Source: Macrocystis pyrifera (lineage: Eukaryota > Sar > Phaeophyceae > Laminariales > Laminariaceae). Taken from it: a stretch of 64,000 nucleotides of DNA. Positions within the stretch are counted from its first letter, which is position 1. Each line of letters begins with the position of its first letter. The notes under the pieces were generated by a model. The model was given only the letters and a program-made list of their open reading frames with translations. It made no database searches and had not been told where the DNA came from. Of this stretch, positions 1 to 64,000 are shown piece by piece. The position numbers were made by a program, and so were the translations under genes. The DNA lies in contig JASSKH010000014.1 of the NCBI GenBank assembly GCA_031763025.1, positions 9,104,563-9,168,562 on the forward strand, written 5' to 3'.

Positions 1-2
1 CA

Positions 3-95
3 ATAGTACCAGCAGAGCATGGAGCTGACGCTGCAGGCATGAAGGACATGAAGGACGACGCTACCACTGCTGATACCATCGCCTTTATGACGTGA
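3..95 (+). CDS. Possible C-terminal exon of a gene entering from the left
   Basis: An open frame runs from the window edge to a TGA at 93-95 and gives about 30 residues with an alanine/aspartate/lysine-rich composition (…GMKDMKDDATTADTIAF…). The codon choice looks more like coding DNA than the AT-rich repeats that follow. No domain is recognisable in so short a piece, and no upstream sequence is available to show a splice acceptor. It could be the last exon of a gene lying mostly outside the window, or chance. Confidence 0.3.
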   Translation: MVPAEHGADAAGMKDMKDDATTADTIAFMT

Positions 96-292
96 AGACG
101 CATGCTGTTGGAAGCGATCAACGAAAAAAACACGCAAGTACGTTAGAGAACGACACCATACATACACACGTTGTCTTTCACACACAGTCTTGGACACGCA
201 GCAGTCGGGGGTCAACGTATCGCCAGTTATTATTGCTCTTCAACATACAAGTGTTCATATAATAACATGTCATCAGGGCCATGTGGTCTATT

Positions 293-506
293 TATACTTT
301 CTTTTATTCAACACGAAGCTTCTAGTAGAGGCAAATCTGATGGTAGGGCTAGTAGGTCGGAAACGTAAACTGTTCGCGACAGCTCGTGACAAGTTGACAT
401 ATATACTTTCTTTTATTCAATACGAAGCTTCTAGTAGAGGCAAATCTGATGGTAGGGCTAGTAGATCAGAAAACGTAAACTGTTCGCGACAGCTCGTGAC
501 AAGTTG
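293..506 (+). repeat. Tandem duplication, two ~104-bp copies
   Basis: The block at 293-396 is repeated almost exactly at 402-506 with only five bases between. Both copies run from TATACTTTCTTTTATTCAA to GACAGCTCGTGACAAGTTG. The second copy has a small insertion and two substitutions near its middle. The open frames across the unit are not convincing coding sequence. Confidence 0.9.
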
Positions 507-654
507 TTGCCATGGTATTTGTATATACAGTATAGGCAAAAAAAATCATGCATTCATACGCAGATGACGAATGGTTTCGATAGACAGTTCCCTCAAGGGG
601 ACGCTAGCACCCTCAGGAAAGCGTCGTCAATAGAGTTGCACCCCGGCCTCAAAA

Positions 655-1470
655 TTTGGAACCGGGTACCCGACCGGATGAGCGGCGTTCCGGCCGGAAC
701 CAGAACCGGGTACCCGGGGCTCCGGCGGACACGGGTACGCGGGTCATCAGACACTATTGGCTCTCCTTTCATAGCCGTTGAGTGGGGCACATGGTACCCG
801 AGTACCCGGGTACCCAAACTCCTGGGTACCCTGTTCACCATACCCTATTATTTTGCTCCCTTTTTGCGTTTGAGCGGTGGCGTGGTAGGGCGGACACGGG
901 TACCCGGTTTACCATACACTATTTGCTCCCTTTTTCGCGTTTGATCGGTGGCGTGGTAAGCGGACACCCGGGTTACCGTACACTATTTACGTGGTGGTAG
1001 ATCTCACTGCCGCAATCACAACGGTCTCTCTACGAACAGCAACATCGAAAGGTTGGGACTTCTCGTGCTTGGTCTACCTTTTGTGGTTCATGGTAAAGTA
1101 GGGCCATCTACGCTGTGTTAGGGGTATCGTGCGCCTCTGTTTACTCGTGTGTAGCATGTTGTGCAAACGTACAGTAGGCAGGAGTATCCTCTATTGTCGG
1201 TCTGTAGTCTGCAGGGGCGGAAGGCGAAAGTCTAGGGGCACCGCTGCTACTGCAGTGTATGTATGAATCAAGGTTACCCCAGTCTTAGGGCCTCCGTATA
1301 GAACAATTGACGGGTACCCGGGTACCCGGGGTACAAATACCCGCGATTCCGTGAGTTGGACTGGGGACGGTTCCGGTTCCGACCGTTCCGGGTGACCGCC
1401 ACCGGGTACCCGGTTCTCAGTCAGGCGGGGTGCAACTCTAGTCGTCAAGTACCCGCACGTAGGCATTTCG
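655..1470. repeat. Cluster of GGGTACCC palindromes
   Basis: Two sub-clusters (about 655-990 and 1310-1470) are packed with the 8-base palindrome GGGTACCC or one-base variants, often extended to CCGGGTACCCGG. The spacing is irregular and the intervening sequence is partly related (GGTGGCGTGGTA…GCGGACACGGG occurs twice at 870-970), so this is a degenerate minisatellite rather than a clean tandem array. ORFs through it are artefacts of the palindrome. 970-1310 shows nothing recognisable. Confidence 0.75.
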
Positions 1471-1810
1471 GCAACATATACATACGACTTGGAATTAGAG
1501 TAAGGGATTTGCAAACAAGATCCGTGTTTTCGTGGTTGTGGAATGGTTGACGCAACTATACGAGACGAGAATCCTGAGCGTTTTAGCCAATTTTTGCACT
1601 TTTTTGGGCCCAACACCTTACTACCCATCAAGGTAACGTAGATATGCGCCCAGCAGCATCTTCGACGACGACTGCCTAAGACGTTTAAGGTCCGTCTTAA
1701 CTAGAAACCTTTTTCATGACAATCGAATAGGAAAAAAATAGTTTGATTTGATTTTAATAGGGTTTCGTGAAAAATAAGCCTTTCGGTCCAACCGAGGAAT
1801 GTCGCAGTAA

Positions 1811-2316
1811 ACAAAAAATCGAACAACGCACAACAAGGGTCAACGAACACCAGAGGGCAACCAACGAGGCGCGCGACGGCCCGCGTCCTCCCCGGGGCGC
1901 CGCGGTCAGAGGCCGATTGTTTCTGCCGGCACCGCCGAAGAGGCTATTGCTCTTGGGATGTCTTGGGTGGCTGGCGCAGCCCCGAAACCCCACGCAGACA
2001 GCAGTGACGGGGATACATCGATCGAACTGAGCGAAGTCGTGACCTGGTTGGTGCTCGTGTGGTTTGCGAGGCAAAGAGGATTGAAAATTGGGTTTGCGAC
2101 GGCCTTGTGAAAAACATTTGGCGCCGCGGATCGTCTACGCTGTGCTATTAATAGGAGCCGTCGAACCTCGCGCTGCCGTTGCTCCGGTGGCCCTGTCTCT
2201 CGATAATGGCGGATCTCACATGTGAAGTAGTCGACAACACGGCTCAGGTTTGCGTGGCTTGCTTCGGTTTCATGAACATGCCACGTCGAACTGGACAAAC
2301 CTCCCGCATCGAATGA
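1811..2316 (+). pseudogene. Coding-like stretch, unidentified, probably decayed
   Basis: An open frame at 1811-2110 has GC-rich coding-like composition but lacks an ATG for most of its length. A separate ATG frame follows at 2206-2316 (37 codons, four cysteine/methionine-rich segments). The two are out of register, and neither is long enough to be a gene alone. I do not recognise a domain. It may be a broken gene or transposon fragment, or a CpG-rich non-coding segment. 1471-1810 and 2317-2624 hold nothing else I can support. Confidence 0.2.
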
Positions 2317-2624
2317 CACGAAGAGCAAAAGAAGTCCCAAACGACTTCTTGTCGAATTTGTTTTAATCTTTCGCATCGCATCAAATGTTAAAATGCCTAC
2401 GTAATTGATGATTCACTTTTCGACCAGTCACATGCAAATCAAATCAAACGAAAGAAGTATTGGCAGAGTATCATAAAGAAACGTTTCTCGCCAACAAGAT
2501 GAAATATGTGATGTTTACGCAAACAGGGATGCTAATTCACAATCATCCATTTGCCAATCAAAACATAAATTTCAGCACCTCAAACAATCAAGGTTTACAA
2601 CCTGGTATTAATAGCATGCCTTTT

Positions 2625-2868
2625 TCTCTTTGTTTCGTTTTTGTTTCTCTAGGTCATGGAATGTGTATGTCGTGCCTGTCGTACGCAGTATGATGACATG
2701 GCATTGCATTACATACGTGGCAACGTAGTATCTCTGTGGCGTAGCTTTGTGACCACAGAACTTGTATCTCTCTAGGTTTGAAGAATCGGCACGGACACTG
2801 GTTGTGCTGGATGTCGACGCGTAGAAAGAACGGTTTAATGTGAAGAAAACAACAACAACAACAACATA
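2625..2868 (+). mobile_element. LINE 3'-end fragment with (AAC)n tail
   Basis: This matches the 3'-terminal sequence of the LINE copy at 20135-21310: shared blocks include TGTGACCACAGA, GAAGAATC(G/A)GCACGGACACT and GGATGTCGACG…AGAA…AACGGTTTAATGTGAAGAA. It ends in an AAC microsatellite, whereas other copies end in CA repeats. A 5'-truncated copy ending in a simple repeat is the normal product of LINE target-primed reverse transcription. 2869-3438 holds no recognised feature apart from a C run near 3291. Confidence 0.8.
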
Positions 2869-3438
2869 TAATGGTAATATTTTACATACTATTGTTTGTT
2901 GTAGCATGATATACCCGAAAATCACCAGATATCTTGCTTTGGTTTACTGGATCAGAAAAAACGAGTGTATGGTGCTCTCACGTATCCCTACGGTTTCTGC
3001 CCAATGCTTTGGTTGAGTTCAATCCTTCGGGAGTGACAGTGCTATTACCCAGGCGGACAAGATGACCTGAGCCGCGGCCGGAGATCAGATCGGAGAACGA
3101 AGGTCGTGGCGAAGGCATCCGTCTCAGATTAATAGCAAGGGTGGGGAGATGATGCACGTGTTTATGTACGGACACATACTTAGAGTCGAGACCCATGAAT
3201 TTGTTTTGTTCACTGGGTACGGATTTCGAAGTTTAAAGCTGGGTGATTTCTACTCGGCCGATATAGTTGGAAGCAATTTCAATGAAACGCCCCCCCCCCG
3301 TTATGCAGTGCTTGAGTAATATTGTCATTGATGTCAGCATAAAGTACGGTCACGTACGTAGCGAGGAGCTATGAGTATGGTACTACGCCCGTGCGCGTAC
3401 CTATGCATTGTTTATCACTGTTATTTTTTTCAGTGGTA

Positions 3439-4156
3439 TGCAATGAGTATTTTTAGTGGTTGGTTCATAAGGAAGACATAGCTTTAGACTGTCGAGAGAT
3501 TCGGGTGGTATTATACTGGCTTCGAGGAGTAAGATATTTTGTATTTTATTGGATATACTGACCTCTAGGAGTAGGATATTTAGGATTTTCGTGATTTTAT
3601 TTGAATCGAAGGGCGATGTGTACACAGCCGGGAGGCGGTTGTGCGTGTGTAGTAGTTTTTTTTTAACTGATGACGGTTTGGTTATCGCGGACAGACGTCC
3701 GTAGTTACGGCAGTTGAGTGTTTAGTTCTGCGTGTGTACTAGTTTTTGAACTGATGATCGTTTCAATATCGCGGACATAGGTCCGTAGTTGCGGCAGTTC
3801 AGTGTTTGGGAGATTGTTGATGCTTATGCATGGGCAGTAGGATTTGGAATTTGTAAGGAATTTGAGCTTTTGGATTCTGGACGAGTTTGGTATTTGCTTA
3901 GCAGGGAGGCAGCTGTTTTAGGGATTTCGAGATTTCTGTGTTCGAATTGGTGGCGCCATATATACTACTTGTAGTGTCACGACGACAACACCCATGCGTT
4001 GGATGGTTTTGTAGACCTACAGTATTACGGCATTGACACAATGATCATGACATTGTGCCGCGAATGGGGAGGCTGTAAGAACATAGCAGTTGCTCACAGT
4101 CGCGCAAATGTCTGATGCATTCTGATTGGCTGATTGGTGTGATTTATGTAACTGCA
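3439..4156 (+). mobile_element. Copia-type solo LTR (approximate ends)
   Basis: About 700 bp matches, in reverse complement, the sequence at 41977-42680 that lies directly downstream of a copia RNase H fragment. Shared blocks include GAAGGGCGATGTGTACA, GTCCGTAGTT, GGGAGATTGTTGA, TGTGCCGCGAATGGGGAGG and GTCGCGCAAATGTCT. No pol sequence flanks this copy, so it is read as a solo LTR. Inside, a block of about 60 bp (…GATCG/GGACATAGGTCCGTAGTTGCGGCAGTT…) is duplicated at 3670-3720 and 3745-3800. Exact ends are uncertain; the target duplication was not resolved. Confidence 0.65.
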
Positions 4157-4410
4157 AATTGTCCAAGGGGCATATGCAGTGGGTTTTGTGCTTCCCCGAA
4201 TGGGTTGCATAACAATATATTTGGATGGTTTTCTAGGGTGACGGGGAAGAGGGATGAGAGCCCGCTTGACCTCACAATTCAACTCAACCACAACTCAACT
4301 ACAATTACAAGAACAACACCATCTCTTCTTCTTCTCCCTCGCCTCATGGCGAGGTCGAGCGGCGCCACACTCGGTGTACGAGTTTTCCTCTTACTGCAGG
4401 CTCCACAATT
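4157..4410 (+). repeat. Dispersed repeat F, copy 1
   Basis: Homologous in reverse complement to about 38725-38965: both contain CCCGAATGGGTTGCATAA, TTTTGGATG(G/A)TTTTC, GGGTGACGGGGAAG-like sequence, CCATCTCTTCTT and CGCCTCATGGC. The copies are diverged. Partial similarity (TCTCTTCTTTTGCTCCCGCGC) also occurs at 42680-42705 beside the copia fragment, so this may be part of a retroelement 3' region. Class unknown. Confidence 0.6.
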
Positions 4411-5442
4411 CTCGTACACTCACCCGGATGTTCGACGGCTTCAGGTGAGCCTCGATAACGCTATCGTCAACGACGTCACCGTAGGCCGTGTCAAGACTAT
4501 AGCGCGATCGACAGCTTGAATGTTGCCTTCATTATTTGGAAGGGGTAAGGACTCGTACTATGGGTTTAGATGTTTTAGATGGATACATCAACAGGGAACG
4601 GTCGTCGGTGTTCGACGTGCGGCTTCAAGGTGCCTTCGTAAAAGACTACCAATACATGACCCTTACTGTGATGGGTGCTGTCGCAGAACCCATCACCATC
4701 AACATGGTCGTGTGGGTTCAACATCCGCAGTGCCCAGATCGACTCGTCGTCCACCGAAAATATCAGGTTCGTGTATAGACTAAACGTTACGTCTTCCTTC
4801 TCAAAGTTCTCACGTACTAATTGCAAATGTTCAAAATTATACTTTAACAATGTCAACAGGAGTGTCAAAAATCACATCCGTGAGAGGTGTGCCTGTCTTA
4901 CTCCGTATTACACACATGCTTCAAGGTGTTGCGGGCGATTCACTCATCGTAGACTCAATAGGCCTTGTACACTGTTCTACATGCTATGTTCCCCCTTCGC
5001 CTTCCATGTGCCAGAGAGGTCTCCATGATCCCCCGCCCCGATCGGTTCTACGAAGACAACCCATCTGCATTTCTTCAACTCAAGCTGTCCACAGCATCCC
5101 TACGTCGATGAATGGGCTTCTGGAAAGTCGGACCACTTCGAGCTATTGCTGCCCCCTGCTGAACGTACGACACCGTCTACTACAAACGATAGCGACACCG
5201 ACGACGAGGACAGTCCCGGACACGGAGAAGCCGGACACGGAGAAGCGGACAACACTCCCGACGAAGAGGACACGTCTCATCGTGGAGATGGAAACAACTG
5301 TGACTTTACCCCACCAACACACAAGTTCCGGAAACCAATTTATCGCCTAGGCGAGTCATCACAACACTCTGACTTCGCTCCCAGTAACACACGACTCCCG
5401 AAAACCAATTTCGCGCCTAAGCGAGCCATCAAACCACTGTGA
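4346..5442 (+). pseudogene. Coding-like region broken over three frames, unidentified
   Basis: Several adjoining open stretches look coding but lie in different frames. An ATG frame at 4560-4778 gives a 72-residue hydrophobic/acidic mix. A second frame starts at ATG 4850 and reads well to about 4980. A third starts at ATG 4985 and reads to about 5095. A fourth runs from about 5095 to a stop at 5442 and carries a strongly acidic Asp/Glu/Gly/Thr-rich segment (NDSDTDDEDSPGHGEAG). Abrupt frame changes without clear splice sites suggest a decayed gene or transposon ORF, though short introns cannot be excluded. I recognise no family. The last frame runs into the minisatellite that follows. Confidence 0.35.
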
Positions 5443-5790
5443 CGTCGATTTCACCAACACACGACACCCAAAAATATCAATATCGCGCCCAAGCGAGCCA
5501 CCTCAACACTGTGACTTCGCTCCCACAATCACATGACTCCTGAAACTCATTTCATCGCCAAAGCGAGTCACTACACCACTGTGATTTCGCTCTCACCAAC
5601 ACACGACTCCCCCGAATCCATCTCCGCGCCAAACCGAGCCACCTAAGTACTGTGACTTCGCTCTCATAAACACACGACTCCCGGAACTATTAACTAGCCA
5701 AAGCGAGCCACCACAACGCTGTGAACACGCGACTCTCGGAGACCAATTGGTCGCCTAAGCAAGCCATCAAAACACTTTGACATGGCACTT
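5295..5790 (+). repeat. 72-bp minisatellite, about 7 degenerate copies
   Basis: Repeated unit of about 71-75 bp with the recurrent pieces CACTGTGACTTCGCT, AACACACGACTCCC, AACCAATTTCGCGCC and AAGCGAGCCACC. The copies are diverged and of slightly uneven length. The first copies are in frame with the acidic coding-like segment upstream; later copies contain stops. Confidence 0.85.
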
Positions 5791-5939
5791 CTAAATAACC
5801 CATTCTCCGTCAATGCATGGTTCTCTTTATGCTTGATCCTCCGTGATTTTCATTTTATTTCTTTATCTGTCTTTGTTGTTGTCGTTACGAAAGGAGTCGT
5901 GTGACGTGGATGGATGACAGCCCTGCATTGCTCGTTTCG

Positions 5940-6415
5940 TATTGTCTGACGCATCCTCTCCGGGGGTGGGGCATAGTTGACGAACGCAGGACGGAGACGG
6001 TAGACAGGGTAGCAAGGTACCAGCCCGCCTAGTAGAGAGAACCTGGCTATGCTACTCGTACCAAAAACGTCTGCGGCTGCCTGGAGGGTGCTTTCTTCTT
6101 CGGTTTCCCTGTTATTCCCTTGGTTCATAGTCTTACTCTGTTTGTATGCAGTGCGAAGTGGTGCTGCTTTTTTTGCTCGTTCTTTTTGAGTGTCTGCCAC
6201 GTCTCCTGAGGAGAGGCACGGCAGTTTTTTATTTCTTTTCCTTTTTCTCTTCGGTTTGTTTCTTGGATTCATGTTGTTTTGTTTTTTTGCTTGTTCGTTT
6301 CCTTTGGTTATCTCTCTATAATGGGATGTGTATGTCCTGCCTGTCATATCCAGTGTGATGGCATGGCATTGAGTTGTCTACTCTGCTTACTACATAAAAA
6401 TGTAGTATCTCTGTG
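5940..6415 (+). mobile_element. LINE 3' end: last codons plus 3' UTR
   Basis: The frame ends RVARYQPA-stop at about 6034, matching the end of the LINE C-terminus at 20711 (RVARYQAD-stop). It is followed by a T-rich 3' UTR carrying the shared block GATGTGTATGTC(C/G)TGCCTGTC. The copy breaks off at about 6415, against an oppositely oriented LINE fragment. It therefore lacks the CA/AAC tail. Confidence 0.65.
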
Positions 6416-6423
6416 TGTGTTAT

Positions 6424-6735
6424 GTGGGAGCTAGAAGCCAATGACCCGCAAAAGGACTTAGCGGTGAGCCGTTCGAAGCATGTCCGAAGTATTCCGCTCT
6501 GAGGGTCCACGTCACATATCCGTACAGCAGGGTATCAATCACCTCGGCCATCGGCATTCGGACTTTCAGGCCACGGGGGGCGGTCCTCTTACCATAAAAC
6601 TCCGGCCCGTTGAGGCGCGCCCATATAAGACGGATCTGTGGGTCGATTTCGAGCGAGAGGTCAACGTTTTCGTGGATACTGACGCCTAGGTTTAAGAACT
6701 GGGTCGTCTGTTTACACCTCTGGCCTGCTGCTTCG
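6424..6735 (-). pseudogene. LINE reverse transcriptase fragment (post-palm region)
   Basis: Minus-strand translation gives a run including FLNLGVSIHENVD, IDPQIRLIWARLN, APRGLKVRMPMAEVIDTLL and YGYVTWTLRAEYFGHASN. This is the pattern found after the catalytic palm in non-LTR reverse transcriptases (strain…LGxxIxxD…IxxRIxxA…K…v…LLYGaeTWtl). Only about 100 residues remain, with no catalytic YADD box, and the fragment is bounded by other repeat pieces. It is a dead relic. It may belong to the same LINE lineage as the 3' ends elsewhere, but no copy here links them. Confidence 0.65.
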
Positions 6736-7007
6736 ATGACTGCTGTGTTGACGTTGCTTTCGATTCGGGAGAAGGAGCGAGAGAGGGCTGTGCTAACTTT
6801 AGTCTGGGCGAAGGAGAGGAGAGGGAGAGATAGCGGTGATTTGTGTGTTGGGTCAACAGTAGAGAGAGCGTATGGACCTGATCATAGACAGCAAGCACAT
6901 GGTTCTTGCCTATCGTCGTGGTACCAGAGAGGTAAGAGGCGGGCATGAACTCTGCGTTGGTGATTGGTCGTTGTGGTCGAGTAGTCTGGCCATTTTCGTG
7001 TAGGAGG

Positions 7008-7569
7008 TAGGCTGAGCCTCCGTGGGCTCGCTTTTCTCAGTTTATTAGGCTTGAAAACAAAAAAAAGGCTCTGATGGACTATCCCCGCCTTTAAAAAAAA
7101 ACACGGTTTTTGGGGTCGTTTCAAGTAAAAAGAACAGAAATAGGCGCACTAAAAAAAAACTGTTTCCGGTTTTCGGATTTGCAAAATCGACGAGATCGCA
7201 AGGAAATGGGTTTTTGCTGGTAGGAAGCAGGCCTAATCTGCGCTAATCGTGACAACAGCGCTGCTGCGCTACCCAGAGGCCAGCAAGGCATCCCTGTAGT
7301 TATTTAGCATTACATATGAGGCTCTGGGTTGCAGTGTTGCGGTGGTGCTGTGCGCGCGAAAAACAGGGTTTACATCTCATTGATTGGCGTTATTACAGAG
7401 GGGTCGGATAAACAAAGGCTGAATTATTGCTTCCAGGGGTGGAAATAGGGCCCGTCGCCGAAAAATAGGCTCCGGGTTTTTTTTTTTCAAGCCCCTCTTC
7501 TTGGGATCATAAAATCGGAGAAAGGCTCTTTTGGGCTTTTTGGGCTAAATCCCAAGGAGGCTCAGCCTA
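7008..7569. mobile_element. Non-autonomous hAT-like MITE with 8-bp TSD
   Basis: Terminal inverted repeats of 19 bp, TAGGCTGAGCCTCCGTGGG on the left and TAGGCTGAGCCTCCTTGGG on the right (reverse complement), one mismatch. They are flanked by GTAGGAGG (7000-7007) and GTAGGTGG (7570-7577), an 8-bp target duplication with one mismatch. The 562-bp interior has poly-A/T runs and no transposase frame. Eight-base duplications with short TIRs are typical of the hAT superfamily. The superfamily is an inference; the TIR/TSD structure is visible. Confidence 0.75.
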
Positions 7570-7577
7570 GTAGGTGG

Positions 7578-8404
7578 TTACAAAAATCGGGTAACTCTTG
7601 GGGGCTAAGTAGACATAATCGGGTGTACCCGGCAAAAATGTGGCCAGCATCAGGTAGGCTCCGTCGTTGGCCAATCAGATGGCCTCCAGGGGCCGTTGCG
7701 GTTACTAATATAGAAGGGTACCGACTTTGGGCGCAAAGGCATCGGGTATATACCCGATTTTGGCCACTTTTCTTCTTTTTTAACCCGGTCGGGCGTTTGG
7801 ATCGTGCTTGACCCAGTTGCGTCGAAGACGTGCGGACGGCAATTTGCTGTATCTGGATGCCGGGTCAAGCGGGAAACACCCCCAGGCAGATCGTGGAGAG
7901 AGATCCGACACATTCTGAGTTGAGAAAAACCAATTTGCGACGTTTCCGGGAGAAATGCTCATGCGAAATGCGAATGTGCTGGAAGTTGTTTTTCAACTGA
8001 CTGCAAATCCGACGGCATAAGAAATAGCCTACGATGATACTGAAGCAGTTGCGCACATCAAACATTCCTGCGCGAAAATGAGCGATGTCACTTCTTCCGA
8101 TCAATAGGACTGCAGCAGGAGTATTCTTGTATAGTATTACTGTGTTCATGTATTTTTCTTGCAGAATTGTAGCAGAGAGAGCGAAAAAATATCTACAGTT
8201 TACATTTATTCTTGAAGAAATTAATCAGGAAAATCAGGAAAATCAGGACTACAAACATTGTGAGGATGCTAACGGCCCATCAAGTTCTAATCGTCCCGCG
8301 AGGCGGCGCAGAAGCCTGGCAAAAGGTTTGGCAAATGATTTGGATGGGTCTACACGACGGAGCGGGGAGGTACATACGGAAATGGCATGACGCGGAGTAC
8401 GCGA
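7578..8404. other. No recognisable gene
   Basis: About 830 bp with short scattered ORFs on both strands, none with domain-like sequence. Composition is unremarkable and I see no terminal repeats or RNA gene. Confidence 0.6.
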
Positions 8405-8650
8405 GCTACGTGAGAGTCGTTATTTAACGACACGTATTAGGTAAAATAAAATGCCAAATTGGTAGGTTTTTGGAAAGCTGGATGAGCCAATTTAGCGATT
8501 TTTTGCCGAACGTTTTATGGACAATCTCCAAGCTCTTCCTTGGCAACTTTATGGAAATTGGATTTGCCATTTCGTTTAGAAAGTTTTTAGCAAAGCTTGA
8601 AAAGGCAAATATCAAATAAAAAATAACCAGTTTGGCAAGTTTTCACAGTG
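8405..8650 (+). repeat. Dispersed repeat E, copy 1, with internal inverted repeats
   Basis: Begins with the palindrome GTCGTTATTTAACGAC, then CACGTATTAGG…GCCAAATTGG…GCCAATTTAGC…TTTTTGCC…TTTTATGG. The same order is found at 19938-20060 (GTCGTTTTCAACGACACGTAT…CAAATTGGCATGG…GGCCAATTTAGCATG). In this copy TGCCAAATTGGTAGGTTTTT (8452) is mirrored by CCAGTTTGGCA near 8628-8638. It is possibly a MITE-like element, but similarity extends outside the inverted repeat, so its true ends are unknown. Confidence 0.5.
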
Positions 8651-8886
8651 TTGTTAAAAACTTGAATAATTTCGAAGTAGACACGTAATACGTATCCGGT
8701 ACGTATTGAACGAATACTAACGTGAAACACCACATGCGGGTGGCATTTCAACTAGTATTAATAGTAGTAGTGTTAGATATCGTACAGGAATTTTCAAAAT
8801 ATCGTTCTAGTAAAAAGAAAAATCGAACCGAAATGAGTCTGGTATGTCGATCATAATTTCGACAGGGTTGAACGAAAGATAACTGT

Positions 8887-9277
8887 TGTAAAGTCGATGC
8901 TCGCACTGAGAGCCGATCCTGTCGCGTAGAAGTCGCCGTGGAGAGGTCGCGAAGCGAGGGCCCCTTATAGGCATCCTTACGGCCGACGTAAGCCGAGCAG
9001 ACTTCTTTCTCGTACTTAGCAAGATATTGCCAGACCCAAGGGGGTCGAGGTTATTAGAGTAACAACGCTGGGGGTCACAAGGACCTTACCTGATCGGGTC
9101 GATTCTGGAGGTCTTCGAAATCAGCTTGAGGGAGAGCTCAACGCGGTCCATGCTGCGAAGCTCTAACAACCCGATATCTAATCCGGTGGGATCTTTCATG
9201 CTTGACTTTGAGAGGTATCCCTCCTTGCATGTGTGTTCCGAGGTCTACGACCGACACGTCTTACCCTGCCCGTGACA
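8887..9277 (-). repeat. TRIM 3' LTR
   Basis: Minus strand starts TGTCACGGGCAGGGTAAG and ends GACTTTACA. Three extra bases (ACA) separate this end from the GTTA target-duplication copy, suggesting imprecise end processing or later mutation. Confidence 0.8.
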
Positions 9278-9290
9278 TTGCCCTCCTCTT
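9278..9290 (-). promoter_or_regulatory. TRIM polypurine tract
   Basis: The minus strand reads AAGAGGAGGGCAA directly before the 3' LTR start, in the position used to prime plus-strand synthesis. Confidence 0.65.
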
Positions 9291-10159
9291 TATTCGCCTC
9301 AAGTTCATCTTAACTAAGGATGGTTTTGTGGCGTCATCTGGAGGATGATTAAGAGTCAAGGAACAGGGTAACGATCTATCGGACCTGGACACAACAGCTG
9401 TTATCATGCTTGCATCAAATCCACTCCATAGAACTGTCGTATCGAGCAAACACTAGTGTAAGTAACACCGGGACAGCGAAGATGCGTACATGACTAAGCT
9501 TGCATGCTGACAGCGTATGCTGGAGTTAGTTTGGGGGTTCTAAATATGTTTTCAACGAACTAATTTCGTGTGGCCGGACGTCCAGTGCGCCCCTCGTGGG
9601 TGCTGTTCAGAGACACCACAAGGCAGTCGATATTTCGAAATCGGCTAAGTTGATATTTGTCATCACACCATGGACTCTGCTTATTTGGGGCGGAGCCGCG
9701 TGGCTCCCACTCCCGGTGTGTATAATTTTTAAACAATGTATGGTTACACGGTGGAGTTATTGTTTTGATCTCTTTAGAACGTGTGTGTGGAGCCTGTGCG
9801 TGATGTGTCATGTCTCTTGACGTCCTCTCCTCGTTGAGTACAACAACTTTTTAAACAGTTCCTTGCCCCGGGGATTCCCACCAGAATGCCGGTTAGAGTG
9901 TTCTTCAGGTGGTGTCAAACACGTGTATATGCTGCCGGTGTCTGATGTTGCTACTCTTATCACCGTTGTCGACTTTTTCTGCCTACAGTTGAGTCGACTA
10001 TGCTTACCATCTTGTTCTTGTATATATGTGTGTGAAAATATATATCATATGCCGCGGAGTATCTGAGAACTTTTTTTGCGCTGTCTCAATTTTGCGCTCA
10101 GCTCTCACCTACTTGACGCTTCCGTTTGGCATTCAGGTCCTCATGTATTCGTACTCGTA

Positions 10160-10184
10160 GGTTCGAATCCCACGGTGGCCACCA
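10160..10184 (-). promoter_or_regulatory. TRIM primer-binding site copied from a tRNA 3' end
   Basis: The plus strand reads GGTTCGAATCCCAC, then GGTGGCC, then ACCA: the T-loop/T-stem, seven acceptor bases, discriminator and CCA of a tRNA. The minus strand is therefore complementary to a tRNA 3' end over at least 25 bases, starting one base from the LTR. Usual sites are about 18 bases. No matching 5' half of a tRNA (GGCCACC…) occurs upstream, so this is not a tRNA gene. Confidence 0.75.
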
Positions 10185-10185
10185 A

Positions 10186-10578
10186 TGTAAAGCCGATGCT
10201 CGCAGTGAGAGCCGATGCTGTCGCGTAGAAGTCGCCGTGGAAAGGTCGCGAAGGGAGGGTCCTTTGTAGCTGTCCTTTTGCGGCCGACGTAAGCCGAACA
10301 AAGTTATTTCTCGTCGCATGTAGCAAGGAATTGCCAGACCCGAGAGGGTCGAGGTTACTAGAGTAACACCGCAGGGGATCACAAGGTACCTGATCGGGTC
10401 GATTCTTCTAGAAGTCCTCGTAGTCAGCAGAGGTCAACGCGGTCCATGCTGCGGACCTCTAACAACGCGATATCTAGTCAGGTGGATTCTTTCATGCTTG
10501 ACTTTGAGAGGTATCCTTCCTTCATGCGTGTTGCGAGGTCTACGATCGAAACATAAACATCTTACCCTGTCCGTGCCA
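10186..10578 (-). repeat. TRIM 5' LTR
   Basis: Minus strand starts TGGCACGGACAGGGTAAG and ends GGCTTTACA. Aligns over its whole length with 8887-9277, with scattered substitutions and small indels. Confidence 0.8.
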
Positions 10579-11030
10579 TAACGTTTCGATAAAACGAAAA
10601 AAGGCCAAACGCCTCGCAGAGGGGTAGGGGACACGGCAATAAAAAAAAGTACACCCTCTGGAATACGAGTATAATATCGGGTCACGCGTATAACACTATC
10701 AAAGGACTTGGTTGAGATGTGCTGTACCAGGTGTATGTGCTAAGTGGTGGTGCGTCTGGAACAGTACACAGCAGTGTAGCTGCAGGTAGTAAGAAAACTA
10801 GCGCTCATAAAGAGAGGCTGAGATTAACAGGAAACTAAGAAATTCGGGAGTCGTTCTACTGGAAATAGTGGATAACGCGCTCCCCTTCTCAAATACCAGC
10901 AATGAATTCAGCCTGGGTCAGGTTTCTTCTTTCTTGTTATAGTAGTATGTCTCTTGCCTATTCCCGATACTGCAGTACGTACGTTGATTCTAGTAAACTA
11001 CTCCTGGTGTCGTATTTACCGGCATGTATG

Positions 11031-11356
11031 CCGGCGTCCCCGGTGGCTTGGTAGGTGGTCCGCGTGCCTATCAAGATCAGTTTCGTGGGTTCAAGTCTCA
11101 CCGAGTGCATGCTCGTAGGGGCTTTTTCTTGCATAAAAGAGATTGATTAGCGGAAAGCGCGAGAGCGTGAGTTAGCTATATTCGATGAAAATCGACGAGC
11201 AGTGGGAATGCTGAACCCTATGCGCGATAAAAAATATAGGCACGTGCCGGGGGGGAGAAGGAAAGATACCTGTCACCACGGCTTGTCCAGAAGGTCGTCG
11301 AGGGTAAAACCTCTTACGGATTAGGCTGGAAAGAGAAAGTGATAAGCAAAAAAAAA
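11031..11356 (+). mobile_element. tRNA-derived SINE, full length, copy 1
   Basis: The head has pol III promoter boxes: an A-box-like TGGCTTGGTAGG and a B box GGTTCAAGTCTC. The B-box arm folds as GTGGG-TTCAAGT-CTCAC, a good T-arm. A ~230-bp body unrelated to tRNA follows (GCGCGAGAGCGTGAGTTAG…GATGAAAATCGACGAGCAG…GGCACGT(G/A)CCGGGGGGG…GGCTGGAAAG) and the copy ends in an A tract. ATGTATG flanks both ends (11024-11030, 11357-11363). Four other copies lie in this window. Confidence 0.85.
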
Positions 11357-11387
11357 ATGTATGGTTTGTTGTATATACAGAAAACAG

Positions 11388-11528
11388 TGGGAATGCTGAA
11401 CCCTATGCGCGATAAAAAATAAAGGCACGTACCGGGGGGGAGAAGGGACGACACCTGTGACCACGGCTTGTCCAGAAGATCGTCGAGGGTAAAACCTCCT
11501 ACGGGTGGGCTGGAAAGTAAAAGTGATG

Positions 11529-11555
<27 letters not shown>
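11388..11555 (+). mobile_element. SINE copy 2, 5'-truncated, with 16-bp TSD
   Basis: Contains only the 3' half of the SINE body, starting at GTGGGAATGCTGAACCC and ending in A/AT tail. The 16-base sequence TATATACAGAAAACAG occurs exactly on both sides (11372-11387 and 11556-11571), showing that this partial copy inserted as a separate event by target-primed reverse transcription. Confidence 0.85.
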
Positions 11556-11559
<4 letters not shown>

Positions 11560-11591
11560 TACAGAAAACAGCGACAAACAGCTGAGCCATT

Positions 11592-11927
11592 GTTTTTTTT
11601 TTTTTTTTGTGCATCACTTTTACTTTCCAGTCTAGCTCGTATAATAGGAGGTTTTACCCTCAGCGACCTTCTGGACAAGCCGTGGTCACAGGTGTCGTCC
11701 CTTCTTCCCCCCGGTACGTGCCTTTATTCTTTTGTCGTGCATAAGGTTCAGCATTCCCACTGCTCGTCGATTTTCATCGAATGCAGCTAACTCACGCTCT
11801 CGCGCTTTCCGCTAATCACTTGTTCACGCATGAAAAAGTCCATACGAGCATGCACTCGGTGAGACTCGAACCCACAAAAATGATGTGATAGGCACGCGGA
11901 CCACCTACCAAGCCACCGGGGACGCCG
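11592..11927 (-). mobile_element. SINE copy 3, full length, minus strand
   Basis: Reverse-complement copy with its poly-T (poly-A) tail at 11593-11610 and tRNA-like head at about 11850-11925 (GAGACTCGAACCC is the B box). Flanked by GCTGAGCCATT (11581-11591) and GCTGGGCCATT (11928-11938), an 11-bp target duplication with one mismatch. Confidence 0.85.
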
Positions 11928-11960
11928 GCTGGGCCATTACCTATTAATAGTATATACATA

Positions 11961-12000
11961 AGTAGTAGTAGAAGTAGTAGGAGTGCAGCAGTATTAGTAG

Positions 12001-12058
<58 letters not shown>

Positions 12059-12066
12059 TGGTAGTG

Positions 12067-12118
<52 letters not shown>

Positions 12119-12140
12119 AAGTAGAAGTAGGTAGGAGGAG
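11961..12140 (+). repeat. (AGT)n trinucleotide expansion
   Basis: About 180 bp of AGT with AGG/GGT interruptions. The matching position of the uninterrupted composite repeat (about 39498-39520) has only GTAGTAATAGGAGTACA. The array therefore expanded after the repeat copies separated. The long leucine ORF on the minus strand is an artefact of this repeat. Confidence 0.9.
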
Positions 12141-12867
12141 GAGGAGTGCAGCAGTACAGACAGGATGAGTATTAAGGAAACGAGCAATAAGAATGGCCGG
12201 CTGAGATTAACAAGGAGAAGAGTTGAAATTCGGGAATTGTTGCTGTATACTGTTATGAGTGTATAACGCACGCACTCATTCTCATCAGAGAAAAATCCAT
12301 CCTGGGCCAGCTTTTCTGTTTCTTCTTGGCTTGAGTGTCTGTACTTTGGATACCAATTAAATATGACGACATTTCGATGAGTGGATAGCGGTGTCATCAT
12401 ACGTATGTGTGGCAAGGTACACGGTTAGAGGCAGTACGGTTACCGTCGCGAGGAGCAGAGGACGGTGTGGGGAGACCCTCCTAGGGACGACCTTACAATC
12501 AAGCAGCATATTGGGCATCTGCACCGCACAACCTTCTGCGCTTTGCAGTCAAAACCGGCCATTTTTAAGAAGAGCGAACTGTCATTCGACGCTCTTCCAA
12601 ATGTTTTTGAGGGAACGTGGCTTTGCTCTTGCAGTAGCGGGTATCAGGGTAGTAGGTGCAGGGGGGTGGCGGAAATTAAGGGGAATTATGAAAGGCGGGT
12701 AGAAGTGGTTGCAGTAAACGTATTCATATTATTAATAGAGTTTGAGATTGTTTTGTTGTAGTTTCGCCAAGTATATTCAGGTATGATTGGTCATTTCTGA
12801 GTCATCGGGTGACGGATTCCCATCAATCTGTGGATGGTACGATTGGAATGAGCGCTACATGCGCTAT

Positions 12868-13239
12868 GTGTGTGTGTTCTTCACATTAAACCGTTCTTCT
12901 ACTCGTCGACATCCAGCAAGCCCAGTGTCCGTGCTGATTCTTCACCCTAGAAAGATACGAGCTCTGTGGTCACACAGACTACGACACAGAGATAACACAC
13001 CGTAATGCATTAATAGACTACGCAATACCACATGCCTTCGCACCAGGTGCGGCCGACACAACATACATACATACGCGCCAGCAACCAAAATACACCATAA
13101 AGAAAGAGAAGCAACGAAGAAACCAAACCGAAAAAGAACAAGAAAAAGAAAAAGAAAAGGAGAAGAATCCCCAATAAATAAATAAAATTGGAAGCCAAAG
13201 CTCAGACACATATGTACTTACCCCGAGCATGAGCCAAAA
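12868..13239 (-). mobile_element. LINE 3' end with (CA)n tail
   Basis: Reverse complement of the 3' UTR seen at 20930-21305. The tail TGTGTGTGTTCTTCACATT at 12868 marks the 3' terminus, and TTTATTTATT…GGCTTCCAATTTTATTT and CCCGAGCATGAGCC-type blocks mark the inner part. It is 5'-truncated inside the UTR with no coding left. Confidence 0.85.
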
Positions 13240-13625
13240 GGGATAGATATCATATACCCCCCGATTATTCTGTTTTAGGTGATACCAGGCTCTACCACGT
13301 CCATCTTCGGTGGTGTCCATCTACATCAAATAAGATCCTATATGTTCCCGTTCGGTCGGGCCGTTCGGTCCTCCCAAACAAGAAAAGGGGTGCAACACTT
13401 ACTTCTTCTTCCCCCTCCTAGATAATATACAGTTTTTCTCGGGCTGCACTGAATCTATTCGTTTCCCACAACCAATCAGCATCAATTCATGCAGCAAATA
13501 ATATTCCATCCGGTTCGTTCCCATGCTCTCTGGGGGGACACAGTATGTGGTCACTTCCTCCCATTTTTTATAAATTTTGAAATACGTCAGCTGTGGGTAG
13601 TTGCAACAGTGGTTGAGTTGTCTCC
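13240..13625. other. No recognisable gene
   Basis: Unique-looking sequence between the LINE tail and the next SINE. Includes GTTCCCGTTCGGTCGGGCCG near 13340 but no supported ORF or repeat. Confidence 0.5.
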
Positions 13626-13956
13626 AGTCCCCGGTGGCTTGGTAGGTGGTTTGTGTGCCTATCAAGATCAATTTCGTGGGTTCAAGTCTCGCCGAGTGCA
13701 TGCTCGTAGGGACTTTGTCTTGAATAATTAATTGATTAGCAGAAAGCGCGAGAGCGTGAGTTACCTACATTCGATGAAAATCGACGAGCAGTGGGAATGC
13801 TGAACCCTATGCGCGACAAAAAATTAAAGGCACGTACCGGGGGGGAGAAGGGACGACACTTGTGACCACGGCTTTTCCAGAAGATCGATGAGGGTAAAAC
13901 GTCCTACGAGTTAGGCTGGAAAGTAAAAGTGATGATTAAAAAAAAAAAAAAAAAAA
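13626..13956 (+). mobile_element. SINE copy 4
   Basis: Full tRNA-like head (CCGGTGGCTTGGTAGGTGG … GGTTCAAGTCTCGCC) and body, ending in an 18-base A run. GTTGAG occurs shortly upstream and directly after the tail, a weak candidate for a target duplication. Confidence 0.85.
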
Positions 13957-14810
13957 TCGTTGAGGATACTCAACTTTCTTTGCAAGCTGCGTAATACGCT
14001 TCGTCCCTTTTTATATATACCTGGTATATAATTTTTGTTTTTCATTTGTACTGTTATTTCAGTTCGCATGCTGCAAACAACTCAAAAAAACTAATAAACG
14101 GTGGGGGGTACGTTTGGGCGCTCTAGAAATGGTGTATATAACGATCCGACAAAAAAATCGAATTTGACAGGTATTTTCCGGCGTTTTTGAAAACAAGTCG
14201 TGAATTGCGGCCTGCTGCGGCCCTCCGGGAACCATTTGGGGCGCCCTGCGGGGTGCACAACTACAAGGGGATAACATATGTTTGGGTTGTTTCGTACTGC
14301 TGTACTTTGAGTACGTATGATGCACTCTGTAATATATGTTCTCCTGGGGTTCTCTGGTGTTTTATCCTTCGACTCCACGGTTATTGGAGCCTATCATGGT
14401 GATGACGGAGTCCTACTTACTGTAGATGTTCGGCGAGAACAACGTCAACAACAACAAACAACAAACAACAAGCATCAACAACAACAACGAATATGACACT
14501 AGGATATACTATTAATACTGAATATTAATATACGGATACGGCAGTAGTAGTATTAATAGTATTAATAGTACTCGAAGCTCGAACAGAAAAACTGGGACGG
14601 GGACCTGACCGTTCACTCGCCGGTTTGAGCAAAACGCACATGAACGAGCAAACAATGCCAAGAATAGAGCCAAGCACATGATGGCTTTCTTTGTCGAATG
14701 CGTGTTTGGCATTTTCCGAATTGATGAGGGAGTAGTGTCGAGATCGGACGGACCGACTGGAGTGACACCCATTTTCAAAGGACGTCTGGAAAACCCAGTA
14801 CCATTGAGCA
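13957..14810. other. Intergenic, low-confidence ORF and AAC microsatellite
   Basis: Contains a CAACAACAAACAACAAACAAC microsatellite-type stretch near 14440-14495 and TA-rich sequence after it. A minus-strand ATG frame at 14512-14820 (102 residues, one hydrophobic stretch LALFLALFA) has no recognised domain and runs into the TA-rich repeat. Not called as a gene. Confidence 0.4.
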
Positions 14811-14814
14811 TACC

Positions 14815-15120
14815 AGTCATTTCAGCCCAGGTACACTAGGGACTTGGGAGAACTCAGTCCTTTCAAATCCCTGCAGCCAGGAGTCTCGCGAGGAATCAGC
14901 CCTTTCAGCTTCTTCTGGTACCCTGGGGACTCGCGAGGACTAGCTGGGTCAATTCGGAATATGGGTCACGGGGACTTTCGTGGACTAAGTTGTTTCAGTC
15001 TCTGGTACCTTTAGGACTTCCGAGTACTCAGTCGTGTCAGCTAGTATGCCCTACCTGGGGATCCGCGAAGGCTCGGTCATTTGGTACCCTGGGGACTCAC
15101 CGCTTCACAATGGCTCGAGT
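14815..15120 (+). repeat. Degenerate ~55-bp tandem repeat
   Basis: The motif GGTACCCTGGGGACT(C/T)GCGAGGACT…CAGTC…TTTCAG recurs about five times with strong divergence (for example at 14920, 15000 and 15085). Spacing is 50-65 bp. Confidence 0.6.
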
Positions 15121-17129
15121 CAACGACTGAGCCCCAATGACGGCACAGCAGTACTGGCATTTTGGTGTCCTTTCTGTGGTTATATTCGGTGTGGGAGTAA
15201 CATGGCCGATGGGCTTATCCTCAACCCTCAAACCAAGGTACAAACAGTACTTGTATGATAGATGTATACGTATATTTGTCAAATTTTCGTACTTTTGCCA
15301 ACTTTTCTCTTCGCACGAGCACTTTTAGGCAAAACAGTAAGTAAGTACACGGACACGGGAAGCCCTGCCGGACACATTGGTTTAGGTCTCGGCGCGATCT
15401 GTGCACTCTGAAGCGCGTGGCGGGCGCTCAAAGTTTTTTCCGGCGGGAGTGGATAGGTTCCCTGGTTTCAGTAATAAGAGGCCTTACTTTGTACGTACGT
15501 ATCGGTACATACATCTGTTTTCTCCCCTAGGCTCTCACGAGCTGTGAGTCACACAGCTCAGACATATACAAGGCACACACCAAACAACACATGCACAGAT
15601 CACAACGTTCCAACGCTGCCACCTCCCCGCCCGCCCGCCGTGCGTGTGCGACACACCCATATGCGCAGTGTTGCTGTGGTTGGTTGCGTTCGTCGGAGCC
15701 TACAGTCCGCTATCCACGGTCTGCCATATACTTTTACTTTTTTTTAATCCGTACATACCCAGGATGACGTATATCCCTGTACATTTCTTTTGTGTTGCAC
15801 GGAGCACGGACCACCACCTAGAGAACAACAGTCACAGCAGTGCACAGAGCGTGCTTACCTCCAGCTTCAGCACCACAACCCTGCTGCCCTGCTGCCCAGC
15901 AGCAGCAGCAGTGGGCACACCTTGCGCGTACGGATGATCGTACTGCGGCTATCACAGTTGGTTTATTCGATCGATCAGTTGACCACGCCACGAACACACC
16001 AACCAGCATCATCACACACCTCTGTCCCTGCTTCTTCTTCTGCTGCTTATTATTGCTGTGTGTGATCCAACATTGCCACTGCTCCATCTGTGCTCAGCAC
16101 AGTGCGCCAACGGCAGCAGCAGGCAGGGTACTATGCGCATGTAGAAGATCCGCGCTGTAAGCTCAGTACTAATGTAGTTCGTTCTTGTTGTCATCGGCAT
16201 TGGCCGATGCACGTACCTTGTACCAGGTATAGGTACTACTACTGCTACAATAGCATACACATGATACGAGGTCCTTCTTCAGTCTCAGCCGCAGTAGGCA
16301 ACCAGATCAAAATAGTTCTTCACATAAGATACAGAATCGTTCAAACTCGGGACGGGCCGCGGCCCCTATATTCGCAGGACGGAGCTTCGTCGTGCACCGT
16401 ACGCATATTTTCTACGACTATTTGCTGCTGTACGATTCTTGAAACTACAGCAGAGCAGCAGCAGTATGTTTAGCTCTCGAGGACGGTTAAAACTAGGCCC
16501 GGAGTAGAGTCACCTACCACTCAGAGAAAAGTGTGATCTGATACGAAGGGTTTGACTTCGAAGCCGGCGATCGAACGTCTCAGGCCCCAAAAGATTGGAC
16601 AGGGACACCGAGTGTGGCTTAAATAAGTCGTGATCCCGCTCAGACCACGTGGTGTAGTTTGTCGAGCCGGTAGTCAAAGCAAAAAAACTATACATCAAGA
16701 ACTGTATAACAAGATGAATGTGCGAGCGAGCTCGAAAAAATACTTCAAGCCACTTTTCCAGACAAAAAAGTATCATGCATGGTGCATGGTGATGACTGAC
16801 TCACGTATGTCGGTGTCAGCCGCCAATGCCGCTCGAAGATGGATCGTTTTGGAAGCGCACTGCTGTCGTGAAGGCGCCACTTCAGAGTATCAGAGGCCCG
16901 CGTCACTGAACTAATCTGGAAGACGCCCGCAAAATATTTCTTCGACAGCTCAATTTAAGACAAAGATGTCAGGAGACATGTCAGTGTCAAGGCTGTCTGT
17001 CAAGGCAAATCCATCTGTCAAGAATTATGTCCCCGACCCCCCCTGACAGAAAAATCAATATTAAGGTGACATGTGTGGAACCTCCTGTTTTATATTTCTT
17101 GTTTTAAGGGTTATCACACAGTAATTTTG
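15121..17129. other. Two kilobases without a supportable gene
   Basis: Many overlapping short ORFs occur on both strands, with CAG/GTC-type runs near 15895-15910 and 16100-16130, but none shows domain-like sequence or plausible splice-linked partners. A C run lies near 17031. Fragments of an unrecognised gene could be hidden here. Confidence 0.4.
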
Positions 17130-17560
17130 GCGGGACGGTAACGGCGGTAACGGCGGGACGGGATGGGACGGGACGGTAAAACCGCCGGCAATAAAGTCCC
17201 GCCGTTCCGTCCCGTCCCGCCGACACGATCCCTGACGGTCGTCACTTACCGTCCCGTCCCGCCTATATATTCTCTCCCGTTAGAAACTACCGTCTCGTCA
17301 CGCCGTGAAACCGAAAAATTACCGTCCCGTCCCGCCGTGGCACCAAACAAGTACCGTTGTCCCGTCCCGCCGTGACACCGACAAAATATCGTCCCGTCCC
17401 GGCGTGGCACCGGAACATTACCGTCCCGTACCGTCGTGACACCGACAAATTACCGTCCTGTCCCGCCGTGGCAAAGAAAAAATATCGTCCCGTTCCGCCG
17501 ATAATCTCTCCCGTAGGAAATTATCGTTCCGTCCCGTCGTGGCACCGCTCCCGGCAGACA
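17130..17560 (+). repeat. GC-rich minisatellite (CCGTCCCGTCCCGCCGTG)
   Basis: A recurrent unit of about 36-45 bp, TACCGTCCCGTCCCGCCGTG + GCACCGACAAAT, occurs about eight times from 17240 to 17560. The first 100 bp carry the reverse-complement form (GGCGGGACGGTAACGG), so the array has an inverted beginning that could fold back. Confidence 0.85.
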
Positions 17561-17965
17561 TAACTTGTCTCTTTCCCTACAAGAAATATTCTGAATTATT
17601 TCGTGGTCGTCTGTTCCCGAGGGGTGGACAGACCTTGATAGTATATCTTTATGGGGGTTTTGTGTTGGAGGCCTGAAGCCGACCCTCCGACCCGAACCCT
17701 AACCCTAACCCTAACCCGAACCCTATGCCAGTGGTCAGTGCTGGGATGCTGTGCTTGTTAAGCCTCTAGGTTGGCTCGGCCGGCGCATACCCCTAGCCAA
17801 TTAGAGTGCCTAATTAGCTACCCCAGGAAGATCTACTATCAAGGTTTGTCCACTACTGGGAGGCCACTACTCGAGGCTGTTCCTATCCATTTCTACCACG
17901 AATTACGAAATTAATTAAGAAATTTCGAGTTGTACCAAGCTTCAATGCTAATCCCTATATCAAAC
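17561..17965. repeat. Short telomere-like tract in unique sequence
   Basis: At 17690-17724 the sequence reads CCCGAACCCTAACCCTAACC followed by further CCCTAA/CCCGAA units, about five to six in all, the complement of TTAGGG-type telomere repeats. Its position between minisatellite and SINE makes it interstitial. The rest of this stretch has nothing recognisable. Confidence 0.6.
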
Positions 17966-18306
17966 GCCGGCATCCCCGGTGGCTTGGTAGGTGGTCCGCG
18001 TGCCTGTCAAGATCAATTTCACGGGTTCAAGTCTCACCGAGTCCATGCTCATAGGGACTTTTTCTTGCATAAAAAATTGATAAGCGGAAAGCGTGAAAGC
18101 GTGAGTTGGCTAAATTCGATGAAAATCGACGAGCAGTGGGAATGCTGAACCCTATGCGCGACGAAAAATAAAGGCACGTACCGGGGGGGAGAAGGGACGA
18201 CACCTGTGACCACGGCTTGTCCAGAAGATCGTCGAGGGTAAAACCTCCTACGAGTGGGCTGGAAAGTAAAAGTGATGAAGAAAAATAAATATATATATAT
18301 ATATAA
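17966..18306 (+). mobile_element. SINE copy 5
   Basis: Full-length copy with A-box-like TGGCTTGGTAGG and B box GGTTCAAGTCTC, standard body, and an AAATAAATATATAT tail. Close to copy 2 in the body (both have TACG(A/G)GTGGGCTGG), so probably the same subfamily. Confidence 0.85.
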
Positions 18307-18506
18307 AAATACATGTGTTGTGATAAATTGTGCACAACTACCGTCTATAAATGAAATACGTATAGATAGTAGTAGGCGTATTACCCAGCTTACAAAATTG
18401 GGTATTTTAATATTAACTATTCAATTATTAATCAGTCGAACTCACAGACAACGTATTTTCATCGTCTTGCTTACCTGATCTATCCGCAGCTTCTTTTTTT
18501 TATTTT

Positions 18507-18794
18507 TTATCCCCCGGCGGATTGGTAAAAATAAAGCTTAAGCTCACCACACTTCCACGTTCCCAATTTCGTGTCGTGTGTCAATTTGGCCCAGTTGGGC
18601 ACGTTGACCCGACCTGACCCCCGAGAGGAGCAGGTGCGGTGGAGATAGCCACCCGGGAGAGTAATCTCTCCCGGGTAGTGTGGCACTTGCTCGCGCTCAC
18701 CCACGAGAATCACCACCGCCGCCGCCACAACCTCCACCTCCACAACTACCAGTAACACAGCGCAAGCACAACCATCTGTCAGAACAGCCACCAT
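18507..18794 (-). CDS. Short ORF with a Nudix-like PGEITLPGG motif (doubtful)
   Basis: An ATG frame of 95 codons. After a valine/alanine-rich stretch encoded by GTG/GCG-rich repeats it reads VVILVGEREQVPHYPGEITL then PGG, resembling the strand and H-x-GEx-x-LPGG entrance of CoA-type Nudix hydrolases. The Nudix box itself (GX5EX7REUXEEXGU) is not present downstream: the frame continues into unrelated sequence and stops. If genuine, this would be a single exon or broken fragment. Low-complexity DNA could also have produced the match by chance. Confidence 0.2.
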   Translation of the reverse strand: MVAVLTDGCACAVLLVVVEVEVVAAAVVILVGEREQVPHYPGEITLPGGYLHRTCSSRGSGRVNVPNWAKLTHDTKLGTWKCGELKLYFYQSAGG

Positions 18795-18989
18795 GAGCTG
18801 GCAACTCAGCAGCAGTGCTTGGGGTAGGGGTGGAAGATCTCAGAAGACGTCGTCCGTGTAGTGGTAGCACTATCTCGGGGCTTGGGCTGCGCGGGTCGAG
18901 AAAAAAACGTCTGCGTCGGGACGGCCCCCTTCGCGGAACCAGCAGTGTGCGGGAAATTTTTCACGTACAACCGCGCCGACCTTGCGGCG

Positions 18990-19950
18990 GGAAAGAAAAA
19001 ATAGGAGAAGAATCCCAAATAAATAAATAAAATGGGAAGCCAAAGCTCAGACACATACATACTTACCCCGAGCATGAGCCAAAACGGACGTGCAAGGGGA
19101 AAGGTACGAGAAGGAAAAAGGGAACTATGTATCCCGGTGAACACTTAACTAAGTACAAAGAGCAATAGTGAGTGGACCAAAATACGCTCGTCACCGCAGT
19201 ACTTCTTTCATAAGGATAAGAAGGGAAAAAAATCAAAATACATACCGAACGGCCGCAGCAGTTGGCGGTACGAGTAACAAAGAAAAGTCCAACCTATTAG
19301 TCGGCCTGGTACCTTGCTACCCTATCTGTGGTCTCTCTGCTACTCTCTTCTACCGCGGTTTCCCTTCTACTCCTCCTGTTCCCCCCCCTGCCCCCATACA
19401 CTTGTACGGTGTTCCTCCTACCCCTCCTGCTGTTACCCCTCCCCCCATTCCCTCTAACACTACCTGCAGCGGATGCACGGCGCTGTCTACTCAGCTTTGC
19501 CTCAGCCTCGTGCCACCTGCCCATGAACCGTTCAGCTGCTTCGAAGATTCCCCGGTACCACTTTCCCGTCTGTTTTGCTGCAGCGGGCCACAGTGCGGTC
19601 CCAACTCCAAAGACTAAGGGGGAGTCTTCCGTTGATCCCTCGGTGGCTTTGAACAATCTAAGGTCCTCAGCAATGGCCGCCGAATTGAAAGTCCTTTTCT
19701 CTTGCACATGCTTGTAGAACCTAAACTGATCGCCTTCTTACGCCTTTCGAGTTGACTGACGTACTTCTCGAAGAACGTCAGCCATCAATAGCTCACTTTC
19801 CCCTGCCTGCTTTCACCCTGCGATTCGGCGCAAACCGGCCCAAAAGGCGAATGTAGCAGACCACGAGGTTGTGGTCAGACTCATGCCAATCCTCTAGTGG
19901 TTTGCGTACTGTCATGTTGCGGACCAGGCGTCGATCGACTCGTCTGGTCG
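18990..19950 (-). pseudogene. LINE copy lacking its reverse transcriptase (internal deletion)
   Basis: Read on the minus strand, it starts with the end of an APE-type endonuclease (DWHESDHNLVVCYIRL, with the SDH catalytic triplet) and continues LLGRFAPNRR. A linker follows (GESELLMADVLREVRQSTRK…EGDQFRFYKHVQEKRTFNSA). Without any reverse transcriptase palm it then joins the C-terminal tail (AIAEDLRLFKATEGSTEDSP … RVARYQAD-stop at 19297). The 3' UTR runs to about 18990 and is truncated before the CA tail. At least one in-frame stop lies in the linker. It lies head-to-head with the plus-strand copy at 20135 (coding ends adjacent, 3' UTRs pointing outward). Confidence 0.75.
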
Positions 19951-20134
19951 TTTTCAACGACACGTATGTATTTGGTGAATAACTTGACAAATTGGCATGG
20001 TTTTGGAAGTTTGTGTTGGCCAATTTAGCATGTTTTTGCCAAGCCTTTTTATGGGTTGTTTATTGCACGGCCAAGAAACGGGGTTGGCATGCTTATTCCT
20101 TAAGTGTGTGCGTGCTCGTAATCATTTGTTGTAC
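19938..20134 (+). repeat. Dispersed repeat E, copy 2
   Basis: Homologous to 8405-8520: GTCGTTTTCAACGACACGTAT, CAAATTGGCATGGTTTTGGAAG, GGCCAATTTAGCATGTTTTTGCC. It lies between the two head-to-head LINE copies and overlaps the edge of the first by a few bases. Confidence 0.5.
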
Positions 20135-21310
20135 CACCCTCTCGTATGCGAAGGCGCTCAGGATAACACGATGCGAAAGTATCGAAACGACCATCCGTAA
20201 ACGGCGACTCTTCTTTGCGGGGGCTGTGGTGCGGCAACACGAGGGGCGATTGCCCAGTCGGTTGATGTTCGGGACGATCGCTGGTGGGGGGAGCCCGAAA
20301 CCAGGCGGGCAGCCTAAGACTTGGCCTAGGGCAATTGCTGAGGACCTTAGAGTGTTCAAAGCCTCAGAGGGATCAACGGAAGACTCCCCCTTAGTCTTTG
20401 GAGTTGGGACCGCACTGTGGCCCACTGCAGCAAAACAGACGGGAAAGTGGTACCGGGGAATCCTCGAAGCAGCTGAACAGTTCATGGGCAGGTGGCACGA
20501 GGCTGAGGCAAAGCTGAGTAGACAGCGCCGTGCATCCGCTGCAGGTAGTGTTAGAGGGAATGGGGGGAGGGGTAACAGCAGGAGGGGTAGAGGGAACACC
20601 GTACAAGTGTATAGGGGCAGGGGGGGGAACAGGAGGAGTAGAAGGGAAACCGCGGTAGAAGAGAGTAGCAGAGAGACCGCAGATAGGGTAGCAAGGTACC
20701 AGGCCGACTAATAGGTTGGACGTTTCTTTGCTACTCGTACCGCCAACTGCTGCGGCCGTTCGGTATGCATTTTGATTTTTTTCCCTTCTTATCCTTATGA
20801 AAGAAGTACTACATAGTGGGTGGGTGACGAGCGTATTTCGGCCCACTCACTATTGCTCTTTGTACTTAGTTAAGTGTTCACCGGGATGCATAGTCCCCTT
20901 TTTCCTTCTCGTATCTTTCCCCTTGCACGTCCCTTTTGGCTCATGCTCGGGGTAAGTATGTATGTGTCTGAGCTTTGGCTTCCCATTTTATTTATTTATT
21001 TGGGATTCTTCTCCTTTTCTTTTTCTTTTTCTTGTTCTTTTTCGGTTTGGTTTTTTCGTTGCTTCTCTTTCTTTTATGGTGTATTTTGGTTGCTGGCGTA
21101 TGTATGTATGTTGTGTCGGCCGCACCTAGTGCGAAGGCATGGTATTGCGTAGGCTATTAATGCATTACGGTGTGTTATCTCTGTGTCGTAGTCTGTGACC
21201 ACAGAGCTCGTATCTTTCTAGGGTGAAGAATCAGCACGGACACTGGGCTTGCTGGATGTCGACGAGTAGAAGAACGGTTTAATGTGAAGAACACACACAC
21301 ACACACACAG
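20135..21310 (+). mobile_element. 5'-truncated LINE: C-terminus plus full 3' UTR with (CA)n tail
   Basis: The frame at about 20135-20711 encodes LSYAKALRITRCESIETTIR, KRRLFFAGAVVR, GRLPSRLMFG and a Gly/Arg-rich tail ending RVARYQAD-stop. This is the post-catalytic C-terminal region of non-LTR retrotransposon polyproteins. The ~600-bp 3' UTR includes the T-rich block at 20975-21080 and ends GGTTTAATGTGAAGAA + (CA)n at 21290-21310. It is the reference 3' end for the fragments at 2.6, 12.9, 19.0 and 36.1 kb. No endonuclease or palm domain remains, so it is inactive. Confidence 0.85.
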
Positions 21311-21390
21311 TTGGACAGGTTCGTTGTGTGAGGAGTTGGAACACCGCAGATATTTGGGTCTCTGCCTAACACCCCCTCGCGCTCAACATC

Positions 21391-21540
21391 TGATCTGCGA
21401 GAATCTGCGTGTTCTCTTGTGTGTTTTATATCCTGTGATTCTTGTTTTTTCTCTTTGATAGAATGTGTATGTCGTTCCTGTCATATCCAGTAGGATGACA
21501 TATACTTTGGCATTGCATTGTCTACTGCTGTGCTCACAGC
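21391..21540 (+). mobile_element. LINE 3' UTR fragment
   Basis: Shares GATCTGCGAGAATCTGCG with 47478-47490-type sequence and AATGTGTATGTCGTTCCTGTC…GGCATTGCATTGTCTACT with 2655-2715 and 6325-6385. No coding sequence; truncated at both ends. Confidence 0.6.
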
Positions 21541-21549
21541 ATGCATGCG

Positions 21550-21935
21550 TAACAATAGATCAGAAACAAAAATGAAGACGACGAAGCAAAGCAGAAACAA
21601 AAGCAGATAGAAAAAACAAAATGGAAGACACAGACAGACACACAATGAGGGGCATGAACAGGAAAAAAGGAAGGAGGGAAAAAAAGAAAAGGAAAAAAAG
21701 GGGCAAAAAAGGGACAAAAAAAGGGACAAAAAAAGGGGAAACAAAGGGGCGGAGGTGAAAGATAATACGAAAGGCAAGCACTGGTGCTTGCAGGCACGCA
21801 AAGTTGCCCGGGTGGCACCATGCTTAGTTACTTGGGTCCCAAGGAAGGGAGAGCATCATGACGGTGATGGTCATTATACCCAGGCGTCAGTCTCTTGGGC
21901 AGACTGCCTCCTCCCCTTCCCCCCACCCCCGGTAC
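21550..21935 (-). mobile_element. LINE 3' end (VCPRD-stop type)
   Basis: Minus strand shows AGTCTGCCCAAGAGACTGA (…SLPKRL/VCPRD-stop) then GACGCCTGGGTAT…CATCACCGTCATGATG…CCACCCGGGCAACTTTGC and a T-rich UTR. This matches the 3' end of the copy at 48010-49190. A different LINE subfamily from the CA-tailed one. Confidence 0.7.
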
Positions 21936-21999
21936 CAGGTAACGGCTAAAGCGGGACCGGTTCCACCTGACTGAGTGCGGCAGCCGCTCCCGCACCGCC

Positions 22000-24640
22000 C
22001 TTATTGCACTTGAGTGCAGCAGCCGCACTCAAGTGGGATGGAATTTGTGTCTAGTAATAGATATTTTCACCTCACTATGTGGGGCCCCTCACTCAATGGA
22101 ACCGCACTTTTGGAACTGCAGTCCCATATTGGGGACAAATAACTCAAATCCCTATACTTTTGTCACTAAAACTGATCGAAAGAGACCGCAGTTCAAAATA
22201 GTCAAGTGGGACCCTCACTGCTGTTGTACTGAAAAATATACGGAATAAAAAGACCAAAAGGATCTACGAATTTCGAAACGGTGTTACGTTACTTATCATG
22301 AAGCTGTCAAAAAAAACGAATGCATGTCATGAGAATAATGAAGACGGGCACGTTACGGTCCGAACGCACTCTCGACGTTTCTATGGGAGTAAAAACTCAA
22401 TAAAAAGGTACTGCTGCTGTCGCTCGAAACATAGCAGTCCCGCTTGTAGGACAAACCGCCCAAATGTCGAGTATTTTGACCCCAAAACGGGACTGCTGCT
22501 GTAAAGGGGTTAACTATTACGTGAAGAAAGTAAAAACCAGGCGAGCAGAGTACCCACCAGGTACCAGGTACCAGGAAGGGCAAAACAGCAAGGAAGGGGG
22601 AGAGAGGGAGGGGGAGGGCGACAGCGTGGGTGGGAAGGAGGGAGGAAGGGAGCAAGAGAGGGTTGGAGAGAGGGAGAGGGAGGGAGAGGGAGGAAGGGTA
22701 CAAGTTACGGAACCCAAGCGGGGAGGAGGGAAGAATGAAGGAAAGTCTTTGCTACTGCTGTGCCCCTGATGCACAGCTAGCTCCAGGAATATATATTCTT
22801 CCACTTGAAACTAGAGTTGACAAACATTTTTTCCGCTGGCCTTGGGCGAGCTCAAGTCCCATCACCCCGTTCGGGATGCTGGAAATCAACCTAGCTCGGC
22901 CAACTGTGAACGACTTACCAACGCACCAGCACGAGAAGGTTTCGTTTGTGTGTGTGTGCGTGCACAGAGCCCGCCAGGACTGGAATTGGTGCTGTGCGCG
23001 TTGAGCGTGGTGGTCAAGCGTGGGCCAAAACAATGTTGAATCATACACACGTACACACACATTCAGAGAAACTCAAAGCAAGGCACCCTACCCTCGTATC
23101 CGAGCCTCTATTTTTTCTTGGAAAAATCCAAGAAAAAAAAACTAGTGCTGCGCGCTGCGCACTACACGTCAGCTGTGTAAATGTCGAAATCTTCAGTGTC
23201 CAAAACGTCTACACATTCTTCATACCATTGCCCGCAGGTGCGATGGGCTTTTATGAAAACAGATTGTGACTCAAACATTCTACGGGCGTCGTGTGAATAC
23301 GTACGTCCCAAGAAAAAAGTTCCGGTTTGCTAAACCAGCAAGACGACATGCCTGGTATATGCGATTATCTCCTGGTTTGTCTTCGGAACGGTGGGTTGCT
23401 CAGATACCAGAAACAAACGCCAGGGGAGTCAACTTCGAGGAGTACCCTCACGTCGTAGATCATCGACGGCGACATCGGCGATTGAAAGCTGTCACAACGT
23501 GAGAGATTTGTACGTACGTGTTTGTTGTTTCAATGCCAAGAACAGTTCAGACTAGACTACCGCTGCGGTAGGAGCTGGCGCTCGATACATACTTGTAGGG
23601 CGCTAAATCGAGAGGTTGGCTGTACAGTACGTGCAAGTAGTGTGTCCCCTCGTAGGTCCCCCTATCTGCTCACTCGCGAAACACTCACACGGTCTGGATA
23701 TAGTAATTGTTTACGTTTGACACGAACAAATACTAACACGGCAGCAACAGCCTACGGCACACTACTAGTGGCACAGCAGCAGGAAGTACGGTATTTTTAG
23801 AGACGCGCCTGCTGTAAAGTTGAGTGACTATTAATAGTTTGCCTTTGGTATGTCAGGGCCTTCAATGTATAGTCTATAGCCCCATTTGATGTACAATTCT
23901 CCGTACGCCGTACGTATCACCCCGGCTCTTGCCGTTCGTGCGCTCATACGTATTAGTCGTGTCCGTGCGTCATTGTGTCATTGTGGTTGTTCACATACCT
24001 GGTACCTAGGTATGAATCAGTACCGCAGACCGATACGGGTTGCTCAGCAAGTATTAAAACATCAAGCATTTTTAATATTTTAAGCCTGAGTACAAGTAGC
24101 ACATTTCCGATGAGGTTGTGAGACTTGAGAACCTCTCGGGGCTGCCTCGGGGGCTAGTCTGATGAGGTTGGCTGACCCCGGGTGCTTGGGTGGGCCCTCT
24201 CGTTAGCTAGTGATACAGGCAGGTTCAGCTTGGAGGGTCCTGGTCCGAGTGCGATCAGGTCTCCGGCGGGGTGGGATCAGGGAGGCATTCGAAATCGGGG
24301 TGGGAATGAAAACGAAAACGATGATGATGATGAGGGGGAGGAGGAGGATGATGATTGTGCGTTCGGAGTGCTCACGTACTCGGTGTTAACGGTATTTGGG
24401 AACCCCACGGAGATATGCGTGTTTGTGTGTGGAGCAATCAATGGGTTGTGACACGTTCTATCCCCCGCTCTTCCTTGTCTCCCCTTTCTTGTGTGTTCTA
24501 CGGGATAATTTGTACCTTGGTATATCCTGAGGTGCTTCAATGAAAAGAATTAAAGAAAACGAGAGAAGAAGGGAAACAGCAATCCGTATAAGGCCAGATC
24601 TTATGCAATTTTTTTTTAGGTGATTATATGGCTGTTTACG
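22000..24640. other. Intergenic stretch; purine-rich low complexity at 22570-22700
   Basis: A GGGAGAGGGAGGGAG-type low-complexity run lies at about 22575-22705, creating long false ORFs on both strands. ACAC/GTGT dinucleotide runs occur near 22943-22960 and 23045-23065. A GAT/GAG run lies near 24315-24355. I see no gene with domain-like sequence. Confidence 0.45.
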
Positions 24641-27600
24641 GAGGCTTCGGGGTATCTGGTCCCGTTTCTGATCAGATTTTATCAAAATCACGTCTTATGG
24701 GGCCTGTTTGGTGGAAAAAATGTTCCTCCGAGATTTTATCACTCATGAATTTCCAGGAAGTGATTTTTTTTTTACAGCCTTTTCTGATCAACTCTGAAAG
24801 TGATAAAATTTGCTTTTGCACAAGACCTCGGAGGCATTGTACAATTTTGTATAGGTTACAGACAGGGCTCATGATGGGTCACGACGCTACATGCTTGGTT
24901 ACTCTTGTACACACCGGCTCCAGCACTTGTGCATAGGCCACTACGGAGAGAGAGGGCATCAATACCTTGGCCACCATTGCGTCCCTTGCGGCCGCCCAAC
25001 TGCAGCTGCTCTAGGCAAAACCACTTTGGAGTTGGAGGAGCCGGTGGTGAAGGTTGATCGCCCAACCCGCGCGTGAACGACTCGTTCGTGTCGCGGTCCA
25101 CGTACGTAGAGTTCAAGGAAACTTCAAGATCTCGGTTCTGCTCTTTTTTTTTTATTCTCCCATGAAATAAAACCAAAAACACCACAAGACGGCACATGGC
25201 GCACTGATCTGGTGTGGCTTTTTGCCGCAGGAAAGTCCGACTTCCTGCCTTTTTCAATCACTCAAAAAATATTGCATAAGTTCCCCCCCCCCAAATATTT
25301 TTGGCCAACTCACTTAAAATAAATTCCTGGAAGCATCTTTACATTCGTTCGTTGTTTTCCTCACCGATATTCGTGATTCTGCTCTATTCTGCTCTCTCGC
25401 AGGGGTCCATAGTTAATAGGACCTATGGTATATATACGTAAAAACCTAAATATTTAACTATTCTTACTATTAACAATACTTGGTCTTACTTACTATGGTC
25501 CCCCATAATAGCTCAAAACTTTCTCATCAGTCCAATAGTTGGCAAGGCGGATATGGGCGCCTTGGTGCACTCCTGTGACGGTGGCAAAGCTTCAGCAGTT
25601 TTCGTGCCCTGTTTTCTGTCGGACGTTGTCGCTAAAGTTTGAAAATGGGTAAAAAACATGGTGCCAAGGGTTTGAATTTGATTTTTTTGTACTGGAGCCA
25701 AGTATATTTTGGCTGCTGTTGAAAAAATAAGCGCGCATCTACTCGAACCAGTCTCCTTAGTAATGCTAGTATCGGTTTAGAATTATATTTTAATAGGTCC
25801 TGGCCCGGCAGCAGAAGCGCAGAACATGCTCCGTCGCCCTGCCGCTGCTCTTCCCCAGAATACAGTAGCTGCTGAGCACGTACTACGTGTCTCCGTATGC
25901 GTCGGGACAGAAAACGGCGCTATTTGGCGTGTTTCGACTGTCTCGGCACAAGCGAGGACCGAATAGCTGTTTTGTGCATGTTTTTGTTGAATTGTTAGGT
26001 ATCATTCTCAGGTCGACCGTGGCAGCTGAAGGTTCGACCCCTAATTTCGCACGGCGGAAATGACATGGCTGGCTGCATGCGAGCACTCAGACGGAAATCT
26101 GGTCAATTTCGTCGAAGTATTTGAGGCGGACCTCGGCCGTCAAAATGGCCTAGTCGGGCGGCGCAATTGCCTCGAACGAAGCTGCCGTTTGCTTAAAGCT
26201 GCAATGAACCGAATTTATCTAACCCTAGGGCAGCCAAGCGCCAACGAGCCACAGAACAGGTTCTACCATGACCTGATTTAGTTCCTCTGGGCATCGTGTG
26301 TCATTTGGGGGCTTCAGTGTGGGTAGCACGGTGACCGTGAAAAGGGCCTCAAAAGGGGGTTGATCTCTGCCTAACCCCGGTTTCAATATTGTTCGCATTT
26401 TTTTAATGCACCTAAAAAATATATTGTGGGCAATGATACACAGGTGCGAAGCAAAGTAGGGAGGTGTCGGACGAAACATGTCACAACCCGGTCAATGCTC
26501 TACACAGAAACATGCATATTTCCTCAGTGGAACTCCCAAATATATCGTTACACATGAATCTCTGCACGGAGTGGGTGAGCACTCCGAAAAGCCCTTCTGC
26601 TGTCGACTTCGTGAATGGGATAACAAAACATCATTCATGATAAAATACCATACATAGGATAATATGCCAAGATCACCAAAAATCCAACTCCAAGTTATTA
26701 TACTCAAAGGAGCTAAATCAAGATCACCAACGCCTCAAACCATAATAGCAAGCATTAAATCTTACCAGGTACAGTAAGTATAACTCAAACATTCAAACAA
26801 TATCATCATGAAAAATCGGAGTATTTCAAAACTCAGCTTCAAATATTCGAACAGGAAAAATTGCCACGGAAAACAGCAATCTCAAGAAGAATATCTCAAG
26901 CTCAATCTCCGGATATACCATCCAAATAATGTACTGGTCCCTGTAGTGACATGTCAGATTCACACCAATAATATATATCACAAATCAGACGAGAAACGCA
27001 TGAAGTCAGAGCTCTAAACTCTCAAAACAAATATATATATATACAAGGCTTTCCTTCGGAGTGGGTATTCCGTCGTTTCGTGTACATATAACTGCAATTA
27101 ATTGGCGACATAGCCCAAAGCCAACCAAACTAACTGTATTTGTGTAAGAAACGGTGAAGGATGTAATAATCGCGTTTATTTATGAATGTAATGTGAAACG
27201 TAAGATCGGGTGACGCAAGAGTAAGAATGACATTCGTCTAACAATAAGAATAACATCTTTCATCAGTGTGGGGAGAGAGTGGAGTAGTGCTTGGCATGTG
27301 GATGATATACAACATACAGGCTGTTGTTTAAAGGAAGGTTTGGGACAGGAGAGAAAGCAGCAGTGCCGGCAATATATATATATATATATATACCAGGCAT
27401 ATATCAAAGTCTCAAATCTCGTCAAGATAGAAACTTCATCTTCAGATCTCAGAAATATGACCAAGAACAGCTTTTGTTGTTTTGCTCATGAACGTGAAAT
27501 TATTAATAGTAAGTGCTGAACCTTATCCACACTTGACCTACAATAATAGCATATATAACACACACCCGACATAGACTGCCAACTTCTACTGTAAAACCTA

Positions 27601-28100
27601 CCATACCATAACCCCGTGGAGAGTGGACGCGTTCTTCTTTCAACTCGCCGACCTCCTACCGAACGTCAAACCCCTGCTCGTACAAACTCACGAGTAGAGT
27701 ACTACAGCAGCAGTAGTTACTGTAGTAGATGGTCTTCTCCCTTACTGTTTCAACCCTTCCAAGCCTCTGTCTTCCCAGTTTACCCAGCTGCACCCGTCAT
27801 CAACTGCATTCCCCTCTTGCTCATCCTCTCTATTCAAGCATGCCAACGATTCAATACCTCTCGACAAACCCCAGATTTCCTCCGTTCAATCTTCCACGCT
27901 CAAAACCCAAAATTATTAAATCAGAGTTTTATTCTAAGTTTGTAAAAACTGAGTCTCAGCTGCGGGAATTGCAAACTTGTCTGTCTGCTCATCCTCGGTC
28001 TGCATGGCTTATATTTTCGAACACGTTCCAATGGTCGATGTGTAAGGTCGTTACAGATATGATATTCGTACGACGTATTCGACCCTGACGGATCTTGTAT
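24641..28100. other. Largely featureless AT-rich stretch
   Basis: Contains GGGCCTGTTTGG at 24700 (a string common at MITE ends, but no partner end found), a C run near 25285, and TA microsatellites at 27030-27045 and 27370-27392. Short ORFs at 24856-25257 (minus) and 26060-26281 (plus) are open but unrecognised, and neither is supported by splice sites. Confidence 0.4.
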
Positions 28101-28330
28101 ACTGAAACATACCATACCACCAGGCAAATTTAGCCATATAATACATCCACGAAACCGTACCATGATACCATACCACCAACATAACATACCATATACGGTG
28201 TTTTTCCCGCACCATACCGCCAACTTACCATACCACATACGGTGTTTTTCCCATAGACCATACCACCAACATTTACCATATCCTGTACCGTGTTTTTTCC
28301 CATATAGTATATCAAACCGTGTAGTTCCTT
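28100..28330 (+). repeat. ~50-bp minisatellite (CATACCACCAAC…CGGTGTTTTTCCC)
   Basis: Three to four copies of a unit containing CATACCACCAACAT, TACCATACCACATACGGTG and TTTTTCCC, at about 28170, 28215, 28260 and 28310. Earlier bases carry CATACCATACC remnants. Confidence 0.8.
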
Positions 28331-28404
28331 CATACCATGTACCAACATACGATATCACATCAAGTACAAAAGAAGAGCATACGTACGTCGAAGGAGCAAG
28401 GTGA

Positions 28405-28725
28405 TGAGATAATCAGTGAGGTGAAGGTGCAAGAAAGTGAGGTGGTATATGTGGAGGTGAAGGTTCAAAGGGAGAGCGATGGCACCAGGGAGCAGCAGCA
28501 GCCGCAACGGCAACAGCATCTCCAGCAGACACGCAGCACCACAAGAGGAGCATATATAAGTTGAAGGTGCAAGCTGATAAGTGAGGTGAAGGTGCAAGAT
28601 GATGAGGTGATATACGAGCAGGTGAATTTCAAAGGGAGAGCGATAGCACCAGGAAGCAGCAGCAGTCGCAACGGCAACAGCAGCCAGCAGTCACGTCTGT
28701 TACAGCAGGACCAAGTGGGTTCGCT
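28405..28725 (+). repeat. Tandem duplication, period about 172 bp
   Basis: GAAGGTGCAAGA…GAGGTG(G/A)TATA…TTCAAAGGGAGAGCGAT(G/A)GCACCAGG(G/A)AGCAGCAGC…CGCAACGGCAACAGCA occurs at 28421-28525 and 28591-28690. The duplicated parts read in different frames in the two copies, which argues against a coding repeat. CAG-rich runs follow at 28750-28775. Confidence 0.75.
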
Positions 28726-29064
28726 AAGCGCTTGCGACGATCGCCCCGAAGAACAACAGCAGCAGCAACAACAAGTGCACAAGAGCATGCTTTCGCTCGT
28801 TAGATATCATACTGCTGTACCAAAACGCTTGTTGGGGATCTCTTCTATGACGAGCCATGACAGAGCGTCAAGCACACAAGAAGAAGGAGCATGTGCCTTC
28901 AGGGCGACAGAGCAGGAACGAGTATAGATACTGCTGTACCAACTCTAATAACCCCGCTTTGAAAATACGTAACGTGCACAAGAGTATATATATGTCTTAA
29001 GGGCGACAGCGCAGGAACGAGTATAGATACGATACTGCTGTTCCAACACGAGAAGAGCATTCCT

Positions 29065-29975
29065 TGAGGGATCTCCAATGTTTCGGGGTACAGCGATCTG
29101 TCGTCAATCTGTCGTTTAATACCTTGGCGTAAACAACGGACGACATATTTTTCATTGGCCAACAGAGCGTCGTCAGCTCCATGCCCGCTTTTTAGAGATC
29201 TCTTACCCCCGTTCATGTTTGTGCGCCTCCTCAGACCAACTATTATGGGAAAATTTTGAAGGGGTCTCAGAACTGGCTTTTTTTGACGAAAACCCGCGAT
29301 TTACTCAACGGGACTGTCAAAAACACCGGTAGACTCCACAGGATGACCCCCTTAGTTTTCCGAGAGCTTTCTCGAGCACTTTTCCGTTTCTCCAGAGTCG
29401 TCGTAGGACTGTTCGTCCATATTTCCAGTTCTGAGGACATCGTGATTTTTCATCAAAAATCCTCGAAGATCCACTATTTCTGGCCCCAGTTCTGACCAAC
29501 AGCCTATTTCTGACCCTCCAGAGAAAAGTGATTGGCAACTCCGAAATTCAAATTAGGACTCTGGAGAAACGGGAAATTGTTCCTGAATGCTCGCAAAAAA
29601 CTACGGGAAGCATTCTGAGGAGTCTATCTGTGTTTCTGGCTTTCCCGCCAAGTAAAACGCGTATATTCAGCCTAAAACCCCAGTTCTGAGAGCTCAGAAA
29701 CAATTTCCCATAATAGTTGGTCTCATTGTGTAATGTTTTCTTCATTTTGCGATCCTCAGCGCATATTTCGGTACTAAAATAATAACCGCGCTGTTGAAAA
29801 CACATCGGATTGTCGCTGCGGAACTATCTGCTTGTTGGGGATCTCTAATATTTCGCGGTACAGAGATCTCTTGTCAGTCTGTCATTTATCTCAACCGAAA
29901 TGTTTTTCATTGGCTAACAGAGAGTCATCAGCTCTCTGACCGTTGTGGATCTCTTATCCCCGTTCATGTTTGTGT
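29065..29975 (+). repeat. Dispersed repeat G, two direct copies around a fold-back element
   Basis: The blocks at about 29065-29220 and 29820-29975 share GGGATCTC(C/T)AAT(G/A)TTTCG, GGTACAG(C/A)GATCT, GTCA(A/G)TCTGTC, TTTTTCATTGGC(C/T)AACAGAG and CCCCGTTCATGTTTGTG. A shorter relative (GCTTGTTGGGGATC) recurs at 28828 and 38460. Confidence 0.65.
29234..29722. mobile_element. 489-bp fold-back element with ~180-bp inverted arms
   Basis: The outer ends are exact inverted repeats, GACCAACTATTATGGGAAA on the left and its complement on the right. Similarity continues inward for about 180 bp, through TCTCAGAACTGG, TAGACTCC(A/T)CAG and CCGTTTCTCCAGAGTC, leaving a spacer of about 130 bp. TCA lies directly outside each end (29231-29233, 29723-29725), a possible 3-bp target duplication. 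No coding capacity. It is most like a MITE or fold-back element of a cut-and-paste family; the superfamily is uncertain. Confidence 0.7.
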
Positions 29976-30121
29976 ACCACCGAGAAGCGGGTTGTACTTG
30001 GGTTGAAGGTTCGGATTGTATGGCGGTGCCATATATGCGTTGCTGCGGCAGAGCTGTGTGGCTGCTCCTGCTGCATGCTGCCGCAGAGCTGTGCGGTGTG
30101 CTGCGCGTTTTTGCTGGGCCA

Positions 30122-30353
30122 TATGGCCTCTGCCAGATGATATCAGCAAGAGGGCTTCCAGCGAGGGACTCCACCAGTCTCGCTGGCCTCGCACTCAGTA
30201 AGTCTTGTTCTTAGAGCTTGTATTATCACGGAGTGATCCTCATCGGACCACGAGCCAGGTGGCTAGGGGACATCACACAGGATCCCCGGCCACTGCTCCA
30301 CTCACACATGCGATTACACTGAAACCTCCACGGCTTGGTATCTTTTGGCTACA
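30122..30353 (-). repeat. Chromovirus 3' LTR
   Basis: Identical to 35649-35880 over 232 bp. The bases just upstream on the minus strand read CTTTGGGGGTGC, a G-rich polypurine-like tract suited to plus-strand priming. Confidence 0.95.
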
Positions 30354-30431
30354 GCACCCCCAAAGCGAGTTCACTCGACACGAACGAGCTTGACAAAACC
30401 AAAAAACCAAGACGAAATCGCATGCGGCAAA

Positions 30432-33400
30432 TCACAAATCAATGCTGAACTCTGAAGCAATTTTAATCTTGAGCGCACGGGTCATCCGTAATTTGCGCAA
30501 TTCCTTCACGACGAATTCAGGCGCAGCAGAATAAATCGACCGCAAAGACTCCCACGTGCGCTCCTCTGCTTCGAAACCATCCCAATCGACCAAGACAATC
30601 ACCTCGTTGGCATCATCTTCGGCCACATGCACCAAAGCATTCATGCGGCATTCACCCTGCGCAAAGGAATGTTGGAAAACATCCTTCAGATCAGCGGTGA
30701 CGTTCAACGTCGCATCCGCATAAAATCGTAAACGAGCCACGTGAGCTTGATGCACCTTCCCAGAAACGATGTTCTGAACTGAGTACACATGATCATGATC
30801 AGCTGCTACCACACGCCACGGACCAGTCCATGTGGACAACAATTTCGGTGTGACACCCTGCCGACGAACACGAGCATACAACACGAAATCACCAACCGCA
30901 AATTTTGGCAACACCACCTGGCCCTGAGCCTGTTTACGTTTGTTGTCGCGAGACACGGCAACAGCTGCGCGAATATCGGCGCAAAATCTCTCCTGCTCTG
31001 CAACGACTTCACGGACGTTCGCACGCAACAAGTCAGCATTCATCACGTCAACATTCCACCTGCCATCAGACTCAGAAACGAGCGCCGAGAAATCGGTACG
31101 CGGAGCACGCCCAAACATCACGCTGTACGGAGTGCTTCGGTAACGTTCACGAAACGAAGTGTTCAAGGCCCACTGAGCGGCCGGCAAAACATCAACCCAC
31201 TCCGAAACCTGACGACGCTGTTCTGACAGAATGGAACGCAGAGCACGTACCACCTCTTTTACCATGCGTTCACACGTACCGTTCGACCACGGCGTGTAAG
31301 CGACAGCAAAACGATGTTCGATGTGCAACGCGTCGCTCAACAAAGCAAGCACCCTGTTCTTGAAATGCGTGGCGGTATCACTCACCCACACACGCGGCAC
31401 CCCCAAAGTCTTACACCAGGCTAGCAAATGCTTCGCTGTGACCTCGGCTGTACAAGCCTCGGCCGGTTCCAACGCCACGTAGTTGGACAAATCATCCATG
31501 ATGACCAAAACATATCGGAAACCATCCTCATCAGGCAGGCCATCGCTACCTTCGGGCCCGCTGTGGCCAACATACAAAAAATCAAAGTGCACCACTTCTC
31601 CCGGAGCGGTACCATGCACCGTGTCTCCGTAGGGACGAGGAATGAGTGCACCTGCACGCGTGTCTACACAGTGCAAACACTGGCGAACGAATTCGCGAAC
31701 CTGAGAATCCATGTGAGGCCAAACACAATATTCCTTCAGGCGAAACAAAGTCGGCGCCACACCACGGTGACCAGCCGAGCGCATGTGCGCGCACACCATC
31801 AAACGAGTTTGAAGAGCAAGATCATCCGGCGGAATCCACAAGACGTCACGCACCCCAACACGCACACGAAACAAACCATCATCGGCCAAGGTAGCTTGAC
31901 CGAAGGTTGTCGAAAATTCATGAACACCAACGCCGATACGAGCGACAGACCTTTGTTGCGAGGCACGAATCACATCCAATGCGGGAAGCGAATCGTCAGC
32001 ATTACATGGGCTGTGCACGGCAACCGAACGAACAGGCACCGTAGGAACTTTGACCCAACGAGACAACAGATCCCCCCAACAGTTTCGATCGCCAGGGATG
32101 TGTTCGATTGCATAGCGGTATTGTCCTAAAACACCCTTCCAATTCTCTAGGCGTTGTGCCATGGTCTTTGTGACCGTCGTGACACACTTCTCCGGATTGA
32201 AAATGTACTGCAAGTTTCGATGATCAGTAAAGATATGAACACCACCCCAAAGCAGGTATTCGAGCCTCCGGAACGTATTAACGATCGCAAAACCTTCTTT
32301 GTCGACAGTCGCTCAGCGCAACTGCGAACCTGTGAACGAACCACTCAGAAATCCGAGAGGCTCGTGAGACATGCTTTCCAACGCCAATCCACTGCGAAAT
32401 TCGTGTTCAGGCACTTGGGTGAGAAAACTACCCCAATGGAAATCAGAAGCGTCAGGAAACATCAAAACAACGCACCCGGGACGAGGATGATGAAGCGGCA
32501 CTGCTTGCGCCACCAAACCCCGTGCGGCATTCCACGCCCGCACCCGATCCTCCGTCCACGCGGTATCCTTGATGACACGATTGCGCGCCACTCGCTTAGT
32601 CCGACGTGTAGCCCCAACAAGGAGCTCCTCCAAAAAATCATGTAACGGTGCTACCGTTTCCGCTAAACGTGGTAACGATGTACGCAACCAGTTGACAGCC
32701 TGCAAGAATTGCATTAGTTCTCCAGCGTTTTCGGGACGACGCATTTCACTTAAACCTTGCACTCGAGCGGGGTCATGGGACACGACACCATTGGAATACA
32801 CCTTACCACACCAGACCAGTTCACGAGAGAAGAAAGTACACTTGTGGGCGGCGACAAACAGTCCAACATTCTCCAGGCGTTCAAGAATGTCATCAAGCAG
32901 CTGCAGAAGAGCTTCTTCGGTGTCTGCGAAAAAGAAAACGTCATCGACCCAAACTTTGCAATCCAAACCACGCAACACTTCAGTCATGACACCTTGGAAA
33001 TAAGAAGTCGCATTCAAAACACCTTGGGGAACACGGGTAGGCGTGAACAAACCGTCGCTTGTCGCCATGGTGAAGACGTCTTGCGCCTCCGGAGCCAAAG
33101 GCATCTGCCAGTACCCTTGAAGTAGGTCCAGCTTGCCGAAGAAACGCGCCCCCAGCAGATCTCCCATGTCTTCATGGTTGGGCATGACGCCCGGGGACTT
33201 CTCCACCTGTGCGTTCACCGCCGAGTAGTCGCTCACCAAACGGAAAGAGTCCTTCTTGGGCACCGCCATCGCCGGACTCGCCCACACCGCCTGGATGTTG
33301 TGGTAGACAAAGCCAAAAAACACCAAAGCAGCAATGCACTTCGAGAGCCAGTCCCTTTTCGTCGGTTCGTACCGACGTGGCGTTGCCTTGACAGGCTTCG

Positions 33401-35441
33401 CCTGTTGCTTCAGCTGCACTCGCATCGGCTCCACTTGCGCTGGCGGATCACCACACAGCGCACGGCGAAAAGCACCCACGCGACGAGCCAAAATTTCGCG
33501 CAAACGGGTTGCTCCGCCGACGCTTAATCCACTCTGCTCTGCCTGCTGCACGCTGTCCTCCAACGCCCGTTCTCGGGCCGTCCGCTCCTCCTCCGGATCC
33601 ATGAACATGTCTGGCCCCCGGTCGACCAAATGTTCCACCGCCTTGTCCTCCGGAGCATCCACCGTAGCCTCGGTCTGAAAAGCACGCACGGAAACCGTCA
33701 CTCTGCGCGCCGCAAGGTAACTCGGAGTCTCCACACCGGTCGAGACCGGCACTGCGCGAGGGCGAAGCTTCTCCAGAGCTTCGCGGTAGACGTCGATGCC
33801 AAGAGCTTTCATGGTAGCCATGCCAAACAGAACGACGTTATCTGTACCAGGCATGACCGCGAAAGTGATGGGCTCCAATTTCACCGCTCCCCACGGCGTC
33901 CGTACACTCACGGCAATCGGCACCGTTTTGTGCGTGACCATCACTGAAACACCCGTAGCGGTTTTCGCCTGCTGCGGGCCATTTTCGAACGGAATTTGCA
34001 GATCGGCGCCGCCGAAATGCGAAGACAGCTGCTGAAGTAAGCCGACACCGATGGACGTGAGCGCCGACCCCGAATCAAGGATCACACGCGCCATCAGCGA
34101 ACCAACCGACCCTGGCAAAGAGAGATCAGCGCGTAAACACTCAGCGCTGCGATCGACAGGCACTTCACCTGCCGTTGAACTCTGGTCGGTACCAAGAGTC
34201 ACCTGACGCCATGGCTGCCCTCCTACAGCCGGCGCCGAAGAAATAGAATCGGCGGTCCACCCCGACCAAGACGTCGAATATACAGACGGTTCCGGCGCTA
34301 CCGCCCCTGCAGCAGCACCAGACACTGACTCCGCCCGCTCGGTGGATGGCGAAGTTCTCGCTCCAGCAGCACCCACCGATGTTCCAGCTCCTCCAACGTA
34401 TACAGCTCGGCCGGCAACAGACGAACCAGATCCCGACCCAGCGGCTCCTGCCGCTGGCGCACCAGAAGTTGAAGAAGCAACAGCAGAAGTTCCACCGCCC
34501 GCTGTCAATTGATTGCCACCACGGCCACCGCGCCCGCGTCCATGGTTGAATCTGCCCCGGCCGCCATTGCGGCCCCCGCGATACCCTGACGACCCGCGCC
34601 CACCACTGCTGGGAGCTGTGCCGCCACCGCGAGCTTTTGGGCAATCAGAAACATAATGGTTGGGATCACCACACTCGAAACAGACGCGAACAAACGACTT
34701 TTTCGCGGACTGCTGCTGTTTCGGTTTCTGCTGCTGTTGGCGTCGCGGTTCAGCTGCCCCTGCAGCATCTTTCCGACCATACGCCTCGATGAATTTCCAC
34801 TGTTCTGCAGCAGAAAAAATTTGGTCCATGACCAATGCCGGGTCCTTCTTCCACCCTGCAGCGTACGTTAGCTGACCTTTTACGTACTTTTTGAACTCGG
34901 ACGGCCATAAGCCATCCACCAACGCCATGCTCACAAATTCCGCCGGTCCGGGCAACCACGAACGGTCCTGCGCGCGGTACATGGCATGCACCGCGTGATT
35001 CTCCGCAAAATACTTTTCCATAGCGGAGTTTACCATCATCGCGCGGTCTTTGACGGATGTTTCACCGCCCTGCTTTTCATCGCGCCTCATTGAGAGAACG
35101 CGACGCAAGTCCGCTGCCGCCCGCGAGGTGTCAAATCTGTTGCTGGTGGTTGTGTAACCAGCGTGCTGCCTAACAGCGTCCAACAACTCCGAGGCGGTCA
35201 TCGTAGTCTGATGCTTGTAAAATCCCTCAAAACACCGATGAATGTAATTGGGGATAAGCTGGCCCATGCTCACTTTGGAGTGCTGAACCACCCCCTGAGC
35301 GTTGGCGAGCTGCAGCCGTTCCTCATAATCGAGGTACGCTGCGTAAAAAACACGAGAGGCCTGCTCGGTCCACACCTCTCCGTATTTCGGTGGAGTCAGA
35401 GACTCCCCTACCACCAGCGGCGTGCTTGCCGTGTGCGCCAT
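30432..35441 (-). CDS. gag-pol: Chromovirus gag-pol polyprotein, interrupted by one in-frame TGA
   Basis: ATG at 35441, final stop at 30432; 1,669 codons plus stop if the TGA at 32313-32315 is read through. In order: Gag with a CCHC zinc knuckle (CFECGDPNHYVSDC, residue ~252), a Gly/Arg-rich nucleic-acid-binding stretch, aspartic protease (ILDSGSALTSIG, ~453), reverse transcriptase (DYSAVNAQ; GYWQMPL; catalytic VWVDDVFFFAD, ~830), RNase H (MFPDASDFHWG, ~995), integrase with HHCC zinc finger (GHRGVAP…CLHC) and DDE residues (HFDFLYVG, VSDTATHF, CERMVKEV), and a C-terminal chromodomain (VLVDWDGFEAEERTWESL). Upstream and downstream halves share the same frame, so only the TGA separates them. It falls between …GSFTGSQLR and ATVDKEGFAIV, inside RNase H. 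Either this copy carries a single inactivating point change, or the element uses stop readthrough. Confidence 0.95.
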
Positions 35442-35648
35442 AATCCACAGCAGTCCACCTGGACTCTACTGTAATAACGGAGAAACTGCCGCCTGACCTG
35501 TGCGTCCTCCAGCTCCCGGAGCGTCCTCCCCTGCTGTGCGCTTCAAGCCGTTTCGATCCGTCCAACGGGCCAACTGCCTTCCCAGCTGTGACCCAATACT
35601 CCGCAGCCGAAAACTCCTCCAACAGAAGTTCCGCGAATATCTAGATAT
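35442..35648 (-). promoter_or_regulatory. Chromovirus leader and primer-binding region
   Basis: Just inside the 5' LTR the minus strand reads ATATCTAGATATTCGCGG, beginning with the 12-base palindrome ATATCTAGATAT. A canonical TGG-starting site complementary to a tRNA 3' end is not evident. The primer may be a tRNA fragment or self-priming. The leader then reaches the gag ATG. Confidence 0.4.
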
Positions 35649-35880
35649 TATGGCCTCTGCCAGATGATATCAGCAAGAGGGCTTCCAGCGAGGGACTCCA
35701 CCAGTCTCGCTGGCCTCGCACTCAGTAAGTCTTGTTCTTAGAGCTTGTATTATCACGGAGTGATCCTCATCGGACCACGAGCCAGGTGGCTAGGGGACAT
35801 CACACAGGATCCCCGGCCACTGCTCCACTCACACATGCGATTACACTGAAACCTCCACGGCTTGGTATCTTTTGGCTACA
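35649..35880 (-). repeat. Chromovirus 5' LTR
   Basis: Identical to the 3' LTR. Expected to carry the element's promoter and polyadenylation signals; no TATA box is obvious by eye. Confidence 0.95.
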
Positions 35881-36084
35881 GCCAGGATGTGCAACTAATG
35901 TTGTTACAAAAAAAGAAAAAAAAAAGGAGAACGCAGAACCCCGAAAGATACTCGTTTGCCCATCATGAGCAGAAAGATCGCAGACATTTGCTGCCTCCGT
36001 ACACTGCTGCTGCTTAAGATTCGAAACTGGAGACTGAATGAAGACCGCAGAGACCAGCAGACATGGTGTTGTCGTCTGTGCACT

Positions 36085-36560
36085 CTGTGTGTGTTCTTCA
36101 TATTTAACCGTTCTTTGTACCCGTCGACATCCAGCACAATGGTATACGGTTTACCCCGGGCTTGGTAATCGATCGATATTTTGCCCCTATAGCTCGGTTG
36201 GAAACACCTTTACATTCGACGTCGTCCAGGTCACGGATTCGAACCTCACGTAGAACGTTTCTTTTCTAGAAACGTTTGCGCGTACATCCCTAAAAATACA
36301 CATCGCCCTGGTTCCTCAGGTAATCAAACGAAGCGGGTAGGTCAGCGTACGGACGTATACGGTTTTGACGTCTCATAGTGCACGCCGTTCAGAGGGGGGG
36401 AGAGTGTTATAAGCATTACCCTGGGCTGGGTAATCGATCGGCCTTTTACCCCTATAGCTCAGTAGGTAACACCTTCACAACAACAAGAGTCCGTGCCGAT
36501 TCTTCAATCCTAGGTCGGCAGTTCTTCTGGTGTCACAGAGAAACTAATCCTGAACATTAT
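36085..36560 (-). mobile_element. LINE 3' tail split by an insertion
   Basis: GTGTGTGTTCTTCATATTTAA…GTACCCGTCGACATCCAGCA (36088-36138) is the CA-tailed LINE 3' terminus in reverse. Its continuation, AGTCCGTGCCGATTCTTCAA…GTGTCACAGAG, resumes only at about 36488. About 350 bp has been inserted between the two halves. Confidence 0.7.
36141..36486 (+). mobile_element. Insertion with two direct tRNA-like heads
   Basis: Two related ~70-bp blocks, at about 36147-36215 and 36415-36480, share TTACCC(C/T)GGGCT(T/G)GGTAATCGATCG and CCCCTATAGCTC(G/A)GT, an A-box-like tRNA start. The first is followed after 40 bp by GGATTCGAACCTC, a B-box match. This looks like a tRNA-derived, dimeric SINE-like unit different from the SINE family at 11-18 kb. 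The acceptor stem is not restored, so it is not a functional tRNA gene. Confidence 0.45.
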
Positions 36561-36599
36561 TATGCAGTAAGCTACGTACTACAGCTGCACTCGTATCGA

Positions 36600-37317
36600 T
36601 AATCCAGCTCTACTCGCAGTAGAAATTCGGGTTCGATTCTCGATAGGCAGTCCGTAGGCGTATGATATTGATATGAATACTATGCACTACAGCATGTTTC
36701 ACGCTTATTACTTTCGATATCGATCATGTGTATTGTATATGACATGCCAGCGAGTGCCCTCTCCCCCCTTCCCCCTTTTCTTCTGCAGTATTTTTCATTT
36801 GAAAAAATAAACTCGTACTTTGTGCGTACGTGTATACGAGCAATGAATACCTGGCACCTTGATACATGTACGTACACGCTGGGGCGATGGGACTTCGGTG
36901 GCACCTGGCGGGACGCTTAGACAAAATCGTACGGGAAATAGAGGTAAATATTTTTTTGACGAACTCGAGGGAACGAAATGCATCAAAATAAAAGGCGAAG
37001 AGAAGCTTGCTACCAAAAAAATATTACAATGAGGCGCGCGACCGCGAAGCGCGAGTCGGTCGAGCTACAACAGTAGATGCGGCAAACACGGCTGAAAAAA
37101 TGGCTGGGCCAAAATGGTCCGAAAAACTTCAAACGATTTTGTTCTTTGAGTTCTACTTAGTAACGAGTACTCCTAGGCAAACTGTGCCTGTCCACAGCAT
37201 CAGCAACGTGCGGGCCGTGTCCAAAGACATGCTGCAGGTAGGTGGCCCATCCTCCTATTAATACGACTGATGAGGGGACGGAGAAGCAGACGAAGATCTG
37301 CTGTTGTAAATGTCGGT
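36600..37317. other. No recognisable gene
   Basis: GGGTTCGATTCTCG near 36630 resembles a pol III B box without a partner A box. A segment at about 37140-37210 (GTTCTACTTAGTAACGAGTACTCCTAGGC…) is loosely repeated after the microsatellite at 38358-38435, so the microsatellite may lie inside a repeat. Confidence 0.4.
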
Positions 37318-37339
37318 GCAGCAGTAGTAGTAGCATTAA

Positions 37340-37401
<62 letters not shown>

Positions 37402-37598
37402 AGAGTAGGAGTAGGAGTAGTAGTAGTAGCAGTAGCAGTAGCAGTAGTAGGAGTAGGAGTAGGAGTAGCAGTAGCAGTAGCAGTAGCAGTAGCAGTAGCA
37501 GTAGCAGTAACAGTAGCAGTAGCAGTAGCAGTAGGAGCAGCAGTAGCAGTAGCAGTTGGAGTTTTAGTAGCAGTAGTAGTAGTAGTATTAGTAGCAGC

Positions 37599-37632
<34 letters not shown>

Positions 37633-37660
37633 CTATTAATAGTAGTAGTAGTACTATTAA

Positions 37661-37692
<32 letters not shown>

Positions 37693-38060
37693 TAGTAGTA
37701 GTAGTAGTAGTAATAGTAGTAGTAGTAGTAGTACTACTACTACTAGTGTAGTAGTACTACTACTACTAGTACTACTACTAGTACTAGTAGTAGTACTAGT
37801 ACTACTACTAGTACTAGTACTAGGAGTAGGAGTAGGAGTAGCAGTAGCAGTAGCAGTAGCAGGAGTTGGAATAGGAGTAAGAGTAGGAGTAGGAGTAGCA
37901 GTAGGAGTAGCAGTAGCAGTAGCAGTAGCAGTAGCAGTAGCAGTAGGAGTAGCAGTAGCAGTAGCAGTAGCAGTAGGAGTAGGAGTAGGAGTAGCAGTAG
38001 CAGTACGAGTAGGAGTAGGAGTAGGAGTAGGAGTAGGAGTAGGAGTAGTAGTAGGAGTAG

Positions 38061-38104
<44 letters not shown>

Positions 38105-38310
38105 TTTATAGTAGTAGTAGTAGTAGTAGTACTAGTAGTACTAGTAGTATTAATAGTAGTAGTAGTAGCAGTAGTAGTAGTAGGAATAGTAATAGGAGTA
38201 GGAGTAGCAGTAGCAGTAGCAGTAGCAGTAGCAGTAGGAGTAGGAGTAGGAGTAGAAGTAGTAGTACTAGTACTAGTAGTAGTAGTAGTAGCATACTATT
38301 ATAGTAAGTA
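37318..38310 (+). repeat. ~1-kb variant trinucleotide array (AGT/AGC/AGG)
   Basis: Nearly uninterrupted trinucleotide repeat in blocks: AGT-rich, AGC-AGT, AGG-AGT and mixtures, with occasional ATTAAT interruptions. Between about 37725 and 37825 the repeat switches strand to ACT units and back several times, producing dense CTAGTACTAG-type palindromes. Long poly-Ser, poly-Val and poly-Leu frames here are repeat artefacts. Confidence 0.95.
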
Positions 38311-38724
38311 TTAATATTAATAGTAGCAGTGGCACCTGTCATAACGGTTTTGTTTTTTTCGTTCTACGTACCTAACGAAACCCAACTCTGCGAGTACTCG
38401 TAGGCAGAATGCGCCTGGTCCACAAAACGCGTCGGAAAAAATCCTGACGTTGCGGCACTGCTTGTTGGGGATCACGGTGCCGACTGGTCTCTCTCGTCAC
38501 TCTCACCAACTCCAACTTCGACTTCACAAAAAAAGACAAGCAAAACTGAGAACAGCGCTCGAATGCATTTCTTCAAAGGCAATAATAATATCTATACAAT
38601 AAGCAACATAAAATCAACTCCTCGAACCTCGGCGCAATTAGAACCTAGACTCCCCATCTCCCAAAGTGATAGAGCATCTCTCCAAATCTCGGAAAATAGA
38701 TACTCAACTCCTTCCAGAAAAGGT
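38311..38724. other. No recognisable gene
   Basis: Contains the loosely repeated microsatellite flank (38358-38435) and the GCTTGTTGGGGATC string of repeat G. Otherwise unremarkable. Confidence 0.4.
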
Positions 38725-38965
38725 TAAACTCTCCATTGCTGCGGGGACAACTCGTGCGCCGGGTGATCCAACGCTCTACCTTGCCATGAGGCGCGGGAGC
38801 AAAAGAAGAGATGGTAGAGTACACGTACTTGTGAGGTTAAGGGGCCTCCCATTCCCCTTCCCCGTGACCCTGGAAAATCATCCAAAAATATTTTTATGCA
38901 ACCCATTCGGGAAAACGAAACGTAAACCCCACCGCCACCGCATATTCCCGTCACACAATTTGAAG
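38725..38965 (-). repeat. Dispersed repeat F, copy 2
   Basis: Reverse-complement relative of 4157-4410 (CCCGAATGGGTTGCATAA, TTTTTGGATGATTTTCCAGG, CGCGCCTCATGGC). On the minus strand GGCAAGGTAGAGCGTTGG resembles a tRNA D-arm, so a tRNA-derived origin is possible but unproven. Confidence 0.6.
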
Positions 38966-38967
38966 TA

Positions 38968-40240
38968 GGGTTGGATATCGTACCGAAACTTTCTATATAT
39001 CGTTCGACAAAGAAATAATTATCGAAATAGAAATCGACAATAGTTTCTATAATTCGGTAAACAATAACGACATCGAACGACTCCCTGGGGGATGGGGGAC
39101 ACGGCAACAAACAGCACTAACCCTGGTATCCGAGCATAAGATCAGGTCAAGCCTATAACACCGTCAAATATCTCAGTTGAGATATCCAGCGCCAGGTGTA
39201 TGTACTACGTGGTACGTTTGAAGCAGCACGGTGTACCAGAGAAGAAGAAGAGGACTAAGAAAGGAAGGTTGAGACACGAACTTCGGGAGTGGTTTATTAT
39301 AGTGGATGACGCGCTCCCCTTTTAAAGCAAGAAATTCAGCCTGGGCCAGGTTTCTTATTGAACAATATATATCCCGCCTGTGCTGCTCGTTGATTCTGGT
39401 AAACCACTTCTGGTGTTGTATTGACCGTCATACATGTATGGTTTATTGTGTATATATAATGCGATAAACAGCTGAGCTGTCCCTTGTAAACACATACGTA
39501 GTAATAGGAGTACAACAGTACAGCAGTATACCAGTAAAGGACGACTATTTAGAAAAACGAGCAATAGGAATGGTAGGCTGAGATTAACAAGACAAAATGG
39601 AAGCCGGGATTCGTTACTGCATACTGAAATAAGTGTATCACGCACCAATTCTCGTTTAAGAAATCCATCCTGGGCCAGTTTTCCCGTTTCTTATTGAGTG
39701 TTCGTACTTTGTATACCAATGAAATTATATATTACGATGAGTGGATAGTGGTGTCATCGTTTGTATGTGTAACAAGGTACACAGTGCGGGGTGGAGAGGT
39801 AATACGGCTACAGAGGAAGCAAGAGGATGGTGTGTGAAGACCCTCCTATAGATACGACCTTATATTTTGAGCAATATTGGGCAGCTGCACACCGCTCAAC
39901 CTTCTGCGCGTGGCAGTCAAAACCCGTCCACATTTTTTAGAACAGCGAACTGTCATTTTAACTTTTTTTTTTAATCTAGGTGAGAGAACTTGGCTCTTGC
40001 AGCAGCAGGTATCAGGGTGGTAGGTGCAGGGGGGTGGTGGGAAGTACAGGGGAATTGGGAAAGAGCGGGTAGGAGCAGTGATTGCAGTAAAGATATTCAT
40101 AAGGGGGTTTACGTTTGTTTTTGGTCTAGTTTCGTCAAGTATTCAGGTCTGATGGTCAATTCTGAAGCCATTGGATCGCGGACTTCCTTCTACTGTATAT
40201 GTGAATGGTGTGATTGGAATAAGCACTACTACTAAACTGT
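38968..40240 (+). repeat. Old composite repeat, uninterrupted copy
   Basis: Continuous counterpart of the split copy at 8766-12866. It carries the pre-insertion sequences for the TRIM (AATAACG, 39063) and for the SINE sites (ATACATGTATGGTTTATTGT and AAACAGCTGAGCTG near 39429-39475). Two ~120-bp related halves (39262-39360, 39578-39700) share GGCTGAGATTAAC-like and CCTGGGCCAG sequence. No ORF of note, and no terminal inverted repeats were found. Confidence 0.8.
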
Positions 40241-40957
40241 CAGATAGCAAATAAAAAATATTACAATGTGAATGTGTATCAAGGTACCCGGTGCCACATA
40301 TCCCTGGTATAAAACGGCAGTGCCGACGTTTGATACCAGTACCACCGCAGCTGTAGCAGTAGGAACGTGTTTTTTACCACACCGGTATCTGTCTCGTGGT
40401 GTATTGCCCTCTACAGGCCCTATGAAGGCAGTGCAGATATATAGGCTGGTATAGGACACAGCGATGCCGATGCTGGAGAGGGCACGCTGCTTGTAGTTCA
40501 CGATCTTCTTATCACCGCTAACAAATGGTACCCGGAAAAAACACTCACGCAAGAGCTGTCTTGGATTTTGACCTCCGACCCATATGCTGTAAAGCACAAG
40601 GCAATAACGCTAATGTAATAGGAGACTGAGTGTTGATCTATCCAATCTCTTATATATTTTTGCCTAGATTGATGTGTGTATATATGTGTGTACAGCGACA
40701 GACCGTTGGCATCGCAATGATCCTTTTCGAAAAAAATCATAAATAGAACGCCCCCCCGAGACACGACCTGAGCACTGCCTGCCGTGGCTATTCCCGGCAG
40801 AGACGAGGGAGGCGAGCAATGTGAGGCGCGTACAGGAAACAGCGCACCGATTCTCAGACCTCGTGGCGAGTTATCCTAGCTCCTGAACGACTAAAAAAAC
40901 AGATCTAAAAGCTCATTTCGATCTTTCACGCCCGACCTCAATCGACTTGGTACCTAT
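40241..40957. other. No recognisable gene
   Basis: Short ORFs only. Includes a short TATATATGTGTGT run near 40678 and a C run near 40752. Confidence 0.4.
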
Positions 40958-41620
40958 ATGAGCTGGGCCAGCCCAAAAATGGATATTCCGTCCGAAGGTC
41001 GTATCTCGTGAACCACTGCGAAGCAGGACTTTAAATTAAGAGGCACTAACTCCACGACGCAAAAAGTATATAAAATATGACATGTTAATTATTCGACTCG
41101 ATCTCGACGACATATCGGCGAAAACTAAAAAATACCAACTTTTCAACACGATATTCGTGTTAAAATCGTCGATCCCGATCAAGGCGAAAAATAATGAAGA
41201 CTTGAAGACCCTACGAGAAGACCGATGTACGTTTCATGGCCCGGTTCGCCATCACCCATCAAGAGATATTGCCAGACCACAATTTCCATGCGTAAAACAA
41301 GCGTATACGATACATGTTTTTTTGCGATGCCCCGCACAATTTTACGAGTTACAATCTGAAAAACAACCTCGTATTTTTCCACATATGCAGACAAACGCCA
41401 AGCGAGCCCTTTATTTCTTCGGAGAAGTTACGGTCGCTTTGTGTTTTTCCGGGTCTTTGTATCGGTCATATCCCTCGAACGAAAAAGGGACTTGCTTTCC
41501 ATTCGTGGGTATTGCAATTATCAATACTGTGTATAAAAAGGCATCCAAGTAATAGAGGTATAGAGCGGGGCGTCGCCACTCTACTGCTTTAGCAGCACCT
41601 CGGCTGGCCCAGCTCGTATG
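40958..41620. mobile_element. Candidate TIR element, about 660 bp
   Basis: ATATGAGCTGGGCCAGCC at the left matches the complement of GGCTGGCCCAGCTCGTAT at the right (17 of 18). The target duplication is not clear. Inside is an ATG frame at 41082-41552 (156 codons) preceded by GTATATAAAAT at 41065, a possible TATA box. The predicted protein has no recognised domain and no transposase signature. It could be a small DNA transposon carrying an unknown ORF, or two chance inverted repeats around a small gene. Confidence 0.35.
41082..41552 (+). CDS. 156-codon ORF of unknown function inside the TIR candidate
   Basis: ATG to TAA frame, lysine-rich at the N-terminus (KAKNNEDLKTLREDRC), with several cysteines and an aromatic-rich C-terminal half. 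No signal peptide, membrane segment or motif is recognisable. TATA-like sequence lies 17 bp upstream of the ATG, which is unusually close for a eukaryotic gene. It may simply be a chance open frame in AT-rich DNA. Confidence 0.25.
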   Translation: MLIIRLDLDDISAKTKKYQLFNTIFVLKSSIPIKAKNNEDLKTLREDRCTFHGPVRHHPSRDIARPQFPCVKQAYTIHVFLRCPAQFYELQSEKQPRIFPHMQTNAKRALYFFGEVTVALCFSGSLYRSYPSNEKGTCFPFVGIAIINTVYKKASK

Positions 41621-41864
41621 TATTGTGTGCGAGAAGAAAACATTATGCATAAACACACACAGAACCTGGTAAATGGTATGATACCATGGCACCCGTCACC
41701 GAGTACGCCGCAGAGCGGCAGGACCTATGCAACTCGTGGTGGAGACGATAAGAGTTTTGAGACTTAAATCATTCAGGGTCTCGTGTGGATCGCGCGACAA
41801 CAAAAAAAAGTGAAAGGGGCGGGGCGGGGGGTGTTTTGTGGGCCTTGTGCGTCGGTAATCGACT

Positions 41865-41976
41865 CCTTTATCGTTATCGTTATCGACTTTTCGGGTTTTT
41901 CGGTACGGTAACGTTATCGAACTCGTCTCGGCCTTATCGTACCGAAACGTTTCTGGTTTCGATATCTAACTGTATT
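41865..41976 (-). repeat. Relative of the 5' part of the composite repeat
   Basis: Minus strand GTTAGATATCGAAACCAGAAACG…TACCGTACCGAAAAA resembles 8770-8880 and 38975-39075. It abuts the copia LTR. 41621-41864 holds nothing recognised. Confidence 0.4.
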
Positions 41977-42680
41977 TGCAGCTACTGTACATAAATCACA
42001 TCAATCAGACAATCAAAATGCATTAGACATTTGCGCGACTATGAGAAACTGCTATGTCTTACGACCTCCCCATTCGCGGCACACTGTCACGATTATAGTG
42101 TCAATCCCGTTCTACCACCATGGGTCTAAAATAATCCAACGCATAAGATATCTCGCCGTGGCACTATGATGAGTATTCATGTTATCAATTCAAACACAAA
42201 AGCTCCTACGTAAACCCATTAAACAGCTGCCTGCCTGCTTAGAAAACTCAAAATTCATCCGGAATCCAAAAACTCGAGTTCAGTGCAAATTTCCAACCAT
42301 ACTGTTCATGTGTACGTAAGCTTCAACAATCTCCCCAATACTCAACTGCAGTAACTACGGACCTCTATCCGCGACATTCAAATGGTAATCAGTTGAAAAG
42401 CTACTACGTACGCACAACCGCCTCCAGGCTATGTACACATCGCCCTTCGAATTCCAAAAACTAAATAGAATCCAAACTGTCGTGCTCCTCCAAGGAAGTG
42501 TACTCAATAAAATCCGAAATATCCTACTCCTTCAAGACAGTATACTCAACAAAATCCAAAGTATCTTACTCCTCCAAATCAGTACAACACCACCCTAATC
42601 TCTCGACGGCACTGTAGTGCTTACCAGAGCTTCGTGTGTCTTCCTTAAAAAGCAACCACTAAAGTAGGGCGAGACTTGCA
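41977..42680 (-). repeat. Copia 3' LTR (approximate ends)
   Basis: Lies directly downstream (minus strand) of a copia RNase H fragment and matches the solo copy at 3439-4156 over about 700 bp. An internal ~35-bp unit (CTCCTCCAAG…TACTCAA(T/C)AAAATCC) is repeated three times at about 42480-42590. Confidence 0.65.
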
Positions 42681-42717
42681 GCGCGGGAGCAAAAGAAGAG
42701 AAGGTGTTGCGTCTCAA

Positions 42718-43022
42718 TTAAAGTTGTAGTAGAGTACACGTAGCTGTGAGGTCAAGGGGCTTCTTATCGCTCTGAAAAATAATCCCGAAGGAACAAGTCC
42801 GTCTCACATGCCCTAAACTGCCAAGTGCTGCCCTCCGGTGCACTAATTTTGGTGCAGCGCAGTACCTTTCCACTGCTCTTACGGAATTGGAGATGTCTCG
42901 CCGAGTCTTGGCCGATAGCCACATAAGTGGGCCTACCAACTAGCGAAACGGCCAGTCTCCTGATGCTTCTTTCTTGTCGAATTCCGCGAGTTTCGTGCCA
43001 ACAGAAAGCGAAACACTCTTAC
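42718..43022 (-). pseudogene. Copia pol fragment (end of RT / start of RNase H)
   Basis: Minus-strand translation reads KSVSLSVGTKLAEFDKKEAS, GDWPFR, stop, LVGPLMWLSAKTRRDISNSV, RAVERYCAAPKLVHRRAALG. This follows the Ty1/copia pattern (…PYRxxVGSLMYLxxxTRPDIxxAVxxxSRYxxxPxxxHWxAxxRxLxYLxGT). One in-frame stop splits it, and only about 100 residues remain. It fixes the identity and strand of the adjoining LTR. Confidence 0.8.
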
Positions 43023-43031
43023 CACACTGCC

Positions 43032-43490
43032 TCATAGCAAGGTCGAGCGATGCACCACCCGCCGCACGAGTTGTCCGCGCACGCTAGCGGTCTCGACTGC
43101 CTCTAGGCAGTCCACCTCCCAGAAATAAGGATTCATCTGCCACTCAAACAACTTTACTTTTTGCTGTCTCTCCTCTCGCCGCTCAAACAACCGTACCAAA
43201 GCTGGTGGCCTGACGGGGCCACTAGTATGGTTGATGTGGAACGTGCCTGCCTGTCTGGTAGAAGTAACGTGGTGCGGGAGAGATGCTGTCGGGAACTGCA
43301 GGGGGTGGGCTTGGGGTGGGCTCTTGCTGCTCCTGGGCTCCTTGCCCGGAGCTTGCGCACCGTCCTTCTTGCCTGCTTCCTCCTCTGCGGTCGCGGTCGG
43401 ATGTTCCTTTGCCGCTGCGAGCTCTTTTTCTGCTCGTTCCTGCACGGTCTTCGTGACGAGGTAATCAATCTCAACCAAGTGCAATTCCAT
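43032..43490 (-). CDS. Hypothetical 152-codon ORF
   Basis: ATG frame with a charged, lysine/glutamate/alanine-rich N-terminal third (ERAEKELAAAKEHPTATAEE), a proline-rich middle (SSKSPPQAHPLQFPTASL) and a more ordered-looking C-terminal segment (KLFEWQMNPYFWEVDCLEAV). The composition is protein-like but matches no family I know. It lies directly upstream of the copia fragment on the same strand, so it may be retroelement coding sequence rather than a host gene. Confidence 0.3.
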   Translation of the reverse strand: MELHLVEIDYLVTKTVQERAEKELAAAKEHPTATAEEEAGKKDGAQAPGKEPRSSKSPPQAHPLQFPTASLPHHVTSTRQAGTFHINHTSGPVRPPALVRLFERREERQQKVKLFEWQMNPYFWEVDCLEAVETASVRGQLVRRVVHRSTLL

Positions 43491-43522
43491 GTAACCTCGC
43501 TACAGGGGACACACTTCAATCC

Positions 43523-45147
43523 AATCGAACTGTAACGAGAAACCAGACTTTCGTCCCTGAATTATCTCCCCAGTCTAGTGCGGTGGACCTCGCATGCAAA
43601 AGTTTTCAGTTCCGCATTCTGTACGCACGTACGTATACAGCAGTGCATTATACTGTTGTTCCAAACATTTCACGGAACTATTTGTCAGTTTTTTTGCGAC
43701 AGCAGTCTTCTCACGCCAGGGGAACGGGATAAAAGGCATCACTCATGAATCACAATCGAAGCAGCCCAGTACGAGCATAGTATAATACTAGATTACCCTC
43801 CTTCCTTGGTATGGCAAATGACAAGAGAAGAGGGGTTGTACTCAATATCATGCATGGCCGTTCCTCTACCATAGGCCCTCGCCTCTCTACAATTCCGGGA
43901 CGGAGCACGCCGCATTGTCGCCGATGACATACATACGCATACAACACTCCGTACAGTATAGCCCCGCCAACAAGAAACTCCAATTTGGAGTGAGCCTCAA
44001 ACTCTTATTTGTTGCTCAAGGTCGAGTATTTTTCTTACATCAGGTTTCTTATCCACCGCAGGTATTAAAACGTTTGTTTCTTATATTTATTTCTTATTTA
44101 CGCCTGATATTCGGAAAAGGTGACCCTTGCCTCGAATTCTCGATAGCAGTGAGTACTGGGAGTGGCACACGAAGCCTGCCACCTGCAACCACCAACAAAT
44201 AACCAGGTATAAATAAATTGGAAACGAAACACAACGTAGCCAATCTAGATACTCGCGCGTACTTCATTCGTGCAGGCCATCAACGAATTCGCACCGTCCC
44301 GTGTCTCTCCGCGTTGCCACTGAATTCAAAGTGTCCGTACTCGCATAAGGTATACCTGGTACTACAGTGGGTACTACATCATGATTCAGTCCTGAAAAAA
44401 CACAACAGACACATCAAGGCACAGTGTTCATACGGCGAATGTTGGGGGGTAACAGCCTTCCCCGACCTGCTCATGGCGCGTGGAGACGCATCCGCAACAC
44501 AGGGGCGTGTTGAAGCCGTGCGAAATTCGCCTCGGACGCGTTCTACGATAGAGGTTGCGCATTTCCGGTAAAATGTTTTCTCATTGACGGAGCTCCTTAA
44601 CCAGAACTCGTCTCAATGCCAACCCTCTTTTGAAAAAATACGTTTTTGTATGTACTCGAGCCATCGGATTATTCACCTGGATGCAATTCGATTTTTGCGA
44701 AAGTCATTTTTCGGGTGAGGAATGGAGCTCCTTAAGTGAGGAAGCTCAGAAAAGTTAGGGTGAACCACTATCTATCTTAGAACGCTTCCTCGGGCAGCAC
44801 CCATGCGCCTAGGGCGGCCTGCTCGTCTGTATCGTACAATACATAGTTTTTCTACGAGTATGTAATGCGTTGTCAGTTGCTGACAACGCGGCACTGCTGC
44901 TGCTGCTGCTGTTGTTTTTATTGTTGTTGTTGTTGTTGTTGTTGTTGTTCTCACGTCACCTCTCAAAACGAAGGAGTCCGTGCTCACACAAAGGTGCTGG
45001 AGCCCTCTTGATAGCGTGATCCGAAAAACCATAACAGAATGAATTCGGCTGCCTAAATATGCTCGAGACGAAGCAGGCGCACACAAGATGAAACCAAATG
45101 TGCAAACTGAATAAACATGGCTGCGGGTATATCCTCTTAACTACAGC
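43523..45147. other. Intergenic; CTG/TTG microsatellite at 44893-44948
   Basis: A (CTG)n then (TTG)n run at about 44893-44948 is the only clear element. Several ORFs of 60-115 codons on both strands lack recognisable features. Confidence 0.45.
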
Positions 45148-45633
45148 TTAGATTTCCCCCCGTTCACACAACCAACCAGCTCTTGGCTGCCGAATAAACA
45201 GCGGTTGCTGTCTGGAGGGCTGCCTGTACCGTACGAAACGCATGGTAGTCAGTCGTGAACCCAGAGAGGAACACGCCTGCCTGTTGTCTGGGGTGCTGTC
45301 AGTCACGCGGACATGCAGTGAAAAAGGAGCAATCGAACCTAAAACCATGACACAAATACTAACGATCACCATCTCTTCCCGGACTGCCTGACACAAAAGG
45401 TGCAGCACAGCTATGATACCACGTCCCTGATAATTGCGGGGGTCATTCCCCATACAACTCGCCGACACTCCAAAGACCAGTGACGCTAACAACAAGTACA
45501 TACTACTGCTTCGTGAAAAACAAAACCAGAAAGAAACGATAGCTGCTGCCCTCGTGATGGTGTCCGCGCCGGTCATGGATCTTCGTGTGCCGTCCTGCTG
45601 CCGTTCTTCATGGCCGCCCCATCGTTTTAGCCC
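45148..45633 (-). CDS. Hypothetical ORF with two hydrophobic segments
   Basis: Open frame entered from upstream; the first internal ATG is near 45633. It contains two probable membrane spans (AAAIVSFWFCF…MYLLLASLVFGV and IVSICVMVLGSIAPF) and ends in a basic tail. The opposite strand is also open over much of this region, which weakens the case. No family is recognised. It may be an exon, as no complete start context is evident. Confidence 0.25.
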   Translation of the reverse strand, partial: GLKRWGGHEERQQDGTRRSMTGADTITRAAAIVSFWFCFSRSSSMYLLLASLVFGVSASCMGNDPRNYQGRGIIAVLHLLCQAVREEMVIVSICVMVLGSIAPFSLHVRVTDSTPDNRQACSSLGSRLTTMRFVRYRQPSRQQPLFIRQPRAGWLCERGEI

Positions 45634-45779
45634 CATCGGCCCGCTCCTTGCACGTGCTCTCGTTGCCACTTCCTTTCAGTCGATTCCCCTTCTCCCCCGT
45701 CCTGAAAAACTAAGAGCTCCTCACTCTTGTGAGTCTGATCTGAAAAACAAAATTTCTCGCGCCGGGTGAGTTCAATCCG

Positions 45780-46639
45780 TATCTTCCCCGCTCGTCGACG
45801 CTCTTTCTTCCTCCTCCTTCGTCGTCGAATCTAGCTTCCTACCTACGCAATAGATTGTGCCGTAGTTTAGCCTGTCGTGGCGCCTGTCTCCGCGCACGGA
45901 AACCTCGATTGAGCATTGCTGCTCAGCTGCTGCTGCCTTGCCTAAAAAAAGACGCGCGATTCGTAGGTGTCCGTGCTTGACGCACCACGTACGACCCAAC
46001 TCTACTGCTGCCTGAGCCTCGCGGCCACACGCAGCAGCAAGAAGGTATCACTCCTTAAGGGTGAGTCCCGCCTTACCCCCGTCAGAAAGACCTACCCCAC
46101 TCGCTATAGGCCAGATAGGGCATGCCTCGCAGCATGCCTTGCCGCGGCAGCGAGGGGAACGGGGGTCTGTACTGTACTGTTGGTGTACTGCTGTAAGACA
46201 GGTGTGAGGGCCTGGCAAGAGTTTCTTATTGAACTCGGCGTAAAGGCAACACTACATGTTTCATATTCAAACCTGGTCAGTATGTTGCTTTTTTGTGTCT
46301 GGTCCTAAAACCCAGGTCTCTTTCTAATGACATTTTTCTTAGTTTCGACCCAAAACTTTTTTTTTATAAGGCTATTTCTTATTCGCGGGCCTATACCACT
46401 GCTGTACGGCAACTATCAATATTAATATTGTTAATAACAACTTCGCCCTATTTTATTTCCTGCAACGAAAACAACACTTTTTCTGTTAATTTTGGTGCGG
46501 TCGTGTATGTACGTATCAGTAATATAAGCTAAAAAACATCATTCCAGAAAGATTCAGCTGTCAATTATCATGCCATCAAAAATAATCTACAGGTAAGTCA
46601 CTCAAATGGAACCACCCATAACACACACCTGCCCTTTTA
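45780..46639. other. No supportable gene
   Basis: A plus-strand frame at about 45967-46308 is open but has no ATG-led start of note and no domain. The sequence turns AT-rich after 46300. Confidence 0.4.
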
Positions 46640-46760
46640 TCTCCCCCCCCCGCCCCGTTTCGTCTCTTTTTTGTCCCTTTTTTCCTCTTGTTTGTTTTTT
46701 TTTTCGTTTTTTTTTTTTTTTTCCTTTTTTCCCGTTTGCCTCTCTTTGTGTCTGTGTGAT
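46640..46760 (+). mobile_element. LINE 3' UTR fragment (T-rich)
   Basis: TTTTTTGTCCCTTTTTTCC…GCCTCTCTTTGTGTCTGTGTG resembles the minus-strand T-rich UTR at 21640-21740. Low-complexity content limits certainty. Confidence 0.35.
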
Positions 46761-47264
46761 ATGAGTAGAGCACTCATGGGCTATAGATATAGATAATACG
46801 TTGCAGTCTTATAGTCTAACGAATACGAGAATAATCCAAAGAATGGATTAACCCGGCGGCTATACCGTTAGTCGAGAGTAACGTTCTTTTAGGAATGTTC
46901 CCTAGGGTGGACAACCCGCTAGACGAGAGTAATATTCCTTAACGCAGATAGGACCACACGAAGTGAGAATTTCTTTTATTAGCAGAAGAACGACCGATAG
47001 CCATGGGAAAGTTCTGTAGGCATACATAAAATACGAGGAATTTAGGAGAGCTTGTGGCGTGGGGTGGGACGAGTATATATGGGCGTCGAGTCCCCCCCCC
47101 CCTACCTCTCACTTCTCTACCAGAGCACCTCCTCAGCTCTCGCCATCAATAAGATCTAAATCAGAAGAAGCGAAGCACTGCTTTCCAGCTGCCAGAACCA
47201 CCTGCGTCCCTTACCACTACCCTTACCACTACCCTATACTGGTCACCGCTTCACAGCGTCCCGG
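46761..47264. other. No recognisable gene
   Basis: GTTAGTCGAGAGTAACGTTC (46868) and CTAGACGAGAGTAATATTCC (46919) are diverged neighbours of one short repeat. A C run lies at 47092-47102, and TTACCACTACCC is duplicated at 47211-47233. Confidence 0.4.
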
Positions 47265-47680
47265 TCACCGCTTCGCATCTGTCTGTATCTCGCTTGTAGC
47301 ATTTTGCTATATGCTTTTTCTTTTGGCTTTGATTCGTCGTTTTTTCCCTTTCGTTTTTTTTTTTCGTCTATTAGTTTTTTTTTCGCTTCCCCGTGGTGTT
47401 TTTAGTAGCGGAGCAAGTATGTTTATTAGTTATTATCTCTACTATATACCCTCGCGTAGCTTGCGAGCTTGCAATCTGCGAAAATCTGCGCATTCTCCTT
47501 GTGTTTCATTTCTTCCTTTCTTGATTTCTTGCTTGAATTGAACTTTTTTGTGTCTATTTTTTTTTTTTTCCCTTTTTATTTTATATTTTTTATTTTTCGA
47601 TTTCGATTTCGATTTTTCGTCGTCGAGTTTCAATTTCGATTTCATTATGTCTACTTCTTCTGAGTAGTTATGCGGTATTC
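47265..47680 (+). mobile_element. LINE 3' UTR, plus-strand copy of an inverted pair
   Basis: Shares GGTGTTTTTAGTAGCGGAGCA, CTCGCGTAGCTTGCG, GCAATCTGCGAAAATCTGCG and CGATTTCGATTTCGATTTTTCG with the minus-strand copy ending at 48010. No coding part is present. The two copies face each other across about 330 bp. Confidence 0.7.
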
Positions 47681-48009
47681 TCGGTTTCTGTGGGGAAAGT
47701 AAATAGTACAAGTAGCAGAGTAGTATTGATAGTCAATAGTCGTGCAGCAGGTATGTACTGTTTGTTTTTGTTGCTGTTCTCCTGTTCACTCATCGCCGCA
47801 ATACAATGAATGCTGTCCGTGGTCGCAGGACAGGCTCCAATATGTCTGGAGTGGAAGAACACCTCAGGAAAAAGATTTTCTCAAACAAGCAAAGACCAAT
47901 ACACATGATAACTGAAGCACATCTATACCTCAGACAAAAATAAGCAGTGAGGTCCGCGCACGTACGTATTACGTACATGTGGTACGCTGTACAAGTCGCC
48001 ACAGAAAGA

Positions 48010-49190
48010 GAGGAGGCAGCATATTACCCAGAAGAAATAGACAGGATGAAAAAAAACAACTCGACGTCGAAAAATCGAAATCGAAATCGCAAAAATCTAA
48101 ACTCTAAAAGGGAAGAGAGCGAGCAAAAATAACAATAAGCAAGAAAGCGAGAAAGAAAGAAAGGGAACACACAAGAGCATGCTCCGATTTTCCCAGATTG
48201 CAAGGGCGCAAGCTACGCGAGCGAAGTAGAACAGAGATAAGAACCAAAAATAAACATACTTACGCCGCTACTAAGAACACCAGGGAAGCAAAAAAAGAAA
48301 CTAACAGACCAAAAACGAAAAAGAAGACGACGAAAAAGCAGATTGCACAAAGAAAAAAAGGAAGATACAGAGACCCAAAGAGGGGTAAACGGAACAAAAA
48401 AAAGAAAGAGAGCAAAAGGGATAAAAAAGGGCCAAAATGGCGGGGCTGATAGATAAGACGAAAGGCAGGCACTGGTGCATACATACAACGAAAGTTGTTC
48501 GGGTGGTACCATGCTGCTTAAGAAGGGAGCGCATCATGACGATGGTGGCCATACCCAGGCGTCAGTCTGTTGGGCAGACCGCCCCCTCCTCCCCCTCTCC
48601 CCCTGCCACCTCGTCCCCCTTTCGCCCCCCCCCTGCTTCCCTGCCATCCTGTGCACGTGCATTGGCGGTCAAGGTTGTAGTCGCGGTTGCAGCCATCCTG
48701 TGCCGTTCTCCCGATGCCTCCGTCTCATCTTTATGCCCTTTCCGCATGAAGACCTCCGCCCCTTCCTCGACCCGTCGGAACCATCTGCCGGCTTTCTGTG
48801 GTGCCTCGCGCCACCCTTCGACCTTGATGTCAAACTCCTTGAGGTCCTCCTCAAGGTACCCCATCCGGTCCCACTCTTGTCCTCCGGAGTAGCTCTTACC
48901 CCCGACCATCTCCCCAAAGATCACCCTCTTCGGCAGACGCTCCTCTTCCATGCGTGCCACAAAGCCCGTTAACAATAGCCTGCGCCTGCGTACCGTTCTC
49001 TCAAAGCTCTAGGGGTTTGTCCTGAGAAGAGCGCCGGCATAGGATAGAATGTGGTCTTCGCGCGATTGTTTGCTCCGGCCGAGACGTAGGAGGAGCATCT
49101 TATGGTGGACCTTCCGTCGCCTGCCGTAACCAGTCTTGCTCGGGCTCAAAGTAACGCATTCGTAGTCTATGGCTAAGATCTGGTCCGATC
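48010..49190 (-). pseudogene. 5'-truncated LINE: C-terminus and 3' UTR
   Basis: On the minus strand: HHKMLLLRLGRSKQSREDHI, LSYAGALLRTNP, stop, SFERTVRRRRLLLTGFVARM, EEERLPKRVIFGEMVGG, then a Gly/Glu-rich tail ending AVCPTD-stop at 48562. This is the same post-catalytic region as in the 20135 copy but clearly diverged, so a different subfamily. It has one in-frame stop. The UTR then runs through CCTGGGTATGGCCACC and a T-rich tract to about 48010. Confidence 0.75.
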
Positions 49191-50247
49191 TTGCTGACGG
49201 TTGGCGCTAAAACGCTGCATGCCAGAACACATTTTCTCAGAGGCGAGTCAAGGGCCACGACAACTCAAACCCAATTTCGATGCTTTCCATTTCGTTTCGG
49301 CGCGAATGAACAATTTGTCCGGCATTAGGCAAGATTTCTGCCACCTGACGTCGACAGCGCAACGCACGCTCGAGAACATACGCCTATCGGTCTACGAGTG
49401 GATTACCGCAAATTGTGTGTGGACAATTGGTCTACCCAATTTACCGACTCAATGGTTTCTGAATTGGCGGCGCGGCCCGCCACGAAAACATATGAACTTT
49501 TAGACTAAGGTTAGCGAGGGGGGCACAAAATATTCGATGTCGAGTTTGTGGCCTGATGACTCGTCAATGTATCTAGCATTTAGGTAACTTGCTAGAATCC
49601 ATTCAAGTGACTGCGGGTGAACCGGGAACGTCTGGTTCCCGCAGAGTATGCGGAGTATATAATATCCTGAATGGCACCAGCAGGTCCCCCTACCGCCGAT
49701 GCCATACATGTTGGTACTGTACAGGTTGATACTTGACATTCCGCCTGTTCCCGAAGAGGTCTAACCGCTGATAGTTGGAATCCATTCAACTTTACTACTC
49801 TCGGTAGGTTTTTTGTCTATATATCGATAGCCAGGACGAAGTGTGGCATCCTGCTCAGGATCTGTAGACCACTCGGCTTGCACTAAATACCCGATGACAA
49901 GTATCGTCGACTATACCTGGTAAGGCACAATAATAGTGGCGATGTTGTCCTTTATTCTACGTATAGGGAAAGCTTTCTCCTCCATAGTTCACCGCTATGC
50001 TTGTCCTAGGCATCTTCCTTGCAAGTGAACCCAACAGCATTCGGTTGGTTGTCGGTTTAGGGGCCGGACCTTAATAAATGCTACAGTATTTCGCACAGGA
50101 CAGTTTGGATACGATGCAAGCTCGAGACGCATTCACTCCGAAGTGTTTGTCTTGAGATGACTCTGTGAAGCGTCATACACGTAGACACCAGATATGTAGG
50201 AAGGCAATCCCTGACTCTCTGCTTTTCCGTGCGTCGTTTTGAACAGC
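49191..50247. other. Upstream region of the beta-helix gene
   Basis: An open plus-strand frame at 49201-49503 (100 codons) reads like protein (GIRQDFCHLTSTAQRTLENI) but has no recognised domain or clear splice link to what follows. The 250 bp before the gene's ATG at 50248 contain no clear TATA box by eye. Confidence 0.35.
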
Positions 50248-50713
50248 ATGGGGCTTGCCTTTGTCGTCGCCATGGCGGCCATACTGGTTTTGTTCTCGTC
50301 GTTCACGACAGTAGCAGGGGCAGCACCGTGTCCAGCTGGTGCTGTTTCCATGGACGTGGCCACGACTGCCGAGCTACAGGCCATGATAAACACGATCAAT
50401 TGCACTGGTGAAGGGATTTTCGACGTGACTTGGATCGGCAGCGTACCCCTCGTACAGACTATTGAAGTATGCGAAAAGAAGCAGCTGACTGTTACCGGGT
50501 CAGCTTCGACTCCCACCAACCTTCCGGGCGCTACCATCGACGCCGGGAGCACGACGGGAATATTTAGGGTCTACAACGGGTCCACGCTCAACCTCAACAA
50601 CTTGCTGCTCGAGGGAGGAATTTCAAGTAGTGGCGCGGCGATCGACGTACGGGTTTCCAGTTCTGTATATGTAGCGGATTGTGCCTTCACGAACAACAAC
50701 GCTACAACTGGAG
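50248..50713 (+). CDS. Exon 1: signal peptide and first beta-helix domain
   Basis: ATG at 50248; the in-frame TTG nine bases earlier is not a plausible start. Residues 1-25 are a hydrophobic leader ending at an Ala-rich cleavage region (TTVAGAAPCPAG). Then come TIEVCEKKQLTVTGS, ATIDAGSTTGIFRVYNGSTL and SSSVYVADCAFTNNNATTGG. It ends GGA G|GTGAG. Confidence 0.85.
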
Positions 50714-53700
50714 GTGAGACTGTGCATATAGAGGTATACAATTCACACACGCAGCAAACAATGATATCTATTATACTTAGGGTGTAGATAATAGTGTGTG
50801 CTACGATTCTGCGCGCATGCGCTTGGCATTTCAAGGCGAAGTCTGATGCAGCCTCGGAAAATACACTGACGGTTTTACGGCACTGAAACACGCTGGATTT
50901 CTCGTCCGTGGGTAAAGCATCTATTCCCAGGTATGCAGATATGTATGGTTATCGCATTTGCCACATTTATAAACTAAACGGCACGGGGAACAGTAACTTG
51001 CGGGCTTGAACAAACGAGCTGTGCGCATGAAAGCTGTCTCGAAGCTACCGTTCCGTGTTTTGGACTTCCGCTGCGTCGATCCATGTTGGAAATTCCAAAG
51101 CAATGGCGTGCTGTGCATTAACCCGTGTTGTGTGCAGCTGTCACACAGGATACCCGCATTTACCATAGATTTCGGACAGGCGCAGAGTCTACCGGCTTTT
51201 CACGGAAGAGTGCCGAGTAGTGATGGTGATGGTACGGTGATGTCAAAATCGCTACGCAAGATATGGTTTCTCGTAGCTATTTGACGATTTTCAACGAGAC
51301 ACCAGCACGGTATTGGTTGCTTGTTGGCGATCCGACGGCTTGGGGGGCATCTCCACGTGATATCAGGCGCTGTCACAACGTGCACGCTACGATACGGCAA
51401 TGAGTACAGCTTAGGACATACCCCAGTTCCCGTGTCCCCAATTCCTTACGAAGCCCTGAAGCGACAACAACTGTCCTCGTGTGGGGATTTTTTTCGTTTG
51501 TGTGTCAAGTCGAAGGCAGTCACTCCCAAAACAAAGAACTAAGTAAGAAGAAATAATTATTCTCGATCAAAATAGTTGCCAATCGCCCTTTCACTTGATT
51601 GTGTTACCCTGTTCCTGTATGGCGGTAGTACGTACCAGTACATACATATGCCGGCACTATGATCTGACAGTACGACATTGTTTTATCCATGCAAGATGTT
51701 CTTTTTTTTTACATTTTGGTGCGCCCTGAGGGCAATCGTATTACCAGGTGTATGTTTTAGGACGAAACCAGCATCCGTATACTTTTACACCTTTTGGGCC
51801 GTTCATAGGTACACTGCATATTGCACACGAGAAAAGCCTTTCAGGCCCTCCACATCGCCCGATCGTACCTGTTGTTGGCTGAGAGGTTTTAGGCGCACTT
51901 CCTTGCGTCTATTACAGTTGGGTTTCACCTATCATCGGTTTGAAGTGGTAGATACATGAATGGCTAAATTGAAGCCTTTTCTGTCAAAACTGGAATACGA
52001 CCACACGGCCGTCAGGACCAAGTGATGCTAACGAAATTACCAACAGCTTGCGCAAACTTACGGGAGGTTGTATTATTACACAGAGTACCGCACATTCAGT
52101 AAGAACTCAGTGAGAAACTGGACTGTTGGATACGATGAGCTTTATCACTCGGCAAAGAGGCTTTAGGTATGTACAGGTTGACCCATTTTCGTACAATTGA
52201 AGTCGAACATAGTTGAAGCCCAACTTGATTAGATATACCTGGAACCTTTCAACCGGCAATAGGTACGATCGGGCGCTGACCAATTTTCCCGAGTACAAAA
52301 CTTAGCTTATTATCTAGAACGGGCTCAAACAGCTGTTTATACACCTATTATAGGTTTTTGCCCTTACTTACTGTTTCTGAGGACTTTCAGAGAACACCCA
52401 AATGCGGCAACAACGATCGTTGGAATTCCATCTCAATATGCACCTACATGTAAGAACTCCTGTACATTAGTATTGACCGCTGACGCGCCTCGGCCCCGAC
52501 TTCCCGCGGCAGGCCATGGCCACGGCACGACCAGCCAGGCTTGCAACGACTGGCGGCAGGTTTTTCAGGGACAGCCTCGCTGGATTTATCTGCCTTCCTT
52601 TTCGATTGAAGAGACATGAGGAAAATCGAATACTTGGACACATATAGCTGTGAAAAACGAACACACACACCATTCAAAGGCCTATAGCAAGACAAAATTG
52701 GAGGGGTGTCAACAAAGCGTCTTTTAGGAACACACGCAGGAACAGGGTCTCCTCGAAGACTGCAGTTAGCGACGACTATATCCATCGAAGTATTGATGTT
52801 GGCATTGCATACCGTGTGCATGCACCTGGGCGACCAAGGTGAACCAAGCTGGACTACTGGTGATACTCGATAGGCGTGGGAATCACCAGCGAAAAATAAT
52901 GCCGATACGAAGACGTTGCGAACGAGACTACAGTAGAGCAATGCGTATGCGATACAAGCTTCAATGTAGTTGTGACAATCATTTACGCAACATTCACCAG
53001 TTTCGAGTATAATATGTTTTGTTTCTCCCGGCAATATTGTGGTGCCGGGCCTTGATCGTATGTGGAAAACGTGGACTACGGTCGTAACTTAAAATAGGTG
53101 GACCTTGTCTCTGCCTCGGTGATATGGCTTTAACTGTCATGTGGAGTCGCCGCGGGTCTCTTATTGCGCCGTTCGGTGATCTGTCTTCGTGCTTGATGAG
53201 TTTCGCTCCGCGCGTCCAAGTACAGAATATACACGCCGTGTGAAATCGTTTGGGAAGTATACACACCCGTACGAATACGTAGTTGATGCAAACCAAATTG
53301 TATCAAAGAATTACTCCGCGAAGCCCAGCATCCCTAACCGTCCGCGCCCGCCCTCGAGAATACTGTAACTGAACGCTGCTGTACGTGCAAGATTCACCAT
53401 GCTACTGCGGAGATCTTTAAAATGTACTACATGTACTATTGCCCCTCTTCACGTACTGCCAGGTGCTATATATGCCGATTCGTCCGAGGTATACATACAA
53501 GGCGACACCGTATTTGCGGACAACTCAGCTGAAGACAACGGGGGTGAGATATTACCTTACATTCATCAGACAAACTTGATGGTACGATACTGGAGTACCT
53601 ACAGTAGCGCTGCACAAAATACCCCAGAAATGAAGCGCGTGCAGCATTCTCCGGTTTTCCCGCGTGAAAACACGCATGGGGCGCCTCGTTTCCGATCAGC

Positions 53701-56700
53701 AAGGGCATCTACCGCAATCCACTTTCACAGTAGAGAACGCAATTTTCACGGTGGGTATGCCATTGCCGCATTGATGACGATGTAGCGATCACCAGTTCGT
53801 GCTATATATGTTCTGCCTTATATCATATAATGAGGGCGGTGTGTCAGGTTGAAGCTTAATCTAGCCCAGCGAAGGAGTCACAGGAAAACAACGTTTTGAT
53901 TTGACTAGCCGTGACGCACAAGCAATGGGAGAAGAGGGGCCCCGAGAAGGTGATAAATATATTTCATGTAGCACAATGTAGTCGCATACAGCCGTAAACC
54001 CACGCGACTCACGCAAGCGTGTGCATCGGCATGCGCAATTGCTTGCAAAAGTACGATCTTCCTGTCGAAATGAGGGTACATCCACGATTAAACAGACGTA
54101 CACCTGGTACACAATTTACGACCCACATCGTCGATGCAGCACGTGCATCCTTCGGAAAGGGCACCCTCTTCATTGTACCCCTGTGTTGAAAGACTTCCTT
54201 ACATCGACATCATCCACGGCGTCTCCGATGTCGTATACTAAGATACCATACTGCAGTAGACTATGGGGTTTGTTACTATGCTGTGGTATACAATGTTTGA
54301 TATGGTGTGGCATATGGTGCTGAAAACGATATTAGTTCCGCTTGTGGAGACGCACCAGAGGCAATTGAGAGGCCCTCTGCTTGAGGAGTTTAATAATTGA
54401 GCATCTGTCGATAGCAACCTCTATGATTCCCTTTAAATCTCCGGAGAATCTTGTTTTTGCGGTGTTCATATTCGGCAGTGCTTCCTGGGCTGGATGCGAT
54501 CGTTCAGATGAGCAGCACAGTACTACTCCAGCAGTATTCGTTAGTGCGGGCGGTGAAGCACACACGGCTTGAAAGCAACACGTTCGATACGTGAATACCA
54601 CAGCAGCAGCCCCATGCCATTGCCCGGCCGTATAAAAAAGAATTATTAGTCGTGACTCGGGAGGGGTCGCGTTCGTTGTGCGAGGAGTCAGTTGCTGTCC
54701 CTGCATGCGCCGTACTTGTTTGCCGATGTTCCATGGACCAAAAGATAGTCGGTTGAGACGATGGGGTTGTCGATTGTCGACATGATATGAAGGTATGATG
54801 CGCCTCACCAAATGGGTACAAACTGCACACAAAACATGCTGACTTGTGAAGTAAGGCATTTCACTTTTCACGCCGCCTTTACCAAGCGATAAACCAAATC
54901 GCAGCGCATGAGGCTAGTATAGATAGACTATGTGTGACAAACTCAATTGCAGGCCAGACTACAGGAGGTATATTCTAGATGAACATGCGTTCGTAAAGCA
55001 ACTGCTGTAAGCTGCGAGTGCCGATACGGTTCCCATCACGGGGTCTCTAGCGTGCCAACACCCTTCAGTTGCCACATATCTGCGTGTATGTGCGAAGGCT
55101 CAAGAGGGCCAAGGAAATAACACTCGCTATGTTATTCCTTTTGTTGGGTGCTGTATTTGCCGAAAATGTGGAATTGAGAGTGAACGGCACCATTTCGGTT
55201 GCGAATGATTCAGCCGGCAACGAAGGAGCTAAGAAAGTAGACTACACACCATGTTCAATTTTACGTGGTTTACTTTCCGTTTCCGGCGCAATCGCTCACT
55301 AGTCCGTACACTGCATTGCGAACTCGCGCGGTTTGCTTCACATGGAATGTACTGTAGTTCGACCACTACGTTGACAAATGAAGCCCACAGCGGAATATGG
55401 CATGGCGATGTCGTTGAAACGGAAAATAGGAGCGCCATCGTCAGCGACAAATCGAGCGACAATTGCCACCGTCGGCTTTTGCTTAAACATCAGTATCATT
55501 ATCAACATCAGTATCAACATCAGTGTCAACATCAATATCAGTACCTACATCAGTACCAGTGTAATTGCAGTAGTATTAACATAATAGTGACAACGTCAGT
55601 ATCGGCATCAACATCAACATCAACATCAACACTAACCCAACCCACAGGTTCATAAAGCACGAGGTAGTGTTGATTTGCCGGCGGGTTATTTCCTGCAAAG
55701 AAGCTGAAAAGAGTAGAGCAAAGAATCGAAACACCGGTACAACGATAGCCCTTGTACAAGTTATTTCGCATCGAGACAAGCACGTGCAGGGTTGTTGGCG
55801 CTGCTATGATGCACCAGCCCAATCTTATACGGCAGTTGTTCAATATTTTAATCAAGCACATTTGACTCGATATACGCGTAGATCACTTTCTAGTGTTGGG
55901 TACATGCTGTTGGGTGTTGGTCGGTGATGAAGATGTGTACATAAAACGTTGAAGGCACGCCTGTTATAGTTTTTACATCAGTGAGTGATATAGTGGTATG
56001 CGACGATCTCTCGAGAAAGCGTCGATGGCAAACCTCAGCAACTCTACCCAATACCTGTGCGTACTACGAGCTGGTTTCAGCGAGAAGCACAAGATTTCAC
56101 CTTCGGGCGACCAAATATACACACCACGTCGATGGTTTTGATACTGAACATGTCTACATGACCGCATCAACATGGGGGAGAAATGCCTGTCACGTTCTTG
56201 TTTTTTCGAGCCTACAAGGCTGTGACAAGAAACGCCTGCCAGAGTACCAAAGCAGCGTATTGAGCAAGTTTGCATTGAGTAAAGTTGAAACCTTGGGGGA
56301 AAAATTACCCTCACGCGAATTTATGTTTGGACAGATATTTTTTTATATTTGATCACCAAACCTTGGCATGGTTGCTCTTCATGGCAACAACAAAGAAAGC
56401 GAGGGGTGGCTGTTTTGGGTTTTGTTTGGGCGTCAGTTAAAGTCAAAAGTGCCGAAAACTCTCGAAAAAAAGTAAAATTGAGCCTTAAGAACGAACAAAA
56501 CAAAAATCAAACAAGGTCAGGTCTCAATTGGGTCACATCACCATGAAGAACAACCGTGACAAATTTTGTACTTCAGCTCTCTAAAACCATGGTGCAGACT
56601 TCCGACGCTAAAAATCTTCCGCCTGTCGCTGGAACCAGCTCATACAGTACGATTGATCTGTTTCTGGGTGGTACTAGCAGACCCTTCGAAGGGGGAGTCC

Positions 56701-59700
56701 GTTGCATAACCGGGTACCTGGAAATCCGGCAGGATAACGACTACCCGGGTAGCTGGATACGCGAAACACCCTTTCACTCACCGGATCTGGCGTCGAGCGC
56801 TATCCTTCTATCCGTTCGGTAACCGTGAAGACTCACCGACAATCCGCTTCCCTGCCCCCAGGTGCCATCTACGCGTCTTCCTCAAATATACAAATCGTCG
56901 GCGAATCATTTTTTGGCTTCAACTCAGTTGGAAGCAGCGGAGGTAAGATCATCGCGTTGGCTGTACGCGCTTCTTACAGATTCTCGGCGTACCTACTGTA
57001 GAACCGCATACAAGAGACCTTCAGTGTTGTAAGCTGAACATTACCGTTGTGCACGAGAATGTCTTCGCCAATATGATAACATGAGTATCGCGACGTCGTT
57101 GGTAGTTGATAGTTGCGCAGATCAATATGCTTTCGTACTTGAGTACATGCTGCTGGTCTTGGGGTCGTACTGCGCGACTGATTTTCACAGCTATCGCAAA
57201 CGAGCGTTGGAAAGCATCGGGTGTCTTCGCCTTGGAAGCCTTTCACAGGAAAGTTTACATATCTTCTGAAAGTAGTACTGTAGTATACTGGCCTGTACTG
57301 TAGTTTAATATGGTAGTCTCCGTGCGGTTATATTAGTTGAACGTCGAGTCTCCACCCCTCTTATTGGTGCAAGCGGAGTTCAGTGTAAGTGGTGCGTTCG
57401 ACGTCCACTGCATAAAGTGGTCCCAGTATGCGCCAGATTTACGTCCATCTAACGCTTGACTTGCCAGCCTTGAGTATGAAATTCGGAGAAGACGTTCAGG
57501 CCGGCATTGCCCTGTTACATGGTCGTCCACGAAGTTTGAGGATGTCTTTTTTTATTTTGTGTATACTACATGCAGGCGCATTGTTTGTACACAACTGTTC
57601 AGCCAACATCACCGGCAGCATCACCTTCGGTCACCACTACGCCGGAGAGGACGGAGGTACGAAAATATCCAATGCGTTTCCTACAAACCTGCGATGCGTT
57701 TTATTCGTCGGGTAACTAATCTACGAGCATAGTGTAGACCGCACACTTTATTTCGAGTATCAAACGAGTTTTGTTTTTTCAGAACTCTGGTCGTCACTCA
57801 GACAGTTACCTCAGCAACGAGCACGGACGGCAATGCCGAGATAGTTTAGGTCATGTTAGGCGAAATCTTGATCACAAGAAGATCAGTCTACCGAACCCGG
57901 CGCCGATTCACAGAGACTTGACATGAATAGTCCAGGAGTCCACACGCCTGCAGTTCGGCACAGTGAGACGACTAAATACGGAACATATTCCAAGGTGTTC
58001 TAAAACCCAAGAAACGCCGCCAATTGGGGTCGCTATCAACCGATTCCTCATAATCAACCGATTCCTCATAACACGAGTCTATAAGTGCACTATTTGTGTG
58101 TATTCCTTTAGCTTCCGGTTGCTTGGGCACTGAACCGTGTCTGCATCTGTATTACTGATGTACTTCCTACGTGTAGTGTAAGGCTTTTAATGCGTCAGCA
58201 TTGCTTGCACGGTAAACGACAGCCCATGCAAGCGACCGACCTGTGTCGTGATCATAGCGGAATTGCTATCTAATTGTTGCTGGAGCGTCGCGCGTAGTAC
58301 TTATTTTCCAGATGAATGCCCTAGGCCCAATTATGACAGTGGCTCGCGTTTGACTTGCACGGTGAACGTGATGTTCTCGTGAACTTGCCTACTAGGTGTC
58401 CCACGCAAGCACAAAACTTTCACTACCACTACTTGCAAATACGAAACCTGGAATAGCATTAACAAGATCAAACGTTGAAAAGAAACTAGACCAGACGTTG
58501 AAACGAACACAGCGGCTTATCAACAAATCGAAATATTCACTCTTTAAGTAGACATGTCAACATATCAAAAGGCAGGACCGCAGGCTAACAGCATCGATGG
58601 CCCGCATCGAAATATTCACTCTTTAAGTAGACATGTCAACATATCAAAAGGCAGGACCGCAGGCTAACAGCATCGATGGCCCGCGCTCAGTGCTCCACGT
58701 CAACCTACTACTGTACTATGTCGTCTTGTGGTTGAAAAGTGTATCTGCTCATGGTAGCTCAGGTACAATAAGACATTTCCAACTTGGCTGCCAAATACTA
58801 CCCGGTCAGTATTGTCAGCTCTTCAGCGTCAAACGTATTTCCTGATATGAGCAAAGCAAACACTGCGGTCGTTGGGGACTCTGTATCGTTTTGCTTCAAC
58901 GTCAGACAAGATTGAGTACACACAAGGCTCGCTCCACTCGCCATTCTTGGTATTCACCAACGCTCCGCCGGTGCCAATGTATCATTGATCATGTCTGTCT
59001 CGTTCGAATGCTCGTATCGCCTCACAATGTTTGCCACACCGTGAGCGAGTGGTCACAAATATATTTCAGTGAAAATGAATACAACTTTACAAAAACAAAA
59101 TGGTTCCCGCCTCGCCCGTAGGTGCTGTGTCTGCGTACGAGTCGCAGGTTTACGTCCATGGCATTTCTACGTTTCGGGGCAATTCAGCTCTCGAAGAGGG
59201 AGGTGAGAAAGGGTGCACCAAGGGCTCGATCAGTATACTGTACATACTAGCATATAATATTCTTGGTATGTGATAGCGCGTACCTACTGTAGTCGGTCTT
59301 GGATTCGTATGGCCTACCGTACGAAAAATCAAACTGCATCAAGTACCTTTTATAGAAGCAGTAGGGCTAGGGTATGGTTAACGTCAGGATGTGCTGCGCG
59401 CACGTGGACTAGACGTACCTCAAGACCTATGTTCTCTCGGCATCATCTACTCGTGAGGCAATGATGATAGGAAAAACCCCTGCCCATTGCTCGTGCCCAC
59501 ATAAGGACGTGGTGGGGAAACCTCAAGCGTATGCGGAGCCATGAACACAGTGGACACGCAAAATGAGCATACCGTCGTGCGTCGTAAAGGATTGCCTGTC
59601 TGGTTTTTAGCTTCGTAAACGTAGGCCTGATGCACGGATATCTATCTTGTACTGGTGTGTATTGGCATGACACACGCTGTCTATCAGAAGTCGGCAACAC

Positions 59701-62700
59701 ATGCCGCGACACGTTAGCATTGCCATAGTAGCAAGTGTGTTATGCTTACACACAAATAAAGGGCAAAGGCAAACTGCTCAACGGGGCATGCGCAGGTACT
59801 GTAGGTCCGTTTCAATCGATTCCCCAATATGCGCAGCTCCACCGCCGCAAGGCAGCACCCGTACCACCTGTAGGTGCTTGTTCATCGCTAACGTTTTGCG
59901 AACTATTGACTACACCATGTTACAGAACAACGCTCGCATGATGCGGTTATTGAAGGGGTTGGGCGAACGAACTGCTGGCATTCTCGTCGACGCGCGTGAC
60001 GGTCGCAAATGCTCCGCCCTTTATCTCTTGACGTAGGTGCCTTGTTTGCAAAAGATTCGGACGTACACATCGATGGCGAGACATGGTTTGAGAACAACTC
60101 AGCCGGCGATAAGGGAGGTGAGAAATTGCACAATCCTTTTGGGACTGATAAATTATCTAACCCTAAGTTACCTGTTTGCACAGGTAGCGCAATTCATGCT
60201 GTAAGGGGCAACGCCTTCAGACGTTTCCGTACCTGTGCTTGCGTTTTGATCACACCCGTAATGATCAACTAAGTTATACTAAAGATTTGTTGCGAACTGC
60301 CGTAGTAGACAAATACATGTGGGGAGCGACAGGGAGTATATCACAGGGGACCGCCTTCCTCCGCTAATTTTGGTCACCGGGACCGACGATTAAGCGACCA
60401 TCGTCGGCACTTTGTCAGCGAGACCACCCTGTTAGAGGATAAAATCAGTGCCACCCAATCGTTGTTGCCTTTTATTGCACCTCGAACCCAATATTGTCGC
60501 ATTTTCAGCCTTTGTTTGCACTAAGTATCCTCGACCAATACGGGCCAGCGTGGAGCCCAGGCGGGCGTCAGCCTGCCGCAGCGAAAGACCCTTTGTAAAA
60601 TCATATATTTATATATCAGGTATTTGTTAGTAGCTTGTCCTTACATTGTGATCATGCTTGCATTGTTCAACTCTTGCCCCACAACAAAATTACATTTCGT
60701 TGCGCGTCTCCCCCTTCTACTGCTGTAAGGTTAACAAGTTATCCCACCAGTGTTTTTGAGCAATTCCACATGCATTTGATTTATTTGCTTCGGACCACTG
60801 ATCGGGAAGCTCAAAATAAAAACAAAAACAAAACAAAAACAAAACGTACGGAGCTCTATGAGAAACAAAAAATCACGCACGTATGTCGTTCGTCCTATTG
60901 TTCCCCCTATCAAGGAAGATCTTGTATGTACGTAATTCGAGTTTGTATATATTTGTTTTGGTCGGGCCAACCTCTATATATGTGAGATCTCAATTGTTGA
61001 CCTCGTATGTGATACCTTTTCTGAAATCTCCTTTCGTTTCGTAGCCGCAAAATATTTACAGTATGTCGGTATGCCTGTTTAAGCGGATGTGCCTCATTAC
61101 TATCCTCCCTATTCGCAGGTGCAATTTCCGCCGCCATCTCGAACATATTTCTCGACGGCCGGACTATGATAACGAACAACTCAGCGGTTGACAACGGAGG
61201 TGAAGAAAGACTCGTCATCATGGAATCATATAATATGGCGTCATCGCCTTAGTAGACTAAGCGATGTGGCACCATGCATGGGGTTCGAACGATGCTGGTC
61301 GTATGGCGATTGGGTTTGAACAATGTAATGCGGTTTCACTTTGAGTGTTTCGTATGAGTTACCATGCTTTGGTGCTTGGGCTTGACGCCAAGGGATCAAG
61401 AACCAAAGAAACCCACCCTCTCCCCATGTTTTGGGGCGGTGTTGTTCGGAGTATTACTGGCCAGCAGATATGTATTGCTACGAGCTGCAGTATCCTAGCT
61501 CCCACGTTTGATAGCAAAGGATGAGCTAAGCGGCCTTTTCCTGCGCATGTGCTGAGGTCCATGGTAGCCAACTAACAAAAAAAGGCAAACAACTATAAAT
61601 CGAATATTCTAGAGCTCGAGAAACAGACTTGCGTCAGGTGCCTTCGCATTTACCGAGTCACAGGTGTCCACGAGAATAACTTTATCGTTGCAGCTCTTTT
61701 TCGTACACACGCACAGTAAGACAGAAACTAGAGAATTTGTCGACGCTACTTTCAAACGATTTCCGGGGCGACGTCTCGTGAAATCCCTAGACCCGTCGTC
61801 TGCCAACGTCGTATGTCGTTTCTAATTCGTTCAATAGGTTGGATGTCCGGTTTGGCGTGTCGCATAGATCGGATGTCCCCTTTGACGCTTTACGTAGATC
61901 GTATATCCCTTTTGACGCGTTGAGGGCGCCGGGTGTCCCTTTTGACGCTTGAGATAGATCTGATATCCCTTTTGACACGATAGTTGAGCCGGATGTTCCT
62001 TTTGAAGCGTTGACAGGTCAGATGCCCCTGCTGATGTGTAACATAGGTGTGATGCCCCTGTCGATGCGCTTACTACTGCAGGTGGGATAATATCTATTTT
62101 GACGCGTTCAAAAAGTCAAGTAGTCGAATCGTCGCACTAGCTAGCTAACCCCTCGTGGTTTGAGCCTCCTATAGGAGATGCAGGTCTCTCGAACTCTAGT
62201 CGGGCATCACTATACAATATTTTAGAGTGCTGAGTTTTGCCTGTCGTCAAAATATGTCGTAGTGTATTAGGCCACCGATGGTTTCAGCTGACGACGAGAT
62301 TCCGTACCGACAGTGTCAATAGTGGTCGCTGCGCGTTTTGTTCTCCACGCACGAAACGCAGAATCAAACGCCTCTTGTCAATGTCTAATATGAGTCCTTT
62401 ATAGCACAGCAGCGGGGATCGGGTAAACCAAATCCGTCTTAATTTATTTGTGTTACATAGACGAGGTAATGTGAAAAAAAAAGGCTCGGCCATAATATTC
62501 CATATTTCAACACGCCCCCTTGATGGGAGCTCGGTCGCTAGAAGAACGTATACAAAAATGTGTTGCAAGCTGCTACAGAGTGACTAAGGTTATGCTTGGA
62601 CGATATTTTTGGCCCGCGTATGAACGGCGGCAACACGTCATGTACTCTTGTTGCACAATACTCGTTGTGCCAACATTTGCGGGTTATGTTCTACAAACCA

Positions 62701-63972
62701 AGTGCAGACCCATCTGTTGTGCTTTATAGACCCCCCTGGATAGAATCCTAGAGCTAAGAAGACGAATATAATAGAACATAATATCCTAAAATCCTGCAGG
62801 TTTCTGCCCTGTACAACGTGTACCGTTCAGTTCTTGTTAATAGCTTGTACTCGTAATAATACCGAAGGATCAAGGGCAAGTAATTCGGTCAACTAATTTG
62901 TCGATTGGCTGTACAAGCTACCCGTGGTACAAAGACCTAGAACATAGGTGTGATACCATACAAGCCCAGCTGTCATATAGTATCGACGACATTGAAGTCT
63001 GCTACTAGTATGTGCTCCTGGGTGCTCTGATCACCTCTCACCTCGCCTTGATACGTCAGTCTAATAGGCTTCGTCAGCCTCTCAGATCGGCACCATTTTC
63101 CTGGCATCGTGTCGCAGCGTTCGTAGCATGTTACCCGCGTCTCTTTTGCGGACCTCTAACCCAACGTCGACTAGGACTGGTCGTGAGTACGAGCAAGATT
63201 CACTGGTCTTTTAATCAGAAGGCGTGTATGAGGAATGGTGCGCTGCGTACCTGTATAAACCAGGGTCCGGTCTGTCACCTGTCATTATGTGCACATAGAC
63301 AACGAACTTAAACAGGTAAAGATGTCGACATGGTGTCGTCACGTCGCACCTGTAGTATTTCCTTAATATCGTCCTGTATTCCCACAAAAATCTGAACGTC
63401 ATGGCAATTCTAGAAGGATGTTAGACCTGTTTTTTTTCACTCCACGGTGAGGGTTGAACATTTTGGGCGAAATGTTTCTTACCAATTGAGTTCCTTAAGT
63501 GAATAGCTACCAGTTAGGATGAACATTTTACTCGTATATTCGTTTTAGGACTAGCGCATACAAGTGCCAGTCGGATGATCCGAACGAATTTCTTCCAAGT
63601 ATTGTATCGGGTGAGATATTGAGCTCCTAATGCGAGGGACTCAGGAACGTCGGGTGCACCCCGACTGTGGGATAGCGTATTACACCAAGTGAATCTACGT
63701 ATTTGGCTTCACTTTATGGTTGGTCCTCCGGTAGAATGGGCCTCGACTATTCGCAGCGCCCTTTGGGTTGTTAAATCTGTCATTTTTCGCGCCCTCAGGA
63801 ACGGCACCCGAGACCGCATTTTATTCCACTGCAACTGCGCGTAATGTGACGAATCGGAAACACCAACGAGACGTTGTCCTACCCGCAGGTGCTATCTATG
63901 TGGCGGTGGACTCTAATGTGTACCTCACCGGCGAGTCACATTCGAGCTACAACTCAGGGAAACGCGACGGAG
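50248..63972 (+). CDS. Secreted parallel beta-helix (pectin-lyase-fold-like) protein, many-exon gene, 3' end outside window
   Basis: Nine usable exons are visible: 50248-50713, 53463-53543, 54905-54967, 56862-56942, 57576-57656, 59122-59202, 60037-60117, 61119-61199 and 63889-63972. All have AG acceptors, GT donors and phase-1 junctions, so they join in one frame. Each junction rebuilds Gly-Gly. Exon 1 gives a signal peptide (MGLAFVVAMAAILVLFSSFT) and a first helix region (GIFRVYNGSTLNLNNLLLEG). Later exons give one rung each with the pattern GAxxA…S.v.i.G.t.F..NSA...GG. Such proteins are exported or cell-surface and may bind or modify polysaccharide. No catalytic residues can be assigned, so an enzymatic role is not shown. 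The family is known in brown algal genomes, sometimes labelled polymorphic-outer-membrane-like. Exon choice is by pattern without transcript data, and extra exons may have been missed in the long first intron. Confidence 0.75.
50714..53462 (+). other. First intron, 2.75 kb
   Basis: Starts GTGAGACTG and ends CGTACTGCCAG. A minus-strand open frame at 52444-53034 lacks an ATG start and is not called. A short rung-like piece near 52020-52052 (ANEITNSLRKLTGG before GTTG) may be a decayed exon. Otherwise nothing recognised. Confidence 0.5.
53463..53543 (+). CDS. Rung exon 2 (81 nt)
   Basis: CTGCCAG|GTGCTATATATGCC start; encodes AIYADSSEVYIQG and TVFADNSAEDNGG; donor GG|GTGAG. Confidence 0.8.
54905..54967 (+). 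CDS. Rung exon 3, short (63 nt)
   Basis: Acceptor GCAG|CGCATGAGG, donor GGAG|GTATAT. Keeps phase 1-1 but is 18 nt shorter than its relatives and encodes a degenerate rung ending VTNSIAGQTTGG. Its status as a used exon is less certain than the others. Confidence 0.45.
55148..55228 (+). pseudogene. Rung exon with both splice signals lost
   Basis: Exactly 81 nt, in the right phase, encoding AVFAENVELRVNGTISV and ANDSAGNEGG. The acceptor dinucleotide is GG instead of AG (55146-55147) after an intact pyrimidine tract (TTATTCCTTTTGTTG), and the donor is CT instead of GT (55229-55230). Skipping it would not change the frame. Confidence 0.75.
55480..55645 (+). repeat. ATCAGTATCAACATC hexamer-type low complexity in an intron
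   Basis: Irregular repeats of CATCAGTATCAA and related units, from about 55490 to 55640. Intronic; ORFs across it are repeat-driven. Confidence 0.7.
56862..56942 (+). CDS. Rung exon (81 nt)
   Basis: CCTGCCCCCAG|GTGCC; encodes AIYASSSNIQIVGESFF and GFNSVGSSGG; donor GGAG|GTAAG. Confidence 0.85.
57576..57656 (+). CDS. Rung exon (81 nt)
   Basis: ATGCAG|GCGCATTG; encodes ALFVHNCSANITGSITF and GHHYAGEDGG; donor GGAG|GTACG. Confidence 0.8.
58527..58684 (+). repeat. Exact 79-bp tandem duplication in an intron
   Basis: 58527-58605 and 58606-58684 are identical (ATCGAAATATTCACTCTTTA … GCATCGATGGCCCGC). The perfect match implies a recent duplication, or an assembly artefact. Confidence 0.95.
59122..59202 (+). 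CDS. Rung exon (81 nt)
   Basis: CCCGTAG|GTGCTGTG; encodes AVSAYESQVYVHGISTF and RGNSALEEGG; donor GGAG|GTGAG. Confidence 0.85.
60037..60117 (+). CDS. Rung exon (81 nt)
   Basis: TGACGTAG|GTGCCTTG; encodes ALFAKDSDVHIDGETWF and ENNSAGDKGG; donor GGAG|GTGAG. Confidence 0.85.
61119..61199 (+). CDS. Rung exon (81 nt)
   Basis: CTATTCGCAG|GTGCAATT; encodes AISAAISNIFLDGRTMI and TNNSAVDNGG; donor GGAG|GTGAAG. Confidence 0.85.
61830..62120 (-). repeat. 30-bp minisatellite in an intron
   Basis: About ten copies of a unit like TAGATCGGATGTCCCTTTTG + ACGCGTTGAG. Because the period is 30 bp, the minus strand encodes a 10-residue repeat (SKGISDLSQA, SKGTPGALNA, SKGIYDLRKA). No start or gene context suggests that it is translated. 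Confidence 0.8.
63889..63972 (+). CDS. Rung exon (84 nt), last in window
   Basis: CTACCCGCAG|GTGCTATC; encodes AIYVAVDSNVYLTGESH and SSYNSGKRDGG, one residue longer than its relatives; donor GGAG|GTAAG. The gene must continue beyond 64000. Confidence 0.85.
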
Positions 63973-64000
63973 GTAAGTGACCACCCGGTACTATGTGTGC

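Follow-up and report, generated by a model that had tools for sequence, protein, structure and literature searches.

A gene that starts at position 50248 of a 64,000-nucleotide stretch of the giant kelp Macrocystis pyrifera genome (contig JASSKH010000014.1, forward strand; the whole stretch is called the window) is probably one of a large family of kelp proteins that cross the membrane several times and bear a right-handed, PMP-type beta-helix outside the cell; each turn of the array would have a symmetric phase-1 exon to itself and could be dropped or added in frame. The evidence directly in hand comprises the exon anatomy, the fold of a relative, the membrane domain in relatives and in genomic frames, the selection acting on the exons, the death of one exon, and one-module differences between gene models.

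Within the window, the array consists of seven short exons (Table 1), and their number, lengths and places agree with what a sequence-only reading had claimed, namely six exons of 81 nt and one of 84 nt. The identical 1-1 phase was also confirmed: all seven are open and have AG and GT borders. The junction GGA G|GT GC, which that reading called identical, holds for most borders, as six of seven exons start with GTGC and six of seven end with GGAG, the exceptions being a GCGC start at 57576 and a GGGG end at 53463. Joined from the ATG at 50248, the exons keep the frame open throughout and give 345 residues, with introns of 633 to 3,318 bases between them and, by hydropathy, a hydrophobic, signal-like N-terminus in exon 1. 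The correspondence of one exon to one rung of 27-28 residues is supported, and splicing of the one-rung exons is predicted from gene models and conservation. An additional unit at 55148-55228, overlooked in the earlier reading, is in frame and scores 12.7 bits in the absence of both AG and GT. Overall, the observation in that reading is confirmed and its interpretation is supported in part.

To compare the array with chance, we used a rung profile of 14 rungs, none of them from window exons (five downstream exons of the gene, four rungs of Undaria P0002 and five of Ectocarpus P0121). The window's + strand offers 2,034 candidate phase-1 exons, and among these the profile recovered six of the seven, at 18-49 bits; the seventh sits in the final 200 nt, which the script skips. 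On the - strand none of 1,871 candidate phase-1 exons scored above 8 bits, and 30 order-1 shuffles of 50000-64000 reached a maximum of 7.7 bits. The seven-exon array exceeds chance.

Table 1 Features of the gene and of its neighbour; positions beyond 64000 are window coordinates continued downstream.
Feature	Position	Strand	Remarks
Start of exon 1 of head-to-head neighbouring paralogue	1..85	-	C194:9104189-9104647; array lies left of the window
Exon 1	50248..50713	+	Signal-peptide-like N-terminus, cap region, first PMP rung; ends GGAG|GTGAG, phase 1; from open frame and donor
First one-rung exon of the array, 81 nt	53463..53543	+	Paralogue copy is 80 nt
Dead one-rung exon	55148..55228	+	Open frame; acceptor and donor both mutated; C221 counterpart intact
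One-rung exon, 81 nt	56862..56942	+	C221 paralogue copy intact
One-rung exon, 81 nt, start GCGC	57576..57656	+	C221 paralogue copy intact
One-rung exon, 81 nt	59122..59202	+	C221 paralogue copy intact
One-rung exon, 81 nt	60037..60117	+	C221 paralogue copy intact
One-rung exon, 81 nt	61119..61199	+	C221 paralogue copy intact
One-rung exon, 84 nt, last inside the window	63889..63972	+	C221 copy also 84 nt, sites intact
Five further intact one-rung exons, 81 nt each	67834, 69363, 70915, 72289, 75467	+	Window-continued coordinates
Further intact one-rung exon, 84 nt	76278	+	Window-continued coordinates
Further intact one-rung exon, 78 nt	85807	+	Window-continued coordinates
Last intact one-rung exon, 81 nt	87105	+	Window-continued coordinates
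Rungs not split one per exon	~90.4-91.3 kb	+	C-terminal frames
Cys-rich part	~92 kb	+	C-terminal frames
Hydrophobic helices, putative multi-pass membrane domain	to ~99 kb	+	Hydropathy of open frames; ~48 kb from exon 1

The joined window protein matches the PMP repeat models PF02415 and TIGR01376, which describe GGA(I/V/L) and FxxN repeats, above their curated cut-offs (60.2 against 20.6 bits and 72.4 against 15 bits). The structure model of an Undaria relative, 42% identical, is a right-handed beta-helix, and together with the repeat matches it supports the proposed beta-helix fold; a Foldseek search gave no match at E 0.001 or better. Because a search with the rung part lists mostly long PMP proteins first, rung similarity is not family-specific. 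Pfam found no LRR, TPR, ROC or NB-ARC domain in the joined exons, the C-terminal frames or eight relatives, the PMP repeats being listed, and PF02415 had no match when searched against the kelp's own genome, a search for which we take this 19-residue model to be too short. A carbohydrate-active enzyme of the alginate epimerase or lyase type would be a beta-helix as well. We regard such an enzyme as very improbable, as the window protein matches no enzyme family at its Pfam or NCBIfam cut-off (nor, by Pfam, do the eight relatives), the rungs vary at most positions except the glycines, F and N, and a membrane tail is present.

This tail lies in the 80 kb that we examined past the window. Eight more intact exons bring the array to 15 intact one-rung exons and one dead exon, i.e., 16 module positions, and the gene extends about 35 kb past the window end, its C-terminal exon borders being approximate. 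With the C-terminal part as query, Ectocarpus P0121 and P0122 and Scytosiphon P0123 match over 98-100% of the length at 49-51% identity, and all three carry PF02415; Undaria P0241 matches 82% of the rung query at 38% identity and has the order rungs, Cys-rich part and hydrophobic tail. The gene models of these relatives and the genomic frames indicate that the membrane tail belongs to the gene. The earlier description of a secreted protein suits the signal-like start but is incomplete, since the gene appears to end in a multi-pass membrane domain and its product would be membrane-anchored. The C-terminal membrane part of P0123 is helical, and no barrel family appeared in a Pfam scan of six C-terminal frames. 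PF06011 (TRP-like channel) gave no match at E 1 in the C-terminal frames of the window gene and occurs in one of the eight relatives (P0151, 28.8 bits against a cut-off of 28.5). A fold search for the identity of the membrane domain, using the P0123 model, returned nothing at E 0.001 or better, and the top of its list was taken up by beta-helix proteins.

The closest relative among the matches listed in the same genome is a paralogue on contig C221, 78% identical in exon 1. Our gene, its neighbour and their C221 relatives form two head-to-head pairs that look like one duplicated pair, and contig C191 holds another head-to-head pair of the family. The paralogue might seem truncated, as the alignment with its first 40 kb stopped at window position 62029; this was rejected when the remainder was found further away, the array and tail spanning a head-to-tail distance of 131 kb. 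All 16 module positions (the first seven and nine downstream) occur in the same order in both genes, and in the paralogue 15 of them, including nine of nine downstream, have intact sites and the length seen in our gene. Aligned blocks are 74-82% identical and modules 83-96%. One exon is dead in our gene, one carries a 1-nt deletion in the paralogue, and none was gained or moved. The dead exon differs from its C221 counterpart, in which both splice sites are intact, at the A of the acceptor AG and at the G of the donor GT; the broken sites and the intact counterpart are together direct evidence of frame-neutral exon loss. The deletion lies in the first C221 module, whose inclusion would shift the frame, given its length of 80 nt, and whose skipping would not.

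Selection on the exons also appears to differ. The dead exon has a dN/dS of about 1.1 on 27 codons, a small sample, compared with 0.51 on 387 codons for the other 15 modules, which suggests relaxation in the former and points to constraint on the intact one-rung exons. Across 11 pairs of intact 27-residue modules, 12 of the 50 residue differences fall at rung positions 25-26 of 27, the loop before Gly-Gly (nominal binomial p 0.0002 for the excess). The dead exon here and the 80-nt module in C221 would also fit a gene that makes no product, being in decay or mis-assembled. This reading has very little probability in our view, as 15 of 16 modules in the window gene are intact, the C-terminal frames are open and 49-51% alike in other genera, and dN/dS is about 0.5. 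Compared pair-wise, the two genes bear out one half of the claim that exons are free to be lost or shuffled in frame: loss is seen in the dead exon and in the one-module model differences described below, and shuffling finds no support in the 16 collinear positions. This collinearity means that rearrangement is not frequent here and that turnover is slow in this pair. The module arrangement therefore appears old and kept, with no shuffling since the duplication that gave rise to the two genes, and the exon death would have come after it.

The family is large. The joined window protein matches 140 places in its own genome; among the first 96 listed, 66 are of an exon-1-only type, 58 of them ending at query residues 157-159, and 30 continue in a single frame over several rungs. 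This search lists none of the gene's own 81-nt exons and so finds heads, not modules. At the end of exon 1, a GGNG|GTR donor is present in 25 of 30 fetched loci (L009-L038, window gene included); in 13 of these 25, which lie on contigs shorter than 540 kb, the exon end is nearly identical. The membrane tail matches 138 places. Each head was paired with the nearest tail downstream, on its own strand and at most 300 kb away, from a set of 120 of the 138 tail matches. Of the 66 exon-1-type heads, 40 found a tail, at a median of 61.8 kb and with four at about 12 kb; of the 30 continuous heads, 26 did so, at a median of 4.6 kb. The module-end signature occurs at 192 places genome-wide and the reversed pattern at none; spacing shortened by one base, as a phase control, finds a single place, which is the 80-nt exon of C221. 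One-rung exons were present in all three further loci examined, on C54 (78 and 72 nt), on C211 (81 nt) and in the C194 neighbour. Contigs C126, C202, C211, C220 and C223 carry compact family genes, in which one frame covers several rungs and the tail follows at 3-10 kb; among five compact loci read, three have rungs as regular as the modules and two do not. Small contigs such as C4, C13 and C163 hold look-alike exon-1 copies as well as module-end signatures spaced by tens of kilobases on a single strand; a recent amplification of copies with giant introns may lie behind them.

Gene models from other brown algae add one-module differences. The head-to-head neighbour carries eight one-rung exons, seven 81 nt long and one 84 nt long, within 30 kb; its first 10 kb has none, and its modules begin 14 kb in. 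It is the gene to which Undaria P0002 is nearest module by module. Four of the six rungs in P0002 pair with neighbour modules 1, 3, 4 and 5 at 59-63% identity, against at most 52% elsewhere in the comparison table, and 262 of 20,000 random orders scored as well as the order observed. Neighbour module 2 has no counterpart between the matching P0002 rungs. Likewise, Ectocarpus P0122 lacks exactly one 27-residue rung that is present in P0121 and in Scytosiphon P0123. These differences between gene models could be gain or loss of a module, missed exons being another possible source.

The same data bear on whether turn number matters at all. The exon symmetry might be a neutral relic of old repeat growth with no role in diversity, in a structural wall or adhesion protein whose losses are drift. 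The strict collinearity and constraint between the paralogues favor such a relic, as does the exon order common to giant kelp and Undaria, with four modules still at 59-63% identity; the dead exon, the two one-module differences and the 66 exon-1-type heads in a single genome (among the first 96 of 140 matches listed) speak against it. We put its chance at a little under even.

A further part of the sequence-only reading, that long introns with their own repeats supply recombination material, was not borne out. In a self-comparison of 50001-100000 (blastn, E 1e-8), no window intron resembles another, and the repeats seen are local tandem repeats, a ~110-bp repeat at 83.3, 86.8 and 90.0 kb and a 259-bp pair at 93.0 and 96.8 kb. 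On this result we rejected recombination between intron repeats as a visible motor. An intron of the gene holds a perfect 79-base tandem duplication (58527-58684), probably recent because it is perfect. Elsewhere in the window lie an AGT-type microsatellite of nearly 1 kb (37323-38291) and, on the - strand at 30432-35441, retrotransposon-like frames with a zinc knuckle and reverse transcriptase in one and an integrase in the next (Pfam RVT_1, zf-CCHC, rve, Integrase_H2C2).

The mutually unlike introns also bear on the origin of the array, for which we consider two routes: growth by duplication of a symmetric exon, and introns inserted in parallel into a compact ancestor, at its repeated AG|GT word. 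Under insertion, a compact, intron-poor beta-helix gene carried a GGAGGTGC-like word in each rung, and introns landed independently at AG|GT with no exon duplication. The exon split does fall in an AG|GT word, several 27-28-residue rungs share one open frame elsewhere in the genome (L015, L018, L033), with tails mostly 4-6 kb away, and a recent tandem exon duplication would have left intron similarity. However, the rungs in the C-terminal frame 90318-90827 carry Gly-Gly-Ala with no intron, and the modules, 26-59% identical in most pairs, are old enough for intron similarity to have been lost, so that its absence is a weak test. We consider parallel insertion possible, on the unlikely side.

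Under the reading that we prefer, every turn of the array would have a phase-1 exon of its own, with the borders at Gly-Gly-Ala (GGA G|GT GC). Because every turn is cut at the same point and phase, its loss or addition would spare the frame and leave a helix that is just shorter or longer. A turn could be dropped by splice-site decay, deletion or exon skipping. The helix may act as a surface recognition or adhesion stalk, facing wall polysaccharide, microbes or neighboring cells; its length and surface would depend on the set of turns, and turn number would change by exon loss and gain over evolution, possibly also by alternative splicing.

Where the repeats of a solenoid and symmetric exons share their boundaries, nature provides a clean test of how proteins evolve exon by exon. 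As one genome holds spread-out forms (median 62 kb), compact forms (median 4.6 kb) and a duplicated pair with an apparently later exon death, and as genomes of relatives are sequenced, it becomes possible to weigh the gain of introns against the duplication of exons and to measure how fast turns come and go. Should the ectodomain recognize something, brown algae would have in it an extracellular equivalent of their candidate immune receptors of the LRR and TPR kinds. A bolder and rather doubtful extension is that these genes form a third, extracellular class of brown-algal exon-modular recognition proteins, beta-helix membrane receptors in which the number and choice of turns are set by frame-neutral exons over evolution, perhaps even per transcript, and which coexist with compact versions.

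Open-access literature searches returned no description of one repeat per exon for a beta-helix, and nothing on the topic of a brown-algal polymorphic membrane protein, the phrase appearing only as a qPCR gene label among the matches listed. For a brown-algal parallel beta-helix they returned, by title, polysaccharide enzymes; for Ectocarpus beta-helix and exon, an alginate lyase; for exon shuffling and beta-helix, by title, TIM barrels and antifreeze proteins; and for Chlam_PMP in algae, only a KNOX-gene paper. Nothing came up on right-handed beta-helices in brown-algal genomes, and exon shuffling led to papers on ROCO genes and related ones. Passages of PMC4421812 and PMC8307928 mention no beta-helix.

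Three known systems invite comparison. Chlamydial Pmp proteins end in a C-terminal autotransporter beta-barrel. The kelp gene resembles them in its GGA(I/V/L) and FxxN repeats, which match PF02415 and TIGR01376 over cut-off, and differs from them in a C-terminus that would be helical and multi-pass, and in rungs that are split by introns, in a eukaryote. With Ectocarpus P0121 and P0122, Scytosiphon P0123 ('unnamed protein product') and Undaria P0241 it has in common the rungs, the Cys-rich part and the membrane helices; uniform 27-residue rungs number 5 or 6 in the models from Ectocarpus and Scytosiphon, in contrast to 15 one-rung exons in the window gene. According to Teng 2024 (PMC11378527), which cites Zambounis 2012 and Teng 2023, brown-algal ROCO GTPases have one LRR per exon: the repeat has 23 residues, its exons are 72 nt long and in phase 2, and alternative splicing is reported. 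The TPR exons of NB-TPR genes are of the same repeat-per-exon type. The kelp gene is like both in having one repeat per symmetric exon, in belonging to a big brown-algal family with repeat arrays and in encoding a candidate recognition protein. Unlike the ROCO genes with their ROC-COR GTPase, it would encode a membrane protein, its repeat being a PMP beta-helix turn of 27-28 residues in phase-1 exons of mostly 81-84 nt. The one-LRR-per-exon ROCO genes are its nearest precedent, and the kelp gene extends the brown-algal habit of one repeat per exon to a different fold.
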